Assembly (NCBI GenBank): GCA_938034905.1 | Contig: CALHLF010000005.1 | Coordinates: forward strand, 1-46,953 | Direction of reading: 5' to 3' | Origin: an uncultured bacterium | GTDB lineage: Bacteria; Dictyoglomota; Dictyoglomia; Dictyoglomales; Dictyoglomaceae | Length of the DNA: 46,953 bases | Shown here: piece after piece, positions 1 through 46,953 of the stretch | Layout: every line of letters starts with the position of its first letter | Position numbering within the stretch: position 1 is the first letter of the stretch | Notes under the pieces: model-generated | What the model was told of the DNA's origin: nothing | Seen by the model: only the letters and a program-made list of their open reading frames with translations | The model's database searches: none | Translations under genes and position numbers: made by a program

Positions 1-171
1 TGCAACAATATTTGGTCTATATCCCAATTCCTTTATGGCAGAAAGAACTCTTTTTTTAGTATCTTCTTCCACATGTCTTGTTTTATTTATGACATGAGAG
101 ACGGTGCTTACAGATACCCCTGCTAATCTTGCTACATCCCTCATCGTTGGTATCTTTAAATTTCTTCTCAA
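1..171 (-). CDS. LacI-family transcriptional regulator, N-terminal part only
   Basis: DNA-binding repressor; only the first 57 codons lie in the window and the sugar-binding domain is beyond the left edge. The visible protein has the LacI helix-turn-helix: [14 protein letters not shown], then the recognition helix [10 protein letters not shown], then [18 protein letters not shown] place the start at TTG (169-171) because a GAGGGG ribosome binding site lies 8 bases upstream. An internal ATG (142-144) has no such site and would cut into the domain. It is divergent from an ABC importer, and both promoters carry a TTGCGTAA palindrome just after the expected start of transcription, so it probably represses itself, the importer and the xylanase. 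Family assignment is firm; the inducer (probably a xylo-oligosaccharide) is inferred from the neighbours. Confidence 0.9.
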
Positions 172-192
172 TTTTTTTACCCCTCAATTGAT

Positions 193-214
193 AAACCAAT
201 TACGCAACCGTTTA
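193..214. promoter_or_regulatory. LacI-type operator in the regulator's own promoter
   Basis: The core TTACGCAA (200-207) is an imperfect palindrome centred on CG, with A-rich and T-rich outer arms. It lies just downstream of the minus-strand -10 box, where a bound repressor would block transcription of the regulator. One half-site (CGGTTGCG when read on the minus strand) is identical to the one in the operator at 434-456. Confidence 0.7.
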
Positions 215-224
215 GTTTTAATAT

Positions 225-253
225 ACTATACCAAACTTTAGGTAAGTTGTAAA
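225..253 (-). promoter_or_regulatory. Promoter of the LacI-family regulator
   Basis: On the minus strand TTTACA (248-253) is followed by a 17-base spacer and TATAGT (225-230). Expected start of transcription is near 218, directly ahead of the operator at 193-214. The rest of the 343-base region between the regulator and the first permease shows only the divergent promoter and second operator; I see no gene in it. Confidence 0.75.
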
Positions 254-397
254 GGGGTTTTGAGTCTGACCTGTAATCACTTTTCTCTACAAGCTTAGAT
301 TTTTTGGAAGATCAGATTCAATAAGGTTTTATCCCAAAGGAGTTTTTTCCAAAAATGGAAATAATTATAGATCAGTTTTTCCCTTTTTCTCTTCCCC

Positions 398-426
398 TTT
401 ACATAGAAAGATTTATGTGGTAATAT
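398..426 (+). promoter_or_regulatory. Promoter of the first ABC importer operon
   Basis: TTTACA (398-403), 17-base spacer, TAATAT (421-426), with an extended TG two bases before the -10 box. Expected start of transcription is near 433, directly in front of the operator at 434-456. Confidence 0.75.
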
Positions 427-433
427 TAAATAC

Positions 434-456
434 AAATCGGTTGCGTAAATGATTTT
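434..456. promoter_or_regulatory. LacI-type operator of the ABC importer operon
   Basis: The core TTGCGTAA (441-448) is centred on CG. Counting outward from the centre, bases 2, 3 and 6 to 10 are symmetric, ending in AAA and TTT arms. It follows the -10 box closely, as in repressor roadblock sites. It is matched by sites at 193-214 and 6657-6677. Confidence 0.75.
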
Positions 457-514
457 GATTAAGGAGGAAAAAACACTAAATAAATATAAACAAAAATTGA
501 GGGGAGGATAAAAA

Positions 515-1498
515 GTGCTTCAATATATTCTCAGAAGACTTCTTTATATGATCCCTACCTTAATATTAATCTCTATTCTTGTTTTTGTAGTTATTCAGCT
601 TCCTCCAGGTGATTTTTTAACCTCATATATTGCCCAATTACAACAAAGTGGTGAATCTGTGGATTTAGAAACTATAGCAGCTTTAAAGGCAAGATATGGA
701 TTAGATAAACCTCTATGGCAACAATATTTTGTTTGGATTTGGAATATGCTTCATGGTGATTTTGGCCGTTCCCTTTTATGGAATAGGCCAGTAAAGGAAT
801 TAATAGGGGAAAGATTGGTATTGACCTTTGTTGTTTCCTTCTGCACTGTTATATTTATTTGGGTAGTATCCTTTATTATTGGAGTTTATGTTGCTACCCA
901 TCAATATTCCTTTGGAGACTATGTTGCTGCAATTTTAGGTTATCTTGGTCTTGCTACTCCAAACTTTATGCTTGCTTTAATTATTCTTTGGTTTGCATAT
1001 GCATATTTTGGACAAAATCTTTCGGGGCTTTTTTCTCCAGAATATTTAGAAGCCCCTTGGAGTTGGGCTAAATTTATAGACATGATGAAACACATATGGG
1101 TTCCTGTGATTATAGTGGGAACTAGTGGAACAGCAGGATTGATAAGAACCCTTAGAGCTAATCTTCTTGATGAATTAAATAAGCCCTATGTTCTAACCGC
1201 AAGAGCTAAGGGATTGCGAGAATGGAAGCTGATTTTTAAATACCCTTTAAGAATAGCTATGATACCCTTCATAAGTACTGTTGGATGGACCCTTCCCTTT
1301 TTAGTTTCTGGCGCTTTAATTAGTTCTATAGTGCTGAATTTACCCATAGTGGGACCTTTATATTTATCCGCTCTACAAAATCAAGACATGTATCTTGCAG
1401 GAAGTTTTCTTCTTTTCTTAAGTCTATTAACTCTTTTAGGCACTTTAATATCTGATATCTTGTTGGCATGGGTAGATCCCCGTATAAGGTTTGAATAA
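515..1498 (+). CDS. ABC importer permease, DppB/OppB type
   Basis: Inner-membrane subunit of a peptide/oligosaccharide-type ABC importer, 327 residues. It has the family layout: an N-terminal membrane helix (about residues 9-29), a long external loop, then a five-helix BPD_transp_1 domain. The EAA loop that docks on the ATPase is visible near residues 220-257 (PYVLTARAKGLREWKLIFKYPLR). It starts at GTG (515) behind GGGGAGG. It is first in a five-gene operon, and its stop overlaps the ribosome binding site of the next gene. In thermophiles such 'oligopeptide' transporters often import oligosaccharides. With a xylanase downstream under the same predicted repressor, xylo-oligosaccharide uptake is the likely role; this is inferred. 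Confidence 0.93.
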   Translation: MLQYILRRLLYMIPTLILISILVFVVIQLPPGDFLTSYIAQLQQSGESVDLETIAALKARYGLDKPLWQQYFVWIWNMLHGDFGRSLLWNRPVKELIGERLVLTFVVSFCTVIFIWVVSFIIGVYVATHQYSFGDYVAAILGYLGLATPNFMLALIILWFAYAYFGQNLSGLFSPEYLEAPWSWAKFIDMMKHIWVPVIIVGTSGTAGLIRTLRANLLDELNKPYVLTARAKGLREWKLIFKYPLRIAMIPFISTVGWTLPFLVSGALISSIVLNLPIVGPLYLSALQNQDMYLAGSFLLFLSLLTLLGTLISDILLAWVDPRIRFE

Positions 1499-1511
1499 GG
1501 AGGTAAAGGTT

Positions 1512-2645
1512 ATGGCAGAGCTAGAAAGAAATGAAGTTATGGAAGAAGTATTAATTGAAAAGGAAGAAGCAATATATTTGGCATCTCAGTGGAAGTTGAT
1601 GTGGTGGAAATTTAAGAGACACAAACTTGCAATTATAAGTGGTATAGTTTTATTAATCTTTTATTTTATTGCTATTTTTGCAGAGTTTGTAGCACCTAAT
1701 GATCCTTATAAATATGATGTAAGATACATTCTTGCTCCTCCCCAAAGAATAAGATTTATAGATGAGAAAGGTTTCCACTTAAGACCCTTCGTGTATGGTT
1801 ACAAATTAGAAATTGATCCTGTTACTCTTAGAAGAATATATATAGAAGATAAATCGAAGAAATATCCTATATACTTTTTCGTGAGAGGGACAGAATATAA
1901 GTTATGGGGATTATTTAAAACAAATATTCATCTTTTTGGAGTTAAAGAAGGACATCTATTTTTATTTGGGACAGACTCTATGGGAAGAGATCTATTTTCA
2001 AGACTTATATATGGAACAAGGATCTCTACAACTGTAGGTTTAGTAGGGGTATTTTTAAGCTTTATTTTTGGAATAATAATTGGGGGAATTTCTGGATATT
2101 TTGGGGGAGCCATAGACAATATAATTCAGCGTATAATTGAGGTAATAATGAGTGTTCCAACCTTACCTTTATGGATGGCACTTTCTGCTGCTGTTCCTCC
2201 CAATTGGTCTCCTGTAAAAGTTTACTTTGCTATCACAATAATTCTTTCCTTTATTGGATGGACAAATTTGGCTAGGGTAGTTAGAAGTAAATTTTTATCT
2301 TTGAGAGAAGAGGATTTTGTAACTGCAGCAAGACTTGCAGGAGCCAGCGAAGCTCGTGTCATTTTTAGACATATGCTTCCCTCCTTCTTAAGTCATATAA
2401 TTGCATCGATAACTTTAGCTATTCCAGATATGATTATTGGTGAAACTTCATTAAGCTTTTTAGGTTTGGGAATAAGACCTCCTGCTATAAGTTGGGGTGT
2501 ATTAATACAGGATGCCCAAAACTTTAGAACTGTTGCCCTTTCTCCTTGGCTATTAATTCCTGTTCTTTTTGTTGTTATAGTTGTACTTGCCTTTAATTTT
2601 GTGGGAGATGGGCTGAGAGATGCTGCAGATCCCTATGCAAGATAA
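1512..2645 (+). CDS. ABC importer permease, DppC/OppC type, with a long external loop
   Basis: Second membrane subunit of the importer, 377 residues. I chose ATG at 1512 because AAGGAGG (1497-1503) lies 8 bases upstream. An in-frame TTG at 1491 lies inside the previous gene and ahead of this ribosome binding site. After a cytoplasmic tail and one helix (near residues 37-55) there is an external loop of more than 100 residues before the conserved FGTDSMGRDLFSRLIYGTR segment, clearly longer than in ordinary DppC proteins. The EAA loop (EDFVTAARLAGASEARVIF) follows in the C-terminal half. The extra loop may contact the equally large binding protein encoded at 4691-6604. Confidence 0.93.
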   Translation: MAELERNEVMEEVLIEKEEAIYLASQWKLMWWKFKRHKLAIISGIVLLIFYFIAIFAEFVAPNDPYKYDVRYILAPPQRIRFIDEKGFHLRPFVYGYKLEIDPVTLRRIYIEDKSKKYPIYFFVRGTEYKLWGLFKTNIHLFGVKEGHLFLFGTDSMGRDLFSRLIYGTRISTTVGLVGVFLSFIFGIIIGGISGYFGGAIDNIIQRIIEVIMSVPTLPLWMALSAAVPPNWSPVKVYFAITIILSFIGWTNLARVVRSKFLSLREEDFVTAARLAGASEARVIFRHMLPSFLSHIIASITLAIPDMIIGETSLSFLGLGIRPPAISWGVLIQDAQNFRTVALSPWLLIPVLFVVIVVLAFNFVGDGLRDAADPYAR

Positions 2646-2657
2646 GGAGGGCAAAAA

Positions 2658-3647
2658 ATGGAAAAGTTATTGGAAATAAAAAATCTTAAAACCTATTTTG
2701 TATTAGAGGAAGGGATAGTAAGAGCAGTTGATGGAATAAGCTTTGAGGTTAAGAGGGGAAAGACCTTAGGAGTTGTTGGAGAATCAGGATGCGGGAAAAG
2801 TGTTACTGCTTTATCCATACTGAGATTAACAGGAGGGAAAAGTAAAATCGAGGGAAATATTCTTTTTTATAAAGATGAGAATGGGACTGAGGTAATTGAT
2901 TTAGTAAAACTTGATCCAAGGGGTCGTGAAATGAGGAGTATAAGGGGAAAGGAAATAGCAATGATATTTCAGGAGCCTATGACCTCCTTTTCTCCAGTAT
3001 ATACCATCGGGAATCAAATTATTGAAGCGATAATTCTTCATCAAAAGATGGATAAGAAAAAAGCAAGGGAATCTGCAATAGAACTTCTTAGAGTTGCGGG
3101 AATTCCAAAACCAGAGATAAGAATTGATGAGTATCCTCATCAATTATCAGGTGGTATGTTACAGAGAGCTATGATTGCCATGGCTCTTTCTTGTAGACCA
3201 TCCCTTTTAATAGCAGATGAGCCTACTACAAACTTAGATGTGACAATACAGGCTCAAATTCTTGAACTTATAAAGGAGTTGCAAAAACTTTTTGGTATGG
3301 CAGTAATGATTATAACTCATAACTTAGGTGTAATAGCAGAGATGGCAGAGGAAGTAATAGTAATGTATTTGGGAAAAATTGTTGAGAGTGCAAAGGTGGA
3401 GGATTTATTTTATGATCCATTACATCCATATACCCAAGCATTATTAGAATCCATTCCCAAAATGGGAAAAAAGACAAAGGAAAGATTGAAGGCGATAAAA
3501 GGTATAATTCCAGACCCATATAATCTTCCTTCTGGATGTACCTTTCACCCAAGATGTTCCAGATATGTAAGAGGTCTATGTGATAAAGAGGTACCAGATT
3601 TAAAGGAAGTAAAGCCAGGGCATAAAGTGAGTTGCTTACTATATTGA
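2658..3647 (+). CDS. ABC importer ATPase, DppD/OppD type
   Basis: Cytoplasmic ATPase that powers the importer, 329 residues. Walker A GESGCGKS is at residues 41-48, the signature LSGGMLQR near 163, Walker [13 protein letters not shown] near 183 and the switch His in IITHNLG. The C-terminal oligopeptide/dipeptide extension with SGCTFHPRC is present, including the Cys-containing motif typical of the OppD/OppF group. The signature has ML where GQRQR is usual, which is common in DppD. GGAGG lies ahead of the ATG and the gene follows the permease by 12 bases. Confidence 0.94.
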
Positions 3648-3660
3648 GAGGTGTAGAAAG

Positions 3661-4674
3661 ATGGAAAGATCTATATTATTAGAGGTGAAGAATTTAAAGA
3701 AATACTTTCCAATAACTAAAGGATTTTTCAAGAGGGAGATAGGTCAAGTAAAGGCAGTAGATGGGATAAGTTTTTTCATAAAAGAAGGAGAGACCCTTGG
3801 ACTTGTTGGGGAGTCAGGATGTGGGAAGACCACAACAGGAAAAACAATTTTAAGGGCATATGATCCCACGGATGGAGATATTATTCTTAACTTAGATGGG
3901 GTAGCGATAAATGTAGCGAAATTAAGGAAGGAAGAGTTGAAAGAAGTAAGGAGATACATGCAAATGGTATTTCAGGACCCATATTCTTCATTAAATCCCA
4001 GGATGACAGTAAGGGAGATAATAGGTGAACCATTATTGGTGAATGGGATAGCAAAGGGGAAGGAGCTTGATGATAGGGTAGCAGACTTAATGAGGAAGGT
4101 AGGATTAAGACCTGAATATATGAGGAGATATCCCCATGCCTTTTCAGGAGGTCAAAGGCAAAGGATAAGTATAGCGAGGGCATTAGCATTGAATCCTAAG
4201 CTTGTAGTGTGTGATGAGCCAGTATCTGCATTAGATGTATCCATACAGGCACAGGTATTAAACTTATTAAAAGATCTACAAGAGGAGTTTCAATTAACAT
4301 ACCTATTCATATCCCATGATTTAGGGGTAGTGGAGTACATATGTGATAGGGTAGCGATAATGTATGTAGGTAAGATAGTGGAGCTTGCGAAGACAGAGGA
4401 GATATTCGAGAATCCAAAGCATCCATACACAGAGGCATTATTATCAGCGGTACCGAAGCCAGATCCGAAGTATAAGATAAGGAGGATACTATTGAGAGGG
4501 GATGTACCCGACGCGTCAAATCCGCCATCAGGATGTTATTTCCATCCCAGATGCAACTATGCAAAAGAGATATGTAAGGAGGTGATGCCAAATTTAGAGG
4601 ACATAGGAGGGAAACATTATGTAGCGTGTCATTTTTCCAAAGAGTTAAGTTTGAGAGGGGTATTAAGTATATAG
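3661..4674 (+). CDS. ABC importer ATPase, DppF/OppF type
   Basis: Partner ATPase of the preceding gene, 337 residues. Walker A GESGCGKT is at residues 50-57, signature FSGGQRQR near 162, Walker [13 protein letters not shown] near 184, and the C-terminal SGCYFHPRC motif is present. The gene follows DppD by 13 bases. Its second half uses GCG for Ala and CCG for Pro more freely than its neighbours, for example in the [10 protein letters not shown] and DASNPPSG segments. This is described as a separate finding. Confidence 0.94.
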
Positions 4675-4690
4675 AAAAGGGGGAGAAAAT

Positions 4691-6604
4691 ATGAAGGTTT
4701 TGAGATTTCTCTTAATTTTCCTTTTATTAAGTGTATTAATAGTAAGTGAAGTAGCGATAGGACAAAAGAGATACAAAGAGGCACCAATGCTTACAGAATT
4801 AGTTAAGGCTGGAAAGCTTCCTCCTGTAGAGCAGAGATTGCCTAAGAATCCTATAGTTGTGAAACCTATGGAAAAGGTTGGAAAATATGGGGGAACTTGG
4901 AGAAGAGCTTGGCTTGGTGCTGGAGATAGATGGGGAATTGCAAAATTGTGTTATGATGCTAATAACCTTTTCCGTTGGAGTAGAGATGTAAAACCTACAC
5001 CATGGCTTGTGGATAAATATGCAGTATCTCCTGATGGAAGAGTTTATACTTTCCATCTTAGAGAGGGATTAAAATGGTCCGATGGTACACCTCTTACCAC
5101 TGATGATGTAATGTTCTGGTACGAGGATATTATTTTGAACGAGGAACTAACTCCAACATATCCTGCTGCTCTTCTCTCTGGAGGGGAGAAAGCAAAATTT
5201 GAGAAAATTGATACCTACACCTTTAGAATTACCTTTAAAAATCCAGCTCCATTATTTATTTATAACTTTGCAGCACAAGGATGGTTTATAGATCACCGTT
5301 TTGGTTCCCTTGGATATTATGCTCCTAAACATTATCTGAAGCAGTTCCATCCTAAGTATACTCCTAAGGAACAGTTGGAGGCTATGGCAAAGAAAGAAGG
5401 ATTTTCAAAGTGGTATGAATTATTCCAATTTAAGATTGATTATATTCAAAATCCAGAACTTCCCACAATGTCACCGTGGAAAGTGGTAAGTAAAAGTCCC
5501 AATGAACCTGTCTACATAATGGAACGAAATCCCTATTATCCAGTGGTAGATACAGAGGGGAATCAATTACCCTATATTGATAGAGTTGTTCACTACTTGG
5601 TAAGTGATGCAGAAATGATCAATATGAAGGCAATAGCAGGAGAAATAGATATGCAGACAAGGCATATTAGACTTCCTAATTATACATTATTCATGCAAAA
5701 TAAAGACAAGGGTGGATATAGGGTATTGAGATGGGGTTCTGGGGTAGGAGCAGATCCCGCTCTTTATCTTAACCAGAATGTTAAAGATCCTGTAAAGAGA
5801 AAATTATTCCAGGATATAAGATTTAGGCAAGCTTTATCTTTAGCAATAAATAGGGACGAAATAAACAAGATGCTTTACTTTGGATTAGGAACCCCAATGC
5901 AGGCAGCAATACCAAAGGGTGGAGCATATTACGACTCAGTATGGGAAAAAACTTATTCTCAATATGATCCAGCAAGAGCTAAAAGAATCTTAGATGCTAT
6001 GGGATTGAAAGTTGGAAAGGATAGATATAGGATTGGACCCGATGGAAAGACTATAGAATTAATTATTGATTTCACAACATATCCAGGAAATGCTAATATG
6101 CAATGTATGGAGTTAATTAAGAGCTATTGGGAAGCTATTGGGATAAAGACCATTGTGAGGCAAATCGAAAGGAGTCTATATACCACCAATTGTAATTCTG
6201 GTGATATTGAAATTGGAGTATGGACCATGGATCGTTGCTCTAACTTTGTTTTAAGTCCTGGAAGAATTCTTGGAACAATAACTGATGGGCCATGGGCACC
6301 GTTATATGCTCAATGGTATTCCACAAAGGGAGCATCAGGAGAGGAGCCTACTGGAGATATTAGAAGGATATATGATCTTTGGGACGAGGTAAATAGAACT
6401 ATAGATGCAAAGCAAAGAGATAAACTTATTAGAGAAATTGTTGCTCTACATAGGAAAAATATCTGGATTATTGGGACCGTAGGAGCCCCACCTCAGTTAG
6501 TTATTGTAAAGAATAATATGAAAAATGTACCTGAGTATGCAATTTGGGATGATCCATTAAGATCTCCATTAATCTCCTATCCAGAACAGTTCTATTTCGA
6601 ATAA
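4691..6604 (+). CDS. ABC importer substrate-binding protein (SBP_bac_5 family)
   Basis: Extracytoplasmic solute receptor for the importer, 637 residues, larger than usual for the family. It has a hydrophobic signal peptide (about residues 4-23, ending near EVAIGQ) with no lipobox cysteine. The YGGTWRRAW segment, the DGRVYTFHLREGLKWSDG segment and RQALSLAINRDEI mark it as family 5 (DppA/OppA). Related proteins in Thermotoga bind xylo-, gluco- or manno-oligosaccharides rather than peptides. The predicted co-regulation with a xylanase supports a xylo-oligosaccharide ligand here, but the sequence alone does not show the ligand. It ends the operon, just before a strong terminator. Confidence 0.92.
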   Translation: MKVLRFLLIFLLLSVLIVSEVAIGQKRYKEAPMLTELVKAGKLPPVEQRLPKNPIVVKPMEKVGKYGGTWRRAWLGAGDRWGIAKLCYDANNLFRWSRDVKPTPWLVDKYAVSPDGRVYTFHLREGLKWSDGTPLTTDDVMFWYEDIILNEELTPTYPAALLSGGEKAKFEKIDTYTFRITFKNPAPLFIYNFAAQGWFIDHRFGSLGYYAPKHYLKQFHPKYTPKEQLEAMAKKEGFSKWYELFQFKIDYIQNPELPTMSPWKVVSKSPNEPVYIMERNPYYPVVDTEGNQLPYIDRVVHYLVSDAEMINMKAIAGEIDMQTRHIRLPNYTLFMQNKDKGGYRVLRWGSGVGADPALYLNQNVKDPVKRKLFQDIRFRQALSLAINRDEINKMLYFGLGTPMQAAIPKGGAYYDSVWEKTYSQYDPARAKRILDAMGLKVGKDRYRIGPDGKTIELIIDFTTYPGNANMQCMELIKSYWEAIGIKTIVRQIERSLYTTNCNSGDIEIGVWTMDRCSNFVLSPGRILGTITDGPWAPLYAQWYSTKGASGEEPTGDIRRIYDLWDEVNRTIDAKQRDKLIREIVALHRKNIWIIGTVGAPPQLVIVKNNMKNVPEYAIWDDPLRSPLISYPEQFYFE

Positions 6605-6615
6605 ACCCGATTATT

Positions 6616-6643
6616 GGAGATCCCAAACTGGGATCTCCTTTTT
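6616..6643 (+). terminator. Rho-independent terminator of the first ABC operon
   Basis: Perfect 10-bp stem GGAGATCCCA / TGGGATCTCC with a 3-base loop, followed by TTTTT. It lies 11 bases after the binding-protein stop codon. Confidence 0.93.
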
Positions 6644-6656
6644 AAAAAATTATTTC

Positions 6657-6677
6657 AAAACATTTGCGCAATGCTTT
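6657..6677. promoter_or_regulatory. LacI-type operator at the xylanase promoter
   Basis: The core TTGCGCAA (6664-6671) is a perfect 8-bp palindrome with AAA and TTT arms at the same outer spacing as in the two operators near the regulator. It is 39 bases upstream of the xylanase start codon. Confidence 0.72.
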
Positions 6678-6690
6678 AGAGAATTAAAAT
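6663..6690 (+). promoter_or_regulatory. Probable xylanase promoter
   Basis: TTTGCG (6663-6668), 16-base spacer, TAAAAT (6685-6690). The -35 is weak and is buried in the operator, consistent with repression by occlusion. Confidence 0.5.
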
Positions 6691-6709
6691 AAATAAGGAG
6701 GGGTTTTAA

Positions 6710-9700
6710 ATGTATAAAAAATTTTTAATTCTCACTTTAGTTTTTCTTCTTTTAAGTATACTGTCAATTTCTGCTTCTGATCCTTTAGATTTTTCTGCAA
6801 TTTTGAGTTTTGAGAATGGCTCCTTGGATAATTTTACTCCTCTTGGAGAAAAAGTTAAGATTTTGAGTGTTAAAGATGTGGCTTTTGATGGGAAATATTC
6901 TCTTAAGGTTGAAAATAGAGCCTCTACATGGGATGGATGCGAAGTAGATTTTACAGGAAATTTAGTCTCAGATATTCCATATCAAGTTTCTGCAATGGTA
7001 TATCATACTGGAAAATCTCCTCAACCTTTTCAAATTATTGCATGTGTTAAAGATCTAATGGGAGAAAGATTTGAATTTGTAGGAGAAGCAATCGTAATGC
7101 CAAAGACATGGAAAAAAGTCTCAGGGGAATTTAAACTTTCCTATTATGTTTTATTGACTAAAGCTTCCTTTTTTATTGTATCTCCAAATGAGATAGGATT
7201 TGATTATTATGTAGATAAATTTCAAGTATTAGGTCCCAACAAGGTAGAAGTTCCAGGTCTTCTTGTAAATTCCACCTTTGAATCAGGAACTCCTGAAGGA
7301 TGGGAGCCTCGTGGAGATAAAGTTGAGATTCTTTCATCGAAAGAAGTTGCCCATAGTGGAGATTATTCTTTATTCACAAAGGGTAGATCAAAGGGTTGGC
7401 ATGGAGCTCAATTGAATGTATCAAAGAAACTTCAACCTGGAAGAACCTATAGTATTTCTGTATGGGTATATCAAAAGTCAGGATCTGACCAAAAAATAAC
7501 CCTTACTATGGAGAGAAAATATAATGTTGATGCAGATACAAGGTATGATACTATTGTTTGGCAGAAAAATGTTCCCAATAATACTTGGGTAGAGCTTACA
7601 GGTTCATATAGTGTTCCTACTGGTGTAAATATTGAAAAATTACTTTTATACGTGGAATCACCAAATGCTACTTTAGAGTTCTTTATCGACGATATAAAGA
7701 TTGTGGATAAAAGGGCTACAGCTGCAAATCCAGAACCAGAAATTCCTTCTCTTTATTCCTTATACGAGGAATATTTTAGTATAGGAACTGCTATTCCCTA
7801 CTCAGTTTTAACCAACCCCACAGAAGCAAGTATGGTAGCAAAACATTTTAATAGTATTACACCAGAAAATGAGATGAAACCTGATGCAATTCAACCAAGG
7901 GAAGGAGAATTTAATTTTACAAAGGCTGATGCTTATGTAAAATTTGCTGAAGAAAAAAATATAAAGGTTCGAGGGCATACCTTAGTATGGCATCAACAGA
8001 CACCTTCATGGTTCTTTATGGATAAAGAGGGGAAGCCTGTATCTAAGGAGGTTCTCTTACAACGGCTTGAAAAGCATATTAAAACTCTTGTGGGAAGGTA
8101 TAAAGGAAAGATTTATGCTTGGGATGTTGTAAATGAAGCAATAGATCCTTCTCAGCCAGATGGATATAGAAGAAGTAAATGGTATGAAATAATTGGACCT
8201 GAATATATAGAAAAAGCCTTTATTTGGGCCCACGAGGCAGATCCAAATGCAAAACTCTTTTACAATGATTATAATACTGAAGATATTAGGAAGAGGGAGC
8301 TAATTTATAAGTTAGTAAAGAGTTTAAAGGAAAAGGGAATTCCTATTCATGGAATTGGAATACAAGGACATATAAATATTAGCTGGCCAAAAGTTTCTGA
8401 AATGGAAAATACTATTCAGCTATTTAGTACAATTCCTGGAATTGAGATTCATATTACAGAGCTTGATATGAGTGTTTATACTGAACCTGGGGTTGAATAT
8501 CTAAAACCACCAAGAAATCTAATGATTAGCCAAGCATATAGATATAAAGCAATATTTGATATGCTTAAGAAGTATAAGAATATAGTTACAAATGTAACCT
8601 TCTGGGGATTAAAGGATGATTATTCTTGGCTTACTGTAAATAGGGGTAGAAATGATTATCCTCTTCTTTTTGATAAAGATTACCAGGCAAAATTAGCATA
8701 TTGGGCTTTAGTAGAGCCAAAGGTATTACCACCTTTAACCCAACAGGGATCTATTGTGAAGGGAACGGCAGTAGTAGATGGAAAAGAAGATGAAGCATAT
8801 AATATTTCCAAACCTATTGTAATAACCTCCGAAGGAAAGGGTATTGCTTCAGTTAAGACTCTTTGGGGACCAAGAAGTATATTTATCTTTACAGAGATAT
8901 ATGATACCTCAAAGGATGCTAATGACAGTTTTACAGTATTTTTTGATCAAAATAATGCAAAATCGCCTTATCTCCAAATTGATGATATCTATTTAACAGT
9001 TAACCGAGATGGAAAATTTGAAAGTAATTTTGCTCCAGCAGTAAAAGGAGTTGCTATAAAGGAAATTGAGAAGGGATATATAGTTGAGGCAGAAGTTGTA
9101 ATTTTTGGAACAACTCTTGAGAGGGGTAAAAAGATAGGGATAGATTTTGCAATAAAAGATCAGGATAAAATTGTAAGCTGGAGTGATACCTCTAACCAAC
9201 AAAGGTCCCACACTGTAAGATATGGAACCTGTGAACTTGAAGAGGCAGGAAAACTTGCTGTTGCAAAGAAGGGGACTCCCATAATAGATGGAGATATGGA
9301 TGATATATGGAGAAATACTCCGGAATATGTGACAGATAGTTATGTACAAGGGGAAAAGGGGAAAGTTGCCTATGCAAAATTTAGAGTATTATGGGATGAA
9401 ACAAGTATTTATGTATATGCAGAGGTATATGACTCACTGCTAAATAAAGCTAATGCTAATCCATGGGAGCAAGATTCTCTTGAAATATTTATTGATGAGG
9501 ATAATTCAAAGAGATTGTCTTACGATTCCAATGATGCTCAATATAGAGTAAATTTTGATAACATGCAAACTTTTGGAACTAACGCATCTTCTGATCGTTT
9601 TGAAACTGCAACAAAGAAGACAGATTTTGGATATATTGTAGAAGCGAAAGTTAAGATGAAAGAAGTAAAATTAGAGGCAGGAAAGGTTATAGGATTTGAT

Positions 9701-9820
9701 ATACAGATCAATGATGCTGATGCTTCAGGTTCAAGGGTTGGAATAATTGCTTGGAATGAAATGGAGAATATCAATTGGCAGAACCCATCAAGCTTTGGAA
9801 ATCTAAGGTTAGAACAATAA
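6710..9820 (+). CDS. xynA: Secreted modular endo-1,4-beta-xylanase, CBM22-CBM22-GH10-CBM9-CBM9
   Basis: Hydrolyses internal beta-1,4 bonds of xylan outside the cell; 1036 residues. A signal peptide spans about residues 1-22 (cleavage near SISAS). Two CBM22-like modules follow, each opening with a sequence of the type 'FE.G..' (about residues 33-180 and 184-335). The GH10 barrel spans about 345-675. Its acid/base is Glu476 in DVVNEA and its nucleophile Glu584 in [16 protein letters not shown] and GHTLVWHQQ are also typical. Two CBM9-like modules end the protein (about 690-860 and 870-1036). This matches the known layout of Thermotoga XynA. No S-layer anchor is seen. GGAGGGG precedes the ATG. 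It is a single-gene unit between two terminators. Confidence 0.95.
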
Positions 9821-9834
9821 ATTAATATATACCT

Positions 9835-9871
9835 AAGCCCCCTGAAATTCTTCAGGGGGCTTTATTTTTTT
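9835..9871 (+). terminator. Rho-independent terminator of the xylanase gene
   Basis: Perfect 12-bp stem AAGCCCCCTGAA / TTCAGGGGGCTT, 4-base loop, then a T-rich tract. It lies 15 bases after the stop codon. Confidence 0.94.
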
Positions 9872-9888
9872 ATATAAAAATATATAAT
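9861..9888 (+). promoter_or_regulatory. Probable promoter of the ABC exporter pair
   Basis: A good -10 box TATAAT (9883-9888) with a weak -35 TTTATT (9861-9866), 16-base spacer. The -35 overlaps the T tract of the xylanase terminator. Confidence 0.45.
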
Positions 9889-9924
9889 TAAATGTTTCTA
9901 AGAAATAAATTTAAAGGTGAATTT

Positions 9925-11655
9925 ATGAAAAGGCTGAAAAGGTATATTAAAGATAATTTACATTTTTTTATTATTGCTATTTTCTCTGCAATTTTATCTC
10001 TTTCTTTAGATATGTTTAACCCCAGAATTATAAGGGAAATAATAGATAAAGTAATTCTTGATGATAAATTAGATTTATTCCCTAAGCTTTTATTCTTCTT
10101 AATCTTTATTACCATATCTAGAGTAGTGTTGGGATATTTAAAGGAATATTTTATGGATTTAGGAGGTTCAAGACTTGCTTATGAATTAAGAAGGGATCTT
10201 TTTGAACATCTTCAAAGTTTGCCTTTTTCTTTCTATGACAAGATAAATACAGGAGAACTTATGTCAAGGATAAAGGAGGATATTGAGAATGTATGGTTTA
10301 CTTTTGGATTTGGATTAGTTTTCTTTATAGAACAGGTTTTCTACTTTATAGTTGCAAGTATTATTCTTATGATAATTAATTGGAAATTAACTTTAATTAT
10401 TCTTAGCCTCATGCCCATTGTAGGTTATATTGCTTACAGACTTGAAAGGGAGAATGATGAGGTATATGGAGAAATTTCAGATCAAGGAGTAAGATTAAAT
10501 ACTACTGCTCAAGAGGATATAGCAGGAATTAGAGTTGTTAAATCTTTTGGAAGGGAAAAATTTGAGATGGAGAAATTTTTCAAGGAGAATAGGAAAAACT
10601 ATGAATTAAATGTAAAACAGTCAAAGATATTTGCAAAATATTTTCCTTGGATGGATTTCTTCACAAATATTTCCATTGCTCTTGCTATAACCTTTGGAGG
10701 TTTATTAGTAATTGGAGATAGGATGTCTATTGGCACTTTAGTTGCCTATTCTGGTTATGTGTCTATGATTGTTTGGCCAGTAAGACTGGGAGGGTGGTTG
10801 GTAAATATGCTTGCTCAGTGTAGTGCTTCGTTAAAAAAAATAGAAAAGCTATTTAGAGAAAAATCTGAAAAAATCTCTATGGGAGATCCCATAGAGATCA
10901 GTGAAATTAAGGGAGATATAATCTTTAAGAATGTTTCCTTTAAGTATAAAGATGAATACGTTTTGAAAAATATAAGTTTCCATGTAAGGCCTGGAGAGAC
11001 CCTTGGAATTATGGGACTTACTGGTGCTGGAAAAACAACTCTTATTAATTTATTAGGAAGATTTTATGAGTCATGGGAAGGAGAAATACTAATAGACGGA
11101 ATAGATATAAAAAGTATTGATTTAAGAATTCTAAGAAAGAATTTATCCTATGTTCCTCAAGATGTTTTCCTCTTTTCCGAGACTATAAAGGAAAATCTTT
11201 GCTTGGGAAAAAATATAAAAGAAGAAAAAATATTTCAGGTTTTAAAGGATACAAGGGCATATAATTTTGTTAAAAATCTTCCTGAGAATTTAGAAACGGT
11301 AATTGGGGAAAGGGGATTAGGACTTTCTGGAGGACAAAAACAGAGATTAACAATTGCAAGGGCTTTAATAAGACCATCTAAGATACTCATATTAGATGAT
11401 GCTACTTCTTTCTTGGATATGGAAACAGAACTTTTTATACAAAAGTCTTTAAAAAAATATAGGGGAATTACAAAGATAATTATAACTCATAGAGTTTCCG
11501 CTGTTAAAGATGCTAATGAGATAATCATTCTTGAAAAAGGAGAAATAGTCGAGAGGGGAAATCATGAGGAGCTATTAAGGAGAAAGGGCAAGTACTATGA
11601 AATATATCAAGAGCAGCATGGGAATTATGTATTTATGGAGGAGGATTTGGTATAG
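9925..11655 (+). CDS. Heterodimeric ABC exporter, subunit with degenerate ATP site
   Basis: Fused membrane-domain/ATPase exporter half, 576 residues. ATG 9925 is preferred because AAAGGTGA precedes it; an ATG at 9892 has no ribosome binding site. Six membrane helices fill the first 310 residues. The ATPase follows, with Walker A GLTGAGKTT near 364 and signature LSGGQKQR. Walker B reads ILILDDATS: Asp491 is followed by Asp492 where the catalytic Glu is expected, and the switch His is kept (IITHRVSA). In TM287/TM288 and BmrC/BmrD one subunit has exactly this Glu-to-Asp change. The partner is the next gene. Substrate is unknown; drugs, lipids or peptides are all possible. Confidence 0.92.
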   Translation: MKRLKRYIKDNLHFFIIAIFSAILSLSLDMFNPRIIREIIDKVILDDKLDLFPKLLFFLIFITISRVVLGYLKEYFMDLGGSRLAYELRRDLFEHLQSLPFSFYDKINTGELMSRIKEDIENVWFTFGFGLVFFIEQVFYFIVASIILMIINWKLTLIILSLMPIVGYIAYRLERENDEVYGEISDQGVRLNTTAQEDIAGIRVVKSFGREKFEMEKFFKENRKNYELNVKQSKIFAKYFPWMDFFTNISIALAITFGGLLVIGDRMSIGTLVAYSGYVSMIVWPVRLGGWLVNMLAQCSASLKKIEKLFREKSEKISMGDPIEISEIKGDIIFKNVSFKYKDEYVLKNISFHVRPGETLGIMGLTGAGKTTLINLLGRFYESWEGEILIDGIDIKSIDLRILRKNLSYVPQDVFLFSETIKENLCLGKNIKEEKIFQVLKDTRAYNFVKNLPENLETVIGERGLGLSGGQKQRLTIARALIRPSKILILDDATSFLDMETELFIQKSLKKYRGITKIIITHRVSAVKDANEIIILEKGEIVERGNHEELLRRKGKYYEIYQEQHGNYVFMEEDLV

Positions 11656-13452
11656 ATGCCTTATAGTTTAAGGGAAGATGAGAAATTAGAAGAAAAAGTC
11701 AGTTTTGAAATATTAAAGAGACTTTTTAAATATCTAAAGCCTTTTAAAAAGGAAATTTTTATAGTTCTTCTTTTCATATTTATAGTAATGTTAGTAGATC
11801 TTGCGAATCCATATTTCATGAAACTTGCTATTGATAAATATATAAAAAATAAAGATTCAAAGGGTTTAATCTCTGTTGGGATAATAGTTTTGATATTAAA
11901 CTTAATATCTGTTTTCTCAGCAAAAAGGAGAACGGAGAGAATGGCCAATATTACCCATAGTGTTCTTTTAAATATAAGGCAGGACTTATACAATCATATT
12001 CAAAAACTTTCCTTTAACTTTTTTGATGAAAGACCTGTGGGAAAAATATTAGCAAGAATAATAGGAGATGTAAATTCTCTAACTAATTTATTCAATATGA
12101 GTATAACAAATTTAATTCCTGACATTGCAACTATTATTGCTACTTCTTGTATAATGTTTTATCTTAATCCAAAGCTTACCTTATATGGTTTAAGTACATT
12201 ACCTTTCTTAGTGATAACCCTTTTTTCAATTCAAGTTATAAGTAGAAGAAGATGGCAAGTAGTAAGAAAGAAAAATTCAACTCTTAACGCCTTCACCCAT
12301 GAGAATTTCTCTGGAATAAGAGTGGTTAAATATTTTACAGCAGAAAAATATAGAAAAAAGCTATTTTCTGAGCTGGCATGGGAGGTTAGAGAGGCTTTTG
12401 TTAAAGCGGTAAGGATTAATGATATGTTCTGGCCTATAGTGGAATTTTCTTGGGGTATCGGGACATTTATTACCTTTTATTTTGGTATAAAAATGATACA
12501 TTCTGGAAATATTACCATAGGGCTTCTTATCGCCTTTATCAATTATATATCTATGTTTTGGAGACCTATTATGAATCTCAGCAATTTTTATAACAGTCTC
12601 ATTACTGGTATGGCAAGTGCTGAAAGAATTTTTGAGATTATGGATATTGAGCCTGCTATTTTGGAAAGGGAAAATGCTTTAGAGTTGGATATTAAAGGAG
12701 AAATTGAGTTTAAAAATGTATCTTTTTCCTATGATGGAAGAAAGAAAGTTTTAGATGATGTAAGTTTCAAAATAAAACCTGGAGAGAAAATTGCTTTAGT
12801 AGGGCATACAGGTGCTGGAAAGACTACTATTGTAAATTTAATATGTAGATTTTATGATCCTCAAGAGGGAGAGATTCTAATTGATGGAGTTAATATAAAA
12901 GATATAAAATTAGAAAGCTTAAGAAAGCAAATTGGAGTAATGTTTCAAGATACTTTTTTATTCTCAGGTAGTGTATTGGATAATATTAAATATGGAAATC
13001 TTGATGCTAATTATGAGGAAATAGTGGAAACTTCCAAAAAGGTCTATGCTCATAACTTTATTACTTCTCTTGAGAAGGGATATGAGACCGATGTGCAAGA
13101 AAGGGGGATAAGACTTTCTACAGGACAAAGACAGCTCATTTCCTTAGCAAGAACCTTAATTGCAAATCCTAAAATTCTAATTCTTGATGAAGCAACATCA
13201 AGTATAGATACCTATACAGAGAGACTTCTCCAAAAGGGGATAGAGAGATTATTGGAAGGGAGAACATCTATTATTATTGCCCATAGGCTTTCCACAGTGC
13301 AAAATGCAGATAGGATATTTGTTGTCGAAAATGGGAAAATTGTAGAGATGGGTACCCATGATGAGCTTATGGAAAATAAAGGTATCTATTATGAGATGTT
13401 TACATCTCAATTTAAATATTGGGAGGAAAAGGAGAAGGAAATTATCTCTTAA
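11656..13452 (+). CDS. Heterodimeric ABC exporter, catalytic subunit
   Basis: Second exporter half, 598 residues, with its ATG directly after the TAG of the first. It has a six-helix membrane domain and an ATPase with Walker A GHTGAGKTT, Walker B ILILDEATSSID with the normal catalytic Glu512, and switch His in IIAHRLST. The signature is LSTGQRQ rather than LSGGQ. In heterodimers the canonical composite site pairs this subunit's Walker B with the partner's LSGGQ motif, and the degenerate site pairs the Asp subunit with this altered signature, so both changes fall on the same site. The gene abuts the convergent DinB-like gene with no bases between the stop codons and no terminator in between. 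Confidence 0.93.
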   Translation: MPYSLREDEKLEEKVSFEILKRLFKYLKPFKKEIFIVLLFIFIVMLVDLANPYFMKLAIDKYIKNKDSKGLISVGIIVLILNLISVFSAKRRTERMANITHSVLLNIRQDLYNHIQKLSFNFFDERPVGKILARIIGDVNSLTNLFNMSITNLIPDIATIIATSCIMFYLNPKLTLYGLSTLPFLVITLFSIQVISRRRWQVVRKKNSTLNAFTHENFSGIRVVKYFTAEKYRKKLFSELAWEVREAFVKAVRINDMFWPIVEFSWGIGTFITFYFGIKMIHSGNITIGLLIAFINYISMFWRPIMNLSNFYNSLITGMASAERIFEIMDIEPAILERENALELDIKGEIEFKNVSFSYDGRKKVLDDVSFKIKPGEKIALVGHTGAGKTTIVNLICRFYDPQEGEILIDGVNIKDIKLESLRKQIGVMFQDTFLFSGSVLDNIKYGNLDANYEEIVETSKKVYAHNFITSLEKGYETDVQERGIRLSTGQRQLISLARTLIANPKILILDEATSSIDTYTERLLQKGIERLLEGRTSIIIAHRLSTVQNADRIFVVENGKIVEMGTHDELMENKGIYYEMFTSQFKYWEEKEKEIIS

Positions 13453-13920
13453 TTATACCTCAATCCCCATAAGTTGTAGAAGAATAACTATTTGTCCCAC
13501 ATGATAACAATCATGGCTAAGAACACCATAAAGGTTTTCTTCTAATGTGCCATATTCTCCAAAGGGTTTATCTAAGTCTTCATCAGTTTTGTTACTTAGA
13601 AGAGTAATTAACTTTTCATGGGAATTTTTCAATTTTTCTACTATATCTTTCCATTCTTTTTCCGATACTTCTTCAGGAGTTTTAAATTCTTCTTCAGAGG
13701 TTGGTTCTTTTCCTTCTAAAAGATTTACTAAATATTCCTTTCCAAAAATTAAATGATTTATGATTTCCCAAATAGAATGTATCTTATTTTGTTTCCAAAT
13801 AGCCTCCTTTACAGAAACCTTTTCAAGAATATCTAAAACTGAGTGGGACCAAAGTCCAGCATCTTTTTGAAAAGCCTTATTTAAATAATTAATAAGATTT
13901 TCTATTCTTGATTTGCTCAT
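13453..13920 (-). CDS. DinB/YfiT-fold protein
   Basis: Small cytoplasmic four-helix protein of 155 residues. The DinB superfamily binds a divalent metal through three His. Here NHLIFG (after IWEII) supplies the first, and SHDCYHVGQIV near the C terminus supplies the other two, spaced as in the family. Members include bacillithiol- or mycothiol-dependent transferases and many proteins of unknown role. GGGAGGG precedes the ATG. It is a single gene, convergent with the exporter operon and divergent from the HD-GYP gene. Family is secure; the reaction is not known. Confidence 0.82.
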   Translation of the reverse strand: MSKSRIENLINYLNKAFQKDAGLWSHSVLDILEKVSVKEAIWKQNKIHSIWEIINHLIFGKEYLVNLLEGKEPTSEEEFKTPEEVSEKEWKDIVEKLKNSHEKLITLLSNKTDEDLDKPFGEYGTLEENLYGVLSHDCYHVGQIVILLQLMGIEV

Positions 13921-13959
13921 ATAAGGCCCTCCCTTTTAGTTTTTTATCCATCTAATTAA

Positions 13960-13968
13960 ATTGTAGCA
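13960..13968 (-). promoter_or_regulatory. Possible extended -10 of the DinB-like gene
   Basis: On the minus strand the region reads TGC TACAAT, an extended -10, about 40 bases before the start codon. No convincing -35 is seen. The opposite-strand promoter for the HD-GYP gene could not be placed. Confidence 0.35.
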
Positions 13969-14020
13969 TAATTTAATAAAAGATGTTATCCTAATATAAG
14001 AAAATTTGGAGGGAATTTTT

Positions 14021-15418
14021 ATGGTAAATGTAAATATAGAAAATAATGAAAAAGAGTCTTTTGAAGATATTGTTAAAAGTATATCTAAAATTTTGAAAAG
14101 AAATTTAAAAATTCATATATCCTTAGAAAAATTAAATAGATTAACTTATAAAGAAGAGGTCATTTCAAATAAAAAAATCTCAATTCCTATTAAAACTACA
14201 TATTTTTCTTTTATGCTTACTGGGGTGGGAATAGAAAGAGATCTTAATAATAAAGATATTGAGTTTCTTAAAATTTTAGCCCTACTTATTAAAGGATATT
14301 TGGAAAAAGAAGAGGCAAAGATTTTAAAAGATCTCACCCTTTCCTTTATATCAAAAAGAAATATTAATGAACTCTTTAAAGAGATCCTTGAAAAATTAGA
14401 GAAAATTATACCTTATACATCAGCAAGTATAGGACTTTTAGAAGATGATACCCTAAAATATTTATCCTTTCGAGGATACGAAAAATATAAAGCAGATAAA
14501 TTTATGAGTTCTTTTAATATGAGAAGAGAAGATTTTTATACTCTTGATACTGTCTTAAAGACTAAAAAACCTCTTCTTATAGAGGATACAAAGGATTATC
14601 CCTTTTGGGTTTATATTCCAGAAACTGCCTGGATAAGATCTTTTCTAATGATTCCCATAATCTATGAAGGTGAAATTACTGGAATCATAAGTTTTGATAG
14701 CGATAAAGCTTATACTTTTTCTAAGGAAGATATTGAAAAAATGAGTTCTTTTATCCCAATTTTTGCTCTTTCCTTAGAAAATGCAAAACTTTATGAATCT
14801 CTTAAGAGGGAGTTAGAGGAAAAAGTAATTATTGAAAAAAGACTGAAATCATCCCTTTATCAGGTAATAAAAATAGCATCAGATTTGGTAGAAATAAAGG
14901 ATCCTTATACTGCAGGACATCAAAAGAAGGTGGCAAGAATTTCTGTAGTTATTGGAAGAGAAATGGGATTACCTCAAGAAAAAGTTAGATATATTGCGAT
15001 ATGTGCTCTTCTTCATGATATTGGAAAGATTGCTATCCCCTCGGAAATACTCAATAAACCATCCGCTTTAAATCCTCTTGAAAGAAGACTTGTAAATATT
15101 CATTCTGAGATAGGATATAATATTCTCAAAAAGATAAATATATTGGGAGAAGTTGCACCTGTAATATATCAGCACCATGAAAGATGGGATGGTTCTGGAT
15201 ATCCATTAGGATTGAAGGATGATGAAATACTTCTTGAGGCAAGGATTATTGCGGTAGTAGATGTATTTGAGGCTATGACTTCTCATAGACCTTATCGCCC
15301 TGCTTTGCCTTTAGAATCTGCAATAAAAGAAATTTTAGATAAAAAGGGTATTCTTTATGATCCATTGGTAGTGGATGCTTTTATCCAAGCCTTAAAAAAT
15401 GGGAAAATAAGAATATGA
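14021..15418 (+). CDS. GAF and HD-GYP domain protein, probable cyclic-di-GMP phosphodiesterase
   Basis: Signalling protein of 465 residues. The ATG at 14021 follows GGAGGG; a TTG 15 bases upstream overlaps that site and is rejected. An N-terminal region of about 100 residues is unassigned. A GAF-like sensory domain follows (about 105-255, with SFLMIPIIYEGEITGIISFD), then a short coiled linker and an HD-GYP domain (about 283-455). Metal-binding and diagnostic residues are present: His332-Asp333 in LLHDIGKIAIP, His385-His386 in HHERWDGSGYP, then ARIIAVVDVFEAMTS. The GYP triad is intact, so activity on cyclic di-GMP is likely. No membrane segments are seen. It stands alone; the ligand of the GAF domain is unknown. 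Confidence 0.88.
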   Translation: MVNVNIENNEKESFEDIVKSISKILKRNLKIHISLEKLNRLTYKEEVISNKKISIPIKTTYFSFMLTGVGIERDLNNKDIEFLKILALLIKGYLEKEEAKILKDLTLSFISKRNINELFKEILEKLEKIIPYTSASIGLLEDDTLKYLSFRGYEKYKADKFMSSFNMRREDFYTLDTVLKTKKPLLIEDTKDYPFWVYIPETAWIRSFLMIPIIYEGEITGIISFDSDKAYTFSKEDIEKMSSFIPIFALSLENAKLYESLKRELEEKVIIEKRLKSSLYQVIKIASDLVEIKDPYTAGHQKKVARISVVIGREMGLPQEKVRYIAICALLHDIGKIAIPSEILNKPSALNPLERRLVNIHSEIGYNILKKINILGEVAPVIYQHHERWDGSGYPLGLKDDEILLEARIIAVVDVFEAMTSHRPYRPALPLESAIKEILDKKGILYDPLVVDAFIQALKNGKIRI

Positions 15419-15425
15419 AGAAAAG

Positions 15426-15743
15426 ATAGTTACCATAAAGGATATAGCAAGAGAGGCAAAGGTAAGTCCTACTAATGTCTCAAATGTGATTCATAAAGAA
15501 AAGGATAGAATTATAATTTCTAAAAATCTTCTGATTGTAAAGACTTCAGATCAAAGAGAGCTCAAATTCATGAAAAATTTAGAATTGTTTTAAGGAGTTA
15601 TTCCTGAAAAATCATTTAGTGGAAAAGTTGCTCTTAAAAAGCCTATTTCTACAAGTGGCTACCAAGATGTTTATATTCTAAGATATATAGTAGCTGAAGG
15701 AATTAAAAGCTATTTGGAAGGAAAAAGCCTTTATATATTCTAA
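15426..15743 (+). pseudogene. Decayed LacI-like regulator gene
   Basis: The frame from 15429 encodes VTIKDIAREAKVSPTNVSNV, a clear LacI helix-turn-helix, then IHKEKDRI. The residues after that do not continue the family pattern. The frame hits TAA at 15591-15593, then stays open in the same frame for 49 codons to TAA at 15741. The codon where the start is expected (15426-15428) is ATA, not a start. The second part (GKVALKKPISTSGYQDVYIL and on) was not recognised. Lost start, in-frame stop and missing sensor domain together point to a dead gene. The remaining bases to the terminator (15744-15864) show nothing recognisable. Confidence 0.72.
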
Positions 15744-15864
15744 AGAGAGGTTAAAATATATACAAAATTATACTGATCCTTGTATCAGACTTATCCATTT
15801 CTTTTAGCATGGAATAGAGAGATATCATATGGAAAATTTCTATTAAGGTAAATGAAAGAAGAGA

Positions 15865-15895
15865 AAAAAGCCTCCTTTTATTCAGGAGGCTTTTT
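15865..15895. terminator. Bidirectional terminator
   Basis: Perfect 11-bp stem AAAAAGCCTCC / GGAGGCTTTTT around a 9-base loop. It has T runs on both strands and serves the plus-strand unit before it and the minus-strand fabI-mocA unit. The stop codon of the dehydrogenase overlaps its edge. Confidence 0.92.
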
Positions 15896-16898
15896 ATATT
15901 ACTTCTTCAAGTTTTACTGGTCTTTTTTCTTTAAAACTTCTCTTAGCAGCTAAGGAAACTCTTAAAGATTCTAAGGCATCCTTAGGTCCTGGAGAAGGCT
16001 TTCTTCCTTCTGAAATTGCTTTAAAGAAGGCTTCAATTTCTAATTTATATGCATCTTTGAATCTATCCATAAAGAAATAGTATTGATCCGCATAATGTCC
16101 TTTATCAGTAAAATGCCAGAGATGAGTCTTAGGAAGATCCTCTAATACAATTTTCCCCTTTTCTCCATGAATCTCTACTCTGATATCGTATCCATAGATT
16201 GCCCTTCTCGAATTCTCAATAACTCCTAAGGCACCATTTTTAAATCTTAATAAGGTTATTGCAGTATCTACATCCTCCAATTCTCCAATTTTGGGATCTA
16301 TTAAAACATTTCCCCATGCTACCACTTCATCTACTTCTCCCATTAAGAATCTTGCTACATCGAAGTCATGGATTGCCATGTCTACAAATATTCCTCCAGA
16401 AACTTTTAAATACTCCAAGGGAGGAGGAGCTGGATCCCGGGTCAAGCTTGAGAACTGTTCTAAGTTTCCTAACTTTCCCTCTTCAATTAATTCCTTTGCC
16501 TTTGAATAAGAAGGGTCATATCTTCTTTGAAATCCAATTTGAAAGGGAACGTTCATTTCTTCGACAATTTTTACAGCCTCCTCTGTTTCCTGAAGATCAA
16601 GAGCTATTGGCTTCTCACAAAATATTGCCCTTTTATTTTTTGCAGATAATTTTATATAATGGGCATGGGTGTTTGTGGGTGTTACAATTATTACTGCTTC
16701 CACATTAGGCTCTAATATTGCAGATTCAGGATCATCAGAAGCTCTTTCTGCCTTTGCAAAAACTTGGGCCCTTTTTGCATATTCTAATATAGGATCTGCT
16801 ACTACAACCACTTTGACATTGGGAAGAGAACTTAAATTTTTGGCATGTTCCTGTCCCATTCTTCCTGCCCCTAAAAGAGCCACACCTATCCTTTCCAT
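15894..16898 (-). CDS. iolG: Gfo/Idh/MocA oxidoreductase, inositol 2-dehydrogenase-like
   Basis: NAD(P)-dependent cytoplasmic dehydrogenase acting on a sugar or cyclitol, 334 residues. The N-terminal Rossmann fold shows GAGRMGQEHAKNL. The family EKP motif is in FCEKPIALDLQE, and the substrate-domain motif GGIFVDMAIHDFDVARFLMGE contains the DxxxHDxD residues used in catalysis. These segments read most like myo-inositol 2-dehydrogenases, but this family is broad and the substrate is uncertain; no other iol genes are nearby. It follows fabI by 9 bases with its own GGAGGG site. Pairing with a fatty-acid enzyme gives no functional hint. Confidence 0.85.
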   Translation of the reverse strand: MERIGVALLGAGRMGQEHAKNLSSLPNVKVVVVADPILEYAKRAQVFAKAERASDDPESAILEPNVEAVIIVTPTNTHAHYIKLSAKNKRAIFCEKPIALDLQETEEAVKIVEEMNVPFQIGFQRRYDPSYSKAKELIEEGKLGNLEQFSSLTRDPAPPPLEYLKVSGGIFVDMAIHDFDVARFLMGEVDEVVAWGNVLIDPKIGELEDVDTAITLLRFKNGALGVIENSRRAIYGYDIRVEIHGEKGKIVLEDLPKTHLWHFTDKGHYADQYYFFMDRFKDAYKLEIEAFFKAISEGRKPSPGPKDALESLRVSLAAKRSFKEKRPVKLEEVI

Positions 16899-16907
16899 TT
16901 TTCCCTC

Positions 16908-17672
16908 CTAAATTCCCATAATATTATATCCTGCGTCAACATAAATAACTTCACCAGTAATTCCTGAGGAAAGATTGCTAAGTAAAAAACTTGCAGTATC
17001 TCCAACTTCTCTGTGTTCAATATTTCTTTTTAATGGAGCCCTTTCTTTATGATATTCTAAAATGTCGGTAAATCTGGAAATTCCCCTCGCAGCTAAGGTA
17101 CTTAATGGCCCAGCAGATATAGCATTTACTCTAATATTATCTTTTCCGAGCTCATATGCTAAATACCTAACCGAAGATTCCAATGCAGATTTTGCAATCC
17201 CCATTACATTATAATTTGGAATTACCTTTTCAGAACCATAATATGTTAATGTAATAATGCTTGATGGAGAATTTAATATTCTTCGAAATAATCGACTCAT
17301 AGAGATAAAAGAGTAAACACTTATCTCCATAGCAATTTTAAAAGCTTCCTTAGATGTTTCTAAAAAAGGAGATTTTAAGGCCTCAGTGGGAGCGTATGCG
17401 ATAGAATGGACAAAACCATCAATTTTTCCTACATTTTTTTCTATTTCTTCTACAGCTTTTTCTATATTTCCATCATCTGAAACATCGCACTCTACTAATA
17501 AAGTTTTTTGGGGAAGTTCTTTTACTAATTCTTCTACATTATCTTTAAATCTTTCATTTTGATATCCTATTATTACTTCTCCTCCAAATTTTACAATAGA
17601 TTGAGCAATCGCCCATGCAATACTTTTCTTGTTAGCCACATTAAAAACTGCAATTTTCTTCCCTTCTAACAT
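16908..17672 (-). CDS. fabI: Enoyl-[acyl-carrier-protein] reductase FabI
   Basis: NADH-dependent last step of fatty-acid elongation, 254 residues, the normal FabI size. It is a divergent short-chain dehydrogenase: NKKSIAWAIAQSIVKFG is the nucleotide-binding loop of FabI rather than the GxxxGxG of ordinary family members. The catalytic Tyr and Lys are in NYNVMGIAKSALE (Y-x6-K), followed by VRYLAYELGKDNIRVNAISAGPLSTLAARGI, a FabI hallmark, and a C-terminal SGITGEVIYVDAGY. It has a GGAGGG site and its own promoter (17697-17725). Other fab genes are not in the window. Confidence in the assignment is high. Confidence 0.92.
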   Translation of the reverse strand: MLEGKKIAVFNVANKKSIAWAIAQSIVKFGGEVIIGYQNERFKDNVEELVKELPQKTLLVECDVSDDGNIEKAVEEIEKNVGKIDGFVHSIAYAPTEALKSPFLETSKEAFKIAMEISVYSFISMSRLFRRILNSPSSIITLTYYGSEKVIPNYNVMGIAKSALESSVRYLAYELGKDNIRVNAISAGPLSTLAARGISRFTDILEYHKERAPLKRNIEHREVGDTASFLLSNLSSGITGEVIYVDAGYNIMGI

Positions 17673-17696
17673 ATAAGCCCTCCTTTCTTTTTTAAT

Positions 17697-17725
17697 ATAT
17701 TAAACTTTTATTAAAAAACTTGCAA
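17697..17725 (-). promoter_or_regulatory. Promoter of fabI
   Basis: On the minus strand TTGCAA (17720-17725), 17-base spacer, TAATAT (17697-17702). The -35 hexamer is a palindrome and is shared with the divergent promoter. Confidence 0.72.
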
Positions 17726-17748
17726 CCTTCAAAAGATTTATATAGAAT
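17720..17748 (+). promoter_or_regulatory. Probable promoter of the carbonic anhydrase-serA operon
   Basis: TTGCAA (17720-17725), 17-base spacer, TAGAAT (17743-17748). The leader to the first codon is about 80 bases; I see no riboswitch or attenuator in it. Confidence 0.55.
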
Positions 17749-17835
17749 ATAAACTCAAAAGAGAAATTTCAATGGCGAAATAAGAGGGATGCTCATTATA
17801 AATTACACTTCTTCCCTACAGAAAGGAGTGAAAAT

Positions 17836-18339
17836 CTGATTAAAGAATTTCAAGGTAAAATTCCAAAGATCTCCGAGGATACTTATATCTCAGAAGAAGC
17901 AGTAATCATCGGTGATGTTATTTTAGAAAGAGGAGTAAGTATATGGCCCTTTGCAGTATTAAGGGGAGATTTAGATAGAATTTATGTTGGCCCATATACC
18001 AATATTCAAGAGGGCACGATTGTACATGTAGATAAAGGATTCCCCGTTGAAATTGGGGAAAATGTAGTTATTGGACATTCTGCAATAATTCATGGATGTA
18101 AAATTGGAAATAATTCTCTTATTGGTATGAGGGCAGTAATTTTAGATGGTGTAGAAATTGGAGAAAGATGTATTATTGGAGCAGGAGCTTTAATTCCTCA
18201 AGGTAAAAAAATTCCTCCAGATTCTTTGGTATTGGGAATCCCAGGCCAGATTGTTCGACAGGTAAGAGGGGAAGAATTGGAAAAAATTAAAGAAAATATA
18301 AGATTATACTATGAACTAAGTAAATTATATAGGAGGTGA
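17836..18339 (+). CDS. Gamma-class carbonic anhydrase family protein with a CTG start
   Basis: Left-handed beta-helix protein of 167 residues; family members hydrate CO2 or act as acyl-transfer-like proteins. Hexapeptide repeats run through most of the length (AVIIGDVILERGVSIWP and on). The three zinc ligands of the family are in place: His64 in TIVHVD, His81 and His86 in IGHSAIIHG. No ATG, GTG or TTG lies at the right place. The family-conserved N terminus (IKEFQGKIPKISEDTYIS) begins right after CTG 17836, which lies 7 bases from AGGAG. Starting at the internal ATG 18127 would discard more than half of the fold. It is first in an operon with an aminotransferase (6-base gap). Confidence 0.85.
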   Translation: MIKEFQGKIPKISEDTYISEEAVIIGDVILERGVSIWPFAVLRGDLDRIYVGPYTNIQEGTIVHVDKGFPVEIGENVVIGHSAIIHGCKIGNNSLIGMRAVILDGVEIGERCIIGAGALIPQGKKIPPDSLVLGIPGQIVRQVRGEELEKIKENIRLYYELSKLYRR

Positions 18340-18345
18340 AGCTTT

Positions 18346-19491
18346 ATGCCAAAGACCTATCTTATGATTCCTGGCCCAACACCTGTGCCCAATGATGTCC
18401 TAAGGGAAATGTCTCGAGAAATGATCAACCATAGGGGACCAGATTTTGCTAAATTAATATCTGAGACAACTGAGCTTTTAAAGAAGGTATTTAAAACTAA
18501 TAATGACTGTTTTATACTAACCGCATCAGGAACAGGCGCCATGGAAGCTTCGGTAGTAAATTTCTTTTCCCCTGGAGACAAAGTAGTTGTGGGAGTATGT
18601 GGAGTATTTGGGGAAAGATATGCCCAAATATGTTCTGCCTATGGACTTAATGTTGTGAGAATAAAACCCCCTTTAGGTAAAGGAATCGAAGCTAATGATT
18701 TAGAGAAGGTTCTTGAGGAAAATCCTGAAACAAAGGGAGTTTTTCTAACCCATAATGAAACCTCTACAGGAGTCACCTTAGATTTAAAAGAGCTTGCACC
18801 TGTTGTAAAAAGAAGGGGTATATTATTATTGATAGATGCAGTAAGTTCTCTTGGGGCTATTGATCTTCCCACTGATGAGTTAAATATAGATGTAGTAGTT
18901 TCTGCATCTCAAAAGGCTTTAGAAGCCCCCCCTGGTATAAGTATGATCACCGTAAGTCCCCTGGCTTGGGAATATTATGAAAAGGCAAAACTTCCCAAAT
19001 TTTATTGGGACCTTAAAAAGGCTAAAAAGTCCTTAGAGAAGGGGGCAACTCCCTTTACTCCTGCGATTCCACAGATTTTTGCCTTAAGAAAATCTTTAGA
19101 AAATATTCTTTCAAGAGGATTAGAGAATAATTTTAAAAGACATATCATGTTGGGTAGCGCTGTTAGAAAAGGGATTACCTCTCTTGGTATTTTTAAACTT
19201 CTTGTAGATGAGAGATATGCTTCTAATACAGTGACGCCAGTAATTCCTCCACCTGAAATTAACCCTGACGAGATGAGGAAGAAGTTAAGACAGGAATTTG
19301 GAGTAGTTTTAGCGGGAGGACAAGGAGAATTAGAAGGAAAGATCTTTAGAATTGGACATTTAGGTTATATTGAACCTTCAGATATTCTTGTTACTTTATC
19401 CTCTATAGAAATTATATTAGAAAGAATGGGATATAATGAAATCAGGGGAAAGGCAGTTGAATCAGCAGAGAAAGTATTCTTAGAAGGTTAG
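18346..19491 (+). CDS. Class V aminotransferase, serine/alanine-glyoxylate type
   Basis: PLP-dependent aminotransferase of 381 residues. It opens with LMIPGPTPVPNDVLREM and INHRGPDF, typical of the alanine-glyoxylate/serine-pyruvate branch. TASGTGAMEAS contacts the cofactor phosphate, LLIDAVSSLGAIDLP holds the cofactor-ring Asp, and Lys190 in SASQKAL is the Schiff-base lysine. Its close pairing with serA (14 bases) suggests it transaminates 3-phosphohydroxypyruvate to phosphoserine in place of a classical SerC, as proposed for other thermophiles; serine-glyoxylate exchange is the alternative. GGAGGTGA precedes the ATG. Confidence 0.9.
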   Translation: MPKTYLMIPGPTPVPNDVLREMSREMINHRGPDFAKLISETTELLKKVFKTNNDCFILTASGTGAMEASVVNFFSPGDKVVVGVCGVFGERYAQICSAYGLNVVRIKPPLGKGIEANDLEKVLEENPETKGVFLTHNETSTGVTLDLKELAPVVKRRGILLLIDAVSSLGAIDLPTDELNIDVVVSASQKALEAPPGISMITVSPLAWEYYEKAKLPKFYWDLKKAKKSLEKGATPFTPAIPQIFALRKSLENILSRGLENNFKRHIMLGSAVRKGITSLGIFKLLVDERYASNTVTPVIPPPEINPDEMRKKLRQEFGVVLAGGQGELEGKIFRIGHLGYIEPSDILVTLSSIEIILERMGYNEIRGKAVESAEKVFLEG

Positions 19492-19505
19492 GAGGGATAA
19501 TTATT

Positions 19506-21077
19506 ATGGAAAAAATTTTAGTATCAGATCCTATAGCAGAGCAGGGTATAGAAAAATTAAAGGAATTTTTCTATGTAGATTATAAACCTGGAATATCTAA
19601 AGAGGAACTTTTAAAAATTATAAAGGAATACTCAGGATTAGTGGTTAGATCTGAAACAAAGGTAACGAAAGATATTATAGAGGAGGGAAAGAATTTAAAA
19701 GTTATAGGAAGGGCTGGGGTAGGGGTAGATAATATCGATGTGGAGTATGCCACAAGAAAAGGAATTTTAGTTATAAATGCCCCAGAAGGAAATACCATTT
19801 CTGCTGCAGAACATACTTTTGCATTGATTTTAAGCTTAAGTAGAAAGATCCCTCATGCTTTTTATTCTTTGAAGGAGGGAAAATGGGAGAGAAAAAAATT
19901 TATAGGACATGAACTTTACAACAAAACCTTAGGATTAATAGGGCTTGGAAGAATTGGATCTGAAGTAGCCAAAAGAGCAAAAGCTTTTAAAATGAAAGTA
20001 GTTGCCTATGATCCTTTTATTTCCATTGAAAGGGCAAGGGAATTGGAAGTGGAGCTTGTAGATAATCTTGATGAGCTTTTGAAAATCTCTGATTATGTAT
20101 CTTTACATCTTCCTTTAACCTCTGAAACAGAAAATCTTATAGGAAAAAGAGAACTTAGCTTAATGAAGCCTACTGCTTATTTAATTAATTGTGCTCGAGG
20201 AAAACTTGTAGATGAAGATGCATTATACAATGCATTAAAAGAAGGAAGAATTGCTGGATGTGCTTTAGATGTATTCAGTAAAGAACCTATAGACCCTAAT
20301 AATCCATTATTAACACTGGATAATGTAGTATTGACTCCACACTTAGGAGCTTCTACTCAGGAAGCTCAAGAAAAAGTAGCGTTAATTGTAGCAGAGGAAA
20401 TAATAAAATACTTTAAGGGTGAGCCAGTATTGAATGCAGTTAATCTTCCTATTGTAATAAGTGAAGATTTATTGCCCTATGTAAAATTAGGAGAAAAGCT
20501 TGGTAGATTTTTAGCTCAACTTACCGATTCCAATCCTGAGGAATTAGAAATTCACATCTGTGGAGAACTCTCCCAAAAAATTGAAACTTCTCTTTCTGCT
20601 GCGGTGGTAAAGGGATTTTTAGAGCCTATCCTTATGGAATCTATAAATTTTATTAATGCCCTTACCTTAGCGAAGGAAAGAAAACTAAAAATAAAGGAGA
20701 TAAGGACTCAAGAGACAGAAGTATATAGAAGTCTTATAAAACTTCAATTAAAAACAGAAAGGGGATTTTTGGAACTTTCTGGTACAATAAATAGAGGACA
20801 GGAAAGGATAGTAAAAATTCAAGATTATTATATTGACTTAAACTTAGCTCCATACCTTCTTATTGCCTTTCATACCGATAAACCTGGAATTATAGGAAGG
20901 GTTGGAAGCATATTAGGCAAAGAAAATATAAATATTGCTGCAATGCAGGTGGGAAGAAAGGAAATAGGTAAAGAAGCAGTTATGGTTTTAATTGTAGATA
21001 ATCCAGTTTCTCCTTCAGTTTTAAATGAGCTAAAGTTTGTAGAGAATATCCATAAAGTTTATTATGTATGCCTTTAA
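19506..21077 (+). CDS. serA: D-3-phosphoglycerate dehydrogenase SerA, long form with ACT domain
   Basis: First committed enzyme of serine synthesis, oxidising 3-phosphoglycerate with NAD; 523 residues, the long form. Order: substrate-binding domain with the conserved VGRAGVGVDNIDVEYAT; Rossmann domain with GLIGLGRIGSEVAKRAKAF; catalytic segment INCARGKLVDEDALYNAL and His in LTPHLGASTQEAQ; an intervening allosteric domain (about 320-440); a C-terminal ACT domain (LLIAFHTDKPGIIGRVGSIL, about 450-523) that normally binds serine. Feedback by serine is therefore expected from the family. It is downstream of the aminotransferase with a GGAGGG site. Confidence 0.95.
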   Translation: MEKILVSDPIAEQGIEKLKEFFYVDYKPGISKEELLKIIKEYSGLVVRSETKVTKDIIEEGKNLKVIGRAGVGVDNIDVEYATRKGILVINAPEGNTISAAEHTFALILSLSRKIPHAFYSLKEGKWERKKFIGHELYNKTLGLIGLGRIGSEVAKRAKAFKMKVVAYDPFISIERARELEVELVDNLDELLKISDYVSLHLPLTSETENLIGKRELSLMKPTAYLINCARGKLVDEDALYNALKEGRIAGCALDVFSKEPIDPNNPLLTLDNVVLTPHLGASTQEAQEKVALIVAEEIIKYFKGEPVLNAVNLPIVISEDLLPYVKLGEKLGRFLAQLTDSNPEELEIHICGELSQKIETSLSAAVVKGFLEPILMESINFINALTLAKERKLKIKEIRTQETEVYRSLIKLQLKTERGFLELSGTINRGQERIVKIQDYYIDLNLAPYLLIAFHTDKPGIIGRVGSILGKENINIAAMQVGRKEIGKEAVMVLIVDNPVSPSVLNELKFVENIHKVYYVCL

Positions 21078-21086
21078 TCATTTCTT

Positions 21087-21671
21087 ATGGGACTTTCAAA
21101 AGGCTTAATTCAGGTGTATACAGGAGATGGAAAGGGGAAAACTACTGCTGCTTTAGGACAAGCATTGAGGAGTGTTGGACATGGCCTTTTGATTCTTTTT
21201 GCCCAATTTATAAAGGGAAATAGTTTTACAGGAGAAGTTTTTTCCACAAAATATCTTCCCAATTTTACCCTTTGGCAGTTTGGTAGGGATTGTAGATTTT
21301 CTTCAGCAATTAGAGACAATCTTATTCTATGCATTGAATGTGGAGAGTGTTTAATTGGGAAAGAAGGACCTACAGATCTCGATAAAGAGATCATAAGTAA
21401 AGGATGGAGAAAAATTAAAGATGCAATTTATAACCAAAAATTTGATATTATTGTATTAGATGAAATAAGTTTAGCTGTAAATTTTAAACTTATTCCCTTA
21501 GAAGAGTTAATAGAAGTTTTAAAAAATAAACCTTCTTCAATAGAGATAATACTTACAGGAAGAGATATGCCAGAAGAGATTATCACTATTGCAGATCTTG
21601 TAACAGAAATGAAAGAAATAAAACATCCATATAAAAAGGGAATTTCTGCTCGTTGGGGGATTGAGTATTAA
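21087..21671 (+). CDS. cobO: Corrinoid adenosyltransferase, CobO/BtuR family
   Basis: Transfers the 5'-deoxyadenosyl group of ATP to cob(I)alamin or cobyrinate; 194 residues. The P-loop GDGKGKTTAALGQAL (residues 13-27) has the CobA/CobO variant form, and LDEISLAV with LILTGRDMPE-like sequence near the C terminus is typical. Unlike the short enterobacterial form, residues 69-88 hold four Cys, including the run CIECGEC, which looks like a metal-binding insertion. It is last in the serA operon and lacks a clear ribosome binding site, so translation may be coupled to serA. Its end overlaps the convergent membrane-protein gene by 4 bases. Confidence 0.88.
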   Translation: MGLSKGLIQVYTGDGKGKTTAALGQALRSVGHGLLILFAQFIKGNSFTGEVFSTKYLPNFTLWQFGRDCRFSSAIRDNLILCIECGECLIGKEGPTDLDKEIISKGWRKIKDAIYNQKFDIIVLDEISLAVNFKLIPLEELIEVLKNKPSSIEIILTGRDMPEEIITIADLVTEMKEIKHPYKKGISARWGIEY

Positions 21672-22522
21672 AATCTAATGGTTCCAGTTAACTTATATTG
21701 TTGTTTCTGTGCCTCCCCCGAGCTTATAAAGGGAGCCAATAGAGTACCAAAATCTATTTGAAGAATATTTAATTTTAAGCCTATTCCAAAAGTATAATTT
21801 AAAGGATTTGTAATATCCCCCATTGATCCCCATCTTAAAGCTAAAAAGCCTCCAATCCACTGTTCCAATCCAAACCTTAAATAATTCCAAATATTCTCCT
21901 GATTAGATTTTTCTATATCTATCAAATCTACAAACAAATTTGTCCCCTCAAAAGGTTTTAAGCTTAATCCCATCGCATATCCCTCAGGTAATGTAACTAA
22001 AATTTCCTTTTCAGAAAATTTTCTAAAATTAAGTCCATATCCTACAATTCCTGCTTTGATAAACCCCCAAAGATCCAATAAAATTCCTAAATTTCCTTTT
22101 AATGTATTGTTCTCTTTATCTAAATATTGGAAGCTTGCCCCAAAATATATATGGGAAGTTAGTGGAAAAGCAAGAGCAGTTTTCCAATTTTGGAAAATAT
22201 AAGAATTATTTTCTTTATTATATATTAAATCTACCGAAAGAGCAAAAAATGAAGTCGAAGGATAAAAATAACTCAATTTTAAATTAGGATTATTCTCTAA
22301 GGGATAATCAAAGGTAAGAGAAAGCTGAGGAAATTTTTTCAAAGCCAATGTTGCGGGATTGAAAAAGTAGGTTTCTCCATTACTATCTAAGGTAACAAAG
22401 ATTCCTCCCATACCAAAGGATTTTGCATCTAAATTTTCTGTAGTAGTTTGAGAAAAAATTATATTAATAAGTAACATAATAAATAAAATTATGTTTATAA
22501 TCTTTATAAAAACTTTTTTCAT
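21668..22522 (-). CDS. PorV/UPF0164-like outer-membrane beta-barrel protein
   Basis: Secreted protein of 284 residues: a signal peptide (about 1-25, ending near NIIFSQ), then AKSFGMGGIFVTLDSNGETYFFNPATL. That glycine-rich start followed by 'NPA.L' is the mark of FadL/PorV/UPF0164-type barrels. The rest alternates polar and hydrophobic residues and ends in Phe (LTGTIRF), a usual outer-membrane sorting end. This implies an outer membrane or outer sheath. The cargo is unknown; it is a single gene, convergent with cobO. Its promoter (22567-22596) shares CRP-like sites with the divergent gene. Confidence 0.7.
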   Translation of the reverse strand: MKKVFIKIINIILFIMLLINIIFSQTTTENLDAKSFGMGGIFVTLDSNGETYFFNPATLALKKFPQLSLTFDYPLENNPNLKLSYFYPSTSFFALSVDLIYNKENNSYIFQNWKTALAFPLTSHIYFGASFQYLDKENNTLKGNLGILLDLWGFIKAGIVGYGLNFRKFSEKEILVTLPEGYAMGLSLKPFEGTNLFVDLIDIEKSNQENIWNYLRFGLEQWIGGFLALRWGSMGDITNPLNYTFGIGLKLNILQIDFGTLLAPFISSGEAQKQQYKLTGTIRF

Positions 22523-22566
22523 TATCTCACCTCCATATCTTTACTCCAATTCCTTTATAAACTTTA

Positions 22567-22596
22567 ATTATAAAAAGTCAGTGATTATTGTCACAA
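22567..22596 (-). promoter_or_regulatory. Promoter of the PorV-like gene
   Basis: On the minus strand TTGTGA (22591-22596), 18-base spacer, TATAAT (22567-22572). The -35 falls inside a CRP-like dyad. Confidence 0.65.
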
Positions 22597-22618
22597 AAAT
22601 TATGTGATATTTGACACA
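22580..22618. promoter_or_regulatory. Two CRP/FNR-like dyads between divergent promoters
   Basis: Site A (22580-22595) reads AGTGA-N6-TCACA. Site B (22603-22618) reads TGTGA-N6-ACACA. Both resemble the TGTGA-N6-TCACA consensus of the CRP/FNR superfamily. Their centres are 23 bp apart, roughly two helical turns. Site A covers the minus-strand -35 and site B overlaps the plus-strand -35. A matching regulator is not encoded in the window. Confidence 0.55.
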
Positions 22619-22639
22619 ATTTTTTATATAACTTATTAT
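22611..22639 (+). promoter_or_regulatory. Promoter of the TIM-barrel isomerase-like gene
   Basis: Consensus TTGACA (22611-22616), 17-base spacer, TATTAT (22634-22639). Expected transcript start near 22646, which excludes any start codon upstream of 22664. Confidence 0.85.
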
Positions 22640-22663
22640 AAGCAAATAAAGGGAAAAAATAAA

Positions 22664-23482
22664 ATGGAAAAAATTGGTTTTTCTTTAACATCTTTAAAGA
22701 AGGTATTAACGATAAAAGCCCTTGATATTGCAAAGGAAAAGGGAGCAGGAGTGGTAGAACTCTTTGGGGATCTTTCTGTTATCTTAAAGGGAATAACTGC
22801 GCAAGATCCTGAAAAAATAAGGAAAAAGGCAGAAAAATATAATATTCTTCTTACCCTTCATCTTCCTATGATTGATATTAATCTTGCAAGTCTTAATGAT
22901 CTCATATATGAAAGCAGTATAGAAAGCACAATAAAGGCTTTAGAGTATGCAAGAAGATGTGGAGTAAGACTGGTGGTGGCCCATCCCGGATTGGTTCCTG
23001 TAAGACATTTTTTAATAATTCTTTTGGCAAAGAGGAGATTGAAAAAAGCTTTGGAAAAGATATTAAATTTAACCCAAAAATATGAAATGGAATTAACCTT
23101 GGAAAATACAGCTTTAGATGAAAAAGACCTATTTTTGAAAGTTTCTCATTTTAAAAAATTTTTATTATCCTTTGATGGAAAAATAAAAGTATGTTTTGAT
23201 TTTGGGCATGCTAATGTATCCTCTGATGGCTTATCAAAAACATGGAATGAATTGAAACCTCTTATATCCCACATTCATATTCATGATAATCATGGAAAAG
23301 AAGATGAACATTTACCCCTTGGAGAAGGAAATATAGAATTTTCAACATATTGGAAGGAATTAAAAAATTTCAATGGTACTATCGTTTTGGAAATAAACGA
23401 TTCTCATAAAAGATTAAAGGGACTATGGAGAAGCTTAGAAGAATTAAAGAGAATAAAGGAGGGGGAAAATCCCCCTCTCTAA
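22664..23482 (+). CDS. Xylose isomerase-like TIM-barrel protein (AP endonuclease family 2 fold)
   Basis: Cytoplasmic metal-dependent protein of 272 residues from the sugar isomerase/epimerase superfamily. Features: GVVELFG near the N terminus, LTLHLPMIDINLAS, VVAHPG, LTLENTAL with a metal-ligand Glu, VCFDFGHAN with Asp and His ligands, and HIHIHDNHGKEDEHLPLGEGNIEF near the C terminus, the usual end of the fold. I start at ATG 22664 behind AAAGGGA; a GTG at 22604 lies upstream of the transcription start. It could be a sugar epimerase or an endonuclease IV relative; substrate unknown. A GC-rich hairpin overlaps its last codons. Confidence 0.78.
   Translation: MEKIGFSLTSLKKVLTIKALDIAKEKGAGVVELFGDLSVILKGITAQDPEKIRKKAEKYNILLTLHLPMIDINLASLNDLIYESSIESTIKALEYARRCGVRLVVAHPGLVPVRHFLIILLAKRRLKKALEKILNLTQKYEMELTLENTALDEKDLFLKVSHFKKFLLSFDGKIKVCFDFGHANVSSDGLSKTWNELKPLISHIHIHDNHGKEDEHLPLGEGNIEFSTYWKELKNFNGTIVLEINDSHKRLKGLWRSLEELKRIKEGENPPL
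23459..23477. terminator. Possible terminator hairpin between convergent genes
   Basis: 8-bp stem GAGGGGGA / TCCCCCTC with a 3-base loop, inside the last codons of the isomerase-like gene. Only a weak T-rich tail follows, so its strength is doubtful. Confidence 0.45.
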
Positions 23483-23485
23483 TTC

Positions 23486-24436
23486 TTAAATTTTAATGCT
23501 CGCAAGAATTTCTTCTGCTTTTCCGCTACATCCTAAAACATTTCTTAATTTATGCTTTACTACCTCTTTAATGGCATCTCTTGCAGGACCTAAATATTTT
23601 CTCGGATCGAACTCCTCTGGATGTAGTGCAAATTGCTCCCTTAATGTTGCGGTCATTGCAAGTCTTAAATCAGTATCAATATTAACCTTGCAAATTCCCA
23701 TCATTGTTGCTTTTCTTATCATTTCTTCAGGAACTCCCTTTGCACCTCCCAACTTTGCCCCATATTTATTAGCCTTTTCCACAAGATCAGTGAGAACAGA
23801 AGATGCACCATGAAGAACTAAAGGAAATCCAGGAAGCTTTTTAGCGATCTGTTCTAACCTTTCAAAATCTAATCTGGGTTCGCCCTTAAATTTATATGCT
23901 CCATGGCTTGTTCCAATAGCTATAGCTAAAGAATCTACACCAGTTCTTTCTACAAACTCTACCGCTTCATCAGGATCAGTATAAACTGCCTCTTCTGAAA
24001 CTACATGCTCCTCAATTCCCTTCAATTTTCCTAATTCTCCTTCCACTACTACTCCTCTTGGATGGGCGTAATCTACTACCTTTTTTGTGATTGCAATATT
24101 TTCTTCAAAGGGTAGGTGGGATCCATCTATCATTACCGAAGTAAATCCAGCATCAATAACTTCTTTACAAAGTTCAAAGGAATCTCCATGGTCTAAATGA
24201 ACACATATGGGAATATCAGGAGCATCCTGCATAGCAGCTTCTACTAGCTTCATTAAATAAACAAGTTTTGCATAATTTCTTGCACCTTTTGAGATCTGAA
24301 GAATTAATGGAGCCTTTTCCTCCTTTGCTGCTTCTATAACTCCCTGAAGAATCTCCATATTATTTACATTAAAAGCACCTATAGCATATTTACCATAAGC
24401 TTTTTTAAACATTTCCTTTGTACTTATTAATGGCAT
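23486..24436 (-). CDS. fba: Fructose-bisphosphate aldolase, class II
   Basis: Zinc-dependent aldolase of glycolysis and gluconeogenesis, 316 residues. ATG 24436 follows AAGGAGG; longer in-frame starts lie beyond the ribosome binding site. Metal and substrate motifs are intact: HLDHGDSFELCKEVIDAGFTS (zinc His and catalytic Asp), VEGELGKLKGIEEH, IAIGTSHGAYKF and LVLHGASSV. It is close to the class IIB/tagatose-type forms found in thermophiles. It is transcribed alone, convergent with the isomerase-like gene, and has palindromes at its promoter. Confidence 0.94.
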   Translation of the reverse strand: MPLISTKEMFKKAYGKYAIGAFNVNNMEILQGVIEAAKEEKAPLILQISKGARNYAKLVYLMKLVEAAMQDAPDIPICVHLDHGDSFELCKEVIDAGFTSVMIDGSHLPFEENIAITKKVVDYAHPRGVVVEGELGKLKGIEEHVVSEEAVYTDPDEAVEFVERTGVDSLAIAIGTSHGAYKFKGEPRLDFERLEQIAKKLPGFPLVLHGASSVLTDLVEKANKYGAKLGGAKGVPEEMIRKATMMGICKVNIDTDLRLAMTATLREQFALHPEEFDPRKYLGPARDAIKEVVKHKLRNVLGCSGKAEEILASIKI

Positions 24437-24470
24437 TTTTAAAACCTCCTTAGTTTTGATCTTTATAATA

Positions 24471-24493
24471 AAGTATAGCATACTTACTAAGTA
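24471..24493. promoter_or_regulatory. Aldolase promoter with interleaved palindromes
   Basis: The minus strand has an extended -10 TGC TATACT (TATACT at 24472-24477). Covering and flanking it are AAGTAT-AGC-ATACTT (24471-24485) and the perfect TACTTA-C-TAAGTA (24481-24493), which share bases. A repressor could bind here; which one is not shown. Confidence 0.5.
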
Positions 24494-24580
24494 AAAAATT
24501 TAAAAATTTTTAACATATTTATTGACTTTTCCCAATAGTTTTTGTTTCAATATATAAAAGATAGAAAGGAGGAAAAGAGC

Positions 24581-26008
24581 ATGAATTTAGATAGAACTAT
24601 CTTTAGAATGTACGATATAAGAGGAGAAGTTGATAAAAATTTAACAGAAGATATAGTTAATTTGATCGGAAAAGCTTATGGGATAAAATTAAAAGAAAAG
24701 ATTAAGAAAAATAACTTAAAAGTATCTTTGGGACATGATGCAAGACTTTCTTCAAAGCGACTTTCCCAAGCGTTAATTGAAGGAATTATCTCTCAGGGGA
24801 TAGATGTAATATTTTTAGGATTAATTCCTACCCCTGTTTTGTATTTTTCTTTATTTAACCTTCCCGTTGATGGTGGAATAATGATTACAGGGAGTCATAA
24901 TCCTCCCCAATTTAATGGGATGAAGATATGTATTGGAAAAGAAACAATTTTTGGAGAAGAGATTCAGGATCTTTATAGAATTGCTACAGAAATTAAAGTA
25001 AATGGAGAGAGAAAGGGAAGAGTAGAAAATTTTGATATTCTTTCTGTTTATAAAGAATATCTTATAAAGGAATTTAGTAAAGGACCTATAAGGGAGTTAG
25101 AGAAGAATAGTTTGAAGATTGTTATAGACTCTGGAAATGGCTGTGGAGGACTTGTAATTCCTGAAGTCCTAAGAAATCTTGGGATTAATGTTATAGATTT
25201 ATTTTCAGAACCCGATGGAAACTTTCCTAATCATCATCCTGATCCCACTGTAGTAAAAACATTAATGATATTAAAAGAAACTGTCTTAAGAGAAAAAGCA
25301 GATTTTGGAGTTGCCTATGATGGAGATGCAGATAGAATTGGAGTTATTGATGAAAAGGGAGAAGTTGTATATGGAGATAGATTAACATATATATTTGGTA
25401 AAGATATTTTAAGGGATTATCCAAAGGGGAAAATAATTGGAGAAGTTAAATGTTCGAAAACATTATTTGATGGAATAGAGAAATTAGGAGGAATTCCTGT
25501 TTTATCCCCTGTGGGACATTCTCTTATTAAGAAAAGGCTAAGAGAAGAAAATGCTCTTTTGGCAGGAGAGATGAGTGGCCATATATTCTTTAATGATAGA
25601 TATTATGGGTATGATGATGCTCTATACGCAACATTGAGACTTATAGAAATTTATGCAAAAGAAAGGCTAAAAAATTCCAATCTTAAGTTTTCTCACCTGC
25701 TTGCTGATCTTCCAAAGGTCTATGTTTCTCCAGAAATTAGAGTCCATTGCCCGGAGGATAAAAAGTTTGAGATAATCAAAAATATATTACCTCAATTAGA
25801 AAGAGAGTATCCTGAGATTTACAGGGATATAAAAAAGATAATAACTATTGATGGGATAAGGATAGAATTTTCTGATGGATGGGCTTTAGCTCGTGCCAGC
25901 AATACAGAGCCAGTAATAGTTATGAGATTTGAGGCAGAGAATGAAGAGAAATTAAATCTTTATAGGGAAATTTTTGAAGAAATATTGAGGGAAGATAATA
26001 ATCTATAA
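24581..26008 (+). CDS. Phosphomannomutase/phosphoglucomutase
   Basis: Alpha-D-phosphohexomutase interconverting hexose 1- and 6-phosphates, 475 residues. I chose ATG 24581, behind AAAGGAGG. The four family motifs are seen: phosphoserine loop MITGSHNPPQFNGMK, metal loop YDGDADRIGVID, sugar-binding loop AGEMSGHIFF, and C-terminal phosphate loop ARASNTEPVIVMRFEAE. The GEMSGH form fits the bacterial bifunctional PMM/PGM (AlgC/ManB) branch; which sugar is preferred cannot be read. It starts a run of plus-strand genes with the MFS transporter 3 bases downstream. A TTGACT at 24522 has no well-spaced -10, so I do not call its promoter. Confidence 0.92.
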   Translation: MNLDRTIFRMYDIRGEVDKNLTEDIVNLIGKAYGIKLKEKIKKNNLKVSLGHDARLSSKRLSQALIEGIISQGIDVIFLGLIPTPVLYFSLFNLPVDGGIMITGSHNPPQFNGMKICIGKETIFGEEIQDLYRIATEIKVNGERKGRVENFDILSVYKEYLIKEFSKGPIRELEKNSLKIVIDSGNGCGGLVIPEVLRNLGINVIDLFSEPDGNFPNHHPDPTVVKTLMILKETVLREKADFGVAYDGDADRIGVIDEKGEVVYGDRLTYIFGKDILRDYPKGKIIGEVKCSKTLFDGIEKLGGIPVLSPVGHSLIKKRLREENALLAGEMSGHIFFNDRYYGYDDALYATLRLIEIYAKERLKNSNLKFSHLLADLPKVYVSPEIRVHCPEDKKFEIIKNILPQLEREYPEIYRDIKKIITIDGIRIEFSDGWALARASNTEPVIVMRFEAENEEKLNLYREIFEEILREDNNL

Positions 26009-26011
26009 TAA

Positions 26012-27178
26012 ATGAAAAAAAATATTATTTTAATAAGAGCATTTTTCTTTCTATTTTTTTCAGCGTGGAGTTTTATATTTTCCTTTATTCCAGTCTATTT
26101 AAGAGATAAAGGCTTTTCTGTTGGGGAAATTGGAATCTTAGCAAGCGTTTCTTCTCTTATTGGTGCCTTTACCCAAATATTCATAGGCTATTTCTCCGAT
26201 AAAATAGGAAGAAGAAAGCCTTTCATAATTTTGGGGCTTTTAGGTTTATCCTTTATCTACTACTTTATATTTCCCAAATTAAATTCATTCCTATGTTTCT
26301 TTCTTCTTTATCCTTTAATAGGGATATTTATTCAATCTGTTATTACCTCATCCAATGTTCTTGTTATTGATCTTTCTTTAGAAGAAAAAATGGGAAGAGA
26401 ATATGCTTCCACAAGAATTTGGGGAAGTATAGGTTTTCTCATATTAATAACTGTTATTGGAATTTTTCCAATTCTTACAAAACCTGAATATATGTTTCCT
26501 TCCATTTCTTTAATTTATCTTCTAAGTTTAATTTTAGTATTCTTTATAAAGGAACCAAAATTAAAAGTAGGTATAAAAGCCTTAAACTTAAAAGATATAA
26601 AGGAAATAATCCTTTTTCCTAAGGTTAAAAATTTTCTTCTTTTTTATTTTTTCTACTTTACATCCTTAATGGGGGCATCATCTAATGTAAATCTTCTTAT
26701 TAAATATCTTGGAGGAACAAATCAGCATATAAGTTTTGCTTATTCTGCAAGCTCAGCATCAGAAATTCCCTTTATGATAATATGGGGATCTCTTTCTGAT
26801 AAAATTGGAAGAAGACCAATTCTCTTATTTGCCTCCTTAGTCCTTCCTATAAGAATTTTTCTTTATAGTATAACTAAAAATCCATTGTATGTTATTACTA
26901 TTCAGCTTATGCATAGCTTAACCTTTGCAATTATTGGTACAATTCCTATTGTTTATATAAATGATTTAGTTCCTTCTGAAAAAAGAGCTACAGCCCAAGG
27001 TATATTAAGTATGACCTCGGCTCTTTCTTCAACTTTTGGTCCCCTTCTATCAGGGGTTACCGCAGATATTTTGGGACTTCCTGGAATGTATCTCTTTTTG
27101 ACCTTTATTTCTGTAATTTCTACCCTTATTGCAATATTATCATTAAAGGAATCAAAAATTAATACTTTTTTGGTATAA
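26012..27178 (+). CDS. Major facilitator superfamily transporter
   Basis: Inner-membrane secondary transporter, 388 residues, twelve predicted helices in two halves. The cytoplasmic motif A appears twice: GYFSDKIGRRKPF after helix 2 and GSLSDKIGRRPIL after helix 8. VYINDLVPSEKRATAQGILSM is also typical. The substrate is not evident; the sugar-proton or drug branches are possible. It follows the phosphohexomutase by 3 bases and overlaps the -10 box of the lar genes. No good ribosome binding site is seen, so coupling to the gene before is likely. Confidence 0.86.
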   Translation: MKKNIILIRAFFFLFFSAWSFIFSFIPVYLRDKGFSVGEIGILASVSSLIGAFTQIFIGYFSDKIGRRKPFIILGLLGLSFIYYFIFPKLNSFLCFFLLYPLIGIFIQSVITSSNVLVIDLSLEEKMGREYASTRIWGSIGFLILITVIGIFPILTKPEYMFPSISLIYLLSLILVFFIKEPKLKVGIKALNLKDIKEIILFPKVKNFLLFYFFYFTSLMGASSNVNLLIKYLGGTNQHISFAYSASSASEIPFMIIWGSLSDKIGRRPILLFASLVLPIRIFLYSITKNPLYVITIQLMHSLTFAIIGTIPIVYINDLVPSEKRATAQGILSMTSALSSTFGPLLSGVTADILGLPGMYLFLTFISVISTLIAILSLKESKINTFLV

Positions 27179-27179
27179 T
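27171..27179 (+). promoter_or_regulatory. Extended -10 of the lar operon
   Basis: TGG TATAAT, a perfect extended -10 across the MFS stop codon, with no clear -35. Expected start near 27186, 22 bases before larE. Confidence 0.5.
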
Positions 27180-27207
27180 ATTCTAAAATCCTAAAAAGGA
27201 GAATAAA

Positions 27208-28038
27208 ATGAAAGAAGTTTTAAATAGAAAATTAGAAGACTTAAAGGAATTAATTAGAAGTATGAAGAAAGTTGTTGTTGCCTTCTCAGGAGGTGTTGAT
27301 AGTACTTTTCTTTTAAAAGTAGCAAAGGATGTTTTAGGAGAAGATGTTATAGCTATAACTTTGGTTTCCCCATTATATCCCCAAAGGGAGATAAAGGAAG
27401 CAGAAGAGATTGCAAAAAGTTTAGGGGTAAAACATATAATTGAGATAGAAGAAAATATATTAAAAAACCATAAATTTTTAGAGAACCCTCCTGAGAGATG
27501 TTATTTGTGTAAGAGGGAAGAGTTTGGAAAGATTATTGAGCTAGCAAAAAAATATGGAATTTCTTATATATTAGATGGAAGTAATATAGATGATTTAGGA
27601 GATTATAGACCAGGAAGAAGAGCTTTAAAAGAACTTGGGATAAGGAGTCCTCTTTTGGAAATAGGATTTACAAAAAAAGAGATAAGGGAGTTATCTAAGG
27701 AACTTGGTTTACCTACTCATGATAAACCATCTTTGGCTTGTCTTGCCTCAAGATTTCCCTATGGAGAAAGGATAGATATTGAAGCTTTAAAAAGGGTAGA
27801 CGAGGCTGAAGAGTTTCTAAGAAATCTTGGGATAAGACAGGTTCGTGTTAGAAATTATAATAATATAGCTCGAATAGAAGTAGAGAAAGAAGATTTTAAC
27901 ATATTCTTTGATAATGAAAATAGAGAAAAAATTGTGAAAAAATTTAAAGAATTAGGATACATTTACGTAACCTTAGATTTAGAGGGATATAGGACAGGAA
28001 GTATGAATGAAATATTAAGGAGAATAGGAAATGAATAG
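27208..28038 (+). CDS. larE: LarE, sulfur insertion enzyme for the nickel-pincer nucleotide
   Basis: PP-loop enzyme of 276 residues that adenylates and thiolates the pyridinium dicarboxylate mononucleotide made by LarB. The PP-loop SGGVDS is at residues 27-32. Cys98 and Cys101 (CYLC) and Cys178 (LACLASRFPYG) are present. The Lactiplantibacillus enzyme has a single sacrificial Cys in the ACLASR motif, whereas Thermotoga maritima LarE uses three Cys to hold a [4Fe-4S] cluster and acts catalytically. This protein has the three-Cys pattern. It overlaps larB by 8 bases. Confidence 0.93.
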   Translation: MKEVLNRKLEDLKELIRSMKKVVVAFSGGVDSTFLLKVAKDVLGEDVIAITLVSPLYPQREIKEAEEIAKSLGVKHIIEIEENILKNHKFLENPPERCYLCKREEFGKIIELAKKYGISYILDGSNIDDLGDYRPGRRALKELGIRSPLLEIGFTKKEIRELSKELGLPTHDKPSLACLASRFPYGERIDIEALKRVDEAEEFLRNLGIRQVRVRNYNNIARIEVEKEDFNIFFDNENREKIVKKFKELGYIYVTLDLEGYRTGSMNEILRRIGNE

Positions 28039-28789
28039 GGAGAAAATAAGAGAGATATTGGAAAGAATAAAAAGAGGGGATTTAGATATTGATGAGGGAT
28101 TGGAAAAAATTAGTTTTCTTCCTTATGAAGATATAGGATATGCAAAGGTAGATTATCAAAGAAGTATTACTAAGGGTTTTCCTGAGGTAATATTTTGTCA
28201 GGGAAAAACCCCTGAACAAGTGGTTAATATAATGGAAAGACTTCTTTCAAAAAATTCGAGGGTTTTAGCTACCAGAGCAGGAAGGGATATTTTTGAATTG
28301 GTAAAAACAAAAATAAAAGATGCAAGATATAATGAGATTGCAAGAACTATAACAGTAATAAGAGAAGAATATGAAAAGAAGGGAAAGGTTATTGTTGCAT
28401 GTGCTGGAACTGCTGATTTACCCGTTGCAGAAGAGGCTGTAGAGACTGCAGAGATAACAGGAAGTAATGTGGAAAGAATATACGATATAGGAATTGCTGG
28501 ACTTCACAGGGTTTTAGATAAGATAAAAATATTGAGAAGTGCTAATGTTATAATTGCTGTGGCAGGTATGGAAGGGGCTCTTCCCTCTGTTATTGGAGGG
28601 CTTGTGGACAAGCCAGTGATTGCAGTTCCTACAAGTGTAGGCTATGGGGCAAATTTTAATGGGCTATCTGCTTTACTTACTATGTTAAATAGCTGTGTAC
28701 CAGGGATAGCTGTAGTAAATATTGATAATGGATTTTCTGCTGGTTATTTAGCCAGTATGATTAACCTTTTAGTGGAGGAAAAAAGATGA
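28031..28789 (+). CDS. larB: LarB, pyridinium-3,5-bisdicarboxylate mononucleotide synthase
   Basis: Carboxylates and hydrolyses nicotinic acid adenine dinucleotide, the first step to the nickel-pincer cofactor; 252 residues. The C-terminal half is a PurE-like carboxylase fold: [17 protein letters not shown], the family Cys region, then [19 protein letters not shown] and [22 protein letters not shown]. The N-terminal helical part contains [24 protein letters not shown], found in LarB and not in PurE. It sits between larE and larC with overlaps on both sides. Confidence 0.94.
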
Positions 28790-29940
28790 TCATATATTTT
28801 GATTGTTTTTCTGGAATAAGTGGAGATATGATCCTTGGAGCTCTTTTAGATTTGGGCTTAGATCCTGAAATCTGGAAAAGAGAATTGAAAAAGTTACCCT
28901 TAGAAGGGTATGAGATAAAAGTCAGTAAGAAAACTAAAGGATTTTTACAGGGGACTGATGTAGAGATAATTTCATATGATGAAAAAACTCATCGCCATCT
29001 TTCTGATCTTTTAGAGATAGTAGAAAAAAGTAGGGTTTCTGAAAGGGTTAAAGAATTATCAAAAAAGGTTTTTATTAAAATTGCTGAAGCAGAGTCTAAG
29101 ATTCATAATGAACCTATAGAAGAGGTACATTTTCATGAGATAGGAGCAATAGACACCATAATTGATGTGGTAGGTAGCTTTATAGCTTTAGAAATCTTAA
29201 AAATTGAAGAAGTTTACTCTTCTCCCCTTCCCTTAGGAGAAGGTTTTGTGGAAACCTCCCATGGTATTATTCCCGTTCCTGCTCCTGCTACTATTGAGAT
29301 TCTTAAGGGAGTTCCTGTATATTCGGGAGGAATAAAGGGAGAATTAGTTACTCCAACAGGAGCTGGTATTATTTCTACTTTAGCAAAAAATTTTGGTCCA
29401 ATTCCTAATATGAAAATATATAAAGTTGGATATGGAGCAGGAAAAAAAGATTTTTCTATCCCTAACCTTTTGAGGGTATTTATGGGAGAAATAATTCCCA
29501 ATGTAAGAGAGGAAAAAAATCTTGTTATTGAGGCAAATATTGATGATATGAATCCTCAAATTTATGGATATATTATGGAAAAATTTTTTGAAAAAGGAGC
29601 TTTAGATGTAACATTAACTCCTATATTTATGAAAAAGGGAAGACCTGGAATTCTCCTCACTATTCTTATAGAACCTTGGATGGAGCAGGAAATAGCAGAA
29701 GTTCTATTTAAAGAAACTTCAACCATTGGATTTAGAAAATATTTTGTGGATAAAATGATGATGGAAAGAGAGATTAAAGAAATAGACACTCTTTGGGGAA
29801 AAGTAAGGGTGAAAGTATCAAGATATGGTTCCTTTGAGAAGATATCTCCAGAGTATGAAGACTGTAGAAAAATTGCAGAAAAAGAGGGAATTCCCTTAAT
29901 TAATATTATGAAAGAGATAGAAAGAAGATTTAAGGGATAA
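28786..29940 (+). CDS. larC: LarC, nickel-insertion enzyme for the pincer cofactor
   Basis: CTP-dependent cyclometallase that inserts nickel; 384 residues. It begins [23 protein letters not shown], the LarC signature, followed by the His-rich [19 protein letters not shown] segment and the C-terminal domain ([25 protein letters not shown]). In Lactiplantibacillus the product needs a ribosomal frameshift between two reading frames; here both domains are in one continuous frame. Its ATG overlaps the larB stop by 4 bases (ATGA). A hairpin follows directly. Confidence 0.94.
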
Positions 29941-29961
29941 GGAGAGGCAGAATGCCTCTCC
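29941..29961. terminator. Hairpin between convergent larC and flavodiiron gene
   Basis: Perfect 9-bp stem GGAGAGGCA / TGCCTCTCC, 3-base loop, directly after the larC stop. The following sequence is TTATTA rather than a clean T run. Confidence 0.7.
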
Positions 29962-29970
29962 TTATTAATA

Positions 29971-31149
29971 TTAGGCTAACCCAAACTCTTTATGTTTTTC
30001 ATAAATCTTTTCTGCAAGATCATCTAATAATTTAAAATCTTCTTTTTTGGGTAATCCCTTTATGAAAACAGGATCTAACATCTCTATATCAAGATTTGAT
30101 ACCATATTTTTTAATATATCAATAGTCTTTCCACCCCATCCATAGGAACCAATTATACTTAAAAATTTAGCTTTTGGCTTAAGAACATTAGTAAGAAAAA
30201 CTGCATAAGCTACTTTAGGATGAGGTCCTGTAAGAACTGTAGGAGTTCCCACCACTATAGTCCCAGCATCTACAAGTGCCATAGCTAATTTCCCGATATC
30301 TATCGAAGAAAGATCAAAAATTTCAACTTTAATTCCCTTTTCTATTAGTTTTTCAGTTAAGTATTCCACCATTATATTGGTACTATTATGCATGGATATA
30401 TAAGGAATTATCACGATATTTTTAGGAGGATTATTTACCCAATCATTATAGGCATCAATAATAAAGGATGGATCCTGATAAATAGGACCATGACTTGGAG
30501 CTATTAATTCAATATTATATGCTTTTATCTTTTCTAAATTCTTTTGAATAATATTTCTAAAGGGCATCATGATCTCTGCATAATATCTTTTTGCAGAATC
30601 ATAAACTAATCCTTTATCATTTACAAAAACATCCGATGTGGCAAGATGGGATCCAAAAAGATCGCATGTAAAAAGTATTTTATCTTCCATGAGATAACTT
30701 ACCATAGTTTCAGGCCAATGCACCCAAGGAGTATAAATAAATTTTAAGGTCTTATTACCAAGAGATAATGTTTCTCCATCGGAAACTGTAATGAATCTAT
30801 CTTCTGGAATATGTAGGTGAATAGAGAGAATCTCTTTTCCCTTAGGATTCGTTACTACTTTGGCAGATTTATATTTTTCAAGGATTATAGGAATAGCCCC
30901 TGAATGGTCCTGTTCTCCGTGATGAGAGATAATAAAATCTATTTGATGGATATCCTCCAAATAAGAGAGGAGGACATGAGTCATAGTTGGATCTACAGTA
31001 TCTATTAATGCAATCTTTTCTTCTCCTTTTATTAAATAGGCATTATAACTTGTTCCATTAGGAAGAGGAATTAAAGCATCAAAAAGTTTTCTATTCCAAT
31101 CTACAGCACCAACATAATATATCCCTTCTTTAATTTTTCTTGGTTTCAT
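29971..31149 (-). CDS. Flavodiiron protein (A-type flavoprotein), O2 or NO reductase
   Basis: Cytoplasmic enzyme reducing O2 to water or NO to N2O in anaerobes, 392 residues. ATG 31149 is chosen for its GGAGGTT site. The N-terminal metallo-beta-lactamase-like domain carries the di-iron ligands: HGEQDH (77-82), then HWPET, CDLFG and PSHGPIY. The C-terminal flavodoxin domain has IIPYISMHNSTNIM at the FMN phosphate loop. No rubredoxin domain is fused, so electrons come from a separate carrier. It is a single gene with its own strong promoter, divergent from the radical SAM gene. An oxygen-defence role fits a strict anaerobe. Confidence 0.93.
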   Translation of the reverse strand: MKPRKIKEGIYYVGAVDWNRKLFDALIPLPNGTSYNAYLIKGEEKIALIDTVDPTMTHVLLSYLEDIHQIDFIISHHGEQDHSGAIPIILEKYKSAKVVTNPKGKEILSIHLHIPEDRFITVSDGETLSLGNKTLKFIYTPWVHWPETMVSYLMEDKILFTCDLFGSHLATSDVFVNDKGLVYDSAKRYYAEIMMPFRNIIQKNLEKIKAYNIELIAPSHGPIYQDPSFIIDAYNDWVNNPPKNIVIIPYISMHNSTNIMVEYLTEKLIEKGIKVEIFDLSSIDIGKLAMALVDAGTIVVGTPTVLTGPHPKVAYAVFLTNVLKPKAKFLSIIGSYGWGGKTIDILKNMVSNLDIEMLDPVFIKGLPKKEDFKLLDDLAEKIYEKHKEFGLA

Positions 31150-31188
31150 CTTTAACCTCCCAATCTGCACTTATTTAGTATTAATTCT

Positions 31189-31217
31189 ATTATATTACTT
31201 ATACCTCAAAATTGCAA
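31189..31217 (-). promoter_or_regulatory. Promoter of the flavodiiron gene
   Basis: On the minus strand TTGCAA (31212-31217), 17-base spacer, TATAAT (31189-31194). Confidence 0.8.
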
Positions 31218-31242
31218 ATAATTTTCATTTATATAAACTTAA

Positions 31243-31271
31243 TTGAAACTTTATTTATTTTTATATATACT
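31243..31271 (+). promoter_or_regulatory. Promoter of the radical SAM gene
   Basis: TTGAAA (31243-31248), 17-base spacer, TATACT (31266-31271). Expected start of transcription at about 31278-31279, only 3-4 bases before the ATG at 31282. Confidence 0.7.
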
Positions 31272-31281
31272 TTTAAAAAAT

Positions 31282-32325
31282 ATGGAAAAAATTTATCCTA
31301 TAGATTCTGTAGGAATAATATTAACTTATAAATGCTCCTTAGGGTGTAAGCATTGTTTATATGCTTGTGGTCCTAAATGGAAGGAATTTATGAGAATAGA
31401 AACCTTAAATTCAATACTTCAAAGTATTAAAAAACTATGGAAAAATTATAGACCAAATCCTTCTAAAAACATACTTTTTCACGGGATACATTTTGCAGGA
31501 GGGGAACCTTTTTTAAATTTTCCCCTGCTTCTTTCTGCAGTAAAGATGGCAAAAGAGTTGGGAGTATATATGGGATATGTGGAGACAAATGCAGAATGGT
31601 GTATAGATAGGGAAGACGTATATAAAAAATTCTCCCTTCTAAAAGACTCAGGACTTCCAAGAATTTTTATCAGTTGTTCTCCTTTCCATGCTGAAAAAAT
31701 TCCCCTTAAAAAAACTCTTCTTGCAATTGAGGTAGCCCAAAAGGTTTTTGGTCCTGAAAATGTTATTATTTATATGGCTCATTTCATAAAAGAAATTGCG
31801 AAGTTTAATATAGAAAATCCTGTCCCCTTAGATAGATGGGAAAATATTTACGGGAAGAAAGGAGCAGGTTATATATTTTGGGAAGGATATGGACTAATTC
31901 CTGGTGGAAGATCTGGATTTTTGTTAGGAGATTTATGGTATAAATATCCTCCTGAGGTATTTAGGGAGGATACATGCAGATTTGAGATCTTAGAGTCTCA
32001 ACATGCCCATTTCGATCCTTATGGAAATTATATTCCCTATTTTTGTGGAGGAATTTCCCTTGGATCCTGTGAAAATCTTGAGGAATTTTATAATAACTTT
32101 AATTTAGATAAACTTCCATTAATAAAAATTCTTGTAGAAAGGGGTCCCTATGGATTAATGAGATTTGCTGAAGAACTTGGTTTTGTAAAGTCTTCTGAAG
32201 GTTATGTAGGAAAATGTCATCTTTGTGTTCATGTAAGAAAATTTTTAGCGCAAAAAACCAATAAATTTTTGGAGTTGTCCCCTCAGAATTTTTATAATTT
32301 TCTATTTTCTCCTTATGGCGATTAA
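31282..32325 (+). CDS. Radical SAM protein of unknown function with extra C-terminal cysteines
   Basis: Radical SAM enzyme of 347 residues. The cluster motif is CSLGCKHC (Cys18, Cys22, Cys25), with GGEPFL for SAM binding and TNAEW after it. The C-terminal part has further Cys: DTCRFEI, IPYFCGG and KCHLCVHVRKFL, with HFDPYGNYIPYF between. This resembles a SPASM or twitch auxiliary-cluster region. No partner peptide or substrate gene is adjacent, so the reaction is unknown. I use ATG 31282; a TTG at 31243 is itself the -35 box. There is no ribosome binding site and the predicted leader is 0-4 bases. Confidence 0.82.
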   Translation: MEKIYPIDSVGIILTYKCSLGCKHCLYACGPKWKEFMRIETLNSILQSIKKLWKNYRPNPSKNILFHGIHFAGGEPFLNFPLLLSAVKMAKELGVYMGYVETNAEWCIDREDVYKKFSLLKDSGLPRIFISCSPFHAEKIPLKKTLLAIEVAQKVFGPENVIIYMAHFIKEIAKFNIENPVPLDRWENIYGKKGAGYIFWEGYGLIPGGRSGFLLGDLWYKYPPEVFREDTCRFEILESQHAHFDPYGNYIPYFCGGISLGSCENLEEFYNNFNLDKLPLIKILVERGPYGLMRFAEELGFVKSSEGYVGKCHLCVHVRKFLAQKTNKFLELSPQNFYNFLFSPYGD

Positions 32326-32466
32326 AGGAAAAAGCCATCTAGTAAGAGAATTCTTCGATGGTACAAGTAATTTTTAGATAGATAATTTTGTAAAATTTTT
32401 CTTATATTTGAGGTTTTTTTAAAGATGTGTTAAAATTAGTGTAGAAGCATGGGGTAAAAAGGAGAG

Positions 32467-32491
32467 AAGCCCTGGGGTAATCCCAGGGTTT
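32467..32491 (+). terminator. Probable terminator hairpin
   Basis: Seven GC-rich pairs CCCTGGG / CCCAGGG around GTAAT, extended by G-U and two A-U pairs, then TTTAATTATTT. It may end transcription from the radical SAM gene 140 bases upstream. Bases 32326-32466 hold nothing I can recognise. Confidence 0.6.
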
Positions 32492-32503
32492 AATTATTTA
32501 AAA

Positions 32504-32575
32504 GAAAATGAAGTATTTGTAAGATCCTTTGCAGATAGCAATGGTGATGGAAATGAAATTCTCAATTACTATTAA
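32504..32575 (+). pseudogene. GH13 (alpha-amylase family) gene relic
   Basis: The frame gives ENEVFVRSFADSNGDGNEI and then a stop at 32573. The string VFVRSFADSNGDG matches the first conserved strand and calcium-site loop of GH13 enzymes (pattern 'Y.IFVRSF.DSNGDGIGD'). Nothing else of a GH13 enzyme is seen on either side. I read it as a remnant of a deleted amylase or neopullulanase gene. Confidence 0.6.
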
Positions 32576-32594
32576 AAAAATTAGGTTAGGTTCC

Positions 32595-33566
32595 TTAGCC
32601 TCTATTATAATTAAAATTTAAGATTGCTTCCCATTTATCAGAAGATAAAGAATTTCCATCCATTTCCCATGCAATAATTCCTGCCCCAACCACAGGAGGA
32701 ACCTTTAAAATTTCCACCTTTGCTTTAGGGGCAAAAATATGAATCTTTGCAGATATATACTCTTTAAGCCAGTCTGCTCCCTTATATAGGCTTCCTGCAA
32801 GGACAACGGGTGTTTCTTCGTTTATTAAACTTAATCTTTTCATCAAGGCATATACACCTTTTACAGTTTCTTCTACTATTCTTTCTCCAATTTTTTTAGC
32901 AACAAGATCTCCCTCCTCTATAGCTTTAAATAAGAATGGAGCAAGATATAAGGCCTTATGCCATTCTTCATGATGATAATAAAGTTTTTTTGCTAATTCA
33001 TCAAAGTTATTTACTGAAAAAAATTCCAGGACGATTTTCTCTAATACAGTTTTTTCTCCTCTTCCATCATAAGATCGAAAGGCACAATGAAGCATTTCCT
33101 GGACCACAGAAGATGCTCCACCCCAATCTCCAAATATATATCCCTCTCCATAAAATCTAAAACTTTTTCCATCCTTTCTTCTTCCAAAACCATTTGTTCC
33201 TGCACCCATTACTATAATTATTCCCCAGTAATCCTTTGTTCCTGCTCTTAAAGCGATGGCAGTATCATTTTCAATACGAATTTCCTTTGCTATTTTCAAA
33301 GACTCTACTTCTCTTTTAAGCATATCATAATCTTCTGGAAAATCTGCTCCAGCAAGCCCAAAGCATGCCTTCTCAAAACTTATATTTCCTATAAATTTTC
33401 TTGCCTCCTCTATTGCTAATAACCAATTCTTTTTTGCATTTTCAATCCCTAATACCTCATAATTTCCTGGTCCAGATCTTCCAAAACCAATAACCCTTCC
33501 TTCCTCGTTGAGAATAATTGCTTCAGTTTTGCTTCCTCCCCCATCTATTCCCAAATAATATTTCAC
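32595..33566 (-). CDS. BadF/BadG-family sugar kinase, N-acetylglucosamine kinase-like
   Basis: ATP-dependent kinase of the ASKHA fold, 323 residues. It starts YLGIDGGGSKTEAI, the phosphate-1 loop. ENDTAIALRAG and IIVMGAGTNGFG (phosphate-2 loop) follow, then GDWGGASSVVQEML and VVLAGSLYKGADWLKE. These match NagK/BcrAD-type sugar kinases rather than the CoA-enzyme activators, which carry Fe-S cysteines not present here. The gene lies 14 bases after a GH4 glycosidase that needs 6-phosphorylated substrates, so it may phosphorylate an imported disaccharide or amino sugar; this is inferred. Confidence 0.85.
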   Translation of the reverse strand: MKYYLGIDGGGSKTEAIILNEEGRVIGFGRSGPGNYEVLGIENAKKNWLLAIEEARKFIGNISFEKACFGLAGADFPEDYDMLKREVESLKIAKEIRIENDTAIALRAGTKDYWGIIIVMGAGTNGFGRRKDGKSFRFYGEGYIFGDWGGASSVVQEMLHCAFRSYDGRGEKTVLEKIVLEFFSVNNFDELAKKLYYHHEEWHKALYLAPFLFKAIEEGDLVAKKIGERIVEETVKGVYALMKRLSLINEETPVVLAGSLYKGADWLKEYISAKIHIFAPKAKVEILKVPPVVGAGIIAWEMDGNSLSSDKWEAILNFNYNRG

Positions 33567-33580
33567 TTATTCTCACCCCT

Positions 33581-34831
33581 TTACAGAAGTTTTGGAAAAT
33601 ACTCCTTATTTGCTTCTATTAAGGCAGATAAAACCTTTTCTGCTAAAGTTAAAGATGAGATGAGAGGATGTTGAGCTAAAGCGAAGAGTGCCTTTCTGAA
33701 AGAGCCCTCTACTGCAGATTCTATTGTCAATTCTTCGTAGGTCTTTACTGCCTGAATTAATCCCTTAACTTCTAAGGGTAAATTCCCAATTATATATCTT
33801 TGAATCCTTTCTCCTTCAATAAATACAGGAATTTCAACAACACAATTGTAAGGTAGCTCAAAAATTGCTCCTTGATTTTTAATATTTACTATCTGAAATC
33901 CTCTTCTTAACCCTAAAAGATGAAATATTAAATTGACTGCAGATTTAGAATATAGGGCTCCACCTCTTTTTTCCAATTCTTTTGGTTTTTCGTCTAAATT
34001 TGGATCCTTATAAAGCTCAAATAGCTTCTCCTCAATTTTTAATACTTCTTCGGCTCTTTTTGGTTTACCTTTTAACTCTTCCACTTTTTCCTCTCTAAAA
34101 TAAAAATATCTAAGGTAATAATTGGGAAACATATTTAAGTAATCTAATATTTTTCTTTCCTCCTCTGAGAAAAATTCCTTTACTTTGCTAAAAGCCTCTT
34201 CAGTTCTATCTTTTCCATTTACAAAAACTCTTCTGACAAAACTTAAGTGATTTAATCCAAAATAATCTAAAAAAACATCTTCCATTGGAACATTTAAAAT
34301 CTTTGAAAAGTAATTCTGAAAATTGATGGGAACATTACAGAGCCCTAAAACCTTAATTTTTGAATATTTTGAAACTGCCTCTGTTATAATTCCCGAAGGG
34401 TTTGCAAAATTAATTAGCCAAGCATTGGGAGAAAGATTTTCCATTTTTTTTGCGATATTTAAAACTACAGGGATAGTTCTTAATGCATTGGCAAATCCTC
34501 CAGCACCTGTAGTTTCTTGTCCTAAAAGATTAAATTGTAATGGGATGCTCTCATCAAGAAATCTTGCCTTTTGTCCTCCTACCCTTATTTGATTTATTAC
34601 AAAATCAGAATTCTCCAATGCTTCTTCTAAGAATAAAGTAGATTTTATATTGATATTTCCCTTCCTTTTTTTTACCATTCTTTTAGAAAAATCAGTTATT
34701 ATATTTAATCTTTCTTCGTTTATATCCATCAAATAGATTTCTAATGGGAAAACTTCAAAGGATAGTTCAATTAAACCCTCCATTAATTCAGGGGTATAAG
34801 AACTTCCTCCTCCAATAACTGATACTTTCAT
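33581..34831 (-). CDS. GH4 family 6-phospho-glycosidase
   Basis: NAD- and Mn-dependent glycosidase of 416 residues, cleaving 6-phosphorylated disaccharides by an oxidation-elimination route. The Rossmann start is VIGGGSSYTPELMEGL. NQIRVGG, GQETTGAGGFANALRTIP, INFANPSGI and LGLCNVPINF follow. The CNVP form at the metal-binding Cys is the one seen in 6-phospho-beta-glucosidases such as Thermotoga BglT, whereas alpha-acting members usually carry CHS. DYFGLNHLSFVRRV contains the metal His. It is first of a two-gene minus-strand unit with the kinase; GGAGG lies ahead of its ATG. Confidence 0.92.
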   Translation of the reverse strand: MKVSVIGGGSSYTPELMEGLIELSFEVFPLEIYLMDINEERLNIITDFSKRMVKKRKGNINIKSTLFLEEALENSDFVINQIRVGGQKARFLDESIPLQFNLLGQETTGAGGFANALRTIPVVLNIAKKMENLSPNAWLINFANPSGIITEAVSKYSKIKVLGLCNVPINFQNYFSKILNVPMEDVFLDYFGLNHLSFVRRVFVNGKDRTEEAFSKVKEFFSEEERKILDYLNMFPNYYLRYFYFREEKVEELKGKPKRAEEVLKIEEKLFELYKDPNLDEKPKELEKRGGALYSKSAVNLIFHLLGLRRGFQIVNIKNQGAIFELPYNCVVEIPVFIEGERIQRYIIGNLPLEVKGLIQAVKTYEELTIESAVEGSFRKALFALAQHPLISSLTLAEKVLSALIEANKEYFPKLL

Positions 34832-34863
34832 TTTTTTCCTCCAATTATATGTAATTTAGGGGT

Positions 34864-34892
34864 ATTATATTATTTATAAGCTGAATTGTAAA
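34864..34892 (-). promoter_or_regulatory. Promoter of the GH4-kinase unit
   Basis: On the minus strand TTTACA (34887-34892), 17-base spacer, TATAAT (34864-34869). Confidence 0.82.
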
Positions 34893-34952
34893 GAAAACTA
34901 ATTAAATAGTTTTCTATCTCCATCTTTTCCTTAAAATTCCCTTTATGAAAAA

Positions 34953-34961
34953 TGTTATAAT
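34953..34961 (+). promoter_or_regulatory. Extended -10 promoter of the GH140-like gene
   Basis: TGT TATAAT, a perfect extended -10, no clear -35. Expected start near 34968, 24 bases before the ATG. Confidence 0.6.
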
Positions 34962-34991
34962 TTGAAATATATTTCCTATGGAGGTATCTTT

Positions 34992-36320
34992 ATGGATTTT
35001 AAACTAATAAAAGTCTCTGATAATAAGAGGTTTTTAGCTACGGAAGACAATGAACCTTTCTTCTGGCTTGGTGATACCGCATGGGAACTATTTCATAGAC
35101 TTAATTTAGAGGAGGCTGAATATTATTTAGAAATAAGAAAAAAACAAGGTTTCAACCTAATTCAAGCAGTAATATTAGCAGAACTTGATGGACTTCATAC
35201 CCCTAATGCCAATGGACACATTCCTCTTATAGGAGATGATCCAACAAAACCTAATGAGTATTACTTTAGACATGTAGATAATATTATTAGTCTTGCAGTT
35301 AAAAAGGGATTATATATGGGACTTCTTCCTACCTGGGGAGATAAGGTACATAAAAACTTGTGGGGTATAGGGCCGATAATTTTCGACAAAAATAATGCAT
35401 ATGTTTACGGAAAATTTCTTGGAGAAAGATACAAGGAGAACAAAAATATCATATGGATATTAGGCGGAGATAGACCTGCAGAGGGATATGAAGATATATG
35501 GACAAATATGGCGCAAGGAATAAGAGATGGTTTAGGCAGAAAGCCATTTATTACTTATCATCCCACAGGTGGATATAGCTCTTCAAAATGGTTACATAAC
35601 ATGGAATGGTTGGATATGAATATGTTACAATCTGGACATTGCCTCGTAGATGCTCCAAATTGGGAAATGATAAAAAATGACTATAATTTAAATCCTATAA
35701 AGCCAGTTTTAGATGGAGAACCAAACTATGAAAATCACCCTATTGATCCTTACCTGAGAAAATGGCATCCTGAGTATGGTAGATTTGATGATTACCATGT
35801 AAGAAAGCAAGCATACCGTGCAGTTTTTTCAGGGGCATGTGGGCATACCTATGGTCACCATTCAGTGTGGCAGATGTACGGACCAAGATATACCCCTACT
35901 ACTTTTGCTTGTTATTACTGGGATGAGGCTTTATATTCTCCAGGAGCAAAGCAAATGATCCATCTTAAAAATCTTATGCTTTCTTATCCATATTTTACAA
36001 GAGTTCCTGCTCAGGATATGCTTTTAAATATTACTCCCCCATCACCTCCCAAAGATAAAGAAGATAGAATAAATCCAGAAAGAGCATTTTATCCATGTGC
36101 AACTCGGGATAGTGAAGGAAGTTATGCCTTTATATATTTTCCTAATTCCAGCCAGACATTAATTATAGATACCAGTTCATTAGCAGGAGCAAAAATAAAA
36201 GCTAAATGGTATGATCCAAGAACAGGAGAAAGATATTATTTAGGCGAATATCCAAAAGAAACATTAGAGATAACTTCTCCCATTGGTGGGCCAGACTGGA
36301 TTTTAATACTGGAGGTTTAA
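34992..36320 (+). CDS. DUF4038/GH140-like glycoside hydrolase
   Basis: Glycosidase of 442 residues with the DUF4038 barrel: [25 protein letters not shown] at the start, then [20 protein letters not shown] and [10 protein letters not shown]. Asp160 (GGD) and Glu243 (DGEP) are the likely acid/base and nucleophile by analogy to GH140 apiosidases. A C-terminal beta-sandwich (about 355-442), often called a putative collagen-binding domain, ends [16 protein letters not shown]...GPDWILIL. There is no signal peptide, so it acts in the cytoplasm on imported material. ATG 34992 follows GGAGGT; an earlier in-frame ATG overlaps the promoter. The next gene starts 2 bases on. Confidence 0.82.
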
Positions 36321-36322
36321 CT

Positions 36323-37225
36323 ATGAAGAAGATACCTGTTATTTTAGATACTGATATAGGAACAGATATCGATGATACATGGGCTTTAATAATGCTTCTT
36401 AATTCTCCAGAGCTTGATGTAAAGCTTATCACCACTGTAAGTGGAGATACATTATATAGAGCAAAGATTATTGCTAAATTTTTAGAGATAGCAGAAAGAA
36501 CTGATATTCCTATTGGGATAGGAATAGGAGATCCTCAAAATTCCTTAAACTTTCAAGAACCATGGATTATGGATTATAACTTAGATGAATATAAAGGAAA
36601 AATTTATCAAAATGGGGTGGAGACTATAGTAGAAATCATAAAAAATTCTAAAGATCCCATAACCATAATTTCTATTGGTGTCACCACAAATATTGGGAAA
36701 GCTTTAGAAATGAATCCTAATATAGCTAAAAATGCAAAATTTGTGGGGATGCATGGAAGTATATATAAAGGATATGGAGGTAAAGATGGAAGAGATCCTG
36801 AATCCAATGTACGTTATGATGTGCCTTCCGTAAGGAAAGTATTTTCCTCTCCCTTTATAGAGAAAATAATAACCCCCCTTGATACTTGCGGATTAGTTTA
36901 TTTATCTGGAGAAAGATATCAAAAAATTTTAAATTCTCAAAATCCATTACTAAAAGCTCTAATTGAAAACTACAAAATATGGTCAGAGCTTGTTACTTGG
37001 ACAAAAGTAGATTGGAAAATCTCTTCTTCTACTCTATTTGATACTGTTGCCGTATATTTAGTATATTCAAGAGACTTTGTAGAAATAGAAAATATTAGGC
37101 TAAAGGTAACTGATGATGGGTTTACTTTACCAGATCCCCATGGAGATAAAATCCAAGTGGCTATAAAATGGAAAAATTATGAAGGATTTTTAGATCACTT
37201 ATTGGAGAGATTAAATCCAGAATGA
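36323..37225 (+). CDS. Nucleoside hydrolase (inosine-uridine family)
   Basis: Cleaves the N-glycosidic bond of ribonucleosides in family members; 300 residues. The calcium and ribose loop DTDIGTDIDD (residues 9-18) is a variant of the usual DTDPGxDD, as in distant members. ITIISIGVTTNIGKALEMNPNI and SNVRYDVPSVRKVFSS are also family-like. The active-site His/Asp near the end (DTVAVYLVY) is present as Asp. Two bases separate it from the GH140-like gene, so both are probably co-expressed for one pathway. Its substrate may be a nucleoside or another furanoside. It is convergent with the ROK regulator, and no hairpin is obvious between them. Confidence 0.85.
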   Translation: MKKIPVILDTDIGTDIDDTWALIMLLNSPELDVKLITTVSGDTLYRAKIIAKFLEIAERTDIPIGIGIGDPQNSLNFQEPWIMDYNLDEYKGKIYQNGVETIVEIIKNSKDPITIISIGVTTNIGKALEMNPNIAKNAKFVGMHGSIYKGYGGKDGRDPESNVRYDVPSVRKVFSSPFIEKIITPLDTCGLVYLSGERYQKILNSQNPLLKALIENYKIWSELVTWTKVDWKISSSTLFDTVAVYLVYSRDFVEIENIRLKVTDDGFTLPDPHGDKIQVAIKWKNYEGFLDHLLERLNPE

Positions 37226-37306
37226 AATAAAGATATATCCAAAAAGTACTCAACTGTCCAAAGAATTCCTATTAAGAAATAAATCCCCTTATGAGTTAAT
37301 TAGTAT

Positions 37307-38416
37307 TTATTTATTAAAATAATTTATAAATCCTAAAACTGTAGCTCCTAAGATAAGACTATTTTCACCAAGATTTGAGGGGTAAAAAACTATTTTTGTC
37401 CTTAGTTGTGGAAAGATTTTGGAAAGAATATATTCTTTAATTTTTTCAGTTATATATTTCAAACCTTCTAAAGAAAGATTACCTGAGACACAAACTGCTT
37501 GGGGTGGAAATATTTGGATGACGTTTGCTAAAGAGATTCCTAAATATTTAAGAGCTTTATCCAAACTTTCTATTTTTTCTCCTCTTATAGCATTTTCAAG
37601 AATTTCATTTATATCAGAAGATTTATCATAATTTTCAATAATTATAGGGATAGATGCAACAGTTTCTAAACATCCCTTTTTACCACACCAACAATCCTTT
37701 CCATCTATTTCTATAATGGTATGACCTATTTCTCCAATAATCCCATCATATCCATCTAATACTCTATCATTTAGATAAATCCCCAATCCTATCCCCTTGC
37801 TTAACAAAAGATAAAAGAAATTTCTATAATTTCTTCCCTCTCCATACCAATTTTCTGCTAAAATGCCAGCATTTGTATCCTTTTGCATATAAAAGGGTAA
37901 AGGAAAAATTTTATTTATGATCTCCCTTAAATTTACATCCTTCCAATTTAAACTTGTGGATAATATTACCCTTCCTGAGCTAAGTTCCAGAAGCCCAGGA
38001 ATAGATGCAGAAATAGCAATAATTTTATCTTTAAAGGGTTCGTATAATTCTTGTATTAACTTAAGAAGGTCTTCGATATTTTTCATTTTTATAGAATAAA
38101 TCTTTAGTATATTTCCCATAGGATTTACTATCGCTCCCTTTATATAAATTCCTGAAAGGTCTAAAGCCAATACCAAAAGATCGGGATTTATAGCAAGCTT
38201 TATGGGTCTTCTACCTCTACGGGTATTAACCCTTCCCAATTCCACTATGAAATTCTTGGATAAAAGCTCCTCAATAATCTCTGTTATTGCAGTTTTTGTA
38301 AGCTTTGTAATACGAGAGAGTTCTGCCCGAGATTTTGGCCCTTGTTTCATTAATACTTCAAGAACTAAATTTTTATTATAACTTCCCACATGCTTTGGTG
38401 TTCTTCTTTCTTTCAT
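37307..38416 (-). CDS. ROK-family transcriptional regulator (NagC/XylR type)
   Basis: Sugar-responsive repressor, 369 residues. An N-terminal winged helix (LEVLMKQGPKSRAELSRITKLTKTAITEIIEELL, about 17-52) precedes a ROK kinase-like domain. GIGLGIYLNDRVLDGYDGIIGEIGH and the zinc motif CWCGKKGCLE identify the ROK fold. The phosphate-binding segment is DLSGIYIKGAIVN rather than DxGGT, so sugar-kinase activity is unlikely, as in NagC and Mlc. It faces the second ABC importer with interlocked promoters, making that operon and itself the likely targets. The sugar effector is unknown. Confidence 0.92.
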   Translation of the reverse strand: MKERRTPKHVGSYNKNLVLEVLMKQGPKSRAELSRITKLTKTAITEIIEELLSKNFIVELGRVNTRRGRRPIKLAINPDLLVLALDLSGIYIKGAIVNPMGNILKIYSIKMKNIEDLLKLIQELYEPFKDKIIAISASIPGLLELSSGRVILSTSLNWKDVNLREIINKIFPLPFYMQKDTNAGILAENWYGEGRNYRNFFYLLLSKGIGLGIYLNDRVLDGYDGIIGEIGHTIIEIDGKDCWCGKKGCLETVASIPIIIENYDKSSDINEILENAIRGEKIESLDKALKYLGISLANVIQIFPPQAVCVSGNLSLEGLKYITEKIKEYILSKIFPQLRTKIVFYPSNLGENSLILGATVLGFINYFNK

Positions 38417-38440
38417 ATCCTTCTCCTTTTGTAAACCTAC

Positions 38441-38469
38441 TTGACAAATTTTATAGCCTATTATATATT
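38441..38469 (+). promoter_or_regulatory. Promoter of the second ABC importer operon
   Basis: Consensus TTGACA (38441-38446), 17-base spacer, TATATT (38464-38469). Its -10 box overlaps the opposing ROK-gene -10 box. Confidence 0.85.
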
Positions 38470-38488
38470 AACCATAGAAAATTTTAAA
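38460..38488 (-). promoter_or_regulatory. Promoter of the ROK regulator
   Basis: On the minus strand TTTAAA (38483-38488), 17-base spacer, TATAAT (38460-38465), face to face with the importer promoter. Confidence 0.7.
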
Positions 38489-38517
38489 GTTATTTTAAAA
38501 AATTTTGGGAGGAATTT

Positions 38518-39561
38518 GTGGTAAGAATCTATAATACTCTGAAAAGGATAAGTAAAAATGTAATCTTAAGGAGATTTATAAAGTCAATTTTTACAATCTT
38601 TGTAGTTGTTTCTCTCACTTTCTTTATAATAAGACTTATGCCTTCAAATCCAATTCAAATTTATATAAACCAATTAATATCCCAGTATGGAATGACTTAT
38701 AAAGAAGCAGAAGCATTAGCTGCATCACTATTCTCTATTGATCTTAAAAAGCCTTTAATTCTACAATATTTTGATTTTTTAAAAAATCTTTTCAGAGGAG
38801 ATTTAGGAATATCTTTTCTATCTCGAGGAACAAAAGTAACTTCAATTATAAAAGAGTTTCTTCCATGGACTCTATTTAGTGTTGGGGTTTCTCTACTTAT
38901 TAGTTTTACCCTTGGAATTATAATTGGAATGTTTATTGCTTACAAGAGAGGAAGCAGTATAGATGTTATTATTACAAGCATCGCGTCTATATTAAGTTCT
39001 ATTCCCAATTATCTTATTGGAATTATGATCTTAGTTTTTGTAGGAGTTCAATGGAAGTTAATTCCCATCGAAGCTATGAGGGGATCTTTATCTCCTGGAG
39101 TAAAACCTGGGTTTACATGGACCTTCATAAAAGATGTTTTCTTTCATGCTTCTATGCCTATCCTTACCTATGTTATTAGTACCATTGGAGGTTGGATCCT
39201 TACAATGAAAAGTAGCACTTTATCCACCTTAGGAGAAGATTATGTAATGGTGGCAAAAGCAAGAGGGTTAAAAGAAAGTAGGATAACCTTCTCCTATGTA
39301 GGAAGAAATGCTATTTTGCCTCTTTTTACCAGTCTTACTATTTCCTTAGGTTTTATAGTTGGAGGATCTGTATTAATTGAGAGTATCTTTGTTTATAAAG
39401 GTATTGGATGGGTTCTTTGGAGTAGTATCTCTTCAAGAGATTATCCAGTGATGCAAGGGGTTTTTCTAATAATAACTGTTTCAGTAATTATGGCAAATTT
39501 ATTGGCAGATTTATTATATAGTAGACTTGATCCAAGAATTAGAATTACAGGGGGAGAATAA
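38518..39561 (+). CDS. ABC importer permease, DppB/OppB type (second system)
   Basis: Membrane subunit of the second peptide/oligosaccharide-type importer, 347 residues. It starts at GTG behind GGGAGGAA. A charged cytoplasmic N terminus precedes the first helix (about residues 23-43). SIDLKKPLILQYFDFLKNLFRGDLGIS is the standard external segment, and the EAA loop EDYVMVAKARGLKESRITFSYVGRNAILP lies near 240-268. It ends GSRLDPRIRI-like, as in the family. First gene of a six-gene operon under the ROK promoter region. The cargo is probably a glycan fragment, given the neighbouring glycosidases. Confidence 0.92.
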   Translation: MVRIYNTLKRISKNVILRRFIKSIFTIFVVVSLTFFIIRLMPSNPIQIYINQLISQYGMTYKEAEALAASLFSIDLKKPLILQYFDFLKNLFRGDLGISFLSRGTKVTSIIKEFLPWTLFSVGVSLLISFTLGIIIGMFIAYKRGSSIDVIITSIASILSSIPNYLIGIMILVFVGVQWKLIPIEAMRGSLSPGVKPGFTWTFIKDVFFHASMPILTYVISTIGGWILTMKSSTLSTLGEDYVMVAKARGLKESRITFSYVGRNAILPLFTSLTISLGFIVGGSVLIESIFVYKGIGWVLWSSISSRDYPVMQGVFLIITVSVIMANLLADLLYSRLDPRIRITGGE

Positions 39562-40448
39562 TGGATAAAAAAATAAGAAAAATTCATTTAATTTTAGGCT
39601 CCTTAAGGGATACTTTTAGATTATTAAAAAGAAATAAAGTAGGTTTTGCAGGATTTATTATCTTGATTTTTATTATATTAATGTCCTTTATTGGTCCATA
39701 TATAGTTCCCTTTGATACCACATCAAGATTAGACAAGATATATGTGAAACCCTCTTGGGAACATCCTTTAGGGACTGATAGTCAGGGAAGAGATATTCTT
39801 GCTCAAATAGTGCATGGAGGAAGAGATGTCCTTGTCGTTGCCTTTCTTACAGGATTTCTTTCCACATTAATTGCCATAAGTTTGGGATCTTTAAGTGCCT
39901 TTATTGGAGGAAGATTTGATTCCATGATCACAAGTTTGGCAGATATTGTCTTAACTATACCCCATTTTCCCCTTCTTTCCGTTTTAGCAGCATTTGTTAA
40001 ATTAAAAAATCCCCTTATGATAGCTTTTATTCTTGCTCTTCTCTCTTGGCCAGGACTTCTAAGAGCGGTAAGGGCACAAGTCTTATCCCTAAAAGAGAGA
40101 GATTTTATAGAAGCTGCGCGTGCTTTAGATTTAGGAACACCTTATATTGTATTTTCAGAAATTCTTCCCAATATGATGAATTATATAGTAATAAGTTTTA
40201 TTCTCTCTATGACCTCTGCAGTTTACGCTCAGGTGGGATTGATCCTTTTAGGACTTGTCCCATTAGCAACTCATAATTGGGGAGTCATGATAAATTTTGC
40301 ATGGACCCGAGGTGCTATATTTTATAAACATAGTATTTACTATATTCTTTCCCCAATATTTGCTATATCTCTTTTTCAGTGGTCCTTAGTTTCCTTTACT
40401 CGTTCCTTAGAGGAGATATTTAATCCTAGGTTAGGTCAAGGAGCGTAA
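39561..40448 (+). CDS. ABC importer permease, DppC/OppC type (second system)
   Basis: Partner permease, 295 residues, the normal DppC length, unlike its counterpart in the first importer. It has one N-terminal helix (about 27-50), the motif LGTDSQGRDILAQIVHGGRDVL, a five-helix core, and the EAA loop RDFIEAARALDLGTPYIVFSEILPN. The ATG shares a base with the previous stop (TAATG), so translation is coupled. Confidence 0.92.
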   Translation: MDKKIRKIHLILGSLRDTFRLLKRNKVGFAGFIILIFIILMSFIGPYIVPFDTTSRLDKIYVKPSWEHPLGTDSQGRDILAQIVHGGRDVLVVAFLTGFLSTLIAISLGSLSAFIGGRFDSMITSLADIVLTIPHFPLLSVLAAFVKLKNPLMIAFILALLSWPGLLRAVRAQVLSLKERDFIEAARALDLGTPYIVFSEILPNMMNYIVISFILSMTSAVYAQVGLILLGLVPLATHNWGVMINFAWTRGAIFYKHSIYYILSPIFAISLFQWSLVSFTRSLEEIFNPRLGQGA

Positions 40449-40450
40449 AA

Positions 40451-41449
40451 ATGGAAAATATTTTAAAAATAGAAGATCTTTATATAGAATATAAGGCAAG
40501 AAGGGGCTTAGTTAAAGCAGTAAGGGGAGTTGATTTAGATCTTTATAAAGGAGAAACCCTTGCAGTTATAGGGGAAAGTGGATCGGGAAAGACCACCCTT
40601 GGATTGTCTATAATAAAACTCTTACCCTCTTCTGCAAGAATATCCCAAGGGAAAATTTGGTATCAAGGGAATGGGAAAAAATATGAGATTGTTAGTTTAG
40701 ATAATAGTAGACTCAGAAAATTTAGATGGAAAGAGATTGCAATGGTCTTTCAATCTGCTCTTAATGCCTTTAATCCTGTAATAAAAATTTGGGATCATAT
40801 AGTTGATACTGCGGAATCCCATGATATAAAAATGACAAGGGAAGAGTTAAGGGTAAAGGTTTTAGAGCTTTTAAGATTGGTTCAGTTGGATCCAGAAAGG
40901 GTATTGAAATCCTATCCCCATGAACTATCAGGAGGAATGAGACAAAGGGTATTGATTGCTTTAGCCTTACTTTTAGATCCTCAAATTATAATTCTTGATG
41001 AACCTACAACTGCCTTAGATATTCTAAGTCAAAGAAGTATATTGGAACTTTTGAAAAAGATTAAAGAAAAATTAAATCTTTCTATTATATTAATATCCCA
41101 TGATTTATCCTTAGCTGCAGAATTAGCAGATAGAGTTGCGGTAATGTATGCAGGAAGTTTGGTGGAGGTAGGTTCAGTTTATGATATTTTCTATAAACCT
41201 CTTCATCCATATACCATGGGACTTATAAGGGCAGTTCCCACTGTAACAGCATCTATGAGGGAGCTTATATCTATTCCAGGATCACCTCCAGATCTTATTA
41301 ATCTTCCTGAAGGATGTAAGTTTCATCCCCGATGTGAATATAAGATAGAGGAATGTCTTAAGGAAGAACCTAAATTGATTAAAGCCTCTTATAATCATTA
41401 TACTGCATGTATTAGATGGGAGAATATAAGAAATGGAAAAAATAATTGA
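40451..41449 (+). CDS. ABC importer ATPase, DppD/OppD type (second system)
   Basis: ATPase of 332 residues. Walker A GESGSGKTT (near residue 43), signature LSGGMRQR, Walker B IIILDEPTTALD, switch His in LISHDLS, and the C-terminal EGCKFHPRCEYK motif. It follows the permease by 2 bases and overlaps the next gene by 17 bases. Confidence 0.93.
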   Translation: MENILKIEDLYIEYKARRGLVKAVRGVDLDLYKGETLAVIGESGSGKTTLGLSIIKLLPSSARISQGKIWYQGNGKKYEIVSLDNSRLRKFRWKEIAMVFQSALNAFNPVIKIWDHIVDTAESHDIKMTREELRVKVLELLRLVQLDPERVLKSYPHELSGGMRQRVLIALALLLDPQIIILDEPTTALDILSQRSILELLKKIKEKLNLSIILISHDLSLAAELADRVAVMYAGSLVEVGSVYDIFYKPLHPYTMGLIRAVPTVTASMRELISIPGSPPDLINLPEGCKFHPRCEYKIEECLKEEPKLIKASYNHYTACIRWENIRNGKNN

Positions 41450-42431
41450 ATTGAAAAATATTAGTAAATTTTTTACCATTGGTGGGGGTTTCTTTACTCC
41501 TAAAAAAACCCTAAGGGTTTTGGAGAATTTAAATCTTTCCATTGGAAAAGGTGAAATATTCTGTCTTGTAGGAGAGTCTGGATGTGGAAAGACTACAACG
41601 GGAAAACTCATTGCAGGACTTTTAAAACCAACATCTGGTGAGATTCTCTTTTATGGAAAAGATATATGGAAAATGGGTAAAGAAGAGTTTAAAACTTATA
41701 GAAGATCTGTACAGATTGTTCATCAAGATCCATACTCTTCCTTAAATCCTATAAAGACTGTCTATGATATACTCAGTACTCCTTTATTGAAACATCATAT
41801 AGTAAGGAGTAATGGACAGTGTGAGGAAAAAATTTCAGAGCTTCTGAAAATTGTGGACCTAACTCCTGTAGAGGATTTTATATACAAATATCCCCATCAA
41901 CTTTCTGGTGGGCAGAGACAAAGAGTTGTTATTGCGAGGGCTTTAACTTTAAATCCCGAATTTATCGTAGCAGATGAAGCAGTATCAATGTTAGACGTTT
42001 CTATAAGATTAAGTATTATAAAACTACTGCTCTCATTGAAGAAGAATTTTGATATGACTTTTCTATTTATTACCCATGATCTTGCTATGGCAAAATACTT
42101 TGGATGGAGTGGAAAGATTGGGGTTATGTATTTAGGAAGACTTGTAGAAATTGGCCCAACTCCAAAGGTATTAGAAAATCCTTTACATCCATATACAAAA
42201 GCCCTACTTCTTGCAGTTCCCGAAGCAGATCCGGAAGTTACAAGAAGTAAAAAGGTTATGGAGTTAAGAAGTCTTGATCTTCCAAGTCTCTTAAATCTTC
42301 CACCTGGGTGTAGATTTAGTAATCGCTGTCCCTTTATGGAGCCTGGAAGATGTGACAAAATAGAGCCAAATCTTTATGAGTTGGAGCCAGAGCACTATGT
42401 TGCCTGTGAACTATATGGTGAGAAAGTATGA
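41433..42431 (+). CDS. ABC importer ATPase, DppF/OppF type (second system)
   Basis: ATPase of 332 residues. Walker [10 protein letters not shown], signature LSGGQRQR, Walker B FIVADEAVSMLD, switch His in FITHDLAMAKYF, and C-terminal PGCRFSNRCPF. Walker B has DEAVSMLD rather than DEPVSALD, a mild variant that keeps the catalytic Glu. The start overlaps the previous gene by 17 bases, and the stop overlaps the ATG of a small membrane-protein gene. Confidence 0.93.
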   Translation: MEKIIELKNISKFFTIGGGFFTPKKTLRVLENLNLSIGKGEIFCLVGESGCGKTTTGKLIAGLLKPTSGEILFYGKDIWKMGKEEFKTYRRSVQIVHQDPYSSLNPIKTVYDILSTPLLKHHIVRSNGQCEEKISELLKIVDLTPVEDFIYKYPHQLSGGQRQRVVIARALTLNPEFIVADEAVSMLDVSIRLSIIKLLLSLKKNFDMTFLFITHDLAMAKYFGWSGKIGVMYLGRLVEIGPTPKVLENPLHPYTKALLLAVPEADPEVTRSKKVMELRSLDLPSLLNLPPGCRFSNRCPFMEPGRCDKIEPNLYELEPEHYVACELYGEKV

Positions 42432-42607
42432 ATGCTGAAATTCCAAAGTCTGTCTTTAAAATTGGTTTTTTTATATCTTTTCTCTCAGGGATATTAATAC
42501 CCTTTTTAGAGATGGGAACGGCAACTTTTGTTGTAGATGTTTTAGCCTTTATTTCAGGCTCTTTGATTATGCTTCTCTCCCTTTTCTTAAGAAAATATTT
42601 CAAATGA
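42428..42607 (+). CDS. Small two-helix membrane protein in the ABC operon
   Basis: An open frame of 59 codons starts with an ATGA overlap on the ATPase stop and ends in TGA at 42605. The protein starts MNAEIPKSVFKIG and has two hydrophobic segments (about residues 11-27 and 33-52) separated by an acidic turn (FLEMG), with a basic end (LRKYFK). The tight overlap, the lack of any other frame and a 76-base gap before the binding-protein gene support a real gene. I do not recognise a family. It may be an accessory subunit or assembly factor of the importer. Confidence 0.68.
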   Translation: MNAEIPKSVFKIGFFISFLSGILIPFLEMGTATFVVDVLAFISGSLIMLLSLFLRKYFK

Positions 42608-42683
42608 GGGGGTGAGAAAATTTTAACATATTAGGACTTTCTCTTCTTTAGCTTCCTAAAAATTAATAAAGGGGGTCAAAGAA

Positions 42684-44411
42684 ATGAGACGTTTGATAAT
42701 TTTAGTTATTCTGTTAGGTATTCTAACAGTAGGGTTTTCTTCAACAGAAAGAGTTTTTGTAGGGGCTTGGCCCTATGATATGCCACCAGTGGGACATTTC
42801 AATACTTTTGTAGCAAGAGCTATAACCCTTGGTATTTACTACGAATTAATGCATCAACCTTTGGCATTTTATTACTGGGCAACAGGAAAATACGAACCAC
42901 TCCTTGCAACTAGTTGGCGTCTTGAACCTACTAATAAACCTGAATGGTTTGTAGTCCATTTGAGAAAAGGTGTTAGATGGAGCAATGGTCAAGAATTTAC
43001 ATCAAGGGATGTTGTAGCTACATACTATATTGGATATCTCATGAATTGGCCCATTTGGAGATACATTGATAAAGTAGAAGGAGTAGGAAATTATACTGTA
43101 AGATTTCATATGAATAACCCATCTTCTGTAGTACCAAGATATGTTTTAAGAACATATCCAATTAGAGATTATTCCACATTTGGAACTTATGCGGATAGAG
43201 TAAGAGCTCTTCTTGCCCAAGGTAAGGACAGAGATTCTGATGAGATGAAAAAGTTAAGAGCAGAATTTGAACAATTTAGACCAAAGAGTATTATAGCTTC
43301 TGGGCCATTTGTATTAAATGTAGATACTATGACAGAGGCAGAGGTAATTCTTGAAAGAAATCCATATTATTGGAATCAGGAAGCAATTAAATTTGATAAA
43401 GTAAGATTAGTAAATGGAGAAACTCCAACGGTAACTCCAATGGTTCTTGCAAAGAATGTAGATTATGCTACTCATGGTTTCCCACCTGCAACAGAGAAAC
43501 AATTTATAGAGATGGGAATAAGAATTATAAGACCACCTATTTATTCTGGACCTGCAATATTTATAAATCACAATATTTATCCATTAAATAGAGTAGAAGT
43601 AAGGCAAGCAATGGCCTATGCTATAAATAGGGATGAGAATGGATATGTATCCCTTGGAAAGTCTGGAGTTGGAGTAAAACTTATGGCAGGGTTTAGTGAC
43701 AACATGATTCCACTATGGATTTCTGAAAGTGATCAAAAGAAACTTAATAAATATGAATATAATCCTAAGAAGGCAGAAGAAATATTAACTAAGTTAGGAT
43801 TCAAGAGGGATAAAGATGGGGTTTGGATAGATGATAAAGGAAAGAGAATGGAATATGAGCTAATTGTTCCTGCAGAATTTGCAGACTGGTCAGCTGCTGC
43901 AGAAAATGCTGCATCACAATTAACAAAATTTGGAATAAAGGTGACTGTTCGTGGAGTAACCTTTGCTCAAGTTCCTCAAGAGGCAGAACAAGGAAGATTC
44001 CAATTATTGATACAGGCATGGGGTGCAGCCCATCCTCATCCTCATTTCTCCTTCTACCAAGATTTTATCAGATTTAACTATCCTCTTGGGGTAGGACCTG
44101 GAATGAATTTCCCCATGAAACAAAAGACAAAAGCAGTAGGAGAAGTAGATTTAGATAAATTGATAACTGACTCTGCAGTAGGATTTGATATGAAACTCCA
44201 AAAGAAATATATAACTACCCTTGCTTTAGCATTTAATGAATTACTCCCTATAATTCCTCTTTGGGAGCGTTATGGAAATAATCCCTCATTAGAAGGGGTA
44301 AGGGTAACAGGATGGCCACCTGAAGGGGATCCAATTTACAAGAATAGTCCATACTCTGACAGCTTTGTTATAATCATGCTAACAAAGGGTATACTAAAAC
44401 CTGCTAAGTAA
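42684..44411 (+). CDS. ABC importer substrate-binding protein (SBP_bac_5, second system)
   Basis: Extracytoplasmic receptor of 575 residues. Signal peptide at about residues 1-19 (cleavage near GFSS), with no lipobox Cys. Family 5 features: YEPLLATSWRLEP, WFVVHLRKGVRWSNGQEFTSRDVVATY, FVLNVDTMTEAEVILERNPYYW and VEVRQAMAYAINRDE. The aromatic-rich sequence is compatible with sugar binding, but the ligand cannot be read from it. AAAGGGGG lies ahead of the ATG. Last gene of the operon, before a strong terminator. Confidence 0.92.
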   Translation: MRRLIILVILLGILTVGFSSTERVFVGAWPYDMPPVGHFNTFVARAITLGIYYELMHQPLAFYYWATGKYEPLLATSWRLEPTNKPEWFVVHLRKGVRWSNGQEFTSRDVVATYYIGYLMNWPIWRYIDKVEGVGNYTVRFHMNNPSSVVPRYVLRTYPIRDYSTFGTYADRVRALLAQGKDRDSDEMKKLRAEFEQFRPKSIIASGPFVLNVDTMTEAEVILERNPYYWNQEAIKFDKVRLVNGETPTVTPMVLAKNVDYATHGFPPATEKQFIEMGIRIIRPPIYSGPAIFINHNIYPLNRVEVRQAMAYAINRDENGYVSLGKSGVGVKLMAGFSDNMIPLWISESDQKKLNKYEYNPKKAEEILTKLGFKRDKDGVWIDDKGKRMEYELIVPAEFADWSAAAENAASQLTKFGIKVTVRGVTFAQVPQEAEQGRFQLLIQAWGAAHPHPHFSFYQDFIRFNYPLGVGPGMNFPMKQKTKAVGEVDLDKLITDSAVGFDMKLQKKYITTLALAFNELLPIIPLWERYGNNPSLEGVRVTGWPPEGDPIYKNSPYSDSFVIIMLTKGILKPAK

Positions 44412-44434
44412 TATTTTTTTCCAAAGTTTAAGAC

Positions 44435-44480
44435 AAAAAGCCTCCTGGGAGAGCTAATCTTGTCTCTCAGGAGGCTTTTT
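44435..44480 (+). terminator. Strong terminator of the second ABC operon
   Basis: 18-bp stem with one G-U pair, AAAAAGCCTCCTGGGAGA (44435-44452) with TCTCTCAGGAGGCTTTTT (44463-44480), 10-base loop. Its base AAAAAGCCTCC is the same as in the terminator at 15865. Confidence 0.94.
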
Positions 44481-44497
44481 AAATTTATTTTAAGATG

Positions 44498-44503
44498 TAA
44501 AAT
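44498..44503 (+). promoter_or_regulatory. Possible -10 of the chromate transporter genes
   Basis: TAAAAT, ending 10 bases before the ATG at 44514, with no convincing -35. The spacing matches the leaderless radical SAM gene. Confidence 0.3.
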
Positions 44504-44513
44504 TAAAATTGTT

Positions 44514-45044
44514 ATGAATTGTTGGGAATTATTTTTTGTTTTTATAAAGATAGGTTGGCTTACCCTTGGTGGAGGATATGTAATGATACCTCTTTTTTTA
44601 GAAGAAATTGTAAAGAAGAGGAAATGGCTAAAAGAAGAGGAATTTTTGGAAATACTGACTTTAGCTCAACTCTTTCCTGGTCCCATAGCCTTTAATTTTG
44701 CAGTGGCAGTGGGATATAGATTAAAAAAAACTAAAGGCGCATTAATAAGTGCTTTAGGAGTTGTTCTTCCTTCTTTTATCTCAATTTTAGTAATTGCAAT
44801 TTTTTTAATTAGATGGCAGAAAAATAGAATAGTGCAGGGATTTTTTTATGGTATAAGACCTGCAATTGCAGGTCTTATGGTTTATAGTGTTTATGAACTT
44901 TTTAAAAAATTGAATCTTACTTTATCTAAGATTTCTATTATTTTCCTCTTATCTTTTATATTAATATTTTTTAAAATTAATCCTATGTATATTATTCTTG
45001 TTTCCTTAGGGATTAGTATATTATGGGTATATTGGGGACATTAA
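44514..45044 (+). CDS. Chromate transporter family, first short subunit
   Basis: Inner-membrane protein of 176 residues with one CHR domain: FIKIGWLTLGGGYVMIPLFLEEIV, then AQLFPGPIAFNFAVAVGYR, the conserved PGP segment. Short CHR proteins work as pairs, equal to one two-domain ChrA that exports chromate or exchanges it with sulfate; other substrates are possible. I start at ATG 44514. The frame is open further upstream, but those codons lie in the terminator of the previous operon. No ribosome binding site is visible. It overlaps the second subunit by 22 bases. Confidence 0.87.
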   Translation: MNCWELFFVFIKIGWLTLGGGYVMIPLFLEEIVKKRKWLKEEEFLEILTLAQLFPGPIAFNFAVAVGYRLKKTKGALISALGVVLPSFISILVIAIFLIRWQKNRIVQGFFYGIRPAIAGLMVYSVYELFKKLNLTLSKISIIFLLSFILIFFKINPMYIILVSLGISILWVYWGH

Positions 45045-45550
45045 TTAAAGTATTTTTCTTGATAGGTCTCTTAGGATTTGGTGGTGGTTATGCCATTATA
45101 GCCCTTATAAGACATTTTGTTGTAATAGAGGAGAAATGGCTTACTAATATTCAATTTATAGATGTTCTTGCAATTTCTCAAATTACTCCCGGTCCTATAG
45201 CTATAAATTCTGCTACATTTATAGGATATAAGATAGGGGGAATCTTAGGTTCAATATTGGCTACTATTTCCTCAATTCTTGCTCCTTTTATTTTAGTCTA
45301 TTACTCTTCTTATTTTTTCCATAAAATTAATAGTGGAAATTTTTCAAAAATATTATCCTATTTAAGACCTATGACCTTTGCCCTTGTAATTTCAGCTACC
45401 TATAATATTCTTCTAGATTCAATAATTGATTGGAAAGGAGTAATTTTATTTTTATTATCCTTATTTCTTTGCTGTAAGACTAACTGGAACTTTCTTCTTC
45501 GAATTTTCATAGTGGCATTATTGGGGGAAATTATTTACTTTTTAACCTGA
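45023..45550 (+). CDS. Chromate transporter family, second short subunit
   Basis: Second CHR-domain protein, 175 residues: FFLIGLLGFGGGYAIIALIRHFVV, then ISQITPGPIAINSATFIGYKIGG. The two subunits share the domain but differ in sequence, as expected for an antiparallel heteromeric pair. Its ATG is 22 bases inside the first gene, so translation is probably coupled. Convergent with the liaF-like gene. Confidence 0.88.
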   Translation: MGILGTLIKVFFLIGLLGFGGGYAIIALIRHFVVIEEKWLTNIQFIDVLAISQITPGPIAINSATFIGYKIGGILGSILATISSILAPFILVYYSSYFFHKINSGNFSKILSYLRPMTFALVISATYNILLDSIIDWKGVILFLLSLFLCCKTNWNFLLRIFIVALLGEIIYFLT

Positions 45551-45551
45551 A

Positions 45552-45579
45552 GGGGTGGCAAAAAGATCTTTACCACTCC
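45552..45579. terminator. Weak hairpin between convergent genes
   Basis: Stem GGGGTGG / CCACTCC (one G-U) extended by three A-T pairs after a mismatch. No T run follows on the plus strand. Confidence 0.4.
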
Positions 45580-45591
45580 AACTTAATATAT

Positions 45592-46452
45592 TTATATTAT
45601 CTCTTTACTTTGTTTTATATGTATATTTCCAATTCCTGTTTTTGCTTTAATATATAATATCACTCCTTCTGGTTTTCCCTCCTTAAACCTTATGATTTCT
45701 GAATCTACAGAGACTTTACCTATTCCAGTTTCTGTTTCTAAGTCGAGAATTACTCCTTCGGGAATATATAAAGTTATGTTCCCAACACCACTGTTAACCT
45801 CTACCTTTGATTTTAATTTAGGAAGCCATGCAGAAATATTTCCTACTCCACCTTTTATACTTAAATAATTTAATTTTAATCCTCTAAAATCTAATTCAGA
45901 ATTACCCAGTCCTGTTTCTAAACTGAAATTTATCTCCACATTAGAAGATAAATATATATTTATTATGCCTCTAGCTTCTCCTCCCCAAAGAGAAGGAAAA
46001 TTATCTTCGATCTCTAAATCTAATATTGGATTTTCTCCTAATTTCTTTTTTCTCTCATTCACATTAAATTCTCGTGAAGATGAAATAGAGATGAGATTTT
46101 TTTGGTCGGAAGATGGCCCTACATATAATTTACTCAGACCTACCTTTAGATTTACTTCTATACTTTTTATATTGGGGTCATAAGGAAGAGACCAATCTCT
46201 GTAGATACCTTTATACATTCTAAAGGGTATAAAAAAGAAAATAATGCTTAAGAAAAAAATTAAGAAGAGAAGAAAAACCCATATAAACCATCTTTTCTCT
46301 CCCATTAAAATATCTATGCCCCAAAATATAAATATGATCGGCCAGAATCTTAAAAGATCATACCATTTAATATTCAAATATCCCAATTCTGAGGCCAATA
46401 ATATTGCCCCTAAAATTATAAGAAAAATTCCAAGTAATGATATTTTTTTCAT
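45592..46452 (-). CDS. LiaF-like envelope-stress membrane protein
   Basis: Membrane protein of 286 residues. Three or four helices fill the first 90 residues (LLGIFLIILGAILLASELGYL, then FWPIIFIFWGIDIL, then VFLLFLIFFLSIIFFF). This is the pattern of the LiaF N terminus/DUF5668 region. The rest is a repetitive beta-rich domain with alternating Gly-rich strands (ETGLGNSELDF, KGGVGNISAWLPKL, NSGVGNITLYIP, ETGIGKVSVDS), as in LiaF C-terminal or DUF4097 domains. LiaF proteins restrain LiaRS cell-envelope sensing. It is 16 bases after pspC, so the pair may act in envelope monitoring, although no two-component genes are in view. Confidence 0.75.
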   Translation of the reverse strand: MKKISLLGIFLIILGAILLASELGYLNIKWYDLLRFWPIIFIFWGIDILMGEKRWFIWVFLLFLIFFLSIIFFFIPFRMYKGIYRDWSLPYDPNIKSIEVNLKVGLSKLYVGPSSDQKNLISISSSREFNVNERKKKLGENPILDLEIEDNFPSLWGGEARGIINIYLSSNVEINFSLETGLGNSELDFRGLKLNYLSIKGGVGNISAWLPKLKSKVEVNSGVGNITLYIPEGVILDLETETGIGKVSVDSEIIRFKEGKPEGVILYIKAKTGIGNIHIKQSKEII

Positions 46453-46468
46453 TATTCTTCACCTCTTT

Positions 46469-46885
46469 TTAAGTTTTTATTAAAAGAATTATTCCGAGAA
46501 TTAATATAAACAATGGTAATAAGATTCTAAAAGGGATAAAGGACCATTCCAAATTTGAACTTAAGAGAAGCACTCCTAATCCTAAAAGAAACCAACCCCA
46601 AATCTCCTTTGATGAGCTTTTATATTGTGTTTTTATCTCATCCTTAATTTTTTCTATGGAACTCTCTTCACCTTTTTCTTCAGGTTCTTTTTTTCCCTCG
46701 GGGGCTTCTGGAATAATTAAGGCAGATATAAAATAAAGTATTGGTAAAAGAGGGCCCGAGACAAATATTAAAAAAACAAAGATAAGACGAATAATAGTAG
46801 GATCCACTAAAAAATATTCAGAGATTCCCCCACATACTCCTAAAAGAACTCTTTCTTTTTTACTTCTATAAAGCCTTTTCTCCAT
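46469..46885 (-). CDS. PspC-domain protein
   Basis: Membrane protein of 138 residues. The N-terminal PspC domain is KRLYRSKKERVLLGVCGGISEYFLVDPTIIRLIFVFLIF, followed by a second hydrophobic stretch. A charged linker (PEGKKEPEEKGEESSIEKIKDE) precedes two short helices like those at the start of the LiaF-like neighbour (WGWFLLGLGVLLLSSNLEW). PspC domains sense envelope stress and bind PspA/PspB in other bacteria. A TATTAT box on the minus strand (46918-46923) may be its -10. The 68 bases to the window end hold no gene. Confidence 0.85.
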   Translation of the reverse strand: MEKRLYRSKKERVLLGVCGGISEYFLVDPTIIRLIFVFLIFVSGPLLPILYFISALIIPEAPEGKKEPEEKGEESSIEKIKDEIKTQYKSSSKEIWGWFLLGLGVLLLSSNLEWSFIPFRILLPLFILILGIILLIKT

Positions 46886-46953
46886 TTAAATTCCTTCTTA
46901 ATAAAATTTTCTACTAAATAATACGAAAAATATCTTTAAAGGGTTGCAAAGGA

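Follow-up and report, generated by a model that had tools for sequence, protein, structure and literature searches.

Few ABC importers have been studied as much as those of the Opp/Dpp class, which are regarded as machines of five parts. Does one clade of them carry a sixth part? The question is raised by a 46,953-nucleotide stretch of DNA from an uncultured bacterium of the Dictyoglomaceae (contig CALHLF010000005.1), hereafter the window. A reading made from the sequence alone had picked out in it an unannotated frame of 59 residues that overlaps the preceding ATPase gene by an ATGA and lies between this gene and a receptor gene. The coordinates and the overlap were confirmed, and the receptor gene does follow, with its start at 42684 (Table 1). 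Judged by its Pfam domains, the surrounding operon (38518-44411) is an ordinary Opp/Dpp-type importer operon composed of the five usual genes, i.e., two permeases, two ATPases and an SBP_bac_5 receptor, plus the small gene. Nothing comparable had been seen in the window's first importer (515-6604), and indeed no small gene stands between its ATPase gene, which ends at 4674, and its receptor gene, which starts at 4691.

Table 1. Positions of the operon genes, the small gene and related features; coordinates refer to the window unless a genome, contig or locus is named.
Feature	Coordinates	Strand	Basis or remark
Divergent ROK-type gene, NagC/Mlc-like, possible regulator	37307..38416	-	Match does not reach the NCBIfam cut-off; G005 has an ortholog at the equivalent place
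First permease, BPD_transp_1_N + BPD_transp_1	38518..39561	+	Pfam
Second permease, OppC_N + BPD_transp_1	39561..40448	+	Pfam
First ATPase, DppD/OppD-like	40451..41449	+	ABC_tran + oligo_HPY
Second ATPase, DppF/OppF-like	41433..42431	+	ABC_tran + oligo_HPY; the small gene follows its clade
ATGA shared by the second ATPase gene (stop) and the small gene (start)	42428..42431	+	Overlap common to G005 and several homologous operons
59-aa two-helix predicted membrane protein, proposed accessory subunit	42428..42607	+	Frame, homologs, AlphaFold2 model, dN/dS
Receptor, SBP_bac_5, GAWPYxxPPxGHxN type common to homologous operons	42684..44411	+	Pfam
Diverged two-helix candidate, window's genome	G000:C79:658-840 (L143, L146)		At 3' end of second ATPase gene
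Diverged two-helix candidate, G005	G005:C20:14392-14571 (L147)		At 3' end of second ATPase gene
DUF218-like gene	L052:6822-7388, L097:5763-6335		Pfam-confirmed
DUF218-like gene	L098:5729-6358, L099:11542-12111, L100:9939-10508		Similar sequence start

One way to account for such a frame within the usual parts list is as a piece split off from a permease, since a hairpin encoded beside the permease genes could supply helices that they are missing. However, both permeases match the N-terminal domain models (BPD_transp_1_N and OppC_N) as well as the full-length core domain, which makes this origin very unlikely. Because the canonical domains are complete in the permeases and likewise in both ATPases, the hairpin would be an addition to the importer and not a replacement. 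The C-terminal end of the second ATPase (42270-42420) also bears a cysteine-containing segment, GCRFSNRC...GRC...AC; similar segments are reported to bind a [4Fe-4S] cluster in Escherichia coli DppD/DppF (PMC12136057). Beyond the receptor gene come two hydrophobic genes side by side (44460-45550; 194 and 175 aa), which by eye resemble a split chromate-transporter pair.

The frame runs from an ATG at 42428 to a TGA at 42605-42607 (59 codons), ends 76 nt before the start of the receptor gene and encodes MNAEIPKSVFKIGFFISFLSGILIPFLEMGTATFVVDVLAFISGSLIMLLSLFLRKYFK. When the region is modeled as a first-order Markov chain, the probability that a given frame stays open for 58 codons by chance is ~0.009. 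A rate of ~0.9% is appreciable genome-wide; thus, length alone is weak evidence that the frame is a gene, and conservation decides. The sequence-only reading had named a broken frame in close relatives as the outcome that would refute it, and none was seen: the genus-mate G005 carries the frame intact, in the same place and with the same ATGA, at 78% amino acid identity. Between the two copies, dN is 0.127 and dS 1.21, and the resulting dN/dS of 0.105 indicates that the small gene is under purifying selection. Differences at codon positions 1, 2 and 3 number 11, 3 and 26, respectively. An antisense frame is also open across this stretch, and its third positions coincide with those of the sense frame; therefore, the third-position excess cannot separate the two. 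Sense coding is favored because almost no changes fall at sense position 2 and because homologs exist. That the stretch is a chance open frame and no gene is scarcely credible, given that amino acid sequence, position and overlap are kept in the genus-mate and that homologs occur in a second phylum. The stretch is a conserved protein-coding gene, and it is probably translationally coupled to the second ATPase gene upstream. The second ATPase of G005 is 92% identical to that of the window, and the remaining Dictyoglomota matches reach ~50% at most; the other five of the seven Dictyoglomota genomes contain no close ortholog of this ATPase, i.e., the operon is absent from them.

The encoded protein had been described as two hydrophobic helices with a basic tail. 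In keeping with this, AlphaFold2 run on the single sequence places helices at residues 7-28 and 32-58 (mean pLDDT 85.7), the C-terminal tail RKYFK is basic, and the protein is predicted to be a helical hairpin. Averaged over 25 members of the family, basic residues number 1.44 in the N-terminal tail, 0.32 in the turn and 2.32 in the C-terminal tail; the turn averages 1.4 acidic residues, and the helix-to-helix spacing is invariant. By the positive-inside rule, this charge distribution suggests that both ends are cytoplasmic and that the turn, PF(L/Q)(E/D)xx(S/T)AxF, points outward, to the side of the membrane on which the receptor docks. Residue 34 (F34) is aromatic in all 25 members, and G44 and R55 are each found in 22 of them; for a hairpin this short, constancy of this kind suggests protein-protein contact. 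The hairpin family, as defined on alignment A7, comprises proteins that match the profile, have a length of ~59-62 residues and are encoded behind the second ATPase of the clade, and the window's protein combines all three features.

A single-sequence search of genome contigs with the 59-aa protein gave no match, as the protein is too short and too diverged. Weak matches in G001, G003, G004 and contig C7 of the window's genome (E 0.02-0.2) cross stop codons and overlap unrelated genes, and they were rejected. A scan with the receptor yielded one distant relative (L038), in a MAG of Thermoflexus hugenholtzii (G007), and a small-protein search of this genome returned a 64-codon frame outside the importer operon (E 2e-4). 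Profiles built from this match (alignments A4 and A5) were run over 151 and then 400 Chloroflexota genomes, of which 24 carry a clear homolog (E about 1e-9 to 1e-30). Weak profile matches at L079-L081, L083 and L084 fall inside long frames of other proteins and were set aside.

In 19 of the 24 genomes, the small gene is located directly 3' of a counterpart of the second ATPase gene, and in the other five it is relocated. In the 19, the ATPase ahead of it shares about 47-58% identity with the second ATPase of the window, and the order first permease, second permease, first ATPase, second ATPase, small gene recurs; in most cases a receptor gene of the same type as in the window comes next. Within one Chloroflexota class, 15 of 177 genomes possess the small gene; nine of these were newly found, all with the gene between ATPase and receptor. 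The sequence-only reading had proposed looking for the same frame in orthologous operons, and across the two phyla covered, Dictyoglomota and samples of Chloroflexota, this search has led to G005 and to a total of 28 Chloroflexota genomes with the small gene directly behind the second ATPase. With few exceptions, its start codon lies at -4 to +21 nt relative to the stop of the ATPase gene, and the 4-nt overlap is retained in L053, L054, L055, L088 and L094. Four offsets fall outside this range (-11, -43, -58 and -112); for at least -58 and -112, an artefact of automated start-codon calling is the probable cause. In one Chloroflexota class, several genomes also have a DUF218-like gene 3' of the receptor gene (Table 1).

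With the ATPase as query and a match limit of E 1e-105, fixed before the result was seen, the ATPase clade was detected in 23 of the 400 genomes, the small gene in 24 and both in 22 (Fisher p 7e-33, computed on related genomes whose counts are not independent). The small gene thus co-occurs with one ATPase clade, and the exceptions are mild. In G112, the small gene is present and the ATPase is cut by the contig end; in G215, the small gene directly follows a more distant ATPase (304 bits); and in G322, whose assembly measures 2.2 Mb versus 3.3-3.5 Mb in the nearest relatives in the ATPase tree, the ATPase occurs without a detected small gene. Small hydrophobic proteins of such size include membrane toxins, and on size and hydrophobicity the protein could be taken for an importer-independent passenger, e.g., a toxin-like or stress protein, present in the operon by chance. 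This is highly improbable in view of its faithful linkage to one ATPase clade in two phyla, almost always at one copy per importer; in addition, the small protein had no match in phage and plasmid collections.

Five related genomes (G007, G172, G196, G244 and G273) keep both genes with the small gene outside the operon. In these relocated loci (L056, L085, L086, L087 and L076), the ABC ATPase gene ahead of it is a different one (about 30% identity), which in L056 has a BPD_transp_1 permease gene beside it. The four loci that were read share a gap of 65-107 nt and a TACACT motif ahead of the small gene, and this gap has the look of a promoter of its own. Since the relocated loci share one context, they probably stem from a single relocation event, and the relocation shows that the small gene can be retained without linkage. 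Overall, the view of the small protein as conserved and importer-linked is well supported.

The small membrane protein may also occur beyond the window's importer, in a second importer of the same genome. A profile search of Dictyoglomota yielded in G005 a frame (L129) behind the ATPase of another importer, and in both the window's genome and G005 another Opp-type importer has a diverged two-helix candidate that overlaps its second ATPase gene at the 3' end or comes after it. The copy on contig C79 of the window's genome, MEYAVKNKFGAQILVLVFVIIMGILWLIFWRRRGTEMYLTIASIFISLTTLFLIMKYKSLK, is 60% identical to the G005 copy. Comparison of the candidate with the first family by hhalign gave E 1.1e-4 and a probability of 57%; against 3000 shuffles that keep hydropathy, the G005 copy outscored all and the C79 copy all but 31. 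This is suggestive of kinship with the small-gene family. In a FastTree phylogeny rooted at the midpoint, the ATPase of the C79 importer groups with those of the window and of Chloroflexota, apart from all other Dictyoglomota Opp ATPases in the tree (support 0.989), and G003 has an ATPase of the same clade and no detectable small gene. Thus, the small gene marks one Opp clade, within which it can be absent. Profile searches of Dictyoglomota revealed no further family member in other Opp loci.

What might the hairpin do? With moderate confidence, we favor the reading in which it is an accessory membrane subunit of one Opp/Dpp importer clade, joining the two permeases, two ATPases and receptor as a sixth component. 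The earlier assignment of a small membrane protein to the importer has held up in that the gene is conserved in its operon position; its status as a physical subunit we infer from sequence. In such an importer, both ends of the hairpin would lie in the cytoplasm and the turn would face the receptor side. Less certainly, the hairpin may pack, perhaps transiently, against the permease pair, and by analogy with the action of CbiN on CbiM it could stabilize this pair or tune the hand-over between receptor and permeases. Extended to its fullest form, the proposal would be that importers of the whole clade, across two phyla or more, are built of six components, with a permease-bound hairpin that gates or tunes receptor docking, similar to CbiN and evolved independently of ECF importers; this extension is tentative, and we would sooner doubt it than rely on it.

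Several observations tell against a subunit. In G003, an ATPase of the clade is present and no small gene is detectable, so the protein can be dispensable, and solved Dpp importers function without it (PMC12136057). The five relocated copies behind another ABC ATPase could reflect a more general role. Small membrane proteins often serve larger ones as helpers, and the main rival explanation places the hairpin among these, as an importer-linked regulator or an assembly or quality-control factor that assists in the insertion, protection or turnover of the permeases, or that links the importer to another membrane protein. Its retention without linkage and its loss in G003 would be expected of a helper no less than of a subunit, and sequence does not separate the two. 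The gene order and the tight coupling to the second ATPase, however, are more typical of stoichiometric parts, and we regard the helper as unlikely, although it deserves to be taken seriously.

The neighborhoods of related operons give some indication of the cargo. The closest solved relatives of the window's receptor are the SBP_bac_5 proteins 1zty, 1vr5 and 4pft (E about 1e-24 to 1e-18), receptors for chitin oligosaccharides and sugars that are distant from it in sequence and for which, as far as the open-access literature found goes, no small subunit is described. We take 1vr5 and 4pft to be Thermotoga receptors. Peptidoglycan and amino-sugar genes cluster with importers or receptors of the window's type at L052, L091, L095, L101, L038 and L037. 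For example, NamZ, GH3, a BadF-type kinase, YdjC and a beta-lactamase-fold hydrolase are encoded near the importer at L052, and NagA and SIS genes are neighbors at L091 and L095. In Thermomicrobium roseum (L101, NC_011961.1 684589-703770), the neighbors include nagA, an anhydro-N-acetylmuramic acid kinase, a beta-N-acetylhexosaminidase and BadF; the receptor there, 54% identical to that of the window, is carried on a megaplasmid, with two permease genes and no ATPase genes annotated beside it. A GH3 gene adjoins L038, and in G005 a BadF gene lies directly behind the receptor. In the window itself, the NagC/Mlc-like ROK gene and a BadF-like gene (32595-33566) are present. Based on these neighboring genes, the cargo in several relatives is probably a peptidoglycan-derived amino sugar (MurNAc/GlcNAc); the same cargo is only suggested for the window's importer. 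This gene context also points to a candidate route for the uptake of peptidoglycan fragments in Chloroflexota.

Comparison with known families returned little. The small protein had no match above cut-off in Pfam or NCBIfam and none in the PDB, whether by sequence profile or by fold, and six members compared with Pfam and NCBIfam gave no match to CbiN. Matches to SecE, DUF2975, Cap15_TM and other families were weak, all below cut-off and inconsistent between members. In the open-access literature, no paper was found that names a small membrane protein of Opp importers. What is new, then, is probably a small membrane component, so far undescribed, that one clade of Opp/Dpp importers has in addition to the usual parts. 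If a sixth component is real, a part has been overlooked by gene finders and in structural studies of model species, and the hairpin would offer a tractable case of a tiny protein that modulates an ABC importer. With its clear sequence hallmarks and fixed gene position, the family can be searched for in any genome and is open to direct testing.

Three known systems place this proposal in context. E. coli DppABCDF has the same parts, namely a pair of BPD_transp_1 permeases, a pair of ABC_tran + oligo_HPY ATPases and an SBP_bac_5 receptor, and it is described as comprising five subunits (PMC12136057), whereas the operon type of the window conserves a sixth, small membrane gene. The five-subunit description agrees with the remark in the sequence-only reading that no small subunit is known for the Dpp/Opp class (PMC12136057). 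In Agrobacterium, YejBEF-YepA is reported to be an ABC transporter that imports peptidoglycan fragments (PMC9790009). Importers of the window's type may share this cargo, which is here suggested by the neighboring genes of relatives alone. To our knowledge, no small subunit has been noted for YejBEF-YepA. The closest parallel is CbiN of the CbiMNQO cobalt ECF importers, which, like the predicted hairpin, is small, has two helices and is encoded with an ABC-type importer. The loop of CbiN is far longer than the turn of the hairpin. CbiN consists of two helices with a short extracytoplasmic loop, acts on CbiM and binds only transiently (PMC7689651). The partners of the two proteins differ: CbiN is encoded with CbiM, CbiQ and CbiO of an ECF importer, whereas the hairpin is encoded with Opp-type genes that include a soluble receptor.
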